From Chromohalobacter beijerinckii (GTDB lineage Bacteria > Pseudomonadota > Gammaproteobacteria > Pseudomonadales > Halomonadaceae): a DNA stretch of 64,000 nucleotides. This document shows positions 1 through 64,000 of the stretch, piece by piece; position 1 is the stretch's first letter; each line of letters begins with the position of its first letter. A model generated the notes under the pieces. The model made no database searches, was not told where the DNA came from, and saw nothing but the letters and a program-made list of their open reading frames with translations. The position numbers and the translations under genes were made by a program. The DNA lies in contig NZ_JAKGAK010000001.1 of the NCBI RefSeq assembly GCF_023061185.1, forward strand, positions 124,001-188,000. Direction: 5' to 3'.

Positions 1-500
1 GCGGCGCGTTATTGGCCGCACTCATGGCATTGGGATTTGCCAAAGCCACCGAGCACAGCCGGCTACGTCAAGAGCTGGAACGTCGCCATCGCCTCACGCC
101 GGAAGACTCGATCTGGTCACTCAATCGCCTACGTGAGGATCTGAGCGTTGAATGGTCGCGACGCCAGCGCGAAAACGTCTACGCCGAGCTGATAGTGGTG
201 CGCCCGTATCAACGCGGCCACAATGCTCGATGGCGTCTCAGGGAGCGCCTGGCCGCCCTTATCCACGCCTTCGAGGGATGTTATCGCGTGGATGCACAGA
301 CCTTTGCGGTACTGCTGATTTCAAAGGACGAGCAACACGCCTCCTTACGTCGTGACGCGATCTCGACCGAGCTTCAGGAGCACTGCCGTATACGCATCGC
401 GCCCGTTGCCCCCGATCTCGACCCCATTACGCTGGGCCATGAACTCTCGGTGCAAAACAGCGGCCTGCATTGCCGACAGGAGACAACCGACCATGCCTGA
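1..500 (+). CDS. Membrane protein with degenerate GGDEF-like domain (5' end missing)
   Basis: The frame is open from the left edge, so the start lies outside the window. The visible part begins with the end of a hydrophobic helix (GALLAALMALGF) followed by a charged linker and a soluble domain of about 140 residues. That domain has the layout of a GGDEF domain: an LTPEDSIWSLNRLREDL stretch where diguanylate cyclases have D.LTGL.NR, and YRVDAQTFAVLLIS where they have RYGGDEFAVLL. The GGDEF signature itself is absent, so cyclase activity is not expected. The stop overlaps the start of the next gene by 8 bases, and that gene encodes a similar protein. The GGDEF relationship is my pattern reading; a novel fold is possible. 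Confidence 0.6.
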   Translation, partial: GALLAALMALGFAKATEHSRLRQELERRHRLTPEDSIWSLNRLREDLSVEWSRRQRENVYAELIVVRPYQRGHNARWRLRERLAALIHAFEGCYRVDAQTFAVLLISKDEQHASLRRDAISTELQEHCRIRIAPVAPDLDPITLGHELSVQNSGLHCRQETTDHA

Positions 501-1428
501 GCGTTTTTCGTTGTCACGCCTGCACGCAATGGCATATGCCTGCGGGGCGCTCGTGCTCGCCAGCCTCGCGGCCTGGCACTATCTGATGGGCCATTACCCG
601 CGCATCCTGCCGATCACCTTCCTGACCATCATGGTGGCTGCCGCCGCCCTGATGGCAAAAAACGCTTACGCTCGTCGACTACCCGCCTACCTGGTGTTGA
701 TCAGCGGCTACCTGGCGATTGCCGTGGAAGCGCCTTACCTCGAGGCGTCCGGCGCACTTTGGATGGGGGTCCCCCCGATACTCGCAACGTTGCTATTACC
801 GCCTGGTGCCGCACTCCTCCTCAACGTGTTGCTCGCGCCCATGTGGTTGCTCCTGATCAACTCTGTGCTTTCGACTCCCGCGGGCGGTCTGCAGTACTTC
901 ACACTCGTCATCATCTCGATACTGCCTCTCGGGTGGTACATGCAACAGTCCCGCCTGCTCAAGACCACCGACCAGCTCGATACGCAAAGCGGCATGCTAT
1001 CGCACGACGCCCTCAGCGAACGACTTATCGCCGAGGTCGCTCGCGCCCGCGTATTGAACCAATCGCTGAGTGCGCTAGTCATTCATTTACCTCAACTCGA
1101 CATGGCCAATGAGCAGTTCGGCCAAGCGGCACAAGACACGCTATTGACGACCTTCTGTCAGGTGGTACAACGCAACTCTCGACGTGGCGATGCACTGGGC
1201 CGGCATCGCCATAGCGTCTTTTGGCTGCTGCTTGCGGACGCGGGGGGAGCCGGCGCTCTCATCGTCCGTGAGCGCTTGACGCATGCGCTCAGAGAAACCC
1301 CGCTCCCCGAAACCGGTGCCATCGAGGCCCAGGCTCGTATTTGTCACCTGGCAGGTGACGAGTGCGCCGAACGTTTCGAGCAACGGCTGATCAAGCGTGG
1401 ATTCAACTTGCTGGAGCCCGATACTTGA
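493..1428 (+). CDS. Multi-pass membrane protein with degenerate GGDEF-like C-terminal domain
   Basis: The ATG at 493 lies inside the end of the preceding gene, which indicates translational coupling; the reading frame extends further upstream but overlaps that gene completely. The 311-residue product has about six hydrophobic segments in residues 10-155, then a coiled linker (QQSRLLKTTDQLDTQSG) and a soluble domain. In that domain MLSHDALSERLIAEVARAR matches the start of a GGDEF domain, and GDALGRHRHSVFWLLLADAGG occupies the place of the RYGGDEF signature with every catalytic residue replaced. It is probably a non-catalytic receptor or scaffold, perhaps partnered with its upstream neighbour. 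No ligand or pathway can be read from the sequence. Confidence 0.65.
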   Translation: MPERFSLSRLHAMAYACGALVLASLAAWHYLMGHYPRILPITFLTIMVAAAALMAKNAYARRLPAYLVLISGYLAIAVEAPYLEASGALWMGVPPILATLLLPPGAALLLNVLLAPMWLLLINSVLSTPAGGLQYFTLVIISILPLGWYMQQSRLLKTTDQLDTQSGMLSHDALSERLIAEVARARVLNQSLSALVIHLPQLDMANEQFGQAAQDTLLTTFCQVVQRNSRRGDALGRHRHSVFWLLLADAGGAGALIVRERLTHALRETPLPETGAIEAQARICHLAGDECAERFEQRLIKRGFNLLEPDT

Positions 1429-2834
1429 ACGTGACCGAGTGGCTGTACCAATTCTCTCCCTCGCCGACATTACTGGTCTTGATCGTGCTGTTGGTGGCAC
1501 TGCTCGAGTCGCTCGCCGTGGTTGGCCTGCTGGTGCCCGGCATCGTGATACTGACCGCCGCCGCGTCACTGGCCGGGCATCAGCACCTCCCTTTACCGCT
1601 TTTGTTGGCGGCGGCCTTTGCGGGAGCGACACTCGGTGATGGCCTAAGCTTCTGGCTGGGCTATTCTCAGCGCGAACGCGTGCATCGAATGTGGCCATTC
1701 ACCCGCCACCCCGAATGGCTAGCGCGCGGCGTCAATTTCTTCAAGCGCTATGGCGATTTTTCCATCCTCATCGGTCGCTTCGTGGGGCCGGTACGTCCCA
1801 TCGTGCCGATGGTCGCTGGCATGCTGCACATGCCGACATGGCGCTTTGCCGCCGTCAATATCGCTTCCGCCTTGCTTTGGGCCCCCGCCTACCTATTGCC
1901 CGGTTATCTACTCGGCCATTCATGGGACAAACTCCTCGCCTTGCCTGCAAGCAGCGAACGATGGCTCGTTACCCTGGGGCTCGTGCTGATAACGCTGGGA
2001 TTAGGGTTTTCCTGGTTTCGTCACCATCTCGGGCGCGGCGGCTGGGTTTACATGCGCCTGGCCCGCTTTTCCCGCGCGACGCCGCGCCGGCGACGCCTAT
2101 GGCTCGCCCTGGGCGCCGCTCACCCACGCAACGAAATACCGCTAGCGTCGCTCGCCCTTCTCGTGGTCAGCCTAGTCGCTTTGTGCGGTTGGACGCTTTG
2201 GGTGCTCGATCATCCCGCACCTTCGTTGCCAATGGACCGGCAGATCCAAGCATTGTTGGCACCTCTTGCGGGCAGTTGGCTAGGCGAGTTCAGCACCTTC
2301 ATGGCCCTGAGCGGTGATATCCTGGGCATCATTGCACTGACCCTGCCATGGCTGGTGTGGCTACTGTTTTCGCGACGTATCGCAGCCTTTCTGCATATCA
2401 GCAGTGCGTTGGTGGGTGTCGGGTTCGCCAACTTGGTTTTCAAGCATCTCGCCGGGCGCGCTCGTCCCGATACGCCGGACTACCTCATGGGCTCGTTTTC
2501 CTATCCCAGCGCCCACACCTCGACGAGTATCGTGCTGATTGGCTTGGCGGCAGCGTTCACGGCCGAGGCACTGCCCGCGAAACGCCGGATGTGGGTATAT
2601 TGGGGGGCAACACTAGTGTGTCTGCCAATGGCCCTGTCACGCCTTGTCCTTGGTGTGCATTGGGCCAGCGACCTGATCGGCGGCGCACTCCTCGGCCTAG
2701 TGGTGTGCGCCATTACACGCCTCAGCTATCAGCGCTTCGTACACGTGCCACTCACACCATGCCCATGGCCACCGTTGGTCGTCGCTTCCTTGCTGCTGCT
2801 AGCGGCACGCATTGCCTGGCTACCCTACGTCTAG
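1425..2834 (+). CDS. DedA-PAP2 fusion membrane protein
   Basis: The 469-residue product joins two membrane domains. Residues about 10-200 are a DedA (SNARE-associated/VTT) domain: the family segment GRFVGPVRPIVPMVAGMLHM is intact, and DedA proteins are linked to lipid scrambling and envelope homeostasis. Residues about 260-450 are a PAP2 phosphatase domain with all three catalytic motifs: K-HLAGRA-RP, YPSAH and SRLVLGVHWASD. Such proteins probably dephosphorylate isoprenoid or phosphatidyl lipid phosphates at the periplasmic face. I chose the TTG at 1425 because it overlaps the previous stop (TTGA) and has GGAG 8 bases upstream; GTG at 1431 is the alternative. It appears to be the third gene of the GGDEF-like operon. 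Confidence 0.85.
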   Translation: MNVTEWLYQFSPSPTLLVLIVLLVALLESLAVVGLLVPGIVILTAAASLAGHQHLPLPLLLAAAFAGATLGDGLSFWLGYSQRERVHRMWPFTRHPEWLARGVNFFKRYGDFSILIGRFVGPVRPIVPMVAGMLHMPTWRFAAVNIASALLWAPAYLLPGYLLGHSWDKLLALPASSERWLVTLGLVLITLGLGFSWFRHHLGRGGWVYMRLARFSRATPRRRRLWLALGAAHPRNEIPLASLALLVVSLVALCGWTLWVLDHPAPSLPMDRQIQALLAPLAGSWLGEFSTFMALSGDILGIIALTLPWLVWLLFSRRIAAFLHISSALVGVGFANLVFKHLAGRARPDTPDYLMGSFSYPSAHTSTSIVLIGLAAAFTAEALPAKRRMWVYWGATLVCLPMALSRLVLGVHWASDLIGGALLGLVVCAITRLSYQRFVHVPLTPCPWPPLVVASLLLLAARIAWLPYV

Positions 2835-2859
2835 GTCGAGCATCCGCGACAGGCAACGT

Positions 2860-3483
2860 TCAGCCCAACGCCAACCAGACGCCTACGCCCACCATCAAGC
2901 TGCCCGCCACCCGATTCAGCAAGCGCACATTGCCGTCGCGACGCAGGAAGCGACTGGCGGTGCGGCCACCGCCGGCATAAATCAGCAAGCAAGTCAGCTC
3001 CAAAGTGAGGATCACCCCCACCAAGACCGCCAACTGCGGCGCCATCGGCCGGCTAGCGTCCAGGAAGGGCGGTAGCAGTGCGATAAAGAACGCCCAGCCC
3101 TTGGGGTTGGCGACGGCCGTGACAAAGCCCTGAATCACCAACTGCAACGATGAGACGCTAGGTGCCGCATCGTTGGCGTCAGGGATCGCCATGCGACCCT
3201 TGGAACGCCACATCATCACGCCGAGATAGATCAGGTAGGCGCCCCCGAGCCACTTGAAGGCCGCGAATACCTCGGGATAACGCAGCATCAGCGTCGCCAC
3301 GCCGATCACCGCCGAAACCGCCACTAGACCGACACCCACCAACTCGCCGAGCATCATCCACATGGCGCGGCGCACGCCTATTGTCATGCCCAGCGTCATG
3401 GAAAGCGTCATACACATGCCCGGCGTCAACGAGACCATGAAAAATGTCGGTACGAAGACCGACAGCACCGATAGGTTGATCAT
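2860..3483 (-). CDS. LysE/RhtB-family amino acid exporter
   Basis: This 207-residue inner-membrane protein has the six-helix layout and usual length of LysE/RhtB translocators, with the family signature near the N-terminus ([17 protein letters not shown], about residues 20-36) and the conserved [21 protein letters not shown] segment near residue 115. Members export amino acids or homoserine lactones, but the substrate cannot be predicted. Its ATG overlaps the TGA of ubiX by four bases, so it is the last gene of an mpl-ubiX-lysE-type transcription unit. It faces the DedA-PAP2 gene tail to tail across 25 bases. Confidence 0.85.
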
Positions 3484-4106
3484 GTCGACTCCCCCCAGCG
3501 CGGCATCAGCGTGTGGGCGATGTTCAACTGGTTGAGGATCCGGGCCACGATGAAGTCGATCATGTCATCGAGTGTCTGCGGGCGGTGATAGAATCCCGGC
3601 GCTGCGGGAAGTATCACCGCGCCCATGCGCGTAAGCGCCAGCATGTGCTCGAGATGAATGGCCGAAAACGGCGTCTCGCGGGGCACGAGGATGAGCTGGC
3701 GACGCTCCTTGAGCGCCACATCGGCGGCACGCTCGATCAGGTTGTTGCTCGCGCCGGTGGCGACCGCCGATAGCGTTCCCGTCGAACAGGGACAGATCAC
3801 CATGGCACTGGGCGCACCCGACCCAGAGGCCACGGGCGCCATCCAGTCCTCGCGGCCGAAGCAGCGAATCTGCCCCGGCGCGGCACCACTTCGCTCTCTC
3901 AACGCTTCACTCAGACGCTCGGGATTCGACGGCAAACTCACGTCGGTCTCGGTGGCGATCACCATCTGCGCAGCCTTGGAGATCAGCACCAGCACCTGAT
4001 GGCGCGCCGCCACCAGGCAATCGATGAGACGTAGCCCGTACTGCGCCCCGGATGCCCCCGTCAACGCCACGGTGACAGGCGCTTCGAACATTGCTTCATC
4101 CGCCAT
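3480..4106 (-). CDS. ubiX: UbiX flavin prenyltransferase
   Basis: UbiX attaches dimethylallyl phosphate to FMN, making the prenylated FMN cofactor used by the UbiD decarboxylase in ubiquinone synthesis. The 208-residue product shows the flavoprotein nucleotide loop [16 protein letters not shown], the [26 protein letters not shown] segment, and the conserved [38 protein letters not shown] region. I chose the ATG at 4106 ([10 protein letters not shown]); an ATG at 4091 would also keep the whole domain. The gene overlaps the end of mpl by 11 bases and the start of the LysE-type gene by 4, so the three are probably co-transcribed. Confidence 0.93.
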
Positions 4107-5466
4107 GCCGCACCTCCAGAGCCGCGAGCAATTTCTCGTGGATGCCCTCGAAGGCACCGTTCGACATCACCACGATACGGTCACCCGAACGCGCCTCGGC
4201 CACGATGGCCTCGATCAGGGCCGACATATCGTCGCTTACCGTCGCCGGCACCGGACAGGCCGCTGCCAATGCGTCCAGCGACCATGTCACCTCCAGCGGC
4301 TGGTACCACCACACGCGGTCCGCCGCCGCTACGCTTTCCGGCAAGCGCTCGCGCATACTGCCCAGGCGCATCGTATTGGAGCGCGGTTCGATCACCGCCA
4401 GCAGCCGCCCCGCGTCGGTCGCCGCCCCCAGCCCCTCGAGCGTGGCGGCGATGGCCGTGGGATGGTGGGCGAAATCGTCGATGACCTGAATACCATCGAC
4501 CTCACCGCGCACTTCCTGACGCCGCCGAGGCGATTCGAAACGCGATAACGCTGCTGCGCCCTCTTCCAGCGCTACTCCGCAGACCGACGCCGCGGCCAGG
4601 GCCGCCACCGCGTTGGCGACGTTGTGCTCCCCGCTCAGCGCCCAGTCGACGTGCGCGACACGCTCGCCATGGCTCACCGCAAAGCGACGGCCATCGGCGC
4701 TTTCCAGCCGCCACTGCCATTGCGCATCGTCGGTGGCGCCGAAACGCACGACGGGGCTCCAGCAACCTTGCGCCAGCACCCGCTCGAGCGCTGGCTCTCC
4801 AGCCGCCACGACCAACTGTCCATTGCCGGGGACGGTGCGCACCAGATGATGAAACTGACGTTCGATGGCGGCCAGATCGGGGAAGATATCCGCGTGATCG
4901 AACTCGAGATTACCCAGCACCGCGACATCGGGGCGGTAGTGGACGAACTTGGAACGCTTGTCGAAGAAAGCCGTGTCGTATTCATCCGCCTCGACCACGA
5001 ACGGCGCGCCGGCCTCTCCTAGACGCGAGGACACGCCCAGGTTGCGGGGCACGCCGCCGATCAAGAACCCAGGGGCGTGGCCGCTCGCTTCCAGGATCCA
5101 CGTCAATAAACTGGCAGTCGTAGTCTTGCCATGAGTCCCCGCCACCGCCACCACTTGTCGCCCCGGCAGGACATGCTCAGCGAGCCATTGCGGTCCCGAG
5201 ACGTAGGGCAATTTGGCATTGAGCACGGCCTCCACCTCAGGATTGCCGCGCGACAACGCGTTGCCAATGATCACGAGGTCGGGGCGCGGCATCAGATTGT
5301 CGGCGTCATACCCTTCGCAAAGGGCGATGCCAGCCTCTTCGAGCTGAGTGCTCATCGGCGGATAGACATTGGCATCCGAGCCGCTAACATGATGTCCGAG
5401 CGCCTTGGCCAACCGCGCCAGACTCCCCATGAACGTACCGCAAACCCCTAAAATATGGACGTGCAT
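4096..5466 (-). CDS. mpl: Mpl, UDP-N-acetylmuramate:tripeptide ligase
   Basis: Mpl recycles cell-wall peptide: it ligates L-Ala-gamma-D-Glu-meso-DAP to UDP-MurNAc in the cytoplasm using ATP. The 456-residue length is typical. It starts with [21 protein letters not shown], the N-terminal Rossmann loop of the family, then the Mur-ligase P-loop [20 protein letters not shown] near residue 107, [26 protein letters not shown], and the C-terminal [10 protein letters not shown] segment. It is the first gene of a minus-strand unit with ubiX and the LysE-type exporter, and is divergent from the phosphofructokinase gene across about 140 bases that must hold both promoters. Confidence 0.95.
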
Positions 5467-5608
5467 CTGAGCCTCCTGCCGTGATGCGGCGAGCCTAGCA
5501 TGGCGCCGCGCGGCCCACCAGCCGAGCGCCGCGGCATAGGCATCGACCGTCGATGTCGGCTATCATTCGCTCATTCATGCGCCCAGACCCAGGAGCACCA
5601 TAAGTCCC

Positions 5609-6868
5609 ATGGCCCAGCACAATGCCTTTTACGCCCAGTCCGGTGGCGTCACCGCCGTCATCAACGCCAGCGCCTGCGGCGTCATCGAGACCTGTCGTCG
5701 CCATTCGGACAAGATCGGCAAGGTCTACGCCGGCCACAACGGCATCATCGGCGCCTTGACCGAGGACCTGATCGACGTTTCCCAGGAAAGCGACGAGGCG
5801 ATTGCCGCACTGCGCCACACCCCAGGCGGCGCGTTTGGTTCCTGCCGCTACAAGCTCAAGGACATCGAGACGCATCGTGCGCAATACGAGCGCCTCATCG
5901 AGGTGTTCAAGGCGCATGACATCCGCTATTTCTTCTATAACGGCGGCGGCGACAGCGCCGACACTTGCCTAAAGGTGTCGCAGCTCTCGGAAAAGATGGG
6001 CTACCCGCTGACCGCGATTCACGTTCCCAAGACCGTCGACAACGACCTGCCGATCACCGACAACTCGCCCGGCTTCGGTAGCGTGGCCAAGTACATCGCC
6101 ACCTCGACCCGCGAAGCGGCGCTGGATATCGCCTCCATGTGCGCCACTTCCACCAAGGTATTCGTGCTCGAAGTGATGGGCCGTCATGCGGGCTGGATCG
6201 CCGCCGCCGGCGCCTTGGCGGGCAACGGCGAAGGCGAGCCTCCTCACTTGGTCATCTTCCCCGAACTTCCCTTCCAGCGCGCCCAGGTCATGCAGCGCGT
6301 CGACGAGGCCGTCAAGAAGTACGGCTATTGCGTCATCGTGGTCTCCGAGGGCGCCCGTTACGAAGATGGCACCTTCCTCGCCGACGCCGGCAATACCGAC
6401 GCCTTCGGCCACCGCCAGCTGGGCGGCGTGGCGCCGACGCTTGCCGGTATGATCAAGCAGGATCTGGGCTACAAGTACCACTGGGCGGTCGCCGACTACC
6501 TGCAACGCGCAGCGCGCCACCTGGCCTCCAAGACCGATGTCGAACAAGCCTATGCCGTGGGCCAGAAGGCCGTCGAGCTAGCCTTGGAAGGCAAGAACGC
6601 CATGATGCCGACCATCAAACGCGTCAGCGAAACGCCTTACGAATGGCGTATCGAGGCAGCGCCGCTGGCGGAAGTGGCCAACAAGGAAAAATTCATGCCC
6701 CGCGAGTACATTCGCGAGGACGGCTTCGGCATCACGGAGGCGGGGCGTCGTTATCTCTCGCCGCTGATCCAGGGCGAAGACTTCCCACCATTCGAAAACG
6801 GACTGCCCAAGGTAGCCAAGCTCGATAAAATCAAAGTCGCCCGCAAACTGCCCACCTTCGAGCTCTGA
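5609..6868 (+). CDS. pfp: 6-phosphofructokinase, probably pyrophosphate-dependent
   Basis: This enzyme phosphorylates fructose 6-phosphate at C1. The 419-residue product has the phosphofructokinase loops FYAQSGGVTAVINAS at the N-terminus, GGGDSADT at residues 112-119, PKTVDNDLPITD from residue 140, and VLEVMGRHAGWIAA. In ATP-dependent bacterial enzymes the first loop reads GGDGS; an Asp at the second variable position (D115 here), as in pyrophosphate-dependent enzymes, argues that PPi is the donor. That makes the reaction reversible and usable for gluconeogenesis. The gene stands alone, divergent from mpl, and ends at a strong hairpin terminator. Family assignment is firm; donor specificity is inferred. 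Confidence 0.88.
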   Translation: MAQHNAFYAQSGGVTAVINASACGVIETCRRHSDKIGKVYAGHNGIIGALTEDLIDVSQESDEAIAALRHTPGGAFGSCRYKLKDIETHRAQYERLIEVFKAHDIRYFFYNGGGDSADTCLKVSQLSEKMGYPLTAIHVPKTVDNDLPITDNSPGFGSVAKYIATSTREAALDIASMCATSTKVFVLEVMGRHAGWIAAAGALAGNGEGEPPHLVIFPELPFQRAQVMQRVDEAVKKYGYCVIVVSEGARYEDGTFLADAGNTDAFGHRQLGGVAPTLAGMIKQDLGYKYHWAVADYLQRAARHLASKTDVEQAYAVGQKAVELALEGKNAMMPTIKRVSETPYEWRIEAAPLAEVANKEKFMPREYIREDGFGITEAGRRYLSPLIQGEDFPPFENGLPKVAKLDKIKVARKLPTFEL

Positions 6869-6895
6869 CGCGTTTTATCGATCGACGACACACCA

Positions 6896-6925
6896 CGCCC
6901 CAGCTTAATGAGCTGGGGCGTTTGT
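6896..6925 (+). terminator. Rho-independent terminator of pfp
   Basis: A perfect 10-bp stem (CGCCCCAGCT at 6896-6905 with AGCTGGGGCG at 6911-6920) encloses a 5-base loop and is followed by TTTGT. It lies 27 bases past the phosphofructokinase stop and before the convergent moeB gene. Confidence 0.85.
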
Positions 6926-7002
6926 ATGAGCTCGGTAATTCACACTCGCTCAAGACACAGCCTATTCGGCAAACAATCACCATAGTGGCGTGCCCCCCAA
7001 CA

Positions 7003-7767
7003 TCAGGCGGGATTAGACGCGCTGCAGACAGGGCACGCCGGATCGCGACCGACATTGAAGCGCCGCCACTCGCCACTCAGCGCATCGAAAGTCGCCAGCC
7101 CACGATGAGGATGCCCGATACCGGCGAGCAACTTGAGTGCCTCGAGCGCCTGAAAAGTACCGATGACCCCTACCAGTGGCGCGATCACCCCGTTTTCAGC
7201 ACAGCGCAGCGCATCGTCGTCGCTGTCCTCGCCATACACGCAGGCGTAACAGGGTGAGTTGGCATCACGCGTATCAAAGACAGCCAATTGCCCCGAGAAG
7301 CGAATGGCCGCCCCCGAGACCAGCGGTGTCTGCGCCGCAACGCAAGCACGATTGATGGCATAGCGGCTGGAAAAACGATCCGTACAGTCGAGCACGACAT
7401 CCGCCGCCGCTACCGCACTCTCGAGCCCTTCTCCCCCGAGACGCGAGGCGATGACCTCTACCTCGCAGCCGGTATTAAGGCGCCGCGCCGCCGCCGCCGC
7501 CGATTCCGCTTTAGCGTGTCCTACGTCACTCTCGCCATGCGCGATCTGGCGCTGCAGGTTGGAAAGCTCGACCACATCGTCATCCGCGATCGACAACCGC
7601 CCCACCCCCGCAGCGGCCAGATACAGCGCCGCCGGCGAGCCCAATCCACCGGCACCAATGATCAGCGCATGGCCTTCGAGCAAACGCTGCTGTCCGTCCA
7701 CATCGAGCTGTTCGAGCATGATCTGGCGGCTATAGCGCAGTAACGCGGTATCGTCCATTTCCTTCAT
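7003..7767 (-). CDS. moeB: MoeB/ThiF-family adenylyltransferase
   Basis: MoeB adenylates the C-terminus of the small sulfur carrier MoaD during molybdopterin synthesis; ThiF does the same for ThiS. The 254-residue protein has RYSRQIMLEQLDVDGQQRLL at the N-terminus, the ATP-binding loop GAGGLGSPAALYLAAAGVG near residue 38, DDDVVELSNLQRQIAH, and the two zinc-binding pairs CYAC (about residue 175) and CPVC near the C-terminus. The neighbourhood prfA-prmC-moeB is the usual one for moeB in Pseudomonas relatives, although here a regulator gene sits between. An ATG three codons further in is an alternative start. MoeB is favoured over ThiF by context only. Confidence 0.88.
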   Translation of the reverse strand: MKEMDDTALLRYSRQIMLEQLDVDGQQRLLEGHALIIGAGGLGSPAALYLAAAGVGRLSIADDDVVELSNLQRQIAHGESDVGHAKAESAAAAARRLNTGCEVEVIASRLGGEGLESAVAAADVVLDCTDRFSSRYAINRACVAAQTPLVSGAAIRFSGQLAVFDTRDANSPCYACVYGEDSDDDALRCAENGVIAPLVGVIGTFQALEALKLLAGIGHPHRGLATFDALSGEWRRFNVGRDPACPVCSASNPA

Positions 7768-7814
7768 GTGAGTCCATCGCCTCCAAGTGGAGAGCGCCTC
7801 CCGGCATGCGCCCG

Positions 7815-8312
7815 TCAGGTATCGAGCTGCTCGGTGTCAGGCACATGCAACGAGACATCCTCTTTGACCTCTTCCATGACCACGTAACTCTTGGACTCCT
7901 TGACCCCGGGCAGCGTCAATACGACATCGCCGAGCAACTGACGATAAGCGGACATCTCCGGAATCCGGCACTTGAGGATGTAATCGAACTGCCCTGATAC
8001 CAGATGACATTCCTGAATCTGCGGTAGCTTGGCCACGGCCCGGCGAAATTCGTCGAACACCGCCGGCGACTGTGTCTCCAGGCTGATCTCGACGAACACT
8101 AGCAAGTTGGCCTTGAGCGCCTTGGGGTCGAGCAACGCCTTGTAACCGCGGATGATACCGGCCTTCTCAAGGCGTTTGACGCGCTCCAGGCACGGCGTGG
8201 TAGATAAGCCAACCTGGGACGCCAGGTCGACATAGGAAATACGCGCGTTGTCCTGCAGGCAACGCAAGATATTGAGATCGATACGATCCAACGAACGGGT
8301 CTTGGCTTTCAT
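7815..8312 (-). CDS. lrp: Lrp/AsnC-family transcriptional regulator
   Basis: The 165-residue product matches enteric Lrp closely: an N-terminal winged helix-turn-helix (LDRIDLNILRCLQDNARISYVDLASQVGLSTTPCLERVKRLEKAGII, about residues 8-54) followed by the ligand-binding domain with LVFVEISLE, IQECHLVSGQFDYILKCRIPEMSAYRQLLGD and the C-terminal SYVVMEEVKED. Lrp-type proteins bind DNA as octamers or dimers and respond to amino acids such as leucine. I start it at the ATG at 8312; a TTG at 8333 extends the frame by seven residues unlike the family. It interrupts the usual prmC-moeB adjacency. Direct targets cannot be seen here. Confidence 0.9.
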   Translation of the reverse strand: MKAKTRSLDRIDLNILRCLQDNARISYVDLASQVGLSTTPCLERVKRLEKAGIIRGYKALLDPKALKANLLVFVEISLETQSPAVFDEFRRAVAKLPQIQECHLVSGQFDYILKCRIPEMSAYRQLLGDVVLTLPGVKESKSYVVMEEVKEDVSLHVPDTEQLDT

Positions 8313-8467
8313 TATATTGTTGTTCCGAGACAATGAATGACAGGAGGCATTGCCACCCGAGCCCTATGACAGGTGATGTTTCCCTAGAGAGCTCATCGAT
8401 GCGAGACGTATTACTACCACAATCATCGCCCGCGCCTCCAGGCAACCGACGTTGCTATTTACCGCGG

Positions 8468-9325
8468 TCAATGTTGACCATCCTCCATCGCAGGCGCACG
8501 CCCCAGCGTGAGGCGTTCACGCGCGCCGAGATCCACGATGCTGACGACATCGGTGTACCCAGCTTGCGTGAGTGCCTCACGAACCTGCGCTGCCTGCTCC
8601 CAGCCATGCTCCAGCCCTAACCAGCCATCTGCCACGAGGTGTGCACGCGCAGTCCTCGCGAGATGGTACAAATCGGCCAGCCCGGCATCGCCCGCCACCA
8701 GCGCCGAACGCGGTTCGAAGCGCACATCGCCCTGCGCGAGATGTGGGTCATCCTCGGCGATATAAGGCGGATTGGCCGCGATCACGTCGAACGTCTCATT
8801 GCCGAGAGCAGAGAACCAGTCGCTGACCCAAAAGGTGACGTTGCTCAGCGCTAGGCGCGTCGCATTAGCCGTCGCCAAGTGCACGGCGCTGGGCACCTTG
8901 TCGACCCCGATGACATGCCACTCCGGCCGCTCCGAGGCCAGCGCAAGGGCAATGGCGCCCGTCCCCGTGCCCAGGTCGAGCGCTTTTCCTGGTCCATGCG
9001 GCATCTTCGCCAACAGTGCCTCGACCAGGCACTCGGTATCGGGCCGTGGGATCAGGGTCGCCTCATCGACACGCAGTGGTAGCCCCCAGAACTCGCGTTC
9101 GCCGATGAGATACGCCACGGGATGGCCCAGCGCCCGTGCCGCCACCAGCGCCTCGAAACGCGCCCGGGGCACACCTGCGAGTTCGCGATCACCCCAAGCA
9201 TATAGCCAGGCGCGTGTCACCGAGGCCGCGTGCATCATCAGCACTTCGGCATCCAGGCGCGGTGAGGCACTGCCCGCCTGCTGCAACCGCCGTGATGCAC
9301 GCGCCAGCAAGGTATCGTAGGTCAT
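8468..9325 (-). CDS. prmC: PrmC, release factor glutamine methyltransferase
   Basis: PrmC (HemK) methylates the glutamine of the GGQ motif in release factors RF1 and RF2, using S-adenosylmethionine. The 285-residue protein has the family N-terminal domain (LGHPVAYLIGEREFWGLPLRVDEATLIPRPDTECLVE), the SAM-binding loop ALDLGTGTGAIALALA near residue 117, and the catalytic NPPY motif (AANPPYIAEDDPHL). Its ATG shares one base with the TGA of prfA (TGATG), so it is translationally coupled to the gene for its own substrate. Confidence 0.96.
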   Translation of the reverse strand: MTYDTLLARASRRLQQAGSASPRLDAEVLMMHAASVTRAWLYAWGDRELAGVPRARFEALVAARALGHPVAYLIGEREFWGLPLRVDEATLIPRPDTECLVEALLAKMPHGPGKALDLGTGTGAIALALASERPEWHVIGVDKVPSAVHLATANATRLALSNVTFWVSDWFSALGNETFDVIAANPPYIAEDDPHLAQGDVRFEPRSALVAGDAGLADLYHLARTARAHLVADGWLGLEHGWEQAAQVREALTQAGYTDVVSIVDLGARERLTLGRAPAMEDGQH

Positions 9326-10410
9326 CAAGCCGTCTGCAGCGCCGAGAGCTGCTCGGCCTGGTATTCATGAATCAAGGGATTGATCACTTCATCAAGCTCG
9401 CCCGCCATCACGTCGCCCAGCTTATAGAGGGTCAAATTGATACGATGATCGGTGATCCGTCCCTGGGGGAAATTGTAGGTTCGGATACGCTCGCTACGAT
9501 CGCCCGAGCCGACCAGCGAACGACGCGTATCGGCCTGCTCCTGGCGCTGCGCATCCACGGCGGACTGCTTGAGACGCGCGGCCAGAAACGCCATTGCCTT
9601 GGCGCGATTCTTGTGCTGACTACGCTCTTCCTGGCACTCCACCACCACGCCGGTCGGCAAGTGCGTGATGCGAATCGCCGAATCCGTGGTATTGACGTGC
9701 TGCCCGCCGGCGCCACTGGAGCGGAACGTATCCACACGCAGATCGTTGCTGTTGATCTCTACATCGCCAACGGCGGACGCCTCGGGCATCACCGCCACGG
9801 TACACGCCGAGGTATGGATACGCCCCTGGGATTCCGTTGCAGGCACCCGCTGCACGCGATGCGCACCGGACTCGAACTTAAGCCGCGCGTAGACGTTGTC
9901 GCCACGTATCCGAGCGATCATTTCCTTGTAGCCGCCTTTCTCGCCATGGCTGACATTGATCACCTCGATTCGCCAGCCCTGGCGTTCTGCATAACGCGAA
10001 TACATGCGGAACAAGTCGCCAGCGAATAGCGCCGCCTCGTCGCCGCCGGTACCGGCACGAACCTCGAGAAACACGTTGCTGCCATCATCGGGATCCTTGG
10101 GCACCAGGAGCTGCTTGACCTCTGCATCCAATTCTTCGAGCCGCGCCTGCGACAGGCGCGACTCTTCCTCCGCCAGCTCGCGCATCTCGGGGTCGCTGTC
10201 CTCGCGCATCTGCTCGGCCGCCTCGATATCGCCCTCGGTCCGCCGATAAACCCGCCAGGTTTCGATCAACGGCTCAAGCTCGGCATATTCGCGTGAGTAA
10301 TCGCGAAAGCGGGCCTGATCGGCAATCACGTCGGGCTCGGCCAGCAAGGCGGCGAGTTCTTCGAAGCGTTCCTGAAAGGCATCGAGACGTGTGCGCAGAG
10401 TCGCTTTCAT
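9325..10410 (-). CDS. prfA: Peptide chain release factor 1
   Basis: RF1 recognises UAA and UAG codons and triggers release of the finished peptide. The 361-residue length is standard. The GGQ loop responsible for hydrolysis is present in [28 protein letters not shown] (near residue 235), and the N-terminal coiled region and the C-terminal [20 protein letters not shown] segment are intact. It lies between hemA (4-base overlap) and prmC (1-base overlap) in the conserved hemA-prfA-prmC operon. Confidence 0.97.
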
Positions 10411-11681
10411 GCAGGGTCCTGTGTCGATGCGGCCGGGTCGATCAGCAATGTATCGGCCGCCTGGAGGATATCGTGCCGCTCCTCGCCCGATGCTTCGCGT
10501 AAGCGTAGCGTCGGGCCGTGCAGCAATTTATTAGTCAGTTGACGCGACAGCCGCTGCAGGACTTTTTCGGGGTCCTCGCCGCGGGCGAGTTGCGCCAGCG
10601 CTTGGCGCTCGGCTTCTTCACGCAGCGCCTCGCCCTGCTCACGGTAGCGGCGAATCAAGTCGCCGGCGCCACGCACGCGGCGTTCATGCTGCCAATGCTG
10701 GATGCCATGCTCGATCAGAGACTCGGCCTGGGCCGCGGCGACGGCACGCTGCTTGCGGTTTTCCTCGATCACTTCCTGCAGGTCATCGACGCTGTACAAG
10801 AAGACATCGTCCAGCTCGCCAACCTGGGACTCGATATCGCGAGGCACGGCGATATCGACCATGAACATGGGCCGATAGCGGCGCTTCTTCAGTGCGCTTT
10901 CGACCATGCCCTTGCCGAGAATAGGTAACGGACTCGCCGTGGAAGAGATGACGATATCGGCCTGCGCTAATGCCTGGGGAATTTCCCCTAGTGAAATCGC
11001 TTCGGCATCGAAGGCATTGGCCAAGGTCTCAGCGCGTTCGCGGGTACGGTTGGCGACGGTCAACCCACGAATGCCTGCTTCACGCAGATGTCGTGCGACC
11101 AGTTCGACGGTTTCGCCCGCCCCGATCAACAGCGCACGAGCACGCCCGAAATCGTCGAAGATATGACTCGCCAGACTGACGGCAGCATAGGCCACCGAAA
11201 CCGGATTCTCGCCGATACCGGTTTCGCTGCGCACCTGCTTGGTGACGGAGAAGGTATGTTGGAAAAGCCGTTCAAGCTCCCCTCCCAAGCCAGCGTTATC
11301 CCGAGCAAGCTGATAGGCCTCCTTGAGCTGGCCCAGAATTTGCGGCTCGCCCAGAACCATGGAGTCAAGCCCCGCCGCCACGCGCATCAAATGACGAGCG
11401 GCCTCGCCATCCAGGTAGTGGTAGGCGCTTTGCATCAGGGTTTCGGGCGGCAGTCCGTGGAAGCGCCCCAGCCAGTCGAGCACCGAGCGCTCTCCCTGAG
11501 CATCGGTCACACAGTAAAGCTCGGTACGATTACAGGTCGACAGCACCGCCGCTTCGTTGACGCCGGGCAGCGACTTGAGTTCGGCCAACGCGCCCGCCAG
11601 CTCGGCCGGCGTAAAAGCGACCTGCTCGCGAACCTCGATGGTCGCTGTCTTGTGGTTGATCCCCAGGGCGAGAAGCGTCAT
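10407..11681 (-). CDS. hemA: Glutamyl-tRNA reductase
   Basis: HemA reduces glutamyl-tRNA(Glu) to glutamate-1-semialdehyde with NADPH, the committed step of C5 haem and sirohaem/cobalamin synthesis. The 424-residue product starts [23 protein letters not shown], carries the catalytic cysteine in [11 protein letters not shown] near residue 50, the conserved [17 protein letters not shown] and the NADPH loop [17 protein letters not shown] chose the ATG at 11681; the open frame upstream has no family match. It is divergent from the TPR lipoprotein gene across about 258 bases. Its end overlaps prfA by four bases. Confidence 0.96.
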
Positions 11682-11938
11682 GAAATCACGGTCATCACAT
11701 CGGTCTATCGGCAGCGTCCGGCCTTTGCATTCGGGCGCGGCGGACAATGTGGGGGTGACGAAGCCGAAATACTAGCCCCGCCTAATGCGCTGCAGGATCG
11801 ATATCCTAGCATAGGACTGAGACATTTGGGCATGGGGCGGCAAGTTGCCGCGCAGCGCGATGTTTCCCGCGCCTGACGCTTTGCCCGGCCTGATCGAGCC
11901 GGTATGCTGATGCTTTCAAACGCACATTCGAGGATGGC

Positions 11939-13717
11939 ATGCGCATACGCTTGACCCTGGCCTCCGTCCTAGCGTTGCTGGTGGCGGGCTGCCAAAACGC
12001 TCCGACAACGCCCAACGCCATCCCGCTTGATGACCCCATGGAAAACGCGCCACCGGTGACCAGCGGCTTCGATGCCGATGGCCTTTCATCGTTGCTGCTT
12101 GCCGAATTCGCGGGACAGCGCGGCGATTACCGGCGCGCCGCCGAGGGCTATCTTGATGTCAACGAACGCTATGCATCACCCGCCCTCGCAGAGCGCGCCA
12201 CCCTCGCGGCGCGCTACGCTGACGACAGCGCCCTGCTCGAACGCGCTGCACTGCGCTGGCAACAGCTCGATAACGACGCCACCACGCCGCGCCACGTTCT
12301 CGCCAGCCTCGCGGTACAGCGTGGTGATTGGGAAACCGCCCTGGCCCAGCGCTTGCGCATTGCCGACCAGGAGCCCGAGGCGGATCTAGCCGCGCTAGCC
12401 GAGCTCGCCATCGAGCAGGATGCCGACATCACGCCGCTACTGGCACCTCTGCATGATTTCGTCGAGCGTCACCCCGATCACCTTGATGCCCAGCTAGCGA
12501 CCGCACAGCTCGAGGCAGCGAACGGTGATACCGAAGCCGCCGATGCTCGACTCGCACACCTGACCGATACAGCAGAGGCACCCGTCGAAGTATGGCTGAC
12601 GCGCAGCATGATCGCGCTGCACAATGGCAACCTGGACGATGCTCGGCGCTATGCCCGCCAAGGGCTCGAACGCTTTCCCGGCGACAGCCGCCTGCTCCTG
12701 ACTCAGGCGCAGGCTCGCCTCGCCGATGGCGATATCGAAGCCGCCGACGAGGATGTCGAGCGCTTGTTGGCTCGCCATGATGACACGGCGTCGCTTCGTT
12801 TGGCGCTTGCCCAACTGTATCTCGACGCCGCGCATCCCGATGGCGCCAGGCGCATTCTCCTTCCTCTGCTCGACCGCGACGATACGCCTACGGCCGCCTA
12901 TCTGATGCTGGGCAGCATCGCCGAGCAAGCCGGCGAAATCGACAACGCCCTGCTTTATTATCGTCAGGTACCCAGCGGCGAGGGTTTCATCGAGGCACGC
13001 GCGCAGGCCGCCAAAATGCTGGTCGGCGCGGATCGAGCACAAGACGCCAGCGCGTTTTTACGCATCGAACGTCTTCGCCATCCCGATCAACGCGTCGCCC
13101 TACTACGTCTCGAGCTCGACGTGCTCGATGCCCAAGGCCAGCGCGCACGCGCCGACGAACTGCTTGACGACGCCATCGCCAAGACGCCCGAGGTTACCGA
13201 GCTACGCTTCCAGCATGCCATGCGCGCTTATCACCAAGGCAATCTTGACACCATGGAAGCCGAGCTGCGTACGATCATCGAACGCGAACCCGATAACGCC
13301 GAAGCACTCAATGCCCTCGGCTATACGCTGAGCAACGACATGGGCCGCCATCAGGAGGCCTTGCCGCTGATCGAAAAGGCTCACCGCCTCGAGCCCGATA
13401 GTCCCGCCATCCTCGATAGTCTCGGCTGGGTCTATTTTCATCTCGACCGCGCGCAAGAAGCGCTGCCTTATTTACGTGAGGCCTATCGCGGCCAGCCTGA
13501 TCAGGAAGTGGCCGCCCACCTCGCCGAGGTACTCGCCGCCACCGGACGCGATGACCAGGCGCGCGCCCTGGTAGAGGAGGCGTTACAGCGCTTTTCTCCG
13601 CATCCGCTCATCGATGACTTACTGCGCCGACACCCCGAACTCGCCCCGGCCAACGAGAATGATGCAAGCAGCAACGTCGACCCGGAATCTACTCGCGACA
13701 CGGAAGCCAGCTCATGA
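11939..13717 (+). CDS. TPR-repeat lipoprotein
   Basis: The 592-residue protein begins with a lipoprotein signal (LTLASVLALLVAGCQ, cysteine at about residue 19), so it is probably anchored in the outer membrane facing the periplasm. The rest is a string of tetratricopeptide-like helical hairpins; the clearest are at residues about 440-540 (NALGYTLSNDMGRHQEALPLIEKAHRLEPDSPAILDSLGWVYFHLDRAQEALPYLREAY). It corresponds in position and domain content to the TPR protein that precedes lolB in Pseudomonas. TPR arrays mediate protein-protein contacts; its partner is unknown. The start ATG follows an AGGATGGC stretch. Its stop overlaps the lolB start by four bases. Confidence 0.88.
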   Translation: MRIRLTLASVLALLVAGCQNAPTTPNAIPLDDPMENAPPVTSGFDADGLSSLLLAEFAGQRGDYRRAAEGYLDVNERYASPALAERATLAARYADDSALLERAALRWQQLDNDATTPRHVLASLAVQRGDWETALAQRLRIADQEPEADLAALAELAIEQDADITPLLAPLHDFVERHPDHLDAQLATAQLEAANGDTEAADARLAHLTDTAEAPVEVWLTRSMIALHNGNLDDARRYARQGLERFPGDSRLLLTQAQARLADGDIEAADEDVERLLARHDDTASLRLALAQLYLDAAHPDGARRILLPLLDRDDTPTAAYLMLGSIAEQAGEIDNALLYYRQVPSGEGFIEARAQAAKMLVGADRAQDASAFLRIERLRHPDQRVALLRLELDVLDAQGQRARADELLDDAIAKTPEVTELRFQHAMRAYHQGNLDTMEAELRTIIEREPDNAEALNALGYTLSNDMGRHQEALPLIEKAHRLEPDSPAILDSLGWVYFHLDRAQEALPYLREAYRGQPDQEVAAHLAEVLAATGRDDQARALVEEALQRFSPHPLIDDLLRRHPELAPANENDASSNVDPESTRDTEASS

Positions 13718-14358
13718 TCCGCTCTCTCTCATTACGCCTTCGCCATGGCTACGCCGCACCTCGCGCCTGGCTCAGCCTGCTACTCATCGCCATGTTGGCG
13801 GGTTGTGCCAGTCAAACTCCGGGGCCCGACCAAGCCCGTGAGCGTGGCGATTGGGACGCTCAAGCCGAGCGCCTGCAAGCACTGGAAGCCTGGAGTCTCG
13901 CTGGCAAGGTCGGGTTACGCACCAATGAAGGCTCCGAAAGCGCCAATATCGACTGGCAGCAGCGCCCCGACACCTATCGCATCCTGATCAGCGGCCCTTT
14001 CGGGGCTGGCCGCACCCTACTGAAAGGAGCACCCGGGAAAGTTACATTGACCAACGGTGAAGGGCGCTTCGATGCCGAGACACCGGAAGCCTTGATGGAA
14101 CAACAACTAGGCTGGTCGTTGCCCATTTCCGCACTCGATTTCTGGGTTCGCGGCCTGCCTACCCCCGACGCCAGCGAGCGCCTAGAGCATGACGACCTGG
14201 GCTTTCCCCAGCGCCTGCAACAACTTGGCTGGACAATCGAGTACCGTGACTGGACGCGTGCCGACGACCTTTGGCTGCCACGCCGACTGGTCATGACCTA
14301 CGGCGACCTGCGTGCCACGCTCGTCGTCAATCAATGGGATGCCGTGTCCGACTCATGA
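13714..14358 (+). CDS. lolB: LolB outer-membrane lipoprotein receptor
   Basis: LolB accepts lipoproteins from the periplasmic chaperone LolA and inserts them in the outer membrane; it is itself a lipoprotein. The 214-residue product has a signal ending LLLIAMLAGC at about residue 30, then the LolB fold with LEAWSLAGKVGLRT, NIDWQQRPDTYRILISGPFGAGRTLLKG, and WVRGLPTPDA. The length is normal for the family. It overlaps both neighbours by four bases (TPR lipoprotein upstream, ispE downstream), so all three are translationally coupled. Confidence 0.93.
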   Translation: MIRSLSLRLRHGYAAPRAWLSLLLIAMLAGCASQTPGPDQARERGDWDAQAERLQALEAWSLAGKVGLRTNEGSESANIDWQQRPDTYRILISGPFGAGRTLLKGAPGKVTLTNGEGRFDAETPEALMEQQLGWSLPISALDFWVRGLPTPDASERLEHDDLGFPQRLQQLGWTIEYRDWTRADDLWLPRRLVMTYGDLRATLVVNQWDAVSDS

Positions 14359-15239
14359 ATGCACGACTCAGCTTGCCTGCCCCCGCCAAGCTCAACCGCA
14401 TGCTGCATATCGTCGGCCGCCGTGCCGACGGTTATCACGAACTGCAGACGCTGTTCCAAATCCTCGACCGCGGCGATACGTTGCACTTCGTGCCACGCGA
14501 AGATGGCGCCATCCAGCTGCGATCCGCAATGGCTGGCGTCGATCACGAGGCCAACCTCATCGTGCGCGCCGCACGCCTGCTGCAGCATGCAAGCGGCACA
14601 TCGCTAGGCGCGGACATCCACCTGGAAAAACGTCTCCCTTTGGGTGGCGGCTTGGGCGGCGGGAGCTCGGATGCGGCCACCACCCTGCTCGCGCTCGATC
14701 GCCTCTGGTCACTCTCGCTGGGTCTTCCCCGCCTGGCCGAACTGGGTCTTTCGCTGGGTGCCGATGTACCAGTCTTCGTATACGGCCGGAGTGCCTGGGC
14801 CGAAGGCATTGGCGAACGCCTGACGCCAGTGACGCTCGAAACCCCGTGGTTCGTGGTTCTTCACCCCGGGGAAGAAATATCAACGCCTGCCGTGTTCGGC
14901 CACCCCGAATTGACACGCAACACCCCGCCCATTAGTATGGCGCGCGCACTGCGAGGGGAAGCCGAACAGGGGCGCGCCTGGCGCAATGACTGCGAAGCTG
15001 CGGTAAAACGCTTGTCGCCGAAGGTCGCGCAAGCGCTCGACTGGTTATCGGCTTTCGGCCCAGCCATGCTGACGGGGACAGGAAGCTGTCTATTCTGTCC
15101 CTTGACGAGTGAGCAACAAGCCGATAGGATTTTGCGCCGTGTTGATAGCCATTGGCATGCATTCAAGGCACGCGGCTGCAACACCTCCCCCCTCCACGAC
15201 GCTCTCGACATTCACGATAAAATGTCGCTCATGAGCTAA
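14355..15239 (+). CDS. ispE: IspE, 4-diphosphocytidyl-2-C-methyl-D-erythritol kinase
   Basis: IspE is the fourth step of the non-mevalonate (MEP) isoprenoid pathway, phosphorylating CDP-methylerythritol at the 2-hydroxyl with ATP. The 294-residue GHMP kinase has the substrate segment LPAPAKLNRMLHIVGRRADGYHEL at the N-terminus, the glycine-rich ATP loop LPLGGGLGGGSSDAAT near residue 95, and the C-terminal GPAMLTGTGSCLF motif. The ATG at 14355 overlaps the lolB stop (ATGA). tRNA-Gln and prs follow, as in Pseudomonas. Confidence 0.96.
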   Translation: MNARLSLPAPAKLNRMLHIVGRRADGYHELQTLFQILDRGDTLHFVPREDGAIQLRSAMAGVDHEANLIVRAARLLQHASGTSLGADIHLEKRLPLGGGLGGGSSDAATTLLALDRLWSLSLGLPRLAELGLSLGADVPVFVYGRSAWAEGIGERLTPVTLETPWFVVLHPGEEISTPAVFGHPELTRNTPPISMARALRGEAEQGRAWRNDCEAAVKRLSPKVAQALDWLSAFGPAMLTGTGSCLFCPLTSEQQADRILRRVDSHWHAFKARGCNTSPLHDALDIHDKMSLMS

Positions 15240-15314
15240 TACGGGGACGCCTGATATCGGCATCGTGTTCTATGTGGGCAATACGACACACTAAACAGCG
15301 AGTCGATGTGTTGC

Positions 15315-15389
15315 TGGGGTATAGCCAAGTGGTAAGGCACCGGTTTCTGGTACCGACATTCCCAGGTTCGAATCCTGGTACCCCAGCCA
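15315..15389 (+). tRNA. tRNA-Gln (anticodon CTG)
   Basis: A 75-nt tRNA with encoded CCA. The acceptor stem TGGGGTA pairs with TACCCCA, the T arm is CCAGG-TTCGAAT-CCTGG, and the anticodon loop TTCTGGT gives CTG. The anticodon stem has a C-A mismatch at its outer pair (27-43), where enteric tRNA-Gln has C-G. It lies between ispE and prs. Confidence 0.95.
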
Positions 15390-15452
15390 ATTTCTCAGGG
15401 CGCCCGACGAATCCCACTCCGAGATCCCTCAAGACTCCAAAGGTGGCTGCGC

Positions 15453-16394
15453 GTGTCTAAATTGATGGTGTTCGCGGGAAATGCCAATCCCGAACTCGCC
15501 CGCAAGGTGGCCGAAAGCCTCGACAACCGGCTGGGCCATGCAACCGTCGGTCAATTCAGCGATGGTGAAATCGCGGTCGAGATCAATGAAAACGTTCGCG
15601 GCAAGGACGTCTTCGTATTGCAGTCCACCTGCGCACCGACCAACGACAACCTGATGGAGTTGATTCTCATGGTGGATGCACTGCGCCGTGCTTCCGCTAC
15701 GCGAATCACCGCCGTCGTACCATATTTCGGGTATGCCCGCCAGGATCGCCGAGTGCGCTCCGCACGCGTACCGATCTCGGCCAAGCTGGTCGCCGACATG
15801 ATGGTCAAGGCCGGTGTCGATCGTGTCATGACCATGGATCTGCATGCCGATCAAATTCAGGGCTTTTTCGACGTCCCCGTCGACAACGTCTACGGCTCGC
15901 CTATCCTGCTCGATGATATCGAACGCCAGAACTACGACGATCTCGTCGTGGTCTCCCCCGATGTTGGCGGCGTCGTCCGCGCACGCGCCATCGCCAAACA
16001 GCTCAACGCCGATCTGGCGATCATCGACAAACGTCGTCCGCAGGCTAACCAAGCCCAGGTCATGCATATCATCGGTGAAATTCAGGATCGCACCTGTGTG
16101 GTAGTCGATGACATGGTCGATACCGCCGGCACCTTGTGCAAGGCGGCCGAAGCACTCAAAGGACACGGCGCTCGGCGTGTCGTCGCCTATGCGACGCACC
16201 CTATCCTGTCCGGACCGGCCGTCGACAATATCGTCGGCTCGGTACTTGACGAACTCGTCGTGGCCGATACCATTCCGCTTTCCGAGACAGCGTCCCGCAG
16301 CGGTCGCATTCGCCAGCTCTCGGTCGCGGGGCTGATCGCGGAAGCCATTCGCCGCGTCAGTAACGAAGAATCCGTCAGTGCCATGTTCCACTGA
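15453..16394 (+). CDS. prs: Ribose-phosphate pyrophosphokinase
   Basis: Prs makes phosphoribosyl pyrophosphate from ribose 5-phosphate and ATP, feeding purine, pyrimidine, NAD, histidine and tryptophan synthesis. The 313-residue length is standard. Visible motifs are [19 protein letters not shown], the flexible-loop region [30 protein letters not shown] and the PRPP-binding loop [17 protein letters not shown] near residue 215. The start is the GTG at 15453, which begins the family's N-terminal SKLMVF sequence. It sits in the ispE-tRNA-Gln-prs-rplY-pth-ychF block. Confidence 0.97.
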
Positions 16395-16511
16395 GGCAAT
16401 AAGCCTCAGAGAGCGTGCACGGATACGCGGGCCGCGAGGCCCTCACGGAATCGGCATCGCCTGGTCGCGGGCGGTGCCGCTTTCCTTACATAACCTATGA
16501 GGTGACAATCA

Positions 16512-17168
16512 ATGTCCCAATTCACTCTATCCGCCAAGGTTCGTCACGACCTGGGGAAAGGTGCGAGCCGCCGCCTGCGTCGTGAGAACCAGAAAGTCGC
16601 CGCTATCATCTACGGTGGCGACAAGACGCCGCAGCCGATCACCCTCGATAAGCCCGCCTTTTACAAGGCCATCGAGGATGAAGCCTTTTTCTCGTCTGTG
16701 ATCAACATCGATCTCGAAGGCAAGTCGGAGCAGGTCATCATCCGTGATATCCAGCGCCATCCGTACAAGGCGTTGGTGACCCATGCCGACTTCATGCGTG
16801 TCGACGCTACACACGAAATCACCATGAACGTGCCGCTGCACGTCAACGGTGAAGACGCGTGCAAGGGCGTCAAGGAAGAAGGCGGCGTGCTACACGTGCT
16901 GGCCAACGACGTCGAGATCAGCTGCCTGCCCAGCAAGCTTCCCGAGTACCTGGAAGTCGATGTGGCATCCCTCGGACTCGGCGAGACCTTGCACCTGTCC
17001 GATCTGCCGCTGCCGGAAGGCGTATCTCTGGTCGCCCTGAGCCATGGCGAAGAGCACGACTTCGGCGTGGTTAGCGTCACGCGTGCCGATACCGGCACCG
17101 AAGGTGACGAAGAAGACGAAGAAGGCGGTGACGACGCCGCCGCAGAAGACGGCGAAAAAACCGAGTAA
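16512..17168 (+). CDS. rplY: 50S ribosomal protein L25, CTC long form
   Basis: L25 binds 5S rRNA in the large subunit. The 218-residue product is the long CTC-type form: an N-terminal 5S-binding domain (residues about 1-95, with [26 protein letters not shown]) and a C-terminal TL5/CTC domain (about 96-185), then a very acidic tail rich in Glu and Asp ([23 protein letters not shown]). The start ATG follows GAGGTGACAATC. A small hairpin spans its stop codon, ahead of pth 20 bases downstream. Confidence 0.96.
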
Positions 17169-17176
17169 TCGGTTTT
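17157..17176 (+). terminator. Hairpin across the rplY stop codon
   Basis: AAAACCGA (17157-17164) and TCGGTTTT (17169-17176) form a perfect 8-bp stem around the loop GTAA, which contains the rplY TAA codon. The 3' arm ends in four T, so it could act as a weak terminator or attenuator between rplY and pth. Translating ribosomes at the stop codon would melt it. Confidence 0.5.
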
Positions 17177-17188
17177 CTAGGGGCCCGC

Positions 17189-17773
17189 ATGAGTCACGTC
17201 AAAGCGTTGATCGGCCTGGGCAATCCAGGCTCCGAATATGATGCCACGCGACACAATGCGGGCGCCTGGGCCGTTGAGTCCCTGGCGCGCGACAGCCTGA
17301 CCCCGCTACGGGCCGAGCGTAAATTCCTTGGGCATTATGCCAAGGTCCATTACGCTGGCCATGATCTTCATTTGTTGGTGCCCAGTACCTACATGAATCG
17401 AAGCGGCAAGGCTGTCGCCGCGCTTTGCCAGTTCTTCAAGATATCCCCTGACGAACTTCTCGTCGCCCACGACGAACTCGATATCGCTCCGGGTACGGCA
17501 CGCTACAAACACGGAGGTGGCCATGGCGGCCACAATGGTTTACGCGACATCGTCAGTGCCTTGGGCAACGACAAATCCTTCCATCGCTTGCGCGTTGGCA
17601 TCGGCCATCCGGGCTCGGCCAAGCAAGTGACGAACTATGTCCTCGGACGCCCCGGCAAGGCGGAACGCACTGCTATCGATGCCGCCATCGAGGAATGCCT
17701 GCGCACGCTCCCCGATGTTGTCGCTGGTGACTGGGCAAGCGCCATGAATCGCTTGCATAGCTTCAACGGCTAA
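17189..17773 (+). CDS. pth: Peptidyl-tRNA hydrolase
   Basis: Pth cleaves peptidyl-tRNAs that drop off ribosomes, recycling tRNA. The 194-residue protein has GLGNPGSEYDATRHNAGAW near the N-terminus, with the catalytic histidine in RHN, VPSTYMNRSGKAV, AHDELDIAPGTARYKHGGGHGGHNGLRDI and the LRVGIGHPG motif. Length is typical. The start ATG is preceded by AGGGGCCCGC. Its last codons and stop lie in the first copy of a 19-bp tandem duplication. ychF follows after about 130 bases. Confidence 0.96.
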   Translation: MSHVKALIGLGNPGSEYDATRHNAGAWAVESLARDSLTPLRAERKFLGHYAKVHYAGHDLHLLVPSTYMNRSGKAVAALCQFFKISPDELLVAHDELDIAPGTARYKHGGGHGGHNGLRDIVSALGNDKSFHRLRVGIGHPGSAKQVTNYVLGRPGKAERTAIDAAIEECLRTLPDVVAGDWASAMNRLHSFNG

Positions 17774-17799
17774 ACACGGTTTCAACGGCTAAGCACGGC
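17762..17799 (+). repeat. 19-bp tandem duplication over the pth stop codon
   Basis: Two adjacent 19-base units (17762-17780 and 17781-17799), both beginning TTCAACGGCTAA, differ at two positions. The first unit encodes the last residues and stop of pth; the second repeats the coding end and stop in untranslated sequence. Confidence 0.85.
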
Positions 17800-17903
17800 T
17801 TCTTTTCAGCAGTCGTCTCGCGCCCATAGCCCCACACCCGCCACATCGGTAGAATGCGGGCCACGTTCATCACGCCCTTTCGCATACGATTCAGGAAGAT
17901 CCC

Positions 17904-18995
17904 ATGGGTTTCAATTGCGGTATCGTCGGCCTTCCCAATGTCGGCAAATCCACGCTGTTCAATGCCTTGACCAAGTCGGGAATCGACGCCGAAAACTTTC
18001 CTTTCTGCACCATCGAACCCAACGTCGGCATCGTCCCCATGCCGGACCCGCGTCTGGATAAGCTTGCGGCCATCGTCAAACCGCAGAAGGTCATTCCGAC
18101 GACCATGGAGTTCGTGGACATCGCTGGCCTTGTCGCAGGCGCCTCGAAAGGCGAAGGATTGGGCAACCAGTTCCTGGCCAATATCCGCGAGACCCAGGCG
18201 ATTGCGCATGTGGTGCGTTGCTTCGATAACGACAATGTCATCCACGTCGCCAATGAGGTCGACCCCCGCGCCGACATCGAGACCATCAATCTCGAACTCG
18301 CGCTTGCCGATCTAGATACCGTAGAGCGCGCCATCCAACGCCTCGCACGTGTGGTCAAGGGCGGCGACAAGGAGGCCATGGCCACCAAAGCCATCCTCGA
18401 CCGCATCCAGCCCCATCTGGCCGAGGGCCAGCCGCTACGTAGTTTCGGCCTCGATGACGACGAGCAGCGCCAGCTCAAGAGCTTCGGTTTCTTGACCCTG
18501 AAACCCACCATGTATATCGCCAACGTCAACGAAGACGGCTTCGAGAACAATCCCTATCTCGACACCGTTCATGCGATCGCAGCCGAGGAAGGCGCCGTGG
18601 TGGTACCAGTATGTAACCAGATCGAAGCCGAGATCGCCGAGCTCGATGAAGAGGAGCGAAGCGCCTTCCTCGAGGAAATGGGCATGGAAGAACCTGGCCT
18701 CGACCGGGTCATTCGCGCCGGTTACGCCCTGCTCGGCCTACAGACGTATTTCACCGCGGGAGTCAAAGAAGTCCGCGCCTGGACCACGCCTATCGGGGCC
18801 ACCGCCCCGGAAGCCGCTGGCGCGATCCATACCGACTTCCAGAAGGGTTTCATCCGCGCCGAAGTGGTCGGCTATGACGACTTCGTGACACTGGGCGGCG
18901 AGCAAGGCGCCAAGGATGCGGGAAAATGGCGTCTGGAAGGCAAGGAGTACATCGTCGTCGATGGGGATGTCGTGCATTTCCGTTTCAACGTCTAG
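17904..18995 (+). CDS. ychF: YchF/OLA1-type P-loop ATPase
   Basis: YchF is a ribosome-associated Obg-family NTPase that prefers ATP and is implicated in stress responses. The 363-residue product has the G1 loop [15 protein letters not shown] at residues about 8-22, [18 protein letters not shown], the G3 region [27 protein letters not shown], and a C-terminal TGS domain ([23 protein letters not shown]...[19 protein letters not shown]). It closes the conserved rplY-pth-ychF block. Confidence 0.96.
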
Positions 18996-19036
18996 TGCAC
19001 CCAAGAGTCGCCGGGCGGCTTGATGGCAATGAATAG

Positions 19037-19065
19037 TTGACACATCAGGGAGTTACACGTAGTAT
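19037..19065 (+). promoter_or_regulatory. Sigma-70 promoter of tRNA-Met (plus strand)
   Basis: TTGACA at 19037-19042 is followed after exactly 17 bases by TAGTAT at 19060-19065. The tRNA begins 15 bases downstream. The -35 box is a perfect consensus. Confidence 0.8.
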
Positions 19066-19080
19066 TCGCCCGCATTGAAC

Positions 19081-19157
19081 GGCTACGTAGCTCAGTTGGT
19101 TAGAGCACATCACTCATAATGATGGGGTCCCCTGTTCGAGTCAGGGCGTAGCCACCA
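19081..19157 (+). tRNA. tRNA-Met (anticodon CAT, elongator type)
   Basis: A 77-nt tRNA with encoded CCA. The acceptor stem GGCTACG pairs with CGTAGCC, the anticodon loop CTCATAA gives CAT, and the T arm is CCCTG-TTCGAGT-CAGGG. The sequence resembles enteric elongator tRNA-Met rather than the initiator. A 77-base copy, identical as far as I can read, lies on the minus strand at 25276-25352. Confidence 0.95.
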
Positions 19158-19165
19158 AGATATAC

Positions 19166-19200
19166 AAAAGCCCGCCAACATCCTTGTTGGCGGGCTTTTT
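19166..19200 (+). terminator. Rho-independent terminator after tRNA-Met
   Basis: GCCCGCCAAC (19170-19179) pairs perfectly with GTTGGCGGGC (19186-19195) around a 6-base loop, with A residues before and five T after. It can end transcription of the tRNA and, read from the other strand, of the convergent aminopeptidase gene. Confidence 0.9.
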
Positions 19201-19218
19201 CGTACGCCGGTACCCGGG

Positions 19219-20517
19219 CTAGCTCAACTCGGCGCGATTGACGTAAGCCGTCAACGCACGAATCAGATAGTCGGCGTCACGGCTGCCGGCGGTTTCGCGA
19301 ATCGAGTGCATCCCCCATTGCGGCACTCCAACATCCAGCGTCGGCACCCCGAGTTCGGTGGAGGTAATCGGCCCGATGGTGCTGCCACATCCCATGTCGG
19401 CACGCGTGACGAACGTCTGGACTGGCGCTCCCGCCTCGCGGCAGATATCTCGAAACATCGCCGCCGTGGCACTATTGGTGGCATAGCGCTGATTGGCGTT
19501 GACCTTGATCACCGGGCCGCCGTTGATCGTCGGACCATGATTGGCATCATGCTTTTCGGGGAAGTTAGGGTGCAGGGCGTGGGCATTGTCACAAGAAATC
19601 ATGCGTGAGCCCTGAATCAGACGCACCCAACCTTCTTCACCTCCCTCGCCCAACTGGGCATGCACGCGGCGCAGCACGTCCCCCAGAAACGGACCCTGGG
19701 CACCGCTGGCGCTGGCACTCCCCACTTCTTCATGGTCGTTGGCGACGAATACCGCGCCTTGCTGGCCATCGCTGGCCAACAGCGCTTCGATACCCATAAA
19801 GCACGACAGTAGATTATCGAGGCGCGCGCTGGCGATCAGCTCGCCCTCGACGCCCACACGCGACGGCCGCTGCATGTCGTAGAGGGCGAGTTCATAATCC
19901 ATCAGTTGGATGTTTTCCAAGCCGTGCTGCTCATACAACCAGCGCTTGAGCCATTTCTCCAGGTCGGGCTCGCTACCGCCCTGCAGCATGACCGGCAGCA
20001 TCTGTGTCTGAGCGTTCAGCGCACGTCCATTATTCGCCTCGCGGTCGAGATGAATCGCCAAGCTGGGGATGATCGCAACGGGACGATCAACGTGCAATAA
20101 TACGCCCTGCAGTCGCCCATCCTCGCGTCGTACATGGACACGCCCGGCCAGGCCCAAATCTCGGTCGAACCAAGGTGCCAACAACGCCCCACCGTAGACT
20201 TCGACACTCAATTGAAGCCAGTCATTGCCGGTGACCACTGGCTGGGGCTTGAGCCGCAGCCCCGGGCTATCGGTATGCGCCCCGATCATGCGCAACCCGC
20301 CTAGGCCCTCCTCCGGCACCTGCATGGCGATCAACGACGAATCATTACGGGTAACGTAAAAACGTTCGCCGGGCGCCAACTGCCACGTCTCGGTTTCCTC
20401 GAGGCGACGGTAGCCCGCTTGCTCGAGTCGTCGGGCCATATTGTCGACGGCATGCCAAGGCGTGGGGGAACGTTCGAGAAAATGTAACAAGCGATCAAGG
20501 GTGGGGGCGTGAGCCAT
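19219..20517 (-). CDS. apeB: M18-family aspartyl aminopeptidase
   Basis: M18 aminopeptidases are cytoplasmic di-zinc enzymes that remove N-terminal acidic or other residues from peptides. The 432-residue protein shows the family metal and catalytic segments: MIGAHTDSPGLRLKPQP near residue 80, ARLDNLLSCFMG, FVANDHEEVGSASASGA, ISCDNAHALHPNFPEKHDANHGP and, near the C-terminus, GVPQWGMHSIRETAGSRD. Length is normal. It is transcribed away from the protease gene at 20649, with about 130 bases between them. Confidence 0.93.
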   Translation of the reverse strand: MAHAPTLDRLLHFLERSPTPWHAVDNMARRLEQAGYRRLEETETWQLAPGERFYVTRNDSSLIAMQVPEEGLGGLRMIGAHTDSPGLRLKPQPVVTGNDWLQLSVEVYGGALLAPWFDRDLGLAGRVHVRREDGRLQGVLLHVDRPVAIIPSLAIHLDREANNGRALNAQTQMLPVMLQGGSEPDLEKWLKRWLYEQHGLENIQLMDYELALYDMQRPSRVGVEGELIASARLDNLLSCFMGIEALLASDGQQGAVFVANDHEEVGSASASGAQGPFLGDVLRRVHAQLGEGGEEGWVRLIQGSRMISCDNAHALHPNFPEKHDANHGPTINGGPVIKVNANQRYATNSATAAMFRDICREAGAPVQTFVTRADMGCGSTIGPITSTELGVPTLDVGVPQWGMHSIRETAGSRDADYLIRALTAYVNRAELS

Positions 20518-20648
20518 GGCGTCCTCGGAGAAGTGTCTGTGACGGATGATACAGACTGCTACAATGCCAGTCCGGTCTGAGAAAACTCAACTCAAGGAAC
20601 CGGCAATCTGGGAACGAGAGTGTACATGAAACCGGGAGTGCTTGATTA

Positions 20649-22715
20649 ATGAGCCTGTTTGCAGCCGCTCGGCGCGCGGCGATCTTGTCACTGTGGCTGG
20701 TGGTTTGTGCCCCGGCATTGGCCGATGCCCCGGCACCCACCGACGAACAGCGGCAAGCAGCGACGGAAGTCGCTGAATCGCTGCGATATGGACATTACGC
20801 CGATATCAATCTGGACGATGAGTGGTCTTCGAGAGCGTTTCAGCGCTACCTCGATGTACTGGACCCCCAACGCGCCTACTTACTATCGCGTGACGTAAAG
20901 GACTTCCACGATCTCGCTTCTTCTTTCGACGAGGCGCTCGACGAGGGAAAGCTTGAACGCGTCTACGAACTCTACGCACGCTACCAGGAACGTCTCGAGG
21001 CACGTCTGAAATGGATGATCGAGCGTCTCGATGATGGCAGCGATTTCAATTATCAGGGCAACGAGCGCCTGGCGCTGGACCGTGAAGACGAATCCTGGGC
21101 CCAGGGGCAGGACGCGCTCGACCGACTTTGGGAAAAGCGCCTCAAGAATGCCGCACTGACCCAATCTCTCAGTGCCCCGGAGGAAGATAACGCCGAGGAC
21201 ATCGTCAAGACGCTGCGCGATCGTTACGAAAACCAGCTCTCGCGCGTCGAACAGACCAACGCCGAAGACGTCCTGGTGATGTTCCTTAGTGCCGTCACCG
21301 GCACCGTCGATCCGCATACCGAATATCTTTCGCCCAGTCAGAGCGAATCCTTCGATATCCAGATGAAGCTATCGCTCGAAGGCATCGGCGCGCTGCTGCA
21401 AAGCGAAGGCGAATACGTCAAGGTATCCAGCCTGGTGCCCGGCGGTCCCGCCGACAAGGGTGACGCCTTGGAGCCCGCCGATCGTATCGTTGCGGTAGGA
21501 CAAGGCGAGGATGGCGAGATGGTCAATGTCGTGGGCATGCGCCTCGACGAGGTCGTCGACCTGATTCGTGGCCCCAAAGGCTCGACCGTGCGGCTCGACG
21601 TCATTCCCGCCAAAGCCGTCGACGTGACGCGCACGCACACGGTGCGCATCACCCGCGACACCGTCAAGCTCGAGGATCAGGCAGCCCAGAGCGAGGTCGT
21701 GACCGTGACCCGCGATGGCAAGGATCACAAGGTCGGCGTGATCGACGTGCCCACCTTCTATGTCGATTTCGATGCCTGGCAGGCCGGTGACAGCGACTAC
21801 CGCAGCAGCACGCGTGACGTCGCCAAGGAAATCGACAAACTCAAGCAGGAAAACGTCGAAGGCATCGTCCTGGACCTGCGCAATAACGGCGGTGGCGCCC
21901 TACAGGAAGCCAACTCGCTGATCGGGCTCTTCATCGATCGGGGCCCTACCGTGCAGGTACGCGATGCCCGCGGCCGCATCAACCTCTACGGCGACTCCGA
22001 CCGTGGCGCCCACTACGACGGGCCGCTGACCGTACTGGTCAACCGTCTTTCGGCGTCTGCCTCAGAGATCTTCGCGGGCGCGATTCAGGATTACGGCCGC
22101 GGCCTAGTCGTCGGCAACCAGACTTTCGGCAAGGGGACCGTGCAGACGCTCAATGACCTCAGCCATGGTCAGATCAAGCTGACCCGCGCCAAGTTCTACC
22201 GCATCACGGGCGAGAGCACCCAATTGCGCGGCGTCGAACCAGACATCACCTTCCCCAGCCTCATCGGCATGGACGAAATCGGAGAAAGCGCACTCGATAA
22301 CGCCCTGCCCTGGGACAAGGTACGTCCCGTGCAATACCGGCGATACGGCGAGCCACAACGCTATCTGGATACGCTGCAAGCGGAGCATGACGAACGCGCC
22401 AAGCAGGACCCCAACTTCGTCTATCTCGAACGCGAGGCCACGCTGGTCAAGCAACTCAAGGAACAACGGACCAGCATCAGCTTGAACCGCGAGCAGCGCC
22501 AACGGGAAATGGAGGCCCAGGAGGCCGAGCAACTCTCGCTGGAGAATCAACGCCGCAAGGCGCTGGGCCTCGATCAGCTCGAGGAATGGACCGATGCCCG
22601 TGAGAGTGACGATCCAGAAGACAAGGAAGAGGACGACAAGCCTGTCGATCGCGCACAAGTCATTGAAGCTGCGAAAATCCTGCTCGACTATGCGCACTTG
22701 AAAGAAACGCGGTAA
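20649..22715 (+). CDS. prc: Tail-specific periplasmic protease Prc
   Basis: Prc (Tsp) is a periplasmic serine protease that degrades proteins with non-polar C-termini and trims cell-wall enzymes. The 688-residue product has a signal peptide (AAILSLWLVVCAPALADA), an N-terminal domain, a PDZ domain around residues 235-330 (SLEGIGALLQSEGEYVKVSSLVPGGPADKGD) and the S41 protease core. The Ser-Lys dyad is visible: S470 in LSASASEIF and K495 in FGKGTVQ, 25 residues apart as in the E. coli enzyme. A charged C-terminal domain follows. It stands as a single gene. Confidence 0.94.
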   Translation: MSLFAAARRAAILSLWLVVCAPALADAPAPTDEQRQAATEVAESLRYGHYADINLDDEWSSRAFQRYLDVLDPQRAYLLSRDVKDFHDLASSFDEALDEGKLERVYELYARYQERLEARLKWMIERLDDGSDFNYQGNERLALDREDESWAQGQDALDRLWEKRLKNAALTQSLSAPEEDNAEDIVKTLRDRYENQLSRVEQTNAEDVLVMFLSAVTGTVDPHTEYLSPSQSESFDIQMKLSLEGIGALLQSEGEYVKVSSLVPGGPADKGDALEPADRIVAVGQGEDGEMVNVVGMRLDEVVDLIRGPKGSTVRLDVIPAKAVDVTRTHTVRITRDTVKLEDQAAQSEVVTVTRDGKDHKVGVIDVPTFYVDFDAWQAGDSDYRSSTRDVAKEIDKLKQENVEGIVLDLRNNGGGALQEANSLIGLFIDRGPTVQVRDARGRINLYGDSDRGAHYDGPLTVLVNRLSASASEIFAGAIQDYGRGLVVGNQTFGKGTVQTLNDLSHGQIKLTRAKFYRITGESTQLRGVEPDITFPSLIGMDEIGESALDNALPWDKVRPVQYRRYGEPQRYLDTLQAEHDERAKQDPNFVYLEREATLVKQLKEQRTSISLNREQRQREMEAQEAEQLSLENQRRKALGLDQLEEWTDARESDDPEDKEEDDKPVDRAQVIEAAKILLDYAHLKETR

Positions 22716-24635
<1,920 letters not shown>

Positions 24636-24654
24636 TGAAGTACAACATATCGCC

Positions 24655-24730
24655 TGGCTCCCCGAACAGGACTCGAACCTGTGACCCAATGATTAACAGT
24701 CATTTGCTCTACCAACTGAGCTATCGGGGA
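24655..24730 (-). tRNA. tRNA-Asn (anticodon GTT), third copy in the transcript
   Basis: A 76-nt tRNA with encoded CCA on the minus strand. The acceptor stem is TCCCCGA/TCGGGGA, the anticodon loop reads CTGTTAA (GTT), and the T arm is ACAGG-TTCGAGT-CCTGT. It appears identical to the copy at 24759-24834 and ends 20 bases from the ligB stop. Confidence 0.96.
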
Positions 24731-24758
24731 ATATCAGCGATGTCACTCGGCGGGAAGT

Positions 24759-24834
24759 TGGCTCCCCGAACAGGACTCGAACCTGTGACCCAATGATTAA
24801 CAGTCATTTGCTCTACCAACTGAGCTATCGGGGA
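24759..24834 (-). tRNA. tRNA-Asn (anticodon GTT), second copy in the transcript
   Basis: A 76-nt tRNA with encoded CCA, apparently the same sequence as the copy at 24655-24730. Spacers on either side are 28 and 21 bases and differ from each other, so the array is three genes with independent spacers rather than a tandem repeat of one long unit. Confidence 0.96.
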
Positions 24835-24855
24835 TCGCCGAGCGCGATCCGGTAT

Positions 24856-24931
24856 TGGCTCCCCGAGCAGGACTCGAACCTGCGACCCAATGATTAACAG
24901 TCATTTGCTCTACCAACTGAGCTATCGGGGA
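24856..24931 (-). tRNA. tRNA-Asn (anticodon GTT), promoter-proximal variant
   Basis: A 76-nt tRNA with encoded CCA. It differs from the other two copies only at the outer T-stem pair, which is G-C (GCAGG/CCTGC) instead of A-T (ACAGG/CCTGT): a compensated double change. It is the first tRNA after the promoter at 24954-24981. Confidence 0.96.
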
Positions 24932-24953
24932 ACGATGCCGGAGCACGCGGCGT

Positions 24954-24981
24954 AGTATACGGATTAGTTCGAGGGCGTCAA
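24954..24981 (-). promoter_or_regulatory. Sigma-70 promoter of the tRNA-Asn array
   Basis: On the minus strand TTGACG (24981-24976) and TATACT (24959-24954) are separated by 16 bases. A GC-rich discriminator (ACGCCGCG) follows the -10 box, as is common at stable-RNA promoters under stringent control. The first tRNA starts 22 bases beyond the -10 box. Confidence 0.8.
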
Positions 24982-25275
24982 GGCTGGAAGTGAATTCGTT
25001 TGCCAGATCGCCGCCTTAGCCCGCGCTCATTCTTCTATTGAAACAGGCACCTAGCGACGCAGGACAAGACGACGATGCGCCGCAAGGGCGATTATCCCTC
25101 CCCCGGCGAATTCACGGCGGCGATGGGACTCACCCATCAAGCGCGCCATGCGACGGATATACAGACGCAACACGCTCCGCGGAACGCAAAGCACAGCAAA
25201 ACACCACCGAGATTCATCAACACAGAGGGTCTGCTTAAGCAAGCAGAAAATTTAGCGGGACTTGCGGAATGGGAG
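24982..25275. other. Non-coding stretch between tRNA-Asn and tRNA-Met units
   Basis: Short open frames cross this stretch on both strands, but none has a recognisable domain, a ribosome-binding site or codon use like the neighbouring genes. It probably holds the 3' trailer of the minus-strand tRNA-Met transcript and the region upstream of the tRNA-Asn promoter. I see no repeat, integrase remnant or clear hairpin terminator. Confidence 0.6.
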
Positions 25276-25352
25276 TGGTGGCTACGCCCTGACTCGAACA
25301 GGGGACCCCATCATTATGAGTGATGTGCTCTAACCAACTGAGCTACGTAGCC
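25276..25352 (-). tRNA. tRNA-Met (anticodon CAT, elongator type), second copy
   Basis: A 77-nt tRNA with encoded CCA. Read on the minus strand, its sequence matches the tRNA-Met at 19081-19157 throughout. Its flanks are unrelated to those of the first copy, and it has its own promoter at 25390-25418. Confidence 0.95.
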
Positions 25353-25389
25353 ACACATCGCATAGCAGGAAGCTTGGCGACGGGGGCGA

Positions 25390-25418
25390 ATTATGCACAT
25401 GGGCTTGCCGCTTGGCAA
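25390..25418 (-). promoter_or_regulatory. Sigma-70 promoter of the second tRNA-Met
   Basis: On the minus strand TTGCCA (25418-25413) and CATAAT (25395-25390) are separated by 17 bases. The tRNA begins about 37 bases past the -10 box. The -35 box lies inside the hairpin that follows choX. Confidence 0.65.
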
Positions 25419-25425
25419 GCCCATG
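25398..25425 (-). terminator. Hairpin downstream of choX
   Basis: CATGGGCTTGCC and GGCAAGCCCATG form a perfect 12-bp stem with a 4-base loop, starting 20 bases past the choX stop. There is no clean T-tract after it, so it may be a weak terminator or a 3' stabilising hairpin. Confidence 0.65.
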
Positions 25426-25445
25426 GCAGTGACAAGGTGCGACGC

Positions 25446-26396
25446 TTAGGCGTCGATGTCGAGCTCGCGCTTCACGGCATCCAGGCCAGACTCGCCCTCG
25501 ACGGTGGTCACGCCATCGAGCCACTCGTCGAGCACGCCCGGATTGTCCTGGAGCCAAGCACGGGCAGCATCGCGCGGATCTTCGCCGTCATCCATGATCG
25601 CACCCATGATTTTGTTCTCCATGGACAAAGTAAAGCTCAAGTTATTGAGCAACTCGCCCACGTTGCCGCATGCCTCGGCGTAATCGGCACGTGTATTGGT
25701 ATACACAGTGGCACCGCCTAGATTAGGGCCGAAGTAGTCATCGGCATCTTTCAGATAGGCTATGTCGTAGTTGGTGTTCATCGGGTGCGGTTCCCAACCG
25801 AGGAACACCATCCATTCATCGCTCTGGGTCCGGGAGTTAAGTTCGGCGAGCATGCCCGATTCGGACGAGTCGATCAGGTCCCAGTCGCCCAAGCCGAAGG
25901 CATCGTCATCGATCATCTGCTGAATGATCTGGTTGCCGTCGTTGCCCGCTTCGATGCCATACAGACGGCTACCGAACTGGTCCGCATGATCATCCAGATC
26001 TTCGACCGAGGTGACACCGGCATCATAGACGTATTGCGGTACCGCCAAGGTGTACTTGGCGCCCTCGAGGTTCGCGCCCAGTCGATCGACCTGGCCTTTA
26101 TCGATGTACTCGTCGCTGATCGACGCCATCGACGGCATCCAGTTGCCCAGGAATACGTCAAAGTCGCCATTCTTCATGCCGGCGTAGGCTACGGGTACGG
26201 AAACGGTATCGGAGGTCGTTTCGTACCCCAACCCTTCGAGCACCTCACGCGTCAATGCGGTAGTGGCGGTAATATCCGTCCAGCCGACTTCGGCGAAACG
26301 CACGGGCTGGCATTCCTCCGGCGTGTCGGCCATGGCCAGCGGCGAAAGCAACGTGGCACTGCCCAGCAGCGCGATCAATGGGGTCTTGTTGGACAT
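25446..26396 (-). CDS. choX: Choline/betaine ABC transporter substrate-binding protein, ChoX-like
   Basis: This 316-residue periplasmic protein has a signal peptide (LIALLGSATLLSPLAMA) and the OpuAC/ProX-type binding fold. Aromatic segments that could form the cage for a quaternary amine are visible: GWTDITATTAL near residue 38, FLGNWMPSM near residue 82 and FLGWEPHPMN near residue 200, as in choline-binding ChoX proteins. No permease or ATPase gene is adjacent, so it must work with components encoded elsewhere. It is divergent from betI-betB-betA, and a TTGAAT-type inverted repeat in its leader suggests BetI control. The ribosome-binding site AAGGGAG precedes the ATG. Choline is favoured over glycine betaine by context. 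Confidence 0.85.
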   Translation of the reverse strand: MSNKTPLIALLGSATLLSPLAMADTPEECQPVRFAEVGWTDITATTALTREVLEGLGYETTSDTVSVPVAYAGMKNGDFDVFLGNWMPSMASISDEYIDKGQVDRLGANLEGAKYTLAVPQYVYDAGVTSVEDLDDHADQFGSRLYGIEAGNDGNQIIQQMIDDDAFGLGDWDLIDSSESGMLAELNSRTQSDEWMVFLGWEPHPMNTNYDIAYLKDADDYFGPNLGGATVYTNTRADYAEACGNVGELLNNLSFTLSMENKIMGAIMDDGEDPRDAARAWLQDNPGVLDEWLDGVTTVEGESGLDAVKRELDIDA

Positions 26397-26423
26397 GGAA
26401 TTCTCCCTTGCGTTGATGTTGGA

Positions 26424-26441
26424 ATTGAATGACGATTCAAT
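26424..26441. promoter_or_regulatory. Candidate BetI operator in the choX leader
   Basis: ATTGAAT (26424-26430) and ATTCAAT (26435-26441) form a perfect 7-bp inverted repeat with the spacer GACG. It shares the ATTGAA/TTCAAT half-sites of the second palindrome at 26527-26540 and lies 28 bases upstream of the choX start codon. Confidence 0.6.
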
Positions 26442-26526
26442 AACGTTTTCTTATGCTAAATGAATTCTGCGATTCTTTTCCACTATGGATTTCATTTACC
26501 ATGGAAAGATAGCAGATTTTTTATTG

Positions 26527-26540
26527 ATTGAACGTTCAAT
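26527..26540. promoter_or_regulatory. Candidate BetI operator upstream of betI
   Basis: ATTGAACGTTCAAT is a perfect 14-bp palindrome of the type bound by BetI in other gammaproteobacteria. It covers the -35 box of the betI promoter, so binding would exclude RNA polymerase. Confidence 0.7.
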
Positions 26541-26556
26541 AAAAACATTCCATAAT
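26528..26556 (+). promoter_or_regulatory. Sigma-70 promoter of betI-betB-betA
   Basis: TTGAAC (26528-26533) and CATAAT (26551-26556) are 17 bases apart. The -35 box is part of the palindrome at 26527-26540. Transcription would begin about 60 bases ahead of the betI GTG. Confidence 0.65.
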
Positions 26557-26625
26557 GATTCGACTCTGGGTGGCTCATGAGGTGCACAAACGAGCTACCC
26601 GAACGTCAGCAAAGGAGAATGCTCG

Positions 26626-27237
26626 GTGCCCAAGCTCGGTATGCAACCCATTCGCCGCCGCCAGCTGATCCAAGCGACACTGGAAGCCATCGACGACGTC
26701 GGCCTAGCGGATGCCACCATCGCGCGGATCGCCAAACGTGCCGGCGTATCGGCGGGCATCATCAGCCACTATTTCGGCGGCAAGGACGGGCTGCTCGAAT
26801 CGACCATGCGTCAGATTCTTTGGGATCTCGGTAACGCCGTCGCACAGCGTCGTACCCGAGACAATGTCGAGTCCCCACGCGAACACCTGCATGCCATCAT
26901 CGACGGCAACTTCGACCGCAGCCAGGTCAACAAGATCGTCATGAAGACTTGGCTGGCTTTCTGGTCGGTCAGCATGCACCGTGCCGATCTTCAGCGCTTG
27001 CAACGCGTCAATGATCGGCGGCTGTATTCGAACATCTGTCACCACTTTCAACGCTGCCTGCCAAGGTCCGACGCACAGCAGGCAGCACGCGGCCTGGCCG
27101 CTATGATCGATGGGCTCTGGTTACGCGGCGCGCTCGCGCCACAAGGCATCGATGTCGACCGAGCGCGACAACTGGCCTATGACTATGTGGAAGAGCAACT
27201 TGCTCATGCCACGTCGCGAGCACCGATTCACGCCTGA
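26626..27237 (+). CDS. betI: BetI, choline-responsive TetR-family repressor
   Basis: BetI represses choline uptake and oxidation genes until choline is present. The 203-residue protein begins with the family sequence MPKLGMQPIRRRQLIQATLEAI and has a TetR helix-turn-helix at about residues 25-60 (DATIARIAKRAGVSAGIISHYFGGKDGLLESTMR). The C-terminal domain contains the conserved NKIVMKTWLAFWSVSMH segment. It starts at the GTG at 26626, supported by AAAGGAGA 8 bases upstream. It is the first gene of betI-betB-betA, divergent from choX, and two TTGAA-type palindromes in the intergenic region are its likely operators. Confidence 0.95.
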   Translation: MPKLGMQPIRRRQLIQATLEAIDDVGLADATIARIAKRAGVSAGIISHYFGGKDGLLESTMRQILWDLGNAVAQRRTRDNVESPREHLHAIIDGNFDRSQVNKIVMKTWLAFWSVSMHRADLQRLQRVNDRRLYSNICHHFQRCLPRSDAQQAARGLAAMIDGLWLRGALAPQGIDVDRARQLAYDYVEEQLAHATSRAPIHA

Positions 27238-27291
27238 CGCCAAGCCTCGACACTTTTCATTCACGACACATTCACAATGCGGGAGGACCTC

Positions 27292-28761
27292 ATGGCCACT
27301 TTCGAGACTCAAAAGCTCTACATCGGCGGTCGATTCGTCGACGCCACATCCGGCGAGACATTCGACACCATCAATCCGGTCGATGGCAGCGTGCTGGCCA
27401 GCATCCAACAAGCCTCTCAGGACGATGTCGACCGTGCCGTCGCCTCGGCCCGCGAAGGCCAGCGCACATGGGCTGCAATGAACGGCATGGAACGCAGCCG
27501 TATCCTGCATCGTGCCGTCGCGCTGCTGCGCGAACGTAACGACGAACTGGCCCACCTGGAAACACTGGACACCGGCAAGCCAATCAGTGAAACGCAAGCC
27601 GTGGACATCGTCACCGGCACCGACTCGCTGGAATACTATGCCAACCTGGCGCCTTCCATCGAAGGCACTCAGGTGCCGCTGCGTGAGGATTCGTTCTTCT
27701 ACACGCGTCGCGAACCGCTGGGCGTCATCGGTGCCATCGGCGCCTGGAACTACCCCATTCAGATCGCCTGCTGGAAATCCGCACCGGCACTGGCGGCGGG
27801 TAACGCCGTGGTCTTCAAACCCAGCGAGGTCACGCCGCTGACCACCCTGAAACTGGCAGAAATTCTTACCGAAGCCGGCCTACCGGACGGCGTTTTCAAC
27901 GTGGTTCAGGGTGACGGACGCGTCGGGCAGATGCTCACCAACCACGCCGACATCGACAAGATCACCTTCACCGGTGAAGCCGGCACCGGCAAGAAGGTCA
28001 TGTCCGCCGCCGCGGGTTCTACACTCAAGGAAGTCACCATGGAGCTGGGCGGCAAGTCGCCGTTGATCGTCTTCGATGACGCCGACCTGGAACGCGCCGC
28101 CGACGCGGCGATGATGGCCAACTTCTACTCCAGCGGCCAAGTTTGCACCAACGGCACACGCGTCTTCGTGCAGCGCTCGGTGCAGGCGGACTTCGAAGCC
28201 AAGATCAAAGAACGCGTGGAGCGCATCAAGGCCGGCGACCCGCTCGATCCGGCGGTCAACTTCGGTCCTCTGGTCAGCTTCGAGCACCAGGAAAAAGTGC
28301 AGAGCTATATCGATCTCGGCGCTCAGGAAGGCGCGCGCCTGCTGGTCGGCGGTGGCCGCTGGGACCAGGGAGACTGGGCTCAGGGCGCGTGGGCCGCGCC
28401 GACGGTCTTCACCGATTGCCGCGACGACATGCGCATCGTGCGCGAGGAAATCTTCGGCCCGGTGATGTCGATCCTGGTCTTCGACGATGAGGAAGAAGTG
28501 ATCCGGCGCTCCAACGATACCGCTTACGGTCTCGCCGCCGGCCTGTTCAGCGAAAGCCTGAACCGCGCGCACCGCGTCATCCATCGCCTGCAAGCCGGTA
28601 TCTGCTGGATCAATACCTGGGGCGATTCCCCGGCGGAAATGCCGGTGGGCGGTTACAAGGAATCTGGCATCGGCCGTGAAAACGGGCTGTCCTCGCTTGA
28701 TCAGTACACGCAGATCAAGTCGGTCCAGATCGAAATGGGACCCTTCCCCGCCGTGTTCTGA
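27292..28761 (+). CDS. betB: Betaine aldehyde dehydrogenase
   Basis: BetB oxidises betaine aldehyde to the osmoprotectant glycine betaine with NAD(P)+. The 489-residue length is standard. Visible motifs are the cofactor site [47 protein letters not shown], the general base in [18 protein letters not shown] (about residue 250) and the catalytic cysteine in [15 protein letters not shown] (about residue 286). I chose the ATG at 27292 because GGGAGG lies just upstream; an ATG five codons earlier lacks such a site. It follows betI by 54 bases and precedes betA by 84. Confidence 0.97.
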
Positions 28762-28771
28762 TCCAGCGTCG

Positions 28772-28795
28772 GTGGCCGGCTCCCGGGCCGGCCAC
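28772..28795 (+). other. Intercistronic hairpin between betB and betA
   Basis: GTGGCCGG (28772-28779) pairs with CCGGCCAC (28788-28795), and the loop can pair further. It lies 11 bases past the betB stop and is not followed by T residues, so it is more likely an mRNA-stabilising or processing element than a terminator. Confidence 0.5.
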
Positions 28796-28845
28796 ACCGC
28801 TTGATCCTGTCATTCGTTCGACCACGTTCAAGGAGGGCCCCGCTC

Positions 28846-30528
28846 ATGACGCAGGCTCGTGAATTCGACTACATCATCATCGGTGCTGGCTCTGCCGGTA
28901 ACGTACTCGCCACGCGACTCACCGAAGACCCCGACGTACAAGTACTTCTGCTCGAGGCCGGCGGTCCCGACTATCGCTTCGACTTTCGCACGCAGATGCC
29001 GGCGGCGCTGGCGTATCCGCTGCAGGGCAAGCGCTACAACTGGGCCTTCGAAACCGATCCCGAACCCCACATGAACAATCGCCGCATGGAATGCGGTCGC
29101 GGCAAGGGACTCGGCGGGTCGTCGTTGATCAACGGCATGTGCTATCTGCGCGGTAATGCGCTGGATTACGATAACTGGGCCAAGACGCCGGGCCTGGAGG
29201 ACTGGAACTACCTGCAGTGCCTGCCCTACTTCAAGCGTGCCGAGACACGCGACATCGGGCCCAATGATTACCACGGCGGCGATGGCCCGGTGTCGGTGGC
29301 CACCCCCAAGGAAGGCAACAACGAGCTCTACAGCGCCTTCATTCGTGCGGGCATCGAGGCCGGCTACCCGGCCACCGAGGACGTCAATGGCTACCAGCAG
29401 GAAGGCTTCGGTCCCATGGACCGCACGACGACGCCGAACGGTCGCCGTGCCTCCACGGCGCGTGGCTATCTGGATATCGCCAAGCAACGCCCCAACCTGA
29501 CGATCGAGACGCACGCCACGACTGATGTCATCGAATTCGAGGGCAAGCGCGCCGTCGGCGTGAGCTACGAGCGCAAGGGCCAGGCCCAGCGTGTTCGCGC
29601 ACGTCGCGAGGTGTTGCTGTGCGCGGGTGCCATCGCCTCACCGCAGATCCTGCAGCGCTCCGGCGTGGGCAATCCCGAGCACCTCAAGGAATTCGACATT
29701 CCCGTGGTACACGCGCTGCCAGGCGTCGGCGAAAACCTCCAGGATCACCTGGAAATGTACATCCAGTACGAATGCAAGAAGCCCATTTCGCTGTATCCGG
29801 CGCTCAAGTGGTACAACCAGCCCAAGATCGGTGCCGAATGGCTTTTCTTCGGCAAGGGTGTCGGCGCCAGCAACCAGTTCGAGGCAGCCGGCTTCATTCG
29901 GACCAACGACGAGGAAGAATGGCCCAACCTGCAGTACCACTTCTTGCCGATCGCTATCAGCTACAACGGCAAGAGCGCGGTGCAGGCTCACGGCTTTCAG
30001 GCCCACGTCGGCTCCATGCGCTCCATGAGCCGTGGTCGCATCCGTTTGACATCGCGCGATCCCAAGGCCGCACCCAGCATCCTGTTCAACTACATGTCCG
30101 AGGAAAAAGACTGGCAGGAGTTTCGCGACGCGATTCGAATCACGCGCGAGATCATCGAGCAGCCGACGATGGACGCATATCGCGGGCGCGAGATATCACC
30201 GGGGCCGGATATCCAAAGCGACGAGGAACTCGACGCATTCGTGCGTGAGCATGCCGAAACCGCCTACCATCCCGCCGGCACCTGCAAGATGGGGAGCGAG
30301 AATGACGAACAAGCGGTCGTCGACGGCGCGGGACAGGTACATGGCCTCGAAGGGCTGCGCGTCATCGATGCCTCGATCATGCCAGTGATCGCCACCGGCA
30401 ACCTCAACGCACCAACGATCATGATCGCCGAGAAAATGGCCGACAAGGTGCGCGGGCGCGATCCGCTACCGCCCGCCGATGTCGATTACTATGTCGCCCA
30501 TGACGCACCGGCACGTCGCAAGGCATGA
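28846..30528 (+). CDS. betA: Choline dehydrogenase
   Basis: BetA is a membrane-associated FAD enzyme of the GMC oxidoreductase family that oxidises choline to betaine aldehyde. The 560-residue product has the FAD loop [18 protein letters not shown] at residues about 8-25 and LLLEAGG, the GMC signature regions [20 protein letters not shown] (about residue 85) and [15 protein letters not shown], and the active-site histidine region [11 protein letters not shown] with [15 protein letters not shown] near the C-terminus. The ATG at 28846 follows AAGGAGGGCC. It is the last gene of the bet operon and is closed by a terminator. Confidence 0.97.
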
Positions 30529-30559
30529 CGATGCTTGCGTCGATATGACATCCGCCTCG

Positions 30560-30592
30560 AACACCCGATGCACTCGCATCGGGTGTTTTTGC
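30560..30592 (+). terminator. Rho-independent terminator of the bet operon
   Basis: ACACCCGATGC (30561-30571) pairs perfectly with GCATCGGGTGT (30576-30586) around the loop ACTC and runs into TTTTTG. It lies about 30 bases after the betA stop. Confidence 0.92.
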
Positions 30593-30786
30593 ATTATCCT
30601 TCCTTAATTCTTGCCCATCGCCCCCGTAGAATATTCACGATCGCCTTACCGATTCGTCGCTAGGGAACGCTGAATAAAAAGGGAACCTCTCGTTACAATA
30701 CGCCTCATAACCCGGTGACTCGTGTCCGCCCCAGCGCAAACACGACCACACAGCGGAATGTCTCTGACAAGGATCAATGCCACGTC

Positions 30787-31995
30787 ATGCCCCACTCTCG
30801 TCGTCTCTGGATCGCACTACTCATCGTCGTCTTGATCGCCCTTGCAGTGTGGTGGATCCCCAACTGGCAAGCCGACGACCCATCAAGCGATGCGCCAGCC
30901 AATGCCAGTGGCGACAGAAGCACGGCCGTGGCCGCCATCGAGGCCCAGCGCGGCGATCTAGAGATTACTGTCGGCGCGCTGGGTACCGTGCGCTCGCTAT
31001 CGAGCATTGACGTGTATTCGCGTGTCGAGGGCGAACTGCTCACGGTGGATTTCGAGGAGGGTGAGCAGGTCGAGAAAGGGCAACTTCTGGCCACCATCGA
31101 CCCTCGTGACTATCAGGCGCAACTCGCCGCCGCCCAGGGGCAACTGGTTCAGGATCAGGCACAACTGGAGTCAGCACGCGAGGACCTCGAGCGCTACGAG
31201 TCACTGGCTCAGAGCCAATCGATCTCCCGTCAGGAACTCGAACAGCAGCGCCAGCTAGTCCGCCAGTACGAAGGTGCAGTATCCAGCGACCGAGCCGATA
31301 TCGATAGCGCCCAGGTTCAGTTGGACTATACCGACATCACTGCGCCCAACGCCGGCATCATCGGCATCCGCAACGTCGATCCCGGCAACCTGGTCAGCAG
31401 TGGCGACGACGATCCCATTGCCACGCTCACCCAGCTCGACCCGATCTCGGTGGTCTTCTCATTGCCCAGCCAATACGTATCGACATTGCGCGAGCAACTT
31501 GCGTCAGGAGACGCGCCCAGCGTTTCGGCGACCACGGTGGGCGACGAACGCCTCGAAGGGCGCCTCACCAGCATCGACAGCCAGATCGACACCGCCACCG
31601 GTACCGTGCGACTCCGCGCGCGCTTCGATAACCCGACGGACCGCCTCTACCCCAGCGCCTTCGTCGACGTACGCCTGACGGTCAACACGCTGCATGATCG
31701 CGTCATCGTCCCCGCGCCCGCCGTTCAGACCGGCCAGGACGGCCTTTTCGTGTATGTCGTCGGCGACGACGATACGGTGACTCGACACGATGTCGACGTC
31801 AGCGCCAGCGAAGATCATCGTAGCGCCCTAGCCAGCGGCGTCTCGGCGGGCGAACGCGTGGTCGTGGATGGCGTCGATAGTCTGCGTGACGGTGCCAAGG
31901 TACGTGTCGTCAGCAACGCCCTACCGGGAGAAGCCAGCGCCTCTTCGACGGCTGACGATGACGCCGACACACAGACGTCGCGAGACGCTTCATGA
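30787..31995 (+). CDS. mdtA: RND pump periplasmic adaptor (MdtA/MuxA type)
   Basis: Membrane-fusion proteins of this family bridge an inner-membrane RND pump to an outer-membrane channel. The roughly 402-residue product has an N-terminal anchor (LWIALLIVVLIALAVWW), a barrel-sandwich half (VGALGTVRSLSSIDVYSRVEGELLTVDFEEGEQVEKGQLLATID), an alpha-helical hairpin around residues 105-165, and the returning lipoyl half (APNAGIIGIRNVDPGNLVSS). The acidic C-terminus is longer than usual. The start is uncertain: I use the ATG at 30787, with the frame open from a GTG at 30715. Its stop overlaps the first pump gene by four bases. Confidence 0.9.
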   Translation: MPHSRRLWIALLIVVLIALAVWWIPNWQADDPSSDAPANASGDRSTAVAAIEAQRGDLEITVGALGTVRSLSSIDVYSRVEGELLTVDFEEGEQVEKGQLLATIDPRDYQAQLAAAQGQLVQDQAQLESAREDLERYESLAQSQSISRQELEQQRQLVRQYEGAVSSDRADIDSAQVQLDYTDITAPNAGIIGIRNVDPGNLVSSGDDDPIATLTQLDPISVVFSLPSQYVSTLREQLASGDAPSVSATTVGDERLEGRLTSIDSQIDTATGTVRLRARFDNPTDRLYPSAFVDVRLTVNTLHDRVIVPAPAVQTGQDGLFVYVVGDDDTVTRHDVDVSASEDHRSALASGVSAGERVVVDGVDSLRDGAKVRVVSNALPGEASASSTADDDADTQTSRDAS

Positions 31996-34900
31996 ATCCA
32001 TCGCGGCTGTTCATCCTACGTCCGGTCGCCACCTCTCTGGTGATGCTGGCCATCCTTATCACGGGCGCGTTTACCTACCGGCTGCTCAGCATTTCATCAT
32101 TGCCCGAGGTCGACTTCCCCACCATTCAGGTCACCACGCTGTACCCCGGCGCGGGGCCGGATGTCATGCTTTCCCACGTCACCGCCCCGCTGGAAGACGA
32201 ACTGGGAGAAATCGCCGGCCTCGAGGACATGAGCTCGACCAGTACCGGGGGCGCATCGCTAATCACGCTGCGTTTCGGCCTCGATGGCGACCTGGGCGTC
32301 GCCGAACAGGAAGTGCAGGCCGCTCTCAACCAGGCAGAGACCCTGCTGCCCAACGACCTACCTCGTCCGCCGAGCTACAGCAAGGTCAACCCCGCCGATA
32401 CGCCAGTACTGACCCTGGCCGTGACCTCCGACAACTTGCCGTTGACCGAGGTTCATGATCTGGTCGATACCCGCCTAGCGCAAAAACTTGCCCAGATCAG
32501 CGGTGTCGGCGAAGTGCGTCTGTCCGGCGGCAATCGCCCTGCGGTGCGAATCGATGTCGACTCGCGCCAGCTCGCCGCACACGGGCTCGATCTTTCCAGC
32601 GTGCGCAGCGCCGTGGAAAGCGCCAACGTCAATCAGGCCAAGGGCACCATTTATGGTCCCTACCGCGCCTATAGCATCGAGGCCAACGACCAGTTGACCT
32701 CCGCTGCGGGCTATCGCGACCTCATCCTCAAGTACGAGAATGGCGCACCCTTGCGGTTGAGCGATGTGGCCAGCATCGACGACGGCGCGGAAAACGCGCA
32801 ACTGGGGGCCTGGGCCAATGGCGAAGGGACAATCCTGGTGGATGTCCTGCGCCAGCCCGGCGCCAACGTGGTCGGCGTGGTCGACGATATCGAGCGTCGC
32901 TTGCCGGCGTTATCGGAGAGCCTTCCAGGTAGCGTCGACGTGGACATCTTGAGTGATCGCACCACCACGATCCGCGCCGCCGTCGAGGATGTGCAATTCG
33001 AGCTGGTCCTCGCCATCGCACTGGTGATCATGGTCACCTTCCTGTTCCTGCGTAACCTGCCGGCAACGCTGATCCCTAGTCTCGCCGTGCCGCTGTCACT
33101 GGTCGGCACCTTCGGCGCCATGTACCTGGCCGGTTTCAGCCTCAACAACCTCACCTTGATGGCACTGACTATCGCCACCGGTTTCGTCATCGACGACGCC
33201 ATCGTGGTGCTCGAGAACATCACGCGTTACCTGGAGCGCGGCGAAACGCCCCTGCAGGCAGCGCTCAAGGGATCGCGCCAGATCGCGTTCACCATCCTCT
33301 CGCTGACGGTTTCATTACTGGCGGTACTGATCCCGTTGCTCTTCATGGGCGGGGTGGTCGGTGTGCTGTTTCGTGAGTTCGCCATGACACTGGCGATTTC
33401 TATCGTCATCTCGGCGTTCGTCTCCCTGACCCTGACACCGATGCTTTGCGCGCGCTGGCTGCGACGTCGCACCGACGAAACCGATGGCGAAACTCACACC
33501 CTCGACGACGAAGCCATGGTACGCGGCCGCCAGGGTCTCTTCGGGCGCCTCACACGCGGCTACGAACGCGCCCTGGATACGGTACTCAAGTATCAGACGA
33601 CGACACTATGGATAGCGCTGGGCACCTTCGTGCTGACCGCCATACTGTTCTGGATGACGCCCAAGCAGTTGTTCCCGATTCAGGATACCGGCACCTTGCG
33701 CGGCATCACCACGGCCACGCAGACGACATCCTATCGTGCCATGTCGGCGCGTCAGCAGGATCTTGCCGAACGTTTGATGAGCGATCCCGCCGTGGCCAAT
33801 ATCGCCTCAAGCATCGGTATCGACGGCACCAACACCACACTCAATAGCGGCCGACTGCAAATCGACCTGGCCGATCTGGACGCGCGCGACGCCGATCTGG
33901 ACGCCATCGTCTCGCGGCTGCTCGATGCCGCCGCCGATATCCCCGGCATCGACCTGGCACTGACGCCGGTGCAGGATCTGACACTAGAAGACACCGTCAG
34001 CCAGTATCCCTACCAGTTCGCCTTGACTCAGGGCGATCGCGACCAATTGGCACAAGATGTCTCGGCGATGACCGAGCGTCTCGAGGATGCACCGGCCATC
34101 GCGCATATCGCCACCGACCTTCAGAACGCGGGACGCAAGCTCGAGGTCAGTATCGATCGCGATCGCGTCAGTCGACTCGGCATCTCGGTCGCCGACATCG
34201 ACGACGCCCTCTACGATGCCTATGGCCAACGCCTGATCTCGACGATTTTTACCCAATCCAACCAGTATCGTGTGGTGCTGGGCGCGACGCATGGTGACGA
34301 TGCCGGCCCCGAGGCCCTTTCCCGGTTGTATGTCAGTGGTAGCGACGACGCCATGGTGCCTCTGTCGAGCCTGGTGAGCATGGAGGAAGCTCCCACCGCA
34401 TTGTCGCATCAACGCCTCAACCAGTTCCCCTCGGCGTTGATGTCGTTCGCTGCCGCGCCCGGCTATTCGCTGTCGGATGCCTTCGATGCCGTGGAAACGG
34501 CCCGCGATAACGTGCTCAGCGCCGATACGCAGCTCGATTTCCGGGGTACCGCGCTGGCGTTCACTACCTCAACGCGCGATACGCTGTGGCTGATCGCCGC
34601 CGCCGTCATCACCATGTACATCGTGCTAGGCGTGCTCTACGAGAGCTACATCCATCCGCTGACGATTCTCTCGACCCTGCCATCGGCGGCCATCGGTGCC
34701 TTGCTGGCACTGATGCTCAGTAACAACGCCCTGGGCATGGTGGCCATCATCGGCATCATCCTGCTGATCGGCATCGTCAAGAAGAATGCCATCATGATGA
34801 TCGACTTCGCCCTCGAGGCGCAGCGGGAACAGGGCATGTCGGCGTATCGAGCGATTCACAGTGCCGCGCTGCTTCGCTTTCGGCCGATCATGATGACCAC

Positions 34901-35114
34901 CTTCGCCGCCCTGCTCGGGGCGCTGCCATTGATGCTCGCCAGCGGTTATGGCGCCGAGCTGCGCCGCCCGTTGGGCATGACCATGGTCGGCGGCCTGTTG
35001 CTCAGCCAATTGCTGACGCTCTTCACCACGCCGGTGATCTATCTGTTCTTCGACCGACTGGCCGAACGCTGGCGCCGGCGTGGCAATGCGCATGACACCG
35101 AGGTGGACGCGTGA
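31992..35114 (+). CDS. mdtB: RND multidrug efflux permease, first of pair (MdtB/MuxB type)
   Basis: This 1040-residue inner-membrane protein is a hydrophobe/amphiphile-efflux RND permease. It begins MNPSRLFILRPVATSLVMLAILITGAFTYRLL and shows the two large periplasmic loops and twelve helices expected, with the proton-relay aspartate pair in ATGFVIDDAIVVLENITRYLERG (about residues 395-417) and FRPIMMTTFAALLGALPLML near the C-terminus. Two different permeases in tandem after one adaptor is the arrangement of mdtABC and muxABC, in which the two permeases form a mixed trimer. Substrates cannot be predicted. It overlaps the next gene by four bases. Confidence 0.93.
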   Translation: MNPSRLFILRPVATSLVMLAILITGAFTYRLLSISSLPEVDFPTIQVTTLYPGAGPDVMLSHVTAPLEDELGEIAGLEDMSSTSTGGASLITLRFGLDGDLGVAEQEVQAALNQAETLLPNDLPRPPSYSKVNPADTPVLTLAVTSDNLPLTEVHDLVDTRLAQKLAQISGVGEVRLSGGNRPAVRIDVDSRQLAAHGLDLSSVRSAVESANVNQAKGTIYGPYRAYSIEANDQLTSAAGYRDLILKYENGAPLRLSDVASIDDGAENAQLGAWANGEGTILVDVLRQPGANVVGVVDDIERRLPALSESLPGSVDVDILSDRTTTIRAAVEDVQFELVLAIALVIMVTFLFLRNLPATLIPSLAVPLSLVGTFGAMYLAGFSLNNLTLMALTIATGFVIDDAIVVLENITRYLERGETPLQAALKGSRQIAFTILSLTVSLLAVLIPLLFMGGVVGVLFREFAMTLAISIVISAFVSLTLTPMLCARWLRRRTDETDGETHTLDDEAMVRGRQGLFGRLTRGYERALDTVLKYQTTTLWIALGTFVLTAILFWMTPKQLFPIQDTGTLRGITTATQTTSYRAMSARQQDLAERLMSDPAVANIASSIGIDGTNTTLNSGRLQIDLADLDARDADLDAIVSRLLDAAADIPGIDLALTPVQDLTLEDTVSQYPYQFALTQGDRDQLAQDVSAMTERLEDAPAIAHIATDLQNAGRKLEVSIDRDRVSRLGISVADIDDALYDAYGQRLISTIFTQSNQYRVVLGATHGDDAGPEALSRLYVSGSDDAMVPLSSLVSMEEAPTALSHQRLNQFPSALMSFAAAPGYSLSDAFDAVETARDNVLSADTQLDFRGTALAFTTSTRDTLWLIAAAVITMYIVLGVLYESYIHPLTILSTLPSAAIGALLALMLSNNALGMVAIIGIILLIGIVKKNAIMMIDFALEAQREQGMSAYRAIHSAALLRFRPIMMTTFAALLGALPLMLASGYGAELRRPLGMTMVGGLLLSQLLTLFTTPVIYLFFDRLAERWRRRGNAHDTEVDA

Positions 35115-38100
35115 GCGTCTCCAGCCCCTTCGTGCGCCGTCCGGTAGGTACCGCGCTGTTGGCGTTGGGGGTCGTGCTGCTCGGGCTGCTGGCCTACCAG
35201 CGCCTGCCCGTGGCACCGCTGCCCAACGTGTCGTTTCCCACCATCGTGGTCAACGCCAACCTGTCCGGCGCCAACCCTGAGACCATGGCCTCCACCGTGG
35301 CCACGCCGCTGGAACGCTCGTTGGGGAGCATATCCGGTATCTCGCAGATGACCTCGAGCAGCTCGGACGGCTCGACACGCATCACCGTCCAGTTCGCTCT
35401 CGACAAGGATATCGACGACGCCGCGCGTGAGGTGCAAGCCGCGATCAACGATGCCCAACCATTGCTGCCCAGCGCCATGACCAGTCGCCCCAGCTATCGC
35501 AAGATGAACCCGGCAGCGGCGCCGATCATGATTCTCTCGGTCACCTCCGCCACGCTGCCCACCAGCGAGCTTTACCAGCTCGCCGACGAACGCATCGCAC
35601 CACCGATCCTGCAAGTGCCCGGGGTCGGCGACGTCAATGTCGGCGGTAGCTCCTCCCCGGCGGTACGCGTGTCACTCGATCCGCGTCGGCTCGAGCATGC
35701 GGGCGTATCGCTGACGGCCGTGGCCAGTGCTATCCGCAGCGCCACGACCAGCACGCCCACCGGCTTCGTGGCCTCCCCCACGGCACGCTGGGAAGTCGAC
35801 ACCGACTCGCAGTTGATGCAAGCCGAGGCTTTCGAAGACCTCATCGTGGCGCGTGGCGAGGACGGTGCAGTGATGCACTTGAGCGATGTCGCCGATATCG
35901 AAAACGGCGTGGAAGACCGCTACAACGTGGGCTTTCAGAACGAGCAACCGGCCGTGCTGCTGGTCATTAGCGCCAGCAGCGGCGCCAATGTCATCGACAC
36001 CATCGCCGGCATCCGCGAGCGTATGGCGTCCATCGAAAGCCAGTTGCCACAAAGTGCCGCGCTCAGCGTACAGCTCGACCGTGCCCCTGGCATACGCGCC
36101 TCCTTACATGAGACACAGCTCACGCTGATGCTAGCAATCGCGCTGGTGGTGCTGGTGGTATTCCTGTTTCTGCGCAACGCTCGCGCTACGCTGATTCCCA
36201 GCCTGGCGATTCCCGTATCACTGATCGGCACCTTCGCGATGATGCACGTCATGGGCTTTTCGCTCGACACGCTGTCATTGATGGCGCTGATCGTATCGAT
36301 CGGCTTTCTCGTCGACGACGCCATCGTGGTGGTCGAGAACATCGCGCGGCATATCGAGCAAGGCATGCCACCCCGGCAAGCCGCTCTACAGGGCGCGCGC
36401 GAAGTGGGCTTCACGGTGACCTCGATGAGCGTATCCCTAGTGGCGGTCTTCCTGCCGCTGCTCTTCATGGGTGGTTTCATCGGACGCATGTTCTTTGAAT
36501 TTGCGATGACGTTGTCACTCGCGGTGCTAGTCTCGCTGGTGGTCTCGTTGACCCTGACGCCGATGCTCTGTGCACGCTGGTTACGTCCGGGACGCAAGCG
36601 CCGCCCACCGCGCTGGGAAGCGGCTCTGCTCGCTTTCGGCCAGGGATGCCAGCGCCTGTATTCGCGCAGCCTGGATATTGCCCTGCGTCACCGGCGCTTG
36701 ACGCTGCTCTCATTGGTCGGCGTGATCGTGCTCAACGGTTACCTTTACGTCGCCGTTGACAAGGGCTTCATTCCCGAGCAGGACACCGGGCGACTGATCG
36801 GTTTCGTGCGTGGGGATCAGAGCCTGTCGTTCGATGCCATGTCGACCAAGTTACGCACCATTCGCGAGCGTCTAGCTCGCGCGCCCGAAGTACATAGTGT
36901 GCTGGGTTTCATGGGCGGCCGTGGCGGGGGCGCCTCGGCGACCTTGTTCGTCACCCTCGAGGAAGACCAGCGCGAGGCGGGCACACAAGCCATTGGCAAC
37001 CGCTTGGGCGCGTCGATGGGCGATATTCCCGGCGTCAACACCTCGATGATGGCGTTGCAGGACATCCGTATCGGTGGCCGAGAGAATACCGGCACGCAAT
37101 ACGAAATCACCCTCAAGAGCGACGATCTCGCGCTGCTCGATACCTGGTCGCAGCGCGTCAGTGACGCCATGCAGGATGTCGACGGGCTGACCGGCGTCGA
37201 CAGCGATAGCCGGGGCGAGGGCCAGGCCGTGGAGCTCAACGTCGACCGCGATACCGCCAAGCGCCTCGGCGTCGGCATGCAAGACGTGGACACGCTGCTC
37301 GGTAACGCCTTCGCGCAAAGCAGCATCACCAGCCTTTACGATGCCGACAACCAACGCTACGTCATCCTCGAAGTGGACAGCGAACATCGCAGCACGCCGG
37401 AAGCCATTTCACGGCTTCACGTCGTCAACGACGAAGGCGACGCGATTCCCGTCTCGGCGTTCAGTCATCTCGAAGAAACCACCACACCGGTGAGCGTCAA
37501 TCATCAGGGACAGTTCGCCTCCACCACGGTATCGTTCAATCTCGAAGACGGCGTCACGCTAGGCGATGCCACCCAGCGCATCCGTCGGACGGTGGACGAC
37601 CTGCGCTTGCCCACCGCCGTGCAGGTGGATTTCGAGGGCAGCGCGGGCGCTTTCCAGAGCGGCATGCAAGCCATGCCGTGGCTGATCCTGGCCGCGCTGG
37701 TGACGGTCTATCTGGTGCTGGGGATTCTTTACGAAAGCTACATTCATCCGCTGACGATTCTGTCGACGCTCCCCTCGGCGGGGGTCGGCGCCCTGCTGGC
37801 GCTGATGCTGCTCGATACGCCGTTCACACTCATCGCCCTGATCGGCATCATCCTGCTGATCGGCGTGGTCAAGAAAAATGCCATCATGCTGGTCGACTTC
37901 GCCGTCAGTGCCGAGCGTGAACGCGGCCTGAGCGCGCTCGAGGCCATACGCGAAGCGGCAGTCGTACGCTTTCGTCCGATCATGATGACCACGCTGGCCG
38001 CCATTCTCGGCGCGATTCCGCTACTGCTGGGCACCGATGAAAACGCCGCATTGCGCGCACCGTTGGGCATCACCATCATCGGCGGCCTGATCCTGAGCCA

Positions 38101-38215
38101 GCTCTTGACGCTCTACACCACGCCAGTGGTCTATCTCTACCTCGATCGGCTACATCGCCGACTGCGTCCGGGCCGACTCGACAACGCGTCGCAGCGCTCG
38201 ACATCAACGACCTGA
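35111..38215 (+). CDS. mdtC: RND multidrug efflux permease, second of pair (MdtC/MuxC type)
   Basis: This 1034-residue RND permease resembles its upstream neighbour throughout. It starts VSSPFVRRPVGTALLALGVVLLGLLAYQRLP, has the aspartate pair in VSIGFLVDDAIVVVENIARHIEQG and the late IRLIGVVKKNAIML-like segment (ILLIGVVKKNAIMLVDFAVSAERERGLS). Its closest layout is MdtC/MuxC, so it probably assembles with the upstream permease and adaptor. No outer-membrane channel gene follows, so a TolC/OprM-type protein encoded elsewhere must complete the pump. The start is the GTG at 35111, overlapping the previous stop. A strong hairpin follows. Confidence 0.93.
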   Translation: MSVSSPFVRRPVGTALLALGVVLLGLLAYQRLPVAPLPNVSFPTIVVNANLSGANPETMASTVATPLERSLGSISGISQMTSSSSDGSTRITVQFALDKDIDDAAREVQAAINDAQPLLPSAMTSRPSYRKMNPAAAPIMILSVTSATLPTSELYQLADERIAPPILQVPGVGDVNVGGSSSPAVRVSLDPRRLEHAGVSLTAVASAIRSATTSTPTGFVASPTARWEVDTDSQLMQAEAFEDLIVARGEDGAVMHLSDVADIENGVEDRYNVGFQNEQPAVLLVISASSGANVIDTIAGIRERMASIESQLPQSAALSVQLDRAPGIRASLHETQLTLMLAIALVVLVVFLFLRNARATLIPSLAIPVSLIGTFAMMHVMGFSLDTLSLMALIVSIGFLVDDAIVVVENIARHIEQGMPPRQAALQGAREVGFTVTSMSVSLVAVFLPLLFMGGFIGRMFFEFAMTLSLAVLVSLVVSLTLTPMLCARWLRPGRKRRPPRWEAALLAFGQGCQRLYSRSLDIALRHRRLTLLSLVGVIVLNGYLYVAVDKGFIPEQDTGRLIGFVRGDQSLSFDAMSTKLRTIRERLARAPEVHSVLGFMGGRGGGASATLFVTLEEDQREAGTQAIGNRLGASMGDIPGVNTSMMALQDIRIGGRENTGTQYEITLKSDDLALLDTWSQRVSDAMQDVDGLTGVDSDSRGEGQAVELNVDRDTAKRLGVGMQDVDTLLGNAFAQSSITSLYDADNQRYVILEVDSEHRSTPEAISRLHVVNDEGDAIPVSAFSHLEETTTPVSVNHQGQFASTTVSFNLEDGVTLGDATQRIRRTVDDLRLPTAVQVDFEGSAGAFQSGMQAMPWLILAALVTVYLVLGILYESYIHPLTILSTLPSAGVGALLALMLLDTPFTLIALIGIILLIGVVKKNAIMLVDFAVSAERERGLSALEAIREAAVVRFRPIMMTTLAAILGAIPLLLGTDENAALRAPLGITIIGGLILSQLLTLYTTPVVYLYLDRLHRRLRPGRLDNASQRSTSTT

Positions 38216-38223
38216 CCGCACTG

Positions 38224-38259
38224 CCCCGCGCCGCACTTGCCGCCACGTGCGGCGCGGGG
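38224..38259 (+). terminator. Hairpin terminator of the RND operon
   Basis: CCCCGCGCCGCAC (38224-38236) and GTGCGGCGCGGGG (38247-38259) form a perfect 13-bp stem with a 10-base loop, 8 bases after the last pump gene. No T-tract follows. Confidence 0.7.
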
Positions 38260-38389
38260 GTTCTCACCAATCTTGAATGACGAGCTCCCTCCTGAATGAC
38301 GGCTTCCACCATGGATGACTAGTCGTGGCGACACGAGTACGCTAGGCTGAATTCAAACAAGCGTTAGAAATCATCCAGGGAGAGTCCAC

Positions 38390-40840
38390 ATGTTGGAACT
38401 GTTGCTCATCGTCGTGGCGCTGGCAGGCCTAGTCTGGATCATGCGTCGGGAGGCAGGTGCCTTGCCGGCGTTAGGGCTCTTATTGATCCTCGGCGCCCTC
38501 GGTATCGTCTTCGGCGCAGTGACAGTGGGCGTGCTGCTGTGGCTCGGCGCCCTGGCCGTGGCGGCCTGTGGGCTACCCATATTGCGTCGGCGCTGGCTGA
38601 CCCCGCGCCTGTTCACGGCCTTCAAGAAATCGGCGCCCAAGGTCTCCGAGACCGAGCGTATCGCCCTCGAAGCGGGCAGTGTGGCCTGGGATGGCGAGCT
38701 CTTCTCAGGCCGCCCCCAATGGCAGCGGCTGCTGGATTTCGGTACCACGCAACTGAGCGAGGAAGAGCAGGCTTTCGTCGACAATCAATGCTCCGTGGCT
38801 GCCGGCATGTGCAACGCCTGGGAGATCGCTCGTACGCGTGCCGACCTGCCGCCCGAACTGTGGGACTACCTCAAGCGCGAAGGTTTCTTCGGCATGATCA
38901 TCCCCAAGCGCTATGGCGGGCTGGAGTTCTCTGCCAAGGCGCAATCGGCCGTGCTGCAAAAACTGGCCGTCAACGAGACGCTGATGGTCACGGTTGGCGT
39001 GCCCAATTCTCTGGGCCCCGGCGAGCTGCTGCTCAAATACGGCACCGAGGAACAGAAAGACCATTACTTGCCGCGCTTGGCCGATGGTCGCGAGATCCCC
39101 TGCTTCGGGCTCACAGGACCGCGTGCGGGCAGCGATGCCACCTCGCTCCCGGATGTCGGTGTCGTCTGCCGAGGCAAACACAACGGTGAGGACGTTCTCG
39201 GGCTCAAGCTCACCTTCGAGAAACGCTGGATCACCCTGGCGCCCATCGCCACAGTGGTCGGCTTGGCGTTTCGCATGTTTGACCCCGATGGCCTGCTCGG
39301 CGATACCGAAGACCTTGGCATCACCTGCGCGCTGATTCCTCGCAATACACAAGGCATGGAGATCGGCCGCCGCCACCACCCCATCGGCAGCCCGTTCATG
39401 AACGGCCCGATTCGCGGTCAAGACGTTTTCATCCCCCTCGACTGGATCATCGGCGGCACCGAGATGGCAGGCCAGGGCTGGCGCATGCTGGTCGAATGCC
39501 TGTCCGTGGGGCGCTGCATTACCCTGCCCTCCGGTGCTTCGGGCATCGGCCGCTACGCGCTGGGTTGGGCTGGCGGCTATACCCGCATCCGCCGTCAATT
39601 CAACCTGCCCGTCGCCGAGATGGAAGGCGTCCAGGAGCCACTGGCGCGCATCGCCGCGCATGCCTATATCGCCCAGGCAGCGGTCATGCAGACCGCCAAC
39701 ACCATCGACCACGGCGTCAAGCCGGCAGTGCCCTCGGCCATCCTCAAGAGCCAGTTGACCGAATTCCAACGCAATATGCTCGCCGATGCCATGGATGTGC
39801 ACGGCGGCCGCACCGTCACGTTAGGGCCGCGCAACTATCTGGGCATCGCCTATGCCGCCAACCCGGTGTCGATCACCGTGGAAGGCGCCAATATCATGAC
39901 GCGCAACCTGATGATCTTCGGCCAAGGCGCGATTCGCTGCCATCCCTACGTCCTCGATGAGCTGGCCGCCAAGGACAACGATGACCTCCCCGCCTTTGAC
40001 AAGGCTATCTTCCGCCATGCCGGCATGGTATTCGGCAATGCCGCGCGGGCCTTTACCCTGGGCCTGGGAATCGGCAAGCCAAGCGTGCCTTTCGACGAGA
40101 TCGCCGCCCCTTACGCGCAGGAAGTTGCGCGTCTGTCCGCGGCCTTTGGGCTCTGCGCCGATGCCGCCATGGCGAGTCTCGGCTCAGGCCTCAAGAAGCG
40201 TGAAATGCTCTCGGCGCGCCTCGGCGACGTACTTTCCAACCTGTATCTAACCTCGATGCTGCTCAAGCAGTGGCACGAGTCGGACAATGTCGAGCATGAG
40301 GCGACGCTTTTGCATTACAGCTGCCGCACGCTGCTCCACCGCGCCGAGCAAGCCTTCATCGAATTGTTCGACAATCTGCCCAACCGGGCCTTGGCGACGA
40401 CACTATCGGGCATCGCGATGCCGCTGGGACGGCGTTGGCACAAGCCTCACGACCGCTTCACGCGCGATATTGCCCACGCCGTCTCCACCGACAGCGCCTT
40501 GCGTCACAAGCTGATTGAAAACACGTGGAATACACAGGACGCCGGGCAAAAGGACAACCCCCTGGCCCGCTACAATGCCCTGCTCGCCGACAGTGAGCGT
40601 GCCGAGCCGCTCTATCGGCGCATCGCCAAAGCGTATGGTAAGGGTGAGCTACCCGCCGAGGCACTGCATCCCGAGCAGCGCGTGGAAGCCGCCTGGGAAG
40701 CCGGCCTGATCGACGAAGACGACGCCATCTTCATGCGGCGTTTCGAGCGCGAGGTGCTGGAAATGCTAAGCGTTGACGACTTTGCCTTCGATGCCTTCGC
40801 GCTCGACAAGGAAAGTGTGGTGTGGCACGACACAGCATGA
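38390..40840 (+). CDS. fadE: FadE-type long acyl-CoA dehydrogenase
   Basis: FadE carries out the first, FAD-dependent oxidation of fatty-acid beta-oxidation. The 816-residue protein is the long FadE type, not the 380-residue form: it has an N-terminal membrane region (MLELLLIVVALAGLVWIM and GLLLILGALGIVFGAVTVGVLLWLGALAVAA), then the acyl-CoA dehydrogenase core (KREGFFGMIIPKRYGGLEFSAKAQSAV, CFGLTGPRAGSDATSLPD, VECLSVGRCITLPSGASGIGRYA, DVHGGRTVTLGPRNYLG) and the FadE-specific C-terminal extension. The ATG at 38390 follows AGGGAGAG. It is a single gene, convergent with the RlpA-like gene. Confidence 0.95.
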   Translation: MLELLLIVVALAGLVWIMRREAGALPALGLLLILGALGIVFGAVTVGVLLWLGALAVAACGLPILRRRWLTPRLFTAFKKSAPKVSETERIALEAGSVAWDGELFSGRPQWQRLLDFGTTQLSEEEQAFVDNQCSVAAGMCNAWEIARTRADLPPELWDYLKREGFFGMIIPKRYGGLEFSAKAQSAVLQKLAVNETLMVTVGVPNSLGPGELLLKYGTEEQKDHYLPRLADGREIPCFGLTGPRAGSDATSLPDVGVVCRGKHNGEDVLGLKLTFEKRWITLAPIATVVGLAFRMFDPDGLLGDTEDLGITCALIPRNTQGMEIGRRHHPIGSPFMNGPIRGQDVFIPLDWIIGGTEMAGQGWRMLVECLSVGRCITLPSGASGIGRYALGWAGGYTRIRRQFNLPVAEMEGVQEPLARIAAHAYIAQAAVMQTANTIDHGVKPAVPSAILKSQLTEFQRNMLADAMDVHGGRTVTLGPRNYLGIAYAANPVSITVEGANIMTRNLMIFGQGAIRCHPYVLDELAAKDNDDLPAFDKAIFRHAGMVFGNAARAFTLGLGIGKPSVPFDEIAAPYAQEVARLSAAFGLCADAAMASLGSGLKKREMLSARLGDVLSNLYLTSMLLKQWHESDNVEHEATLLHYSCRTLLHRAEQAFIELFDNLPNRALATTLSGIAMPLGRRWHKPHDRFTRDIAHAVSTDSALRHKLIENTWNTQDAGQKDNPLARYNALLADSERAEPLYRRIAKAYGKGELPAEALHPEQRVEAAWEAGLIDEDDAIFMRRFEREVLEMLSVDDFAFDAFALDKESVVWHDTA

Positions 40841-40844
40841 AGAG

Positions 40845-40874
40845 CGCGCGACCGCAGCTCGGCACGGTCGCGCG
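40845..40874. terminator. Bidirectional hairpin between fadE and the RlpA-like gene
   Basis: CGCGCGACCG (40845-40854) and CGGTCGCGCG (40865-40874) form a perfect 10-bp stem in the 43-base gap between the two convergent stop codons. There is no T-tract on either side. Confidence 0.6.
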
Positions 40875-40883
40875 AAATGGCTC

Positions 40884-41276
40884 TTATGGCAACGGCGTCA
40901 CGCGTACCGGCGCCGTGCCAGCCTTGATGATGCCAAGACGCCCGGCTGCACGACGCGAAAGATCGATGACTCGCCCCTCAGTAAAGGGGCCTCGGTCGTT
41001 GATGCGCACCGTCACGTGGCGCCCGTTATCCAAGTTGGTGACACGCACACGGGTATCGAACGGCAGCTTGCGATGCGCGGCGGTCAACGCCTCAGCATCA
41101 TAGAGCTCGCCGCTGGCCGTACGCTGCCCCTGATAGCGATCATGATAATAGCTGGCCTGGCCATGCTCCGAGGTCGCGCCAGGCGTTTCGCCACCGTCGG
41201 TGGCGCATCCCGCCAACGCCACCACGGCAATCACCCAGCCCGCGACCGCCACCAGCCGAGATACACGACGCCACAT
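40884..41276 (-). CDS. Short RlpA-like lipoprotein
   Basis: The 130-residue product has a lipoprotein signal (GWVIAVVALAGC, cysteine at about residue 24) and a double-psi beta-barrel domain of the RlpA family: GQASYYHDRYQGQRTASGELYD, LTAAHRKLPFDTRVRVTNLDNGRHVTVRINDRGPFTEGRVIDLSRRAA. RlpA proteins are septal lytic transglycosylases acting on peptide-free glycan; the histidine of AAHR and the aspartate of NDRGPF needed for activity are present. It lacks the SPOR domain that targets full-length RlpA to the septum, so its location may differ. Its ATG shares one base with the stop of the oxidoreductase gene upstream (TGATG). Confidence 0.88.
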   Translation of the reverse strand: MWRRVSRLVAVAGWVIAVVALAGCATDGGETPGATSEHGQASYYHDRYQGQRTASGELYDAEALTAAHRKLPFDTRVRVTNLDNGRHVTVRINDRGPFTEGRVIDLSRRAAGRLGIIKAGTAPVRVTPLP

Positions 41277-42253
41277 CAGGGCAGCAGTACCGTCGAACCG
41301 GTGGTCTTGCGCGCCGCCAGGGCTTCCTGTGCCTGGGCAGCATCACTCAAGGGGTAGCGGTTGGCGACATCGATAGCGACCTTGCCGCTGGCGATCATCT
41401 CGAACAGCTCCTCGGCCATGGCCTCGAAGCGCTCACGCGTGTCGGCATAACCGTTGAGGCTGGGACGCGTCGCGAACAAAGCGCCCTTCTGATTGAGGAT
41501 GCCGATGTTGACGCCTTCGACCGGGCCGGAAGCATTGCCGAAGCTCACCATCAGGCCGCGTTTTTGCAGACAATCCAGTGAGATTTCCCAAGTATCCTTG
41601 CCCACCGAGTCATACACTACCGGCACCATCTCGCCACCGGTCAGCTCGCGCACGCGCTCGACGACGTTTTCTCGAGTGTAGTCGATGGTCGCCCAGGCGC
41701 CGTTGCGCTTGGCCAACTCGGCTTTCTCGGGCGAACTGACGGTGCCGATCAATTTGACGCCCAGCGCCTTCGCCCATTGGCAGGCGATCGAGCCAACACC
41801 GCCCGCCGCGGCATGGAACAGAATCGTCTCGCCTTCTTTTATCCGGTATGTCTGACGCAGCAGATATTGCACCGTCAGTCCCTTGAGCATGGCCGCCGCT
41901 GCGGTCTCGAAGCTGATAGCCTCAGGCAACGCCACGACCTTCTCCGCCGGCAACACGTGCAGCTCAGCGTAGGCGCCTAGCGCCCCTTGGGCATAGGCGA
42001 CACGATCGCCCGGGGCGAAGCCTTTCACGCCCTCGCCGACCGCGTCGATTTCTCCAGCCCCTTCGGTGCCCAAGCCGGATGGCAGGCTCGGCGCAGGATA
42101 AAGCCCGGTACGAAAATAGATGTCGATGAAGTTCAATCCCACAGCGCGATTGCGCACGCGCACCTCGCCCGGGCCGGGATCGGCGGGGGTAACGTCGACA
42201 TATTCCAGGACCTCGGGTCCACCGGTACGAGCAAATTGAATACGCTTGGCCAT
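41276..42253 (-). CDS. qor: NADPH:quinone oxidoreductase, zinc-independent MDR family
   Basis: The 325-residue protein belongs to the quinone oxidoreductase branch of medium-chain dehydrogenases. It shows AVGLNFIDIYFRTGLYPAPSLPSGLGTEGAGEI in the N-terminal half and the NADPH loop FHAAAGGVGSIACQWAKALGVKLIGTVSS near residue 148. The zinc ligands of alcohol dehydrogenases are absent. Enzymes of this group reduce quinones or related enones with NADPH. It is followed directly by the RlpA-like gene (1-base overlap), an association with no obvious functional link. Confidence 0.92.
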   Translation of the reverse strand: MAKRIQFARTGGPEVLEYVDVTPADPGPGEVRVRNRAVGLNFIDIYFRTGLYPAPSLPSGLGTEGAGEIDAVGEGVKGFAPGDRVAYAQGALGAYAELHVLPAEKVVALPEAISFETAAAAMLKGLTVQYLLRQTYRIKEGETILFHAAAGGVGSIACQWAKALGVKLIGTVSSPEKAELAKRNGAWATIDYTRENVVERVRELTGGEMVPVVYDSVGKDTWEISLDCLQKRGLMVSFGNASGPVEGVNIGILNQKGALFATRPSLNGYADTRERFEAMAEELFEMIASGKVAIDVANRYPLSDAAQAQEALAARKTTGSTVLLP

Positions 42254-42396
42254 ATATCCTTCCTTATGAAGCTAACGAATCTGGGCTTTCATCCAAGCGC
42301 CGAACGCTCGCCGGGTCAAGCTGTCTCCCCTCTGGAAGGCAGCCGAAGCAGCGTATTGCCACTAAAGTCGCACGGCATCGTCACCGGCGGGCATCG

Positions 42397-42969
42397 TCAT
42401 ACTCGACCGTCGAAACGCTCCAGACCTGCGATGAAACGCGCCTTGTACGACTCGAAAGTCTCAGGCTCGCGCTTGAAGGTCTGCACAACTCCCTCGGCAT
42501 TGAAACGCAGCGGTTTCGTCAAGGCATCGGGTGTCACTTTCTCATGACGCGCCCCCAGGCCCAGGCGTACGCCATCCGGCATGTCCAGCCATTGGGTAAT
42601 GCCGCAGTCGCGAAAGAAGGCTTCACTGGCATCATCGGGGGCTTGCACACGCAAGGGCGCACGCGTAGCCATTTCCCTGACCAGGCGTTTGACATGCTCT
42701 TCATCGCCCCCGGTTTCCGGGGTCGAGAGTAATGTCACTTCCATACCCTGGCCTTCAATATCCGAGACCAGCAGCAACATGGCGAGAATCGTCTGTTGCT
42801 CGTCGGCCAAGACGAAAATGCGCGCCGCGTCCTGCTCGAACAACACCCCCAACGTGCCAGTGAAAGTCACCAGGGGATCGAGCCCGGCATTTTGGCCATA
42901 CACATTGGCGCACAGCTGTGCGAGGCACGCCTCGCGGCTTTCCGGATTCTTAACATGAATGATTTTCAT
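42397..42969 (-). CDS. Uncharacterised 190-residue cytoplasmic protein
   Basis: I do not recognise this family. The product has no signal peptide or membrane segment. The order of elements (LFEQDAARIFVLADEQQTILAMLLLVSDIEG, then EVTLLSTPETGGDEEHVKRLVREMATRAPLRVQAPDDASEAFFRDCGI) has the flavour of an acetyltransferase-like alpha/beta fold, with a strand, an acidic loop and a helix, but the GNAT acetyl-CoA signature is not evident. Codon use and composition look native. It stands alone between the quinone oxidoreductase gene and the divergent glycerophosphodiesterase gene. It ends in a charged helix (TFKREPETFESYKARFIAGLERFDGRV). Confidence 0.7.
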   Translation of the reverse strand: MKIIHVKNPESREACLAQLCANVYGQNAGLDPLVTFTGTLGVLFEQDAARIFVLADEQQTILAMLLLVSDIEGQGMEVTLLSTPETGGDEEHVKRLVREMATRAPLRVQAPDDASEAFFRDCGITQWLDMPDGVRLGLGARHEKVTPDALTKPLRFNAEGVVQTFKREPETFESYKARFIAGLERFDGRV

Positions 42970-43089
42970 CGGTCTCTCTGCCGGTCGGGGTGCCGTCTGT
43001 CGGCCAAAGCGCCAGACGACTGATCTCGAAACAAGGCGCGCAGATTAGCATATTCCCGAACGCCGCCCCATGGCGACACGGTCATGATT

Positions 43090-43107
43090 CTGTCAAAAAG
43101 GTGTCTC
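43090..43107 (+). promoter_or_regulatory. Possible Pho-box-like direct repeat
   Basis: CTGTCAA and GTGTCTC (43090-43096 and 43101-43107) are separated by AAAG, resembling two imperfect 7-bp PhoB repeats with a 4-bp A-rich spacer. It lies about 100 bases before the glycerophosphodiesterase gene. The second repeat is a poor match. Confidence 0.3.
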
Positions 43108-43210
43108 AATCTAGGTGGCAATACCAACGTGAACGGCATGCCTCCGACCACTGAACCAATACCGGTACGACATGCCATAATGCCCATCGGCCATTCGCGA
43201 GTTCGTTTAT

Positions 43211-44035
43211 ATGCCACTTTCTTCAAGCGGTACTACCTTGCTGCCGACAACCACCACCCAGCGCGCGGCACACGCCTCGCCGATCAGCGAGACAGGCCTC
43301 GTGCTACCCCGCGTCATCGCGCATCGTGGGCTTTCCGCGCATGCCCCCGAGAATACCCTGGCCGCAGTACGCGCCGCCCACGCGGCCGGTTGCCGTTGGG
43401 TAGAGCTCGACGTTCAGCAACTCGGCGATAGCACCCCGGTGATCTGGCACGACGCCGGTGTACGACGCTGTTCCAACGGACGCGGCAAATTGCGGCATCT
43501 CGATCTCGCACAGGCGCACCAGCTGGACGTGGGCAGTTGGTTCAGCCCGTCGTTTCGCCACGAGCGCATGGCGACGCTCGACGAGATGCTGGCACTGATC
43601 GTCGAATGTGACATGGGGATCAACCTCGAACTCAAGGTCAGCTATCGGCATAGCCCCGCTGCCCTGGCCAAGGCCGTCGTTCCGCGTCTGTTGGCCGCGC
43701 TTCCGCCTTCGCGACTGCTGATATCGTCGTTCGACCGAGACGCACTGCGCACCGCACGCGACATCGAGGCTGACCCGAACCGGCTACGCCTGGGGCTGCT
43801 CTACGACAAGCTTCCCAAAGACTGGCGCGCGGATGCCGAAACTCTCCTGGCATATAGCATCCATCTCGACTGGCGCAAGCTGAAACCCGCTGGCGCCAGC
43901 GCCGTACGCGCCGCCGGTCTGCACCTGCTGTGCTATACCGCCAACGACCCAGAGGTTTTTCTGCCCCGCTGGGCATGGGGCGTCGACGCCGTGATCAGTG
44001 ACGACCCAACGTGTTTCACGAACGCCTTGTCCTAA
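43211..44035 (+). CDS. ugpQ: Glycerophosphodiester phosphodiesterase, cytoplasmic UgpQ type
   Basis: The enzyme splits glycerophosphodiesters into glycerol 3-phosphate and an alcohol such as choline or ethanolamine. The product of up to 274 residues has the GDPD motifs VIAHRGLSAHAPENTLAAVRAAHAAGCRWVELDVQQLGDSTPVIWHD (catalytic histidines and metal-binding E and D) and GINLELKVS, ending with AAGLHLLCYTANDPEVFLPRWAWGVDAVISDDP. There is no signal peptide, favouring the cytoplasmic type. The first 30 residues are low-complexity and the true start may be the GTG at 43301. Release of choline from glycerophosphocholine would feed the betaine pathway encoded in this window, but that link is inference. 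Confidence 0.9.
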   Translation: MPLSSSGTTLLPTTTTQRAAHASPISETGLVLPRVIAHRGLSAHAPENTLAAVRAAHAAGCRWVELDVQQLGDSTPVIWHDAGVRRCSNGRGKLRHLDLAQAHQLDVGSWFSPSFRHERMATLDEMLALIVECDMGINLELKVSYRHSPAALAKAVVPRLLAALPPSRLLISSFDRDALRTARDIEADPNRLRLGLLYDKLPKDWRADAETLLAYSIHLDWRKLKPAGASAVRAAGLHLLCYTANDPEVFLPRWAWGVDAVISDDPTCFTNALS

Positions 44036-44177
44036 CCGTCCTCTAGTCGTTGAAAAGCGCACAAAGCACGCGGCAAATACACGCTTTGCCCGTCCCAGCC
44101 GCGCGTATCATGCAGCATGGTGGTCCTTGGCCACATTCTTTATCGCTTTCATGCTGCTCCTGCATCGGACAACGCCC

Positions 44178-44996
44178 ATGAACCCGTCGACTCTGATCGG
44201 CATCGCCGCCAGTGTGCTGCTGCTCGCCACCGTCGTGCTCTTTACCGCGCAAACGCCCAGCAGCTTTTTCAATTTCCCTGGCCTCGCCATCGTCATCACC
44301 GGCACGCTGGCCGCCACGTTCATTAGCTATCCCATGCGTGAGGTAGTGCGCGTCTCGCGCCTTGTGGGGCTCGTCTTCCGTCGTGAGAACAGCCGTATAG
44401 ACGATGACATCCAGACGCTGGTATCCATGGCCCGGCACTGGTTTCGTGGCAACATTCGTGCAATCGAAGCCGAGCTCGAAGACACGCGCAATCCCTTCCT
44501 GCGCACCGGGGTATCGCTGGTTATCGCCAATACCCAGGATGACGAGATTCACGACGTTCTGCGTTGGCGCATCGCGCGCATGCGAGCGCGTGAATACGCC
44601 GAGTCACAGATCTTTCGCACCATGGCGACCTATGCCCCAGCGTTCGGCATGCTGGGCACCTTGATCGGCCTGATCAACATGCTCGAAGTGATCGACGGCG
44701 GCGACCTGACGATCATCGGCCCGCGTCTCGCTATCGCCCTGATGTCGACGTTTTACGGCATTCTGCTCGCCAACCTGCTCTTCAAACCGATTGCAGTGAA
44801 ACTGGAACGTCGCACCGAGGAACGTCTGATCGAAATGCACATGGTCATGGAAGGGGTGATGCTGATTGCCAAGCGCCGCTTGCCGTCGTTCGTCGAGGAC
44901 ACGCTGAATTCCTTCATGGCCGAGCACCAGGACGAGATCCGCGAACCGACACCTCGTACGTCCAAGCAGTCACGTGAGGAGGAAACGGTGGCATGA
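44178..44996 (+). CDS. MotA/PomA-like stator subunit
   Basis: MotA proteins form the ion-driven stator ring of the flagellar motor with MotB. The 272-residue product has four hydrophobic segments: two at the N-terminus (LIGIAASVLLLATVVLF and FPGLAIVITGTLAATFISYP) and two later (TYAPAFGMLGTLIGLINMLEVI and IALMSTFYGILLANLLFKPIAVKL) that carry the conserved prolines of the ion path. The cytoplasmic loop between helices 2 and 3 is charged as in MotA. The size and layout match PomA-type subunits. I use the ATG at 44178; the frame is open further upstream. It overlaps the MotB-like gene by four bases. No other flagellar gene is nearby. Confidence 0.85.
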   Translation: MNPSTLIGIAASVLLLATVVLFTAQTPSSFFNFPGLAIVITGTLAATFISYPMREVVRVSRLVGLVFRRENSRIDDDIQTLVSMARHWFRGNIRAIEAELEDTRNPFLRTGVSLVIANTQDDEIHDVLRWRIARMRAREYAESQIFRTMATYAPAFGMLGTLIGLINMLEVIDGGDLTIIGPRLAIALMSTFYGILLANLLFKPIAVKLERRTEERLIEMHMVMEGVMLIAKRRLPSFVEDTLNSFMAEHQDEIREPTPRTSKQSREEETVA

Positions 44997-45835
44997 GCCG
45001 TGCGACGCATCGCTACGCCATCGATGCCGGCGACACACTGATCGCCCCCGTAAATCACGCGGGCGATGAAGGCGGCGGCTGGCTGATGAGCTATCTCGAC
45101 ATGCTCACCCTGCTGATCACCTTGTTCGTGCTGCTATTGGCACTCACCGGAAACGACGACAGCACCGCCAGCGACAAGGCACTCGCCTTTCCGGCTCTGG
45201 GCGTACCCACGCTGCAAGCGCCCGCGTGGTCACCGAATTTCTACACCCCACCGCGTTCGAGCAAACGCTACGTTCCGCCGCGCGACACCGCTTTCTATAC
45301 GCCACCACCGATGGCGCCGCGGCCTCCACGCGTGATCATGGTCAACCCGGATCCCGCCAAGGCCGTTATGACCGGTGTCGAGGCTTCACGCGATACCCGT
45401 CGTGTGCGCCAGCTGACGAGTACGCTCAAGCCCTTGATCGATGGTGTGGTAGTGACACAAAGCGCCCAAACGCTGAACTTCCGAATCGAGAATCGTTTGC
45501 TGTTTTCCAGCAGCCGCGCTGGCCTCACCGACGACGGACGCGAGGTACTGCGCCAGTTGCTGGACTCGCTACAACAATACGAGGGCGATATCACCATCGA
45601 GGGCCATACGGATAGTCGGCCCATTGCCACCGACCGCTTCCCCTCCAACTGGGAACTCTCGACGGCGCGTGCCACTGCCGTCTTGCGGTTCCTGGTCGAG
45701 GAAGGGCTCGATAGCGATGAGCTACGCGCGGTGGGATATGCCGACACACACCCGCTGAAAAGCAACGCCACGCCCGAGGGGCGTGCGGCGAATCGTCGTG
45801 TCGAGCTGGTTCTGCATGAACCCGAAAGCCAATAA
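44993..45835 (+). CDS. MotB-like stator subunit with OmpA domain
   Basis: The 280-residue product has one N-terminal membrane helix with the essential ion-binding aspartate (GGWLMSYLDMLTLLITLFVLLLAL, about residues 28-51), a Pro-rich periplasmic linker (residues about 75-115) and a C-terminal OmpA/MotB peptidoglycan-binding domain (ITIEGHTDSRPIATDRFPSNWELSTARATAVLRFLVEEGL...GRAANRRVELVL). The plug-like segment after the helix is present but weakly conserved. With the upstream MotA-like protein it should form a wall-anchored stator. Whether it drives flagellar rotation or another process cannot be told here. Confidence 0.87.
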   Translation: MSRATHRYAIDAGDTLIAPVNHAGDEGGGWLMSYLDMLTLLITLFVLLLALTGNDDSTASDKALAFPALGVPTLQAPAWSPNFYTPPRSSKRYVPPRDTAFYTPPPMAPRPPRVIMVNPDPAKAVMTGVEASRDTRRVRQLTSTLKPLIDGVVVTQSAQTLNFRIENRLLFSSSRAGLTDDGREVLRQLLDSLQQYEGDITIEGHTDSRPIATDRFPSNWELSTARATAVLRFLVEEGLDSDELRAVGYADTHPLKSNATPEGRAANRRVELVLHEPESQ

Positions 45836-45909
45836 TCGGCTAGGCGACCGCCCCTGGCATACATTGCCCCTCACATCGGCCAGCGATCCTGATAAAGTAC
45901 GCACCCTTT

Positions 45910-45931
45910 GAGGCGACCCGACGGTCGCCTC
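45910..45931 (+). other. Leader hairpin upstream of nupC
   Basis: GAGGCGACC (45910-45918) and GGTCGCCTC (45923-45931) form a perfect 9-bp stem with the loop CGAC, about 110 bases before the nupC start. It lacks a T-tract. It may be the terminator of the MotB-like gene or part of the nupC leader. Confidence 0.5.
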
Positions 45932-46042
45932 TCGCGTGCCACCCCACCCCAGCGCGCCTTCGACGTCCCTCGTGAAGGCGGCGTATCGGCATCATGGCCG
46001 CACTACTCGTAACCCAGACCGCATGTAATTCAGGAGTATTCG

Positions 46043-47287
46043 ATGCAAACCCTCATGGGGCTCGTCGGCGTGGTGGTCGTCCTGCTGATCGCCCTCGCCT
46101 TGTCCGAAAACCGTCGGGCCATTCGTCTGCGCACCGTCGCCGGGGCGCTTGCCATCCAAGCCGGTCTTGGCCTGTTCGTGCTCGCCATCCCTTTCGGCCA
46201 AGACGTCCTGCTGGGGCTCACCAACGCCGTACAGTCGGTCATCGACAGTGCCCAAGCGGGTATGGACTTCGTCTTTGGCGGCCTGGTCAGCGACACCATG
46301 TTCGACGTCTTCGGTGACGGCGGTTTCGTCTTCGCCCTGCGCGTATTGCCCATCATCGTGTTCTTTTCTTCACTGGTCGCCGTGCTTTATTACCTGGGCA
46401 TCATGCGCTGGGTGATCAAGCTGATGGGCGGCGCGCTGCAGAAGCTGCTGGGCACCTCGCGTACCGAATCGCTTTCCGCCGCCGCCAATATCTTCGTCGG
46501 GCAAACCGAAGCGCCGATGGCCGTGCGCCCCTTCTTGTCGCGAATGACGCGCTCCGAGCTCTTCGCGGTGATGGTCGGTGGCCTGGCCTCGGTGGCCGGA
46601 AGCGTGCTCGGCGGTTACGCCGCGATGGGCATCTCCCTGGAATATCTGCTGGCCGCCTCGTTCATGGCGGCACCGGGCGGGCTGCTGATGGCCAAACTCA
46701 TCGTGCCTGAAACCGAGCCGCCGTCTCAGCCGTTGGAAGACGTCATCGACGGCGAAGACGACGAGGCCCCCGCCAACGTCATCGAGGCGGCGGCCAACGG
46801 TGCCGCCTCCGGTGTCCAGCTAGCCCTCAACGTGGGCGGCATGCTGCTGGCCTTCATCGCCCTGATCGCGCTAGGCAACCAGATTCTGGGTGGCATCGGC
46901 GGCTGGTTGGGTTACCCGGATCTGACCCTGGAACTGCTACTCGGTTATCTGTTCGCGCCCTTGGCGTTCTTGATCGGCGTCCCCTGGGAAGAGGCGATCC
47001 ATGCCGGCAGCTTCCTGGGCCAGAAACTGGTGCTCAACGAATTCGTCGCCTTCGCCAACCTCGCCGCCGATCCGCAAGCACTGAGCGCGCATGCTCGGGC
47101 CATCGTCACTTTTGCGCTGTGCGGTTTTGCCAATCTCGCCTCCATTGCCATCCTGATGGGCGGTCTCGGCATGATGGCGCCCAGTCGACGCAGCGATATC
47201 GCTCGGCTGGGGCTCAAGGCTGTGGCCGCCGGCACGCTCTCCAACCTGATGAGCGCGACATTGGCCGGCGTGTTCCTCTCTCTTTGA
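46043..47287 (+). CDS. nupC: NupC/CNT-family nucleoside transporter
   Basis: Concentrative nucleoside transporters import nucleosides with H+ or Na+. The 414-residue inner-membrane protein has the usual eight to ten helices and the family motifs VGQTEAPMAVRPFLSRMTRSELFAVMVGGLASVAGSVLGGYAAMGI (about residues 152-197) and, in the second half, KLVLNEFVAFANLAADPQALSAHARAIVTFALCGFANLASIAILMGGLGMMAPSRR. The ATG follows AGGAGTATTCG. It is a single gene closed by a hairpin directly before the cobalamin riboswitch. Confidence 0.94.
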   Translation: MQTLMGLVGVVVVLLIALALSENRRAIRLRTVAGALAIQAGLGLFVLAIPFGQDVLLGLTNAVQSVIDSAQAGMDFVFGGLVSDTMFDVFGDGGFVFALRVLPIIVFFSSLVAVLYYLGIMRWVIKLMGGALQKLLGTSRTESLSAAANIFVGQTEAPMAVRPFLSRMTRSELFAVMVGGLASVAGSVLGGYAAMGISLEYLLAASFMAAPGGLLMAKLIVPETEPPSQPLEDVIDGEDDEAPANVIEAAANGAASGVQLALNVGGMLLAFIALIALGNQILGGIGGWLGYPDLTLELLLGYLFAPLAFLIGVPWEEAIHAGSFLGQKLVLNEFVAFANLAADPQALSAHARAIVTFALCGFANLASIAILMGGLGMMAPSRRSDIARLGLKAVAAGTLSNLMSATLAGVFLSL

Positions 47288-47307
47288 GAGATTTCGTCTC
47301 TTTGCAT

Positions 47308-47338
47308 GCCGGTCGCGCCCACCGCGACCGGCGTTTGA
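47308..47338 (+). terminator. Hairpin terminator after nupC
   Basis: GCCGGTCGCG (47308-47317) and CGCGACCGGC (47323-47332) form a perfect 10-bp stem with a 5-base loop, followed by GTTTG. Its 3' end abuts the -35 box of the next promoter. Confidence 0.75.
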
Positions 47339-47363
47339 CTTCCCCGGAACCGCCAAGCAGAAT
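47335..47363 (+). promoter_or_regulatory. Candidate sigma-70 promoter of the btuB riboswitch transcript
   Basis: TTGACT (47335-47340) and CAGAAT (47358-47363) are separated by 17 bases. Transcription would begin near 47370, just ahead of the riboswitch. Confidence 0.55.
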
Positions 47364-47378
47364 CCCCGCCCGTCGAGA

Positions 47379-47573
47379 CCCAGGTGCTCGGGAAACGGGT
47401 GAAAGTCCCGTACTGCCCCCGCAACGGTAATCGCGCCACGTCGGAAATCGTCGCTGCCAGCCGCGCACGCGACCGCCACTGCTCTTTCGTCAGTTCGAGT
47501 GGGAAGGCGTTTCCGCCCGGTGTCGGATCTTTTCCGCCGCCAGCGCGTCAGTCCGGAGACCGGCCTGGTTCTC
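47379..47573 (+). promoter_or_regulatory. Cobalamin (adenosylcobalamin) riboswitch
   Basis: The stretch has the conserved pieces of a B12 riboswitch in order: GGTGCTCGGGAAAC (47383), GGTGAAAGTCCCGTACTG and CCCGCAACGGTAA (to 47430), GCCACT (47475-47480), GGGAAGGCG (47501-47509) and the closing AGTCCGGAGACCGGCC (47549-47564). It lies in the 400-base leader of btuB, so B12 should repress the receptor. A further GC-rich hairpin and a weak GAGG ribosome-binding site (about 47693) lie between it and the btuB ATG; I cannot tell whether it acts on transcription or translation. Confidence 0.93.
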
Positions 47574-47703
47574 AGCACTGGCTGATGCGGAGGGCTTCGC
47601 CAGTGGCGACCGTTGCATTCACGCCGTCCAGGCGACGCGGCGGCGTCACCTCTTGTCCTCCTTATCGCGTAACTCGTTTCTTACGCTGATGAGGCGTTTT
47701 TCT

Positions 47704-49548
47704 ATGTTGCATAAAAAGAATCTGCTGTGGCTGGCCCTCGTGATGGCGGGCAGTGCACAGGCGCAGGGCGATCAACGACTATCCGACCTTCAGGTCACCG
47801 CCAATCGGCTACCTCAATCGCAAAGCGATGTGCTGGCCAGTACCACCGTCATCGACCGCGATGACATAGAGCGCAGTCAGGCTGGTTCGATCATCGACTT
47901 GCTGCAAGGCCGTGCGGGCATCGAAATCGCCCAGAATGGACCACCGGGAACGCTCTCCAGCCTGTTCATGCGCGGCACCCAATCCGACCACAGCCTGGTG
48001 CTGGTCGACGGCGTGCGCATCAACTCAGCCACCAGTGGTGGCGCCAGCCTGGAAATGCTGCCACTCGAGGCCATCGAACGTGTCGAAATCGTCCGCGGGC
48101 CGCGGGCTGCTGCCTATGGCGCCGACGCTATCGGCGGCGTCATTCAGGTTTTTACCCGGCATGGCACGGCCTCCGGCACGCAAGGCGGACTCAAGGCAAG
48201 CACAGGCAGCGACAGCACCCAACGCCAGAGCGCCTGGGTCGCCACCGGCGACGACGATACCCGCTTGAACGCCTCGCTCTTTCACCGCGACGGCGACGGT
48301 TTCAATGCCAAGCAGGCGGATGACAGCGGCGAACGCGACGGCTTCGAGCGCGAAGGCGCGCAACTGGGGCTTTCGCATCGCGTCAACGACGACGTCGAGG
48401 TGAGCGTCAATGCCCTGCGGCAGAACTTCGAGAACGAATACGACAATTGCTCGTTCCCCGCCTCTCAGGACTGTGTTACCAAAGGCTATCTGCAGTCCTT
48501 CGGCGGCCAGCTCGATGTCCAGCTCCAGCCGGACTGGCAGATGCTGATCACCGCCGGTCATTTCGACGAGCAACGCGAAGAGCGCTACTCGGGCGAACGC
48601 CAGAGCCTGACTGAAACACACCGCGATGAGGTCGGGCTACAGCACCGTTTCACCCGTGACAATGGCGTTGACGTGCTGGGCGTCGACTATCGTCACGACA
48701 ATATTGATTTCAATAATCGGGCGGGAGAATCATACCAAAAGGATAGCCGCGAAAATTACGGCATCTATGGCATGATGCAGCGCACCTACGGTGCCCACGA
48801 GCTTTCCGGTTCCTTGCGCTATGACGACGACTCCCTGTTCGGTAACAAAGCAACAGGCAACGCCGCCTATGCCTATCAGATAACTCAAAATCAGCGTTTG
48901 GGTGTTAGTTATGGCACAGCTTTCAAGGCTCCCAGCTTGAGCGATATGTATGGCACCTATAATCCCAATCCAGACTTAGACGCTGAAGAATCCAAGAGCT
49001 TAGAAGCTTTCTGGGCTTTTTCTCAAGGCGACTGGAAGACACGTGTCACGGCTTTTCAGAATCGTATCGAGGATATGATCGTTTATACGGGAGCATCTCC
49101 TAACGGTACTTATCGAAATATAGATGAGGCTAGAATTCGTGGCCTTGAGCTCAGCGGCGGCTGGCATGGAGAGCGGTTGGTAACACAGCTTTCGATTACG
49201 TTTCAGGATCCCGAAGTACGGAGCTGGTCGGATAATTATGCCGGCATTTCAGTAGGGGACCGCTTGCTGAATCGTTCGGAGCACTATGCGCGTTTGGACA
49301 CGGATTACAAAATTAATAATGAATGGAGTGTTGGCTCCACCCTTTGGGCCTTCAGCGAACGAACTTCTTATGGTGGTCAGGAAGTAGGCGGCTACGGCGT
49401 CGTCGATCTGCGTACCGCCTGGCAGGTCACGTCGATGGTCGAGCTGTCAGCCAAGGTCGAGAACGCCTTCGACAAGGAATACCAATTGGTCGACGGCTAC
49501 AACACCCAGGATCGCTACGTGGAAGGCGGTGTGACGCTGCGCTTCTGA
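47704..49548 (+). CDS. btuB: BtuB, TonB-dependent vitamin B12 receptor
   Basis: BtuB imports cobalamin across the outer membrane using TonB energy. The 614-residue product has a signal peptide (LLWLALVMAGSAQAQG), a TonB-box-like segment DLQVTA shortly after it, the plug domain (STTVIDRDDIERSQAGSIIDLLQGRAGIEIAQNGPPGTLSSLFMRG, LVDGVRINSATSGGASLEMLPLEAIERVEIVRGPRAAAYGADAIGGVIQVFT) and a 22-strand barrel ending in FDKEYQLVDGYNTQDRYVEGGVTLRF with the terminal aromatic residue. I chose the ATG at 47704, preceded by GAGGCG. The cobalamin riboswitch upstream fixes the substrate. From about 48.84 to 49.38 kb the base composition drops sharply (see findings), covering barrel strands. Confidence 0.95.
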   Translation: MLHKKNLLWLALVMAGSAQAQGDQRLSDLQVTANRLPQSQSDVLASTTVIDRDDIERSQAGSIIDLLQGRAGIEIAQNGPPGTLSSLFMRGTQSDHSLVLVDGVRINSATSGGASLEMLPLEAIERVEIVRGPRAAAYGADAIGGVIQVFTRHGTASGTQGGLKASTGSDSTQRQSAWVATGDDDTRLNASLFHRDGDGFNAKQADDSGERDGFEREGAQLGLSHRVNDDVEVSVNALRQNFENEYDNCSFPASQDCVTKGYLQSFGGQLDVQLQPDWQMLITAGHFDEQREERYSGERQSLTETHRDEVGLQHRFTRDNGVDVLGVDYRHDNIDFNNRAGESYQKDSRENYGIYGMMQRTYGAHELSGSLRYDDDSLFGNKATGNAAYAYQITQNQRLGVSYGTAFKAPSLSDMYGTYNPNPDLDAEESKSLEAFWAFSQGDWKTRVTAFQNRIEDMIVYTGASPNGTYRNIDEARIRGLELSGGWHGERLVTQLSITFQDPEVRSWSDNYAGISVGDRLLNRSEHYARLDTDYKINNEWSVGSTLWAFSERTSYGGQEVGGYGVVDLRTAWQVTSMVELSAKVENAFDKEYQLVDGYNTQDRYVEGGVTLRF

Positions 49549-49638
49549 TTCGTCTTTCCTACGCTGCACACCGCATGGCGCCCTGCCCCTTTATGGGGTG
49601 GGGCGTTATGCTGTATGACCCTTTACAGGAGAACGCCC

Positions 49639-49938
49639 ATGACACTCAGCAAGACGCAAAGCAGCTTCTATCGTCGCTTATACGTCGCACACCTGATCGC
49701 CGGTGGCACGGCCAGCATCCCGGCACTGATCGAGGCCACGGGTATGCCACGCCGAACCGCCCAGGATACCGTCAACGCGCTGATCGAGTTGGATATTCAC
49801 TGCGAATTCGAACAGCAGGCCGGTGCCCGGCATCATATCGGGCGTTACGTCATCCGCGACTGGGGGCCCATCGACCCGACGTGGGTCGCCGCGCATGCCG
49901 AACGCTTGCGCGATGCCCTGGGCTATCCGCCAGGCTGA
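49639..49938 (+). CDS. Small winged-helix DNA-binding protein
   Basis: The 99-residue product begins SKTQSSFYRRLYVAHLIAGGTASIPALIEATGMPRRTAQDTVNALIELDIHCEF, which reads as a helix-turn-helix/winged-helix domain with the recognition helix near MPRRTAQDTVNAL. The second half (GARHHIGRYVIRDWGPIDPTWVAAHAERLRDALGYP) is conserved in similar small proteins of Pseudomonas relatives, as far as I recall. The ATG follows CAGGAGAA. It lies between btuB and the LexA-controlled radical SAM gene, in the same direction, with its own ribosome-binding site. Targets are unknown. Confidence 0.75.
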   Translation: MTLSKTQSSFYRRLYVAHLIAGGTASIPALIEATGMPRRTAQDTVNALIELDIHCEFEQQAGARHHIGRYVIRDWGPIDPTWVAAHAERLRDALGYPPG

Positions 49939-49954
49939 CACCTCGCCAGCCGGG

Positions 49955-49997
49955 TTGAACCCACCTAAATGACGCCTATACTGTTTATATATACAGT
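49955..49997 (+). promoter_or_regulatory. LexA-controlled sigma-70 promoter of the radical SAM gene
   Basis: TTGAAC (49955-49960) and TATACT (49977-49982) are 16 bases apart. A perfect SOS box, CTGTTTATATATACAG at 49981-49996, fits the CTGT-N8-ACAG consensus with an AT-rich centre and overlaps the end of the -10 box. LexA bound there would cover the start of transcription. The radical SAM start codon is 12 bases beyond the box. Confidence 0.88.
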
Positions 49998-50008
49998 CAA
50001 GGCATTGC

Positions 50009-51088
50009 ATGATGACGACGCCCAGAGACCGCTCCCTCGCCCGCAAGGGCCGAGGCGCAACCTTCGACCCTCACAATCGTTTTTCACCCACGGTCAGTGA
50101 AGCCGTCGACGATGGCTGGTGGCAGGAAGAAACGCCCGCACGGTTGGCGACGCAAGTGCGTGACGAGCCCGCCAAGAGTGCGCTGTCCTGGAACCACTCG
50201 CCGGATTTGTCCTTCGATCGCTCGTTGAATCCCTATCGCGGTTGCGAGCACGGCTGCATCTACTGTTACGCACGTCCCAGCCATGCCTACTGGGACATGT
50301 CACCGGGGCTCGACTTCGAAACCAAGCTGATCGCGCGCACCGGCATGGTCGAGCGACTGCGCGATGAACTCGACAAACCCGGCTATGTCTGTCGGCCGAT
50401 CAACCTGTCGGGCAACACCGATTGCTATCAGCCGTTGGAAGCGGAACGCGGCACGACGCGAGCCCTGCTGGAATTGCTGCTGGATACCCGCCATCCCGTC
50501 ACGCTGGTCACCAAGAGCGCCTTGATCCTGCGTGACAAGGCCTTGCTCGCCGAGATGGCCGAGCACCGGCTGGTGCGTGTGTTCGTCAGCCTGACCAGCC
50601 TCGATGATGACCTCAAGCGGACGCTGGAACCACGCACGGCAGCACCGCGCACGCGCCTCAAGGTCATCCGCGAACTCAGCGAAGCCGGCATCCCCGTGGG
50701 CACCTTGATTTCGCCGGTGATTCCGGGGCTGACCGATCACGAACTCGAGTCCTTACTAGAGGCCGGACACGGCGCCGGCGCGCGCACCGCCGCCTGGATG
50801 CTGCTGCGCCTGCCGCATGAGGTCGCGCCACTTTTCGAAACCTGGCTAAACGAGCACTACCCGTTGCGTGCCGACAAGGTCATGAGCCTGATCCGCCAGT
50901 GCCGTGGCGGCGAGGACTACGATGCCCGCTTCGGCCATCGCATGCGCGGCGAAGGTGTGTTCGCGGAACTGCTGGCACAGCGCTTTCGCACGACCTGCCA
51001 GCGTTTGGGCATCGGTAACCGTACCGAGATGGGACTCGACACCAGTGCATTTCGCGCGCCCCATGCCCAAGGCGACCTATTCGACTGA
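50009..51088 (+). CDS. PA0069-family radical SAM protein
   Basis: The 359-residue protein carries the radical SAM cluster motif CEHGCIYCYARPSHAYW (about residues 78-94), a CxxxCxxC triad resembling spore photoproduct lyase, followed by NLSGNTDCYQPLE and the glycine-rich and strand motifs of a partial TIM barrel (VTLVTKSALILRDKALL, PVGTLISPVIPGLTDHE). It is the family of P. aeruginosa PA0069, a gene I recall being in the SOS regulon. The reaction is unknown; SplB-like DNA lesion reversal has been suggested by similarity only. The ATG at 50009 (or 50012) follows AAGG. It has a perfect LexA box on its promoter, so DNA damage should induce it. Confidence 0.88.
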   Translation: MMTTPRDRSLARKGRGATFDPHNRFSPTVSEAVDDGWWQEETPARLATQVRDEPAKSALSWNHSPDLSFDRSLNPYRGCEHGCIYCYARPSHAYWDMSPGLDFETKLIARTGMVERLRDELDKPGYVCRPINLSGNTDCYQPLEAERGTTRALLELLLDTRHPVTLVTKSALILRDKALLAEMAEHRLVRVFVSLTSLDDDLKRTLEPRTAAPRTRLKVIRELSEAGIPVGTLISPVIPGLTDHELESLLEAGHGAGARTAAWMLLRLPHEVAPLFETWLNEHYPLRADKVMSLIRQCRGGEDYDARFGHRMRGEGVFAELLAQRFRTTCQRLGIGNRTEMGLDTSAFRAPHAQGDLFD

Positions 51089-51116
51089 GGTGGCCGCCTG
51101 CATCGCATCACGCGAT

Positions 51117-52136
51117 TCAGGAAGCCTCGTGGAAGACCATCGCCACTCCGGCGCCGTACAACAGCACCAGCGCCACGCTCTCGAAGCCGATGCGTGCCGG
51201 GCCGTGTTTCTCGCGACGCACCAGCCCCAGCAGCAATACTGCCGTCATCAGAACCGATAGCGCGATCCACAGTAATGTCTGATCGGAAACGGCGTGATAG
51301 ATCGAACCGTCGCGATAGGCGATATCCGAGGCGGCGGCGAACAGCGTGTCGAAGGCGTTACCGCCGATGATCCCGCCTACGGCCAGAGTCAGTGCCCCGC
51401 GACGTACGGCCGCCACGGCGGTCACCAGCTCGGGCAAAGAGGTCGCTACCGAGGTCAACAATATGCCTACGGCGGTCTGGCTCATGCCCGTTTCCGTCGC
51501 CAGCGTCGTCGCCGCTTTCTCCATCACCCAGCCGGATACGCCCAGCAACAAGGCCAGAGCGGCGAACGCGCCCCACAGCCGGGTCAAGGAATAGCGCTGG
51601 GCTTCGTCATCCGGGGCATCCTCGCGGGTCTCACGCGTACGTCGCGGCATCCACATCGGCTGGCTACGCACTTCATCGATGATGCGCAGCCCATACACAT
51701 AGCCCAGAAACAGAAGCGGCGTGACCGGGTGAATACCCCACAACGTCCATTCCGGCGAATAGCGCGCCACCAGCAACATGCCTAGCAGGCACATCAACAA
51801 CGTGCCCTGCGCCAGATTGCCGATGGAAGCCGCCGCATGCTCAAGATTGACACGTCGTAGCGCCGCATCGGCGAAGGTGAGAAACAGCGTCTGTGCAGCG
51901 ATACCGCCCACGGCGTTGCTCATCGCCAGTTCGGGCTGACCCTTCCAGGCCGCCGTCACCGACAGCACGATGCCGGATAACGAGGTCGCCATACCCATCA
52001 GCACCGCCCCGGCAATGGCCTCCCCGATACCAGTACGATCGGCCAGCGTGTCCACCACGCCGGTCAGGCGCGTCCCGACCACGCCAATGACCAGTGCGCA
52101 TCCGGCGAATAGCGCCACGCTCAGCATCAAACTCAT
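51117..52136 (-). CDS. Sodium/calcium exchanger-family membrane protein
   Basis: The 339-residue inner-membrane protein has about ten helices in two inverted halves, each with an alpha-repeat of the CaCA superfamily: GIGEAIAGAVLMGMATSLSGIVLSVTAAWKGQPELAMSNAVGGIAAQTLF and MSQTAVGILLTSVATSLPELVTAVAAVRRGALTLAVGGIIGGNAFDTLFAAASD. The second repeat has the classic TSLPE motif, but the first reads TSLSG without the acidic residue, which may change ion binding. The ATG at 52136 follows AAGGACGAG. It lies beside a long palindromic element. The transported ion is uncertain. Confidence 0.85.
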   Translation of the reverse strand: MSLMLSVALFAGCALVIGVVGTRLTGVVDTLADRTGIGEAIAGAVLMGMATSLSGIVLSVTAAWKGQPELAMSNAVGGIAAQTLFLTFADAALRRVNLEHAAASIGNLAQGTLLMCLLGMLLVARYSPEWTLWGIHPVTPLLFLGYVYGLRIIDEVRSQPMWMPRRTRETREDAPDDEAQRYSLTRLWGAFAALALLLGVSGWVMEKAATTLATETGMSQTAVGILLTSVATSLPELVTAVAAVRRGALTLAVGGIIGGNAFDTLFAAASDIAYRDGSIYHAVSDQTLLWIALSVLMTAVLLLGLVRREKHGPARIGFESVALVLLYGAGVAMVFHEAS

Positions 52137-52157
52137 ATTACTCGTCCTTGAGAGGGG

Positions 52158-52286
52158 GTTTACAAAATAGGCGAGCGACGTCAAGACAAGGCAAAATCGG
52201 ACGAAAACACGGAGTTTACGTGGGGTAAATGAGTATTTTAAGGCCGATATTAACGCCGAATTGTCGAGCGCAGTCCTTTTGTAAAC
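52158..52286. repeat. Long imperfect palindromic intergenic element
   Basis: Outer arms GTTTACAAAA (52158-52167) and TTTTGTAAAC (52277-52286) are perfect inverted repeats, and GAGAG outside the left arm mirrors CTCTC outside the right (52150-52292). Inside, AAAATCGG pairs with CCGATATT and a central GTTTACG/GGTAAAT hairpin completes a nearly end-to-end palindrome of about 129 bases. It contains no open frame. It fills the gap between the divergent exchanger and the helicase stop. I recall similar elements between genes of Halomonas and Marinobacter, but no second copy is in this window. Confidence 0.7.
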
Positions 52287-52307
52287 ACTCTCTGCGACAT
52301 GTGCGCC

Positions 52308-54629
52308 CTACCCTAGAGAAGCACCGCCCGGGTTGCGAGCCTGGTTGTCAACGTTTTGGGTGACGTGCCACCACGACGGCAATAACGCCTGAATGCGGGG
52401 CTCGGCGAAGCGGTCATCGATCAGATGAATCGTGCCTCGGTCCTCGTGTCCACGAATCACACGCCCGGCCGCCTGAATCACCTTCTGCACGCCAGGATAA
52501 ACGTAAGCATAGTCGTAGCCAGCGCCGAACATCGCCTGTAGATAGCGTCGACGCTGCTCGTTGACCGGATTGACCTGCGGCAGCCCCAGGGTGGCGATGA
52601 AGGCGCCGATCAGTCGCTCCCCTGGAAGATCGATGCCCTCGCCGAAGGCCCCACCGAGTACCGCGAACCCGACTCCGCACCCGTCCGACGTGAAACGCGC
52701 CAGGAAATCCGTCCGTGCCTTTTCGTCCATGCCCCGCCCCTGCTGCCATTGCGGCACCTCGGGGTGCGCCTCGCGCAAACGCGTGGCGACATCCTCCAGA
52801 TAAGCGAAGCTGCTGAAGAAGGCCAGATAATTACCCGGCCTACGCGCATAAGTGGCGGCGATCAAGTCGGCGATAGGTGCCAGCGATGCCTGGCGGTCGC
52901 GAAAGCGCGTGGATATGTGCCGGGCGATATGCACGCTGAGCTGTTCCTTGGCGAAGGGCGATGCCACGTCCAGCCACACACTGTCCTCGGGCAGCCCCAG
53001 CAGATCGCGCTGATAACGCTCGGGCGTCAGGGTCGCCGAAAACAGCACGCTGGCATGCGCCGCCTTGAAACGCGGGGTCAGCAATGGCGCCGGTACGATG
53101 TTGCGTAGACTCAGGCGCGCATGGCGCGTGCCGCGGTGGCCCGGGCGCATGGCGATGTCGCACACGAAGTGACGATCGAAGAGTTCGGCGACGCGTACCA
53201 TCTTCAAGGCATCGAAATAGAAACGCTGCAAGGCCGGTGACAAGGTATAAGGCGGCTCGGCCGCCACTTGCCCGATCGTTCCTACCAGGCGCTGCAACGC
53301 CGCGAGCCACGCCTCGGGCACATTTTCGAGTGCGGTATGCTCGTTGACGCACTCGCGGCCCAGCACGTTCCATTCGCGATTGAGCTGCTTGAGCGCGGCG
53401 CTAACGCCGGCAGGTTTCTCGCGTATCAGGGCGCGTAAATCGCCTTGATCGAGGCTCGCGCTGTACATGTCACGCGCGCGTTCGACCAGGTTGTGCGCCT
53501 CATCGACCAGCACGCCCAGGCGCCAGTCGTTGGCCTGAGTCAATAAATGCAGCAAGCCGCCGCTGGCGAAGTAATAGTGATAATCGCCCACCGTCACATC
53601 GCTCCAGCGCGCCATTTCCTGCCCCAGGTAATACGGGCAGACGCCATGCGCCAAGGCGGCATCGCGCACGTGCGTGCGATCCCAGTCGCCTCCGGCGATC
53701 AATGCACGCCGTGCGTCAGGCAGCTTATCGAAAAAGCCCGCCGCCAACGGGCAGGACTCGCCGTGGCAGGCAAGATCGGGATGCTCGCAGGCCTTGTCGC
53801 GCGCGGTCAGCTCCAGCACGCGCAGCGGCGTCGTTTCCACCACGGGGCTCAGCGCATCCAGCGCCAGCTGTCGCCCGGGGGTTTTGGCGGCGAGATAGCA
53901 CAGGCCATCGAGGCGTTGCATGGGCATCGCCTTGAGCATAGGAAAGAGTGTGCCCAGCGTCTTGCCGGTGCCCGTCGGCGCTTGGGCCAGCAACGCGCGC
54001 CCGGTACTGGCCGCCTTGTAGACGTTTTCCGCCAGCGTGCGCTGCTCACCCTGCCAGCTCGCATGCGGAAAACGCATCGCGGCAAGCGCCTCATCGCGTG
54101 CCGTACGGTGCGCGGTTTCCTGCAATGCCCAATCGAGGAACGCCGCGCATTGCGCTTCGAAGAAATGACGCAAGGTTTCACGGTCCACACGCTCGACGAG
54201 CGGCGTCTCGACCTGGCGGGCGATATCGAAATACACCAGCGCCAGCTCGAGTTCGTCGAGGCCTCGCGCCTCGCACAGCAACCAGCCGTAAAGGCGCAGC
54301 TGGGCCCAATGCAGATGACGATGATTCTCCGGCTGACGCGTCAGGTCACCGCGATGGGTCTTGATCTCTTCCAAGCGTCCACGTTGCGGATCGAAACCGT
54401 CGGCACGCCCACGCACGCGCAAGCCTTGCCCGGCAGCACTCCAGTAGACGCCGCTCAAGGCGACTTCGCGCTCATAATGGGCGTCGCGACGCGAGGCCAC
54501 TCGGGCATGCCCTTCGATGCCTTCTTCAGCGCTGGGCGACGGCGTGAAACGCAAGTCGAGATCGCCGCGCTTGGCGGTGAAATCGCACAGGCTGCGCACC
54601 GCTACCGTATAATCCACTGCCTCGCTCAT
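52308..54629 (-). CDS. XPD/Rad3-like helicase with N-terminal RecB/Cas4-type nuclease motifs
   Basis: The 773-residue product is a superfamily-2 DNA helicase of the DinG/XPD type. It has Walker A in LLAQAPTGTGKTLG (residues 217-224), the iron-sulfur cysteines in CEHPDLACHGESCPL and GVCPYY, the Walker B VDEAHN, and the late helicase motifs CGVGFAVLGGAFGEGIDLPGERL and QAAGRVIRGHEDRGTI. The first 200 residues carry a RecB/Cas4-like nuclease motif set: H41, D77 in RGRAD, E88-I-K90 and QLRLY at 110-114. The ATG at 54629 overlaps the stop of the VRR-NUC gene by four bases, so the two are made together. The 3' end lies 22 bases from the palindromic element. Confidence 0.9.
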   Translation of the reverse strand: MSEAVDYTVAVRSLCDFTAKRGDLDLRFTPSPSAEEGIEGHARVASRRDAHYEREVALSGVYWSAAGQGLRVRGRADGFDPQRGRLEEIKTHRGDLTRQPENHRHLHWAQLRLYGWLLCEARGLDELELALVYFDIARQVETPLVERVDRETLRHFFEAQCAAFLDWALQETAHRTARDEALAAMRFPHASWQGEQRTLAENVYKAASTGRALLAQAPTGTGKTLGTLFPMLKAMPMQRLDGLCYLAAKTPGRQLALDALSPVVETTPLRVLELTARDKACEHPDLACHGESCPLAAGFFDKLPDARRALIAGGDWDRTHVRDAALAHGVCPYYLGQEMARWSDVTVGDYHYYFASGGLLHLLTQANDWRLGVLVDEAHNLVERARDMYSASLDQGDLRALIREKPAGVSAALKQLNREWNVLGRECVNEHTALENVPEAWLAALQRLVGTIGQVAAEPPYTLSPALQRFYFDALKMVRVAELFDRHFVCDIAMRPGHRGTRHARLSLRNIVPAPLLTPRFKAAHASVLFSATLTPERYQRDLLGLPEDSVWLDVASPFAKEQLSVHIARHISTRFRDRQASLAPIADLIAATYARRPGNYLAFFSSFAYLEDVATRLREAHPEVPQWQQGRGMDEKARTDFLARFTSDGCGVGFAVLGGAFGEGIDLPGERLIGAFIATLGLPQVNPVNEQRRRYLQAMFGAGYDYAYVYPGVQKVIQAAGRVIRGHEDRGTIHLIDDRFAEPRIQALLPSWWHVTQNVDNQARNPGGASLG

Positions 54630-56302
54630 GACGCCCACGTCACGTGGCAGACATCGAGAGGCATGGCGTGACGCGCGCAAAACGCCAGCCACCGGCGTTG
54701 ATTGTCCTGCAGACGATCGCCCGGTCCCTTGACCTCGATCATCCGGTAGTCGCCCTGCTCGGGGCGAAATTGGATCAGGTCCGGCATGCCTGCTCGATTG
54801 GCACGTACATCGCGCAGCAGACGCTCGAACCACAGCCGCAGATGCGCCGCCGGCAGACACGCCAGCGCCATTTCCAGCAGCGCTTCATCGAGCGCCTCCC
54901 ACTGCACGAAAGCGGATTCGAGCCCGTGCTTGTCATGATAGGTACGGCGAATCACGGCGCGATAGCCATGCTCGCCCTCGGGCACCTCGAGACGTGCCAA
55001 GCACTGTGCGAATAGCGTCTCGCGACGCGACGCGAACTCGGGGCGCAGCAGATCCGCGGGAGCACGCTGGAACGGATGAAAGAAGGCCCCAGCAAGTGGC
55101 GCGAACACCGCCTCCCAACACAGCAAACCGAACAGTGCATTGATCAGTGCGTTCTCGACGTAGTAGACCGGCATCGACTCGCACGACAGATGCGCCGCCA
55201 CGGCGCGTTCCACCGACGCCGTACGGGGTAGCGTCATCTCCAGGCGCGGCGGTACCGGTTCCTCGGTCACGGACGGCGGCGCGAGTGCAAGACGGCGATG
55301 CAGACGCGGCAACAGGCGGTCCAACTGCTGACGTTCGGCCTCGCTTTCCGGCGCCGCTGCGGCGTCGTTGGCCAGCGCCAAAGCCTCGGCATGGCAGGTT
55401 TGGCGCTCCAGCATGCGCAGGCGGCGCCCACGGGCACCGGGATGAACGCTCTGCGCGTAAAGGCCTGCCGCTGCCTCCAGCGCACCTTCGCGCTCACGCG
55501 CCCGAGCCAGCAGAAACAACAGCTTGCCACGCCGGTTTTCCAGCCATGGATTGTCATTCGCCGCCGGCACGTCATGAAGTATGTCGGCAATCGGCTCGCC
55601 AGCCTCCAGGCGCTCGCGACAGGCATGCAGATGTACGTAGGTGTGAATGTCTTCGCGGCGCTGAAAGGCCCGCGAGGCAGGACTCAGCGGTACCCGCTCG
55701 AAGCGGCGCACGCCAAGATCGGCAAGCACGAACTCGCTCCAGTCCTGATGCAGGTTGCCGAAGAACATCAAGCGCAGCCGCTCACACAGCGCCATGCGCG
55801 TCATGCGCACCACCTTGAAGGGAATCTCGGGGCACCATGCGGTCAGCGAATGCTCGCCAAGGTCGGCCTCGGCGAGCACCTCGAGCATGTCCGCCTTGCG
55901 CGCGCCACGCGTGAGGCCGTGATCCCGCAACAGCCCGTGCAGATGGCGGCCGATCTCGGCTTTGGTCAGCAAGGACCACAGCGCCGCCAGCGATAGAGGC
56001 GGATCGTCCTCCACCCATTCGCATTCGATCAACGCCACCATCGCCGAAGACGACGTTCCGATTTCCGCATAGTCGAGCCGGTCGTCACGAAAAGTATCGC
56101 CTTTGCGCATGACCATACGCACCCACAGCGCCTGCGCGGGCTCGGGCAAGGTTTCAAAACGAGTGAGAAAGTCGCGCTCTTCGTCATCGAACAGATCCAC
56201 GTAGCACGCTTCGATCCAGCGCAAGGCACTGCGGAAGTTATGCAGATAATAAAGCGGATCGTCGAGGGATGCGGGGCGCGGCGGGAGCGGTGTAGCGTTC
56301 AT
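54626..56302 (-). CDS. FAN1-like VRR-NUC structure-specific nuclease
   Basis: The 558-residue protein has the architecture of bacterial FAN1 homologues: an N-terminal DNA-binding region, a helical TPR-like middle (residues about 230-360) and a C-terminal VRR-NUC nuclease domain. The catalytic residues are visible in NRAGMPDLIQF and MIEVKGPGDRLQDNQRRW (D508, E523, K525, Q535), with the same spacing as D960/E975/K977 of human FAN1. FAN1 enzymes cut 5' flaps and unhook DNA interstrand crosslinks. I chose the ATG at 56302; the frame continues upstream without family features. It is the first gene of a two-gene operon with the helicase. No LexA box is evident upstream. Confidence 0.92.
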   Translation of the reverse strand: MNATPLPPRPASLDDPLYYLHNFRSALRWIEACYVDLFDDEERDFLTRFETLPEPAQALWVRMVMRKGDTFRDDRLDYAEIGTSSSAMVALIECEWVEDDPPLSLAALWSLLTKAEIGRHLHGLLRDHGLTRGARKADMLEVLAEADLGEHSLTAWCPEIPFKVVRMTRMALCERLRLMFFGNLHQDWSEFVLADLGVRRFERVPLSPASRAFQRREDIHTYVHLHACRERLEAGEPIADILHDVPAANDNPWLENRRGKLLFLLARAREREGALEAAAGLYAQSVHPGARGRRLRMLERQTCHAEALALANDAAAAPESEAERQQLDRLLPRLHRRLALAPPSVTEEPVPPRLEMTLPRTASVERAVAAHLSCESMPVYYVENALINALFGLLCWEAVFAPLAGAFFHPFQRAPADLLRPEFASRRETLFAQCLARLEVPEGEHGYRAVIRRTYHDKHGLESAFVQWEALDEALLEMALACLPAAHLRLWFERLLRDVRANRAGMPDLIQFRPEQGDYRMIEVKGPGDRLQDNQRRWLAFCARHAMPLDVCHVTWAS

Positions 56303-56452
56303 GAACGCATGATAGCAACCGCGTCTTGGCGACCCAAGCAGAGCGCACCTAGTCTGGCGATATGTTAGAACGCGACATTGCGCCGCCCCGTATCCGAGCC
56401 CTGCTTTGTTATAATCTCGGAACGCATTCAATCGACGAAGAAAGAGCCCGCC

Positions 56453-56770
56453 GTGAAAGACGCCTCATCCTCGCGCGACACGACGCCGCGACGTGCCAAC
56501 AAGCTGGGCTGCCTGGGCCTGATCGTCGGCGCTATCGCCTTCATCGTGGCGGTGTACGCCATCATCATCTATTTCATCAGCCAGGGCGCGACCCCGGAAG
56601 ATGAAGCCGGCGAGGACCGCGGCATCGCGCAATGCTGGCAGTCGATGGCAGCGCCGGAGATGACCGATCGCCAACGGCACACCACCGAGGAACGCTGTCA
56701 GGAAATGACCGAGCAGTTCGAGCTCAAGTACGGTCATGCTCCGTCGGTGACTCAGCCGCCATCGTCGTAG
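56453..56770 (+). CDS. Small single-pass membrane protein, unknown function
   Basis: The product of about 105 residues has a charged N-terminus (KDASSSRDTTPRRANK), one membrane helix (LGCLGLIVGAIAFIVAVYAIIIYFI, about residues 18-42) and an acidic periplasmic tail with two cysteines (IAQCWQSMAAPEMTDRQRHTTEERCQEM) that could form a disulfide. I do not recognise a family. I start it at the GTG at 56453, which places the positive residues before the helix; the frame is open from an ATG at 56378. Its 3' end overlaps the convergent MpaB-like gene by 47 bases. Confidence 0.6.
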   Translation: MKDASSSRDTTPRRANKLGCLGLIVGAIAFIVAVYAIIIYFISQGATPEDEAGEDRGIAQCWQSMAAPEMTDRQRHTTEERCQEMTEQFELKYGHAPSVTQPPSS

Positions 56771-57686
56771 CCCCAGCGACGCGTCGCCGTGCACGGCTCG
56801 AGGCGCCATTACGCACCGACCAACGCATGATCGGTACCAGCCGATGTACACCCGCCCGCACGGTATGGCGCTGCCAGCGCGGCATGCCGCGGTGAGCCAT
56901 CTCGGCTGCCCAGGTAGGTAGCAAGTCGACCCCAGCCCGCATCGTCAACGCCACTAGTGGGCGCGCCAACGGGTGGGGGGCCGGCGCCCCGATCAGCAGC
57001 CGAAACACCTCTTCAGTACGGTCATCGAAACGAAGCTGCGGACGCATCGCCTCGAGATAGGCATCGGTCTCACCGCGTGTGCGCGGCACATCACGCGCGC
57101 CCAACGCCTCGGCGATACGTGCCACTTCAGCGTAGTAACGGTCCTGATCGGCCGCACTCAAGTCAGGGTTGCGATAACGCAGATGCGCGGCGAGAAAGCG
57201 ACTGACCTCGGCCACATGCACCCAGGTCAGCAAATCCGGATCGTTGGCAGCATAGGGCCGACCGTCGGGGGCGACCCCGATGACATCGTCGTGGATGCGC
57301 CGTACCCGGTCGATGAGACGCTCGGCATCCGCCGTGGAGGCGAACGTGGTCGCGGCGATGAACTGGCTGGTGCGCCGTAGCCGACCGAGCATGTCGTCGC
57401 GAAAGTTGGAGTGATCCCATACCCCGGCCAGCGCCAGCGGATGCAGCATCTGCAACATCAACGAGCTGATGCCGCCGCAAAGCATCGAGGTGAAATCGCT
57501 ATGTACGCGCCAGCATACGCTCTGAGGCCCAAACAGGCCGGGGTCGCCCGACGGGTGTTCATAGTCGATATTGCCCAGCGCCATGCCGGTCACGCCCATG
57601 ATCTGGTTTTCGATACGCCGTCTCAGTATTTCCACCGTCGCCTCCCAAGCGCCACGACTATCCTCCCCTTGATGCCTGACGATCAT
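56724..57686 (-). CDS. MpaB/latex-clearing-type oxygenase family protein (DUF2236)
   Basis: The product of about 320 residues matches the oxygenase MpaB/rubber-oxygenase family: RVHSDFTSMLCGGISSLMLQMLHPLALAGVWDHSNFRDDMLGRLRRTSQFIAATTFASTADAERLIDRVRRIHDDVIGVAPDGRPYAANDPDLLTWVHVAEVSRFLAAHLRYRNPDLS contains the HP and (T/H)WVH segments that hold the haem-binding histidine region in characterised members. Some members are haem-b oxygenases; most are uncharacterised. The start is uncertain: I use the ATG at 57686, with a longer frame available. It is divergent from the parA gene. Confidence 0.75.
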   Translation of the reverse strand: MIVRHQGEDSRGAWEATVEILRRRIENQIMGVTGMALGNIDYEHPSGDPGLFGPQSVCWRVHSDFTSMLCGGISSLMLQMLHPLALAGVWDHSNFRDDMLGRLRRTSQFIAATTFASTADAERLIDRVRRIHDDVIGVAPDGRPYAANDPDLLTWVHVAEVSRFLAAHLRYRNPDLSAADQDRYYAEVARIAEALGARDVPRTRGETDAYLEAMRPQLRFDDRTEEVFRLLIGAPAPHPLARPLVALTMRAGVDLLPTWAAEMAHRGMPRWQRHTVRAGVHRLVPIMRWSVRNGASSRARRRVAGATTMAAESPTEHDRT

Positions 57687-57828
57687 CACATAATGAAGGG
57701 CTATCCATGATACCGCGTTATGTCCTGACGAATCGCTGGCACAATCTTCACTGAAGCGTTTGGCTGACACATGAATGTCACAACTGGCTGTCACCGTGCC
57801 CACGCGCCATTGCCCGGGAGAAATCGTG

Positions 57829-58560
57829 ATGAAAATGCTAGCCCTCTACAGTATTAAAGGCGGCGTGGGCAAAACCGCCTCCGCCGTCAACCTGGCCATG
57901 CTGGCGAGCGAGGCCGGCTATCGCGTACTGCTCTGGGATCTCGATCCACAAGCGGCTACCACCTTCTATCTACGCGTCAAGCCCAAGGTGCGCGGCGGCG
58001 TGGACAAGCTCGTCAAGGGCAAGGCCTCGTTCGACAAGGTCATTCGTACCAGCGAAATCCCCGATCTCGACCTGCTGCCGGCGTCTTTCGGCTCGCGGGA
58101 GATGGACCACCTGCTCGAAGGCCGCAAGCTCAGCCGGCTGCGCAAGATACTCAAACCGGTACACGACGATTACGACCTGGTGATACTCGACTGCCCACCG
58201 AGCATTTCCACGCTCTCCGAGCATGTTTTCTCGAGCGTCGATGCCCTGTTGGTACCCACCGTGCCGACGACGCTCTCGCTGCGCACCCTGGAGCAACTAC
58301 GCGAGCATCTCGACGAGGCCGATCATGCCTGCCCGGTGTGGCCTTTCTTTACGCTCGCCGATCGCCGCAAGAAACTCCATCTCGAGGTCATGGCTACCCT
58401 CAAACAGGATTGGCCACTGATGCTGACCACGACCATTCCCAACGCCAGTGCGGTCGAACGTATGGGACTTGAGCGCGCGCCGGTCACGCAGTTCGCGCGC
58501 TCATCCCCTGCGGCGCGTGCCTATCGTAGCCTGTGGCGAGAACTCGAACAGCGTCTGTAA
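57829..58560 (+). CDS. Orphan ParA/MinD-family ATPase
   Basis: The 243-residue protein begins MKMLALYSIKGGVGKTASAVNLAMLASEAGYRVLLWDLDPQAATTFYL, with the deviant Walker A KGGVGKT, and has the Walker B strand YDLVILDCPPSISTLSEHVF near residue 115. ParA-type ATPases position DNA or protein complexes by cycling on the nucleoid. No parB gene or obvious centromere repeat is adjacent, so its cargo is unknown. The ATG at 57829 follows GGGAGAAATC. cobO lies 73 bases downstream in the same direction, perhaps co-transcribed. Confidence 0.88.
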   Translation: MKMLALYSIKGGVGKTASAVNLAMLASEAGYRVLLWDLDPQAATTFYLRVKPKVRGGVDKLVKGKASFDKVIRTSEIPDLDLLPASFGSREMDHLLEGRKLSRLRKILKPVHDDYDLVILDCPPSISTLSEHVFSSVDALLVPTVPTTLSLRTLEQLREHLDEADHACPVWPFFTLADRRKKLHLEVMATLKQDWPLMLTTTIPNASAVERMGLERAPVTQFARSSPAARAYRSLWRELEQRL

Positions 58561-58633
58561 ATCATGCATGTCTACAACGTTGTGGTGCAGGTCCGCGTCG
58601 CGTTACGTTGCTTCTTTTACCCGAGAATACGTC

Positions 58634-59233
58634 ATGACCGACCGTCAGTCCCGCCATCGCAACGCCATGCGCAACCTCAAGTCGCATGTCGACGAGAAAG
58701 TCGCCGCCGCCACCGAGCAACGCGGCTTGCTGCTCGTCTTCACCGGCAACGGTAAAGGCAAGACCACCGCCGCCTGGGGCACCGTTACCCGCGCCCTCGG
58801 CTATGGCTACCGAGCCGGCGTGGTGCAGTTCATCAAGGGCATGTGGGAATGCGGCGAGCGCGAACGCCTCGCAGACGACGCCAACTTGAGCGTGCATATC
58901 ATGGCCACCGGTTTCACCTGGGAGACGCAGAATCGTGAGTCGGACACCCAGGCCTGCCAAGCCGTATGGGCGGATGCTGCACGCCTGCTGAGCGACCCCG
59001 AGGTCTATCTCGTGGTGCTCGACGAAATCACCTATATGCTCAAGTTCGGCTATCTCGACATCGCCACGGTCCGCGAAGCGCTCGCCAACCGACCCGCCGA
59101 GCAGACCGTGATCGTCACCGGGCGCAATGCCCATCGTGAACTGCTCGACATGGCCGATACCGTCACCGAGATGCAGGAGGTACGACACGCCTTCAACGCC
59201 GGCGTCCAAGCGCGCCGCGGCATTGACTATTGA
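58634..59233 (+). CDS. cobO: Cob(I)yrinic acid a,c-diamide adenosyltransferase
   Basis: CobO/BtuR transfers the adenosyl group of ATP to the cobalt of corrinoids, giving the coenzyme form of B12. The 199-residue length is standard. It has the ATP loop LLVFTGNGKGKTTAAWGTVTRALGYGYRAGVVQFIKG (about residues 33-69), VVLDEITYMLKFGYL and VIVTGRNAHRELLDMADTVTEMQEVRHAF. The ATG at 58634 starts the family's N-terminal region. The BtuF-like gene faces it tail to tail 9 bases on, so this is a small B12 cluster. It can serve salvage of imported B12 without a full synthesis pathway here. Confidence 0.96.
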   Translation: MTDRQSRHRNAMRNLKSHVDEKVAAATEQRGLLLVFTGNGKGKTTAAWGTVTRALGYGYRAGVVQFIKGMWECGERERLADDANLSVHIMATGFTWETQNRESDTQACQAVWADAARLLSDPEVYLVVLDEITYMLKFGYLDIATVREALANRPAEQTVIVTGRNAHRELLDMADTVTEMQEVRHAFNAGVQARRGIDY

Positions 59234-59242
59234 GTGTCTTGC

Positions 59243-60136
59243 TCAAGGCGATTGTGACGCCCGCTCGAGGGCCTGGCAGACCTGTTCGATGCCCTCGACG
59301 AGGCGTGGACCAGGACGGCTGATGGGATCGGGGTCGAGGGTGTAAAGGTGGCCTTCGCGCACCGCCGGCAACCAGTCTTGGCCTTGCCAAGCGCGCTGCC
59401 AATCATCGCTACGCGCGGCCGACAGGATCACCTCGGGACGTGCCTCGATCAACGCTTCGCGCCCGATCTCGGGCACCAGCACCGAGCGATTGGCGAACAG
59501 TGGTTTCCCCCCGCAATGGCGGATCGCCTGGGTGATGATATGCTCATCGCCCAGCGTGGTCAGCGGGTTGTGCCCCAATTGATAGAACACGCGCGGCGTC
59601 TCTTTGAGCGTTTGCCGCGAGGCAGCGAGGCGCGATTCGAACGCCTCGGCCGCTTGCGCTGACGCCTTCGAGTGGCCGGTTAGGCGCCCCAGGTCACGCA
59701 GGTCCTCCGCCACATCGTCGAGATGACGTGGCTCGCTCTCATAGACCGGCACACCGAGAGCGTTGAGACGCTCGACTACGCTGCGTGGCGTGCCGCTGCG
59801 CCAGGTCACCACGAGATCTGGCTCACGGGCCATGATGGCCTCCAGCGCGATGCCGCGATAACTGCCCACACGAGATACCTGCTTGGCCGCCTCGGGATAA
59901 TCGCTGCCCTGCAGCACTCCCACCAGCCGTTCGCCGGCCTCTACCGCATAGAGCATTTCCACGATATGCGGCGCCAGCGCCACGATGCGCTCAGCGGGGG
60001 CCTCGAGCGTGACCGTGTTGCCGGCATCATCGGTCACCTCGAGCGCCGCCAGTGCCGTGCCTGGCGATAACAGCGCGACCATCGTCAGCAGATATGCAAG
60101 AAACGAGCAAATACGGCGCAACCTCACGACTCCCAT
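59243..60136 (-). CDS. btuF: Periplasmic cobalamin-binding protein (BtuF-like)
   Basis: The 297-residue product has a signal peptide (ICSFLAYLLTMVALLSPGTALA) and the two-lobed helical-backbone fold of BtuF/FhuD-type binding proteins: VTLEAPAERIVALAPHIVEMLYAVEAGERLVGV, EAIMAREPDLVVTWRSGTP, and GREALIEARPEVILSAARSDDWQRAW. BtuF delivers B12 to the BtuCD importer. Location beside cobO supports a corrinoid ligand, but the fold also serves iron-siderophore uptake. No btuC or btuD is adjacent. I chose the ATG at 60136, which gives a normal signal peptide. Confidence 0.85.
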   Translation of the reverse strand: MGVVRLRRICSFLAYLLTMVALLSPGTALAALEVTDDAGNTVTLEAPAERIVALAPHIVEMLYAVEAGERLVGVLQGSDYPEAAKQVSRVGSYRGIALEAIMAREPDLVVTWRSGTPRSVVERLNALGVPVYESEPRHLDDVAEDLRDLGRLTGHSKASAQAAEAFESRLAASRQTLKETPRVFYQLGHNPLTTLGDEHIITQAIRHCGGKPLFANRSVLVPEIGREALIEARPEVILSAARSDDWQRAWQGQDWLPAVREGHLYTLDPDPISRPGPRLVEGIEQVCQALERASQSP

Positions 60137-60225
60137 AGCCACTTTCGGGCATGCAGGATAGCATGCTCGCATGAGCCGTTGGCTTAGGCGGCGGCTCAGC
60201 TTTTCAATGTCGACAGGAGGTTTAC

Positions 60226-60999
60226 ATGTTGCGCAAGGATATTCGTCTTCCTTTCATGGCGACGGCGCTGTTCGGCGCCTTGCTGATCGCCGTGCCCCAG
60301 GCACAGGCCAAGCCCGGGCCCAAGACCTCGCATGAGCTTCACGTACAGGCACAATCGAGTCTCGACGTGGCGCCTGACATGGCGCGACTCAACGCTCGCT
60401 TGTGGGAGCGCACCCCCGCCGTAGCCCGAAGCGAGGCGGACAATGACACTCAGGCCCTCGGCGACGCACGCGACCAACTGGAATCACGTACTGGCGATTT
60501 GATTCGCGCCCTGGAAGACGCCGGCGTGGAGAGCCGCGACATTCAAGCCGGCTCACTCAATGTCCGTCCCGAGATCATCTCGCGCTCACAACAGAGCGAC
60601 GATGCGGAAGATCAGGTGCGGACCCAGGTCGAACGTCCCGTCAGCGTGACGATCCGCGATCTCGAACGTTTGCCGCGCATTCTCGATGCGCTGACCGCCG
60701 CTGGCGTGGATGCACTGGATGGCGTCGAATACGACCTGAAGGACCGCGACGCGGCTACCGACAAGGCGCTGTCAAAAGCCCTCGAGCGCGCCAGACACAA
60801 GGCAGAACTGATGGCCGACACCCTCGAGGTCAAGCTCGGCGATGTGACCAATGTCGAGGAAACGCAGCCCCCCACCTACACACCGCGTACCATGATGATG
60901 CGCGCTGAGTCCGCTGACGCTAAATCAGCGCCGGAATACCGCGCCGGGGAAATCGCCATCGACGCCGGTGTCAACGTCACCTGGGAAATCGTTGACTGA
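60226..60999 (+). CDS. SIMPL-domain (YggE-type) periplasmic protein
   Basis: The 257-residue protein has a signal peptide (FMATALFGALLIAVPQAQA) and one SIMPL domain: LHVQAQSSLDVAPDMARLNARLWERTP, GDARDQLESRTGDLIRALEDAGVESRDIQAGSLNVRPEI and the C-terminal KALERARHKAELMADTLEVKLGDVTNVEETQPP...GEIAIDAGVNVTWEI. YggE of E. coli is linked to oxidative stress tolerance; the biochemical role of the domain is not established. The ATG follows a strong AGGAGG. It is a single gene, convergent with the symporter gene across a bidirectional terminator. Confidence 0.88.
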   Translation: MLRKDIRLPFMATALFGALLIAVPQAQAKPGPKTSHELHVQAQSSLDVAPDMARLNARLWERTPAVARSEADNDTQALGDARDQLESRTGDLIRALEDAGVESRDIQAGSLNVRPEIISRSQQSDDAEDQVRTQVERPVSVTIRDLERLPRILDALTAAGVDALDGVEYDLKDRDAATDKALSKALERARHKAELMADTLEVKLGDVTNVEETQPPTYTPRTMMMRAESADAKSAPEYRAGEIAIDAGVNVTWEIVD

Positions 61000-61051
61000 C
61001 GCTTCACGCTTGTAATCCAAGCGCTTCCCACAACGACGGTGCTCACAACGA

Positions 61052-61080
61052 CAATACCCGGCCAACAAGGCCGGGCATTG
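61052..61080. terminator. Bidirectional terminator between the SIMPL and symporter genes
   Basis: CCCGGCC (61057-61063) and GGCCGGG (61069-61075) form the core stem around AACAA, extended outward by CAAT/ATTG pairs. The A/T-rich outer arms give a short T-run in both directions between the two convergent genes. Confidence 0.7.
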
Positions 61081-61116
61081 TCATCATGCGCCAACGATAT
61101 GACGTTCGAACGGCGA

Positions 61117-62577
61117 TCAGCCGGTAAACTGGCGTCTCACGCGCGGGCTCAGCATTTCGCCGAGCACGGCAATCACCACCAGCACCGCGAGGAACCACGG
61201 CCACTGGCTGCCTATGTCGATGCTCATCACGCCCAGGGCGTCGATGAAGATCAGCACGATCCCCAGCGGACTGACATAACGCACCATCAACAGCCACAAG
61301 GCATGCTGACGTTTGGAAAGACGCAGCTCGTCGCGGAAGATCTCATCGCGGAGCAGGAAGCCCGCCATCAGGCAGAGCCCTAGACCGCCTAGCGGCATCA
61401 TCCAGCGCGAGGTCAGATAATCGAGCCAATCGAAGAAATTCTTGCCGGCGAAGGTCCAATCGGCACCCAGATTGAACGACAGCATGGCCAAGGTGCTCAG
61501 CAACCAGAGCACGATGCCACTACTCCAGGCCGCCGCCTTGCGACTCATGCCCTTGCGCTCGGTCAGCCAGGCCACGGTGGCCTCGATCATCGACACTGCC
61601 GAGGTCAGTGCCGCCACGCTGAGCATCACGAAGAAGATCACCTGCAGCACGCTACCCAGCGGCATCTGCTGGAAGGCCAGCGGCAGGCTCATGAAGATCA
61701 GCCCCGGACCGCTAGCCGGATCCATACCGTTGGCGAAAATCGCCGGAAAGATCGCTAGCCCCGCCATCAACGCGATCAACGTGTCGCAGATCGCCACGGT
61801 GAAAGTGGTACGCGCGATGGATTTGTTATCAGGCAGGTAGGCGCCATAGGCCATGATCGCCCCCGCCGACAGCGACAGCGTGAAGAAGGCATGCCCCATC
61901 GCCGCCAGCAGGCCCTCACTCGACAGCTTGCCGACCTCGAAGGAAAACAGGAACGTCACCGCCTCGCCGAAGCCGCCAGAGAACATGGCATAGACGATCA
62001 TCACCAACAGCAACAGCACCATGCCAGGCATCATCCAGCGCATGTTGCGCTCGATGCCTTCCTGCACCCCCTTGCCGACGATGAACATGGTCACCACCGT
62101 CACTAGCGTGCTCCACGCCCCCAGCGTCAGCGGGTTGGCGTTATTGGCGCCGAAGATGGCCGCCATGTCGTCGACACTACCGCCTTGCAAGCCACCACTG
62201 ATCGCCTTCCACAGGTAGGCAAGCGACCAGCCGGCGACGACCACGTAGAAGGACAGGATCATGAAGCCGGCGAGCATCGACATCCAGCCGAAGCCGGACC
62301 AGATCTTGCCGCGTCCGGACTCCTGCGCCACGCGCTTGACGGCATCGATGGGACTCCCGCGACCGCGCCGCCCGAATGCGATCTCGGTCATCATCGCGGG
62401 GATCCCGATGCACAGAATGCAGGCCAGATAGACGAGCACGAAAGCGCCGCCGCCGTACTCGCCGGTCATGTAGGGAAACTTCCAGATATTGCCAAGGCCC
62501 ACTGCCGAGCCCGTCGCCGCCAGCACGAAGCCCCAGCGGCCGATCCAAAGATTTTTCGGTTGCTGTCTTGCCGTCAT
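61117..62577 (-). CDS. Sodium:neurotransmitter-symporter-family transporter
   Basis: The 486-residue inner-membrane protein is a bacterial member of the NSS family (LeuT/MhsT-like), importing an amino acid or related solute with Na+. It has the conserved first helix WGFVLAATGSAVGLGNIWKFPYMTGEYGGGAFVLVYL (about residues 15-51) with the unwound Na+/substrate-binding segment, GMSMLAGF-type helices, and SLSAGAIMAYGAYLPDN in helix 6. About eleven to twelve helices are visible. The substrate cannot be predicted. It is divergent from ktrA across about 200 bases in which I see no clear element. Confidence 0.93.
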   Translation of the reverse strand: MTARQQPKNLWIGRWGFVLAATGSAVGLGNIWKFPYMTGEYGGGAFVLVYLACILCIGIPAMMTEIAFGRRGRGSPIDAVKRVAQESGRGKIWSGFGWMSMLAGFMILSFYVVVAGWSLAYLWKAISGGLQGGSVDDMAAIFGANNANPLTLGAWSTLVTVVTMFIVGKGVQEGIERNMRWMMPGMVLLLLVMIVYAMFSGGFGEAVTFLFSFEVGKLSSEGLLAAMGHAFFTLSLSAGAIMAYGAYLPDNKSIARTTFTVAICDTLIALMAGLAIFPAIFANGMDPASGPGLIFMSLPLAFQQMPLGSVLQVIFFVMLSVAALTSAVSMIEATVAWLTERKGMSRKAAAWSSGIVLWLLSTLAMLSFNLGADWTFAGKNFFDWLDYLTSRWMMPLGGLGLCLMAGFLLRDEIFRDELRLSKRQHALWLLMVRYVSPLGIVLIFIDALGVMSIDIGSQWPWFLAVLVVIAVLGEMLSPRVRRQFTG

Positions 62578-62782
62578 GGTTCACCTGAAGGGTTATTGTT
62601 GTGGTTCATGCAGCGCGGCGCGAGCACTTGCCACTGCGTGATTCTACCGTTTTCCACTGGCATTTCGCGAACCGCGTGCCATACCATCGTCGTGCGCTGG
62701 AGCCGAGCCTCGGCATATGCGAAGCTGCCCACGAAGCGCCGCCTGCGTGTGGCGGCAATGGGGCGACAGCCAAGGAGGCCGC

Positions 62783-63439
62783 ATGTCACGCCAATTCGCC
62801 ATTCTCGGGCTCGGCTATTTCGGCAGCACGGTCGCGCGCGAACTCAAGCGCCATGACAATCAGGTACTCGGGGTCGACCGCGATGAGTCACGTGTCGATG
62901 CGCTGGCCGAGTGCCTTGATCATGCCGTCATTGCCGATGTCACCGACGAGAAATCCCTCGCCGAGCTTTCCCTCGAGAATTACGACGCCGTGATCATCGA
63001 CGTCGACGGCAATCTCGAGGCCAGCGTGATCTGCACGGTGCACGCCAAGGAACTCGGAGCACGCGAAATCTGGGCCAAGGCGCATTCCGACGCTCATCAC
63101 AAACTACTCGACCGCCTCGGCGCAGACCATATCGTCTACCCCGAATACGATAGCGGCATCCGCGTCGCCGAAAGCCTCAATTATCATGCCATGGTCGATT
63201 TCATTCGTCTCGGCGAACGCGAATTCATCGTCGAAATCGAAACCACCGAGCGCCTCACCGAGCAGTGCGAGACTGTCGCCAATCTGGGGATCGATGAACG
63301 CGCGCTCCAGCTAGTGGCCATCAAGCGAGGCGACGAGGTGATCCGTGCACCGGGGCACGACACCGCCCTCGTCTGCGGCGACCACCTCGTGTTGATGGGC
63401 GATCTCGCCGCCCTGCGCGAGCTCGGCAACAAATTATGA
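62783..63439 (+). CDS. ktrA: KtrA/TrkA-type K+ uptake regulatory subunit
   Basis: The 218-residue protein is a single RCK unit: an N-terminal nucleotide-binding fold (FAILGLGYFGSTVARELKRHDNQVLGVDRDESRVDALAE, with GxGxxG and the acidic strand end), and a C-terminal RCK_C/TrkA_C domain (about residues 135-218). One RCK unit of this length is the KtrA form rather than the double-unit TrkA. It gates the K+ channel-like subunit encoded directly downstream. The ATG at 62783 follows AAGGAGGCCGC. K+ uptake is the first response to hyperosmotic shock, which fits the betaine genes in this window. Confidence 0.93.
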   Translation: MSRQFAILGLGYFGSTVARELKRHDNQVLGVDRDESRVDALAECLDHAVIADVTDEKSLAELSLENYDAVIIDVDGNLEASVICTVHAKELGAREIWAKAHSDAHHKLLDRLGADHIVYPEYDSGIRVAESLNYHAMVDFIRLGEREFIVEIETTERLTEQCETVANLGIDERALQLVAIKRGDEVIRAPGHDTALVCGDHLVLMGDLAALRELGNKL

Positions 63440-63494
63440 TGGGCGTACCGTCACAGCGTGCCTGGGCGTTCGGCAACCGAGGAGAACGCTGAGC

Positions 63495-64000
63495 ATGCAT
63501 CTCTGGAAGCGTCTGACGCGTCCGTTCCGGCATGCGCCGCACGGGCGTGTCCTACGACTCTCCCCGCCGGAATCCTTGCTGCTAGGCTTTACCCTATTGT
63601 GTCTGCTGGGAAGCGGTTTATTGATGCTACCCGGGGCCGCGACGCAACCGCTTGCCTGGCATCAGGCGCTGTTCACGGCGACCTCGGCGATCACCGTCAC
63701 CGGCTTGGCCGTCATGGACACCAGCAGTTTTACGACCTTGGGTCAGGTCATCCTACTGGTGCTGATCCAAATCGGTGGGCTCGGTTTCATGACTTTCGGC
63801 GCCTTGACGCTGCTCTTGCTGGGCGCGCGCCTTCCCTTGCAGCAACAAACGCTGGTGCGCGAGGCACTCGGCGAAACCTCGTTCGGTGCGCTCTCGCAAC
63901 TGGTACGCATGGTGGTCACTTTTGCCCTGGTGGTCGAGGCGCTGGGCACCGTATTGCTGGCGCTGCATTGGGTACCGGAGCTTGGCTGGTCACGAGGGCT
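63495..64000 (+). CDS. ktrB: KtrB/TrkH-type K+ transporter, N-terminal part (cut by window end)
   Basis: The frame opens at the ATG at 63495 (GGAGAACGCTGAGC upstream) and runs off the right edge; 168 residues are visible. The first helix LSPPESLLLGFTLLCLLGSGLLMLPGA and the first pore loop AWHQALFTATSAITVTGLAVMDTSSFTTLGQVILLVLIQIGGLGFMTFGALTLLLLG match the KtrB/TrkH superfamily, with TVTGL forming the first part of the selectivity filter. It follows ktrA by 55 bases, giving a ktrAB operon for Na+-dependent K+ uptake. Confidence 0.93.
   Translation, partial: MHLWKRLTRPFRHAPHGRVLRLSPPESLLLGFTLLCLLGSGLLMLPGAATQPLAWHQALFTATSAITVTGLAVMDTSSFTTLGQVILLVLIQIGGLGFMTFGALTLLLLGARLPLQQQTLVREALGETSFGALSQLVRMVVTFALVVEALGTVLLALHWVPELGWSRG

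Follow-up and report, generated by a model that had tools for sequence, protein, structure and literature searches.

SOS control of COG1533 genes is already known (PMC3323433, PMC7739468, PMC8565304). The excerpted text of PMC3323433 predicts that LexA controls splB in alpha- and beta-Proteobacteria; among the gammaproteobacterial networks it covers, the trait was not seen. The available parts of other reports describe a radical-SAM protein as part of the Gram-positive core regulon and of the Balneolaeota regulon (PMC7739468), SplB (COG1533) in the Bacteroidetes SOS regulon, with Cirz 2006 cited among earlier cases (PMC8565304), a Streptomyces radical-SAM gene with a LexA ChIP signal (PMC9380542), SplB-like genes in SOS-linked operons (PMC3765255) and SplB among the genes upregulated under EGCG in P. 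fluorescens (PMC5435343). The names used for these genes (splB, COG1533 or radical SAM) do not imply that each belongs to the PA0069 family. Literature titles and the beginnings of abstracts yielded no biochemistry for PA0069, Rv2578c or COG1533. We take the PA0069 family (NF033668) to be part of the COG1533 'SplB' of the SOS literature. Both the fold and a wide profile gave spore photoproduct lyase (SPL) as the best match of the PA0069-type protein. SPL is under sporulation control and uses a catalytic cysteine as hydrogen donor.

The window, i.e. the whole stretch of 64,000 nt that was analysed, contains a PA0069-family gene and a predicted LexA operator, with the following features:

49955..49960, + strand: −35 hexamer TTGAAC, read from the sequence
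49977..49982, + strand: −10 hexamer TATACT, 16-base spacer from the −35, two bases shared with the operator
49981..49996, + strand: predicted LexA operator CTGTTTATATATACAG, from sequence and conservation upstream of orthologues
49999..50002, + strand: likely ribosome-binding site AAGG, from sequence
50009..51088, + strand: PA0069-family radical-SAM protein, 359 aa (NF033668, PF04055)
50243..50266, + strand: codons of the CEHGCIYC [4Fe-4S] motif, residues 79–86, from homologue comparison

The ATG at 50009 lies 12 bases past the operator, and a second in-frame ATG follows at 50012. The sequence is as originally described: a LexA box in a TTGAAC-N16-TATACT promoter, overlapping the −10 and 12 bases before the ATG.

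The window protein scored 467 bits against NF033668 (cutoff 360) over profile positions 1–342 of 348, which confirmed the predicted membership in the PA0069 family. Radical_SAM (PF04055) was the only Pfam match (72.7 bits, cutoff 29.5). The Rv2578c family (NF038135) gave the second-best family score, yet at 196 bits this was far under its cutoff of 430. The predicted cysteine triad was also found: Cys79, Cys83 and Cys86 were present in 65/65 homologues, and CX3CX2C together with PF04055 places the protein in the radical SAM superfamily. A family match was found in 33 of 115 same-order genomes, 27 of them over the cutoff (absent from 82, or from 88 by cutoff), and in 150 of 299 genomes drawn from the phylum, 144 of them over the cutoff.

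Judged from its sequence, the locus is probably a LexA-repressed, SOS-inducible single-gene unit that encodes an SPL-fold radical-SAM enzyme, most likely acting on damaged DNA. LexA bound at 49981–49996 would block the −10 region. By the standard mechanism, DNA damage would lead to RecA-driven self-cleavage of LexA, and the promoter would be freed. The product would be a [4Fe-4S]/SAM radical enzyme of the SPL fold, its substrate most likely damaged DNA, and its chemistry would begin with the 5'-deoxyadenosyl radical. As the enzyme does not have the hydrogen-donor cysteine of SPL, a different lesion is to be expected as its target, or another way of terminating the radical, perhaps via the invariant Tyr85 or Tyr140. 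No conserved operon partner was found when the ORFs of the 80 named loci (kept from 589 relatives) were clustered, frames overlapping the radical-SAM gene itself being set aside; the 25 largest clusters reflected Pseudomonas-type synteny only. The original prediction of a conserved role in the DNA-damage response, possibly in lesion repair, can be divided accordingly: LexA-type control appears to be kept upstream of orthologues, which supports the place in the damage response, and lesion repair is inferred.

A common fold is not a common substrate. The enzyme may instead be SOS-induced and act on tRNA, nucleotides or a peptide, thereby serving the damage response indirectly. We consider this unlikely, given that SPL was the best match by both fold and wide profile, and that in a group which is apparently LexA-independent most genes with the same promoter class as this one serve DNA repair (see below).

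True SPL activity, i.e. reversal of the thymine dimer SP with another hydrogen donor, is considerably less probable. It is favoured by several shared features. A profile search of the PDB matched SPL structures (TIGR04070; PDB 4fhc–4fhg, 4k9r, 4rh0); the wider profile A2 reached SPL, while profile A1 alone and a single archaeal relative did not. Both proteins have CX3CX2C, a tyrosine beside the cluster and an E-P...R...P core. SPL Tyr97 (B. velezensis numbering, L285) aligns with the invariant Tyr85, and SPL Lys175, Glu207, Arg216 and Pro236 align with K169, E207, R216 and P236. Moreover, 49 of the 65 members matched TIGR04070 at E-values of up to 10 (best: 8.6e-7). On the other side, the window protein reached only 11 bits against TIGR04070 (cutoff 400) and 10.8 bits against TIGR03886 (cutoff 437.55). 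The SPL catalytic cysteine (Cys141 in B. velezensis, Cys140 in the solved enzyme) was invariant in 6/6 SPLs, and the titles of the PDB entries name C140A and C140S mutants. It aligns with residue 135, which was cysteine in 0/65 homologues. Identity with SPL was rejected on these scores and on the missing cysteine. Hence, of the predicted SPL likeness, the fold and the Fe-S motif stand and the catalytic cysteine does not. PA0069-type proteins also differ from SPL in their predicted LexA control.

CTGTTTATATATACAG is the sole CTGT-N8-ACAG in the window. The bare core is not significant, with 0.61 sites expected per window and at least one in 51 of 100 shuffles, and it is not enriched genome-wide (18 sites versus 31 for the reversed control pattern). 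With respect to the AT-rich consensus CTGTATATATATACAG, CTGTTTATATATACAG has one mismatch, and 0.02 matches were expected within three mismatches. Fifteen core matches with up to one mismatch occur in the window, and only the box at 49981–49996 has at least six A/T in the eight spacer positions. Thus, the bare core carries no weight on its own and the AT-rich spacer is decisive (0.61 versus 0.02 expected). A chance AT-rich palindrome resembling a LexA site, as the bare-core counts would allow, is hardly credible and was rejected, because this is outweighed by the exact box at 43/61 orthologue promoters (order and class draws) compared with 0/61 for the reversed control. The operator is therefore beyond chance, and the predicted LexA box is borne out by its spacer and its conservation.

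Other boxes in the window's genome point to the same LexA class, so that an operator of the genome's own type appears to lie over the promoter. Core boxes were found upstream of recA, of recN and of a LexA/UmuD-like peptidase gene (37.8 bits to TIGR00498, below that model's cutoff), and lexA has a box with one mismatch. Several of the remaining core boxes lie inside ORFs and are apparently incidental. A strong LexA-type box (L111, G000:C1:5132-5147) was seen 129 bases upstream of a SatD-like gene, which was named by eye.

The promoter scan suggested by the original prediction was run on 200 nt (plus 15) before the profile match; all counts are raw, with relatives counted separately. Of the 27 same-order genes over the cutoff in the first draw, 22 had the exact gamma box and three more had it with one mismatch. 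The phylum draw added 12 same-order genes; one (G386) has an interrupted gene and was left out of the count, and 10 of the other 11 had the exact box. Both draws together gave 32/38. Among the same-order genes, L012 had no recognised site, and L018 and L185 had degraded boxes only. In the rest of the class, the exact box preceded 11 of all 23 genes found there, and four (L165, L166, L177, L181) had no recognised site.

Among the named loci, whose family names are presumed, the exact box was found in Halomonadaceae (6/8), Pseudomonas/Stutzerimonas (23/24) and other gamma/beta and unclassified bins (16/31), and in none of the Xanthomonadales-like (0/7) or alpha loci (0/10). L035 had two mismatches. 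Nine of the 31 'other gamma/beta' loci had no recognised site (L068, L069, L077, L081, L094, L095, L097, L108, L109), L097 having almost no upstream sequence. Of 12 minus-strand loci, 10 had the exact box, one had one mismatch and L029, a weak family match, had none. Variant operators were seen upstream of L064 (CTGT-N6-ACAG, spacing two shorter) and L105 (CTGG-N8-CCAG). The claim that the site is kept across distant genera therefore holds (32/38 same-order, 23/24 Pseudomonas/Stutzerimonas). This differs from the gammaproteobacterial networks in the excerpted PMC3323433, where the trait was not observed. By its promoters, the PA0069 family would be LexA-controlled like the splB/COG1533 or radical-SAM genes reported in the available parts of PMC3323433, PMC7739468 and PMC8565304.

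Including the gamma box, five operator classes were found upstream of the gene. The alpha site GTTC-N7-GTTC occurred in 48/56 genes at phylum level (control: 3), where the 56 of 96 over-cutoff places comprised the 30 best-scoring and 26 picked down the list. Three of these genes had one mismatch and five at least two (L154, L156, L157, L205, L213). All ten named alpha loci had the site (control: 0) in a scan 270 nt wide, a width chosen after an initial scan had been inspected. Because of the operator type and the named loci, we infer that the phylum-level group is alphaproteobacterial.

The operator appears to change together with LexA's own site, as a comparison of promoters within the same genomes showed. 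In three alpha-type genomes, lexA has GAAC-N7-GAAC, which is GTTC-N7-GTTC on the other strand; their radical-SAM genes had an exact site (L132), one mismatch (L195) and no site (L157). The genes L075 and L089 are preceded by GAACGNNCGTTC, that of G392 by a one-mismatch form, and lexA in the respective genomes (G398, G399, G392) is preceded by GAACGNNCGTTC. G194 and G345 have TTAGTAATAATACTAA and TTAGCAATAATACTAA, and their lexA genes carry a longer site, TTAGTAGTAATACTACTAA. The Luteibacter gene (L071) has GTACATTTGTAC and its lexA has GTACAAATGTAC, the same palindrome on the other strand. The assignment of these motifs to particular LexA types of the literature is our assumption.

In a gammaproteobacterial family (f52), which we take to be Xanthomonadaceae/Lysobacteraceae, TGAGAC-N10-YANNNT lies just before the ATG of the native PA0069 gene in 5/5 genomes (G143, G194, G198, G327, G345), and lexA in these genomes has a TTAGTA-type site. 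The element was also present at Dyella, Rhodanobacter and Lysobacterales loci (L072, L082, L087, L101), and with one change at L083. A loose pattern gave 20 sites in five genomes versus 2 control sites, and an ORF of at least 60 codons lay behind 12 of the 20. The exact pattern TGAGAC-N10-YANNNT-N6-ATG occurred 35 times, in 27 of 60 f52 genomes, and its reversed control did not occur. In the window's own family it gave 15 sites versus 15 control sites in 61 genomes and is therefore background. The TGAGAC-class loci of f52 are:

L293–L299, L301, L303, L304, L309, L311–L336

The gene behind 34 of the 35 sites was examined, and it was a DNA-repair or nucleotide gene in 25 of the 34. Targets were named by Pfam or NCBIfam for one member per group and by similarity for the others. 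They were PA0069 (8, among them the truncated native piece of G194), the UDG-linked radical-SAM protein TIGR03916, which is also SPL-like (4), RmuC, an Lhr-type helicase and 5'-nucleotidase (3 each), and RecQ, an AlkB-type 2OG-Fe(II) oxygenase, an exonuclease-I-type protein and UmuD (one each). The other nine include an arginyltransferase, an ADP-ribosylglycohydrolase-like protein, a KTSC protein and a periplasmic binding protein; the rest were three unassigned short proteins (L313, L322, L327) and two 8-codon ORFs. The RmuC-like protein L226 had no NCBIfam match.

The mycobacterial LexA-independent consensus is tTGTCRgtg-8nt-TannnT in the available text of PMC5656591. There, TGTC lies 16 bases from the −10, as TGAGAC does in f52. 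Judging by its pattern and targets, the TGAGAC class is possibly a LexA-independent damage regulon; it is read as leaderless only because of its spacing to the ATG. If damage induction is confirmed, this large gammaproteobacterial family would have a second system for responding to damage. No description of this promoter was found in the titles and the beginnings of abstracts of open-licence papers. WYL regulators behind it are a lead only. Each of the nine f52 genomes searched had two to three WYL matches (the largest similarity group spanning 7/9) and the window's genome had none; E. coli was among seven control genomes that also had matches. A search before the WYL frames, with start codons placed only roughly, gave no motif.

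The gene stays in the damage regulon while its operators, and once apparently even the regulator, were exchanged; therefore, it very likely has a part in dealing with damaged DNA. A wider reading is tentative, and we would put it at somewhat less than even: the PA0069 type could be a separate class of direct DNA-lesion reversal, with the SPL fold and without the SPL cysteine, under damage control via at least five LexA operator classes and moved in one gammaproteobacterial family to a LexA-independent leaderless repair regulon with the geometry of the mycobacterial LexA-independent damage promoter. If the lesion were named, the known direct-reversal activities would gain one more.

In four genomes (G345, G347, G194, G386), an interruption of the gene separates the first Fe-S cysteine codon from the second (insertion loci in the CX3CX2C codons: L270, L271, L272/L273, L274). 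Both gene pieces meet at the interruption point in G345 and G347. The 5' piece of G194 stops at this point, and of the remainder only residues 257–358 were located, at a distance of 18 kb; the stretch from G386 carries the 3' piece alone. In G347 and G386, the 3' piece has large serine recombinase genes next to it; one ORF tested in each of G345 and G194 gave no match. An intact second copy adjoins the 5' piece in G345, G347 and G194, so the gene was kept. It shares 182/277 residues with the native 3' piece in G345 and 217/280 in G347. G345 and G194 combine a TGAGAC-type native promoter with a TTAGTA-type site at the second copy. The native promoter of G347 contains GTTC-N7-GTTC, and there the last bases of the 5' fragment's ORF overlap the ATG of the second copy. 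Retention of the gene despite insertion fits a useful function.

Some neighbouring genes were also recorded. An HTH_43 winged-helix protein gene (49615–49938) lies directly upstream of the operator in the window. Two genes beyond the radical-SAM gene, a Rad3/DinG/YoaA-like helicase gene overlaps a FAN1-like VRR-NUC nuclease gene (52308–56431, − strand). On the Staphylococcus saprophyticus plasmid NZ_CP022057.1 (L282), a distant relative has an annotated 2OG-Fe(II) oxygenase gene on one side and an annotated DNA glycosylase gene on the other.
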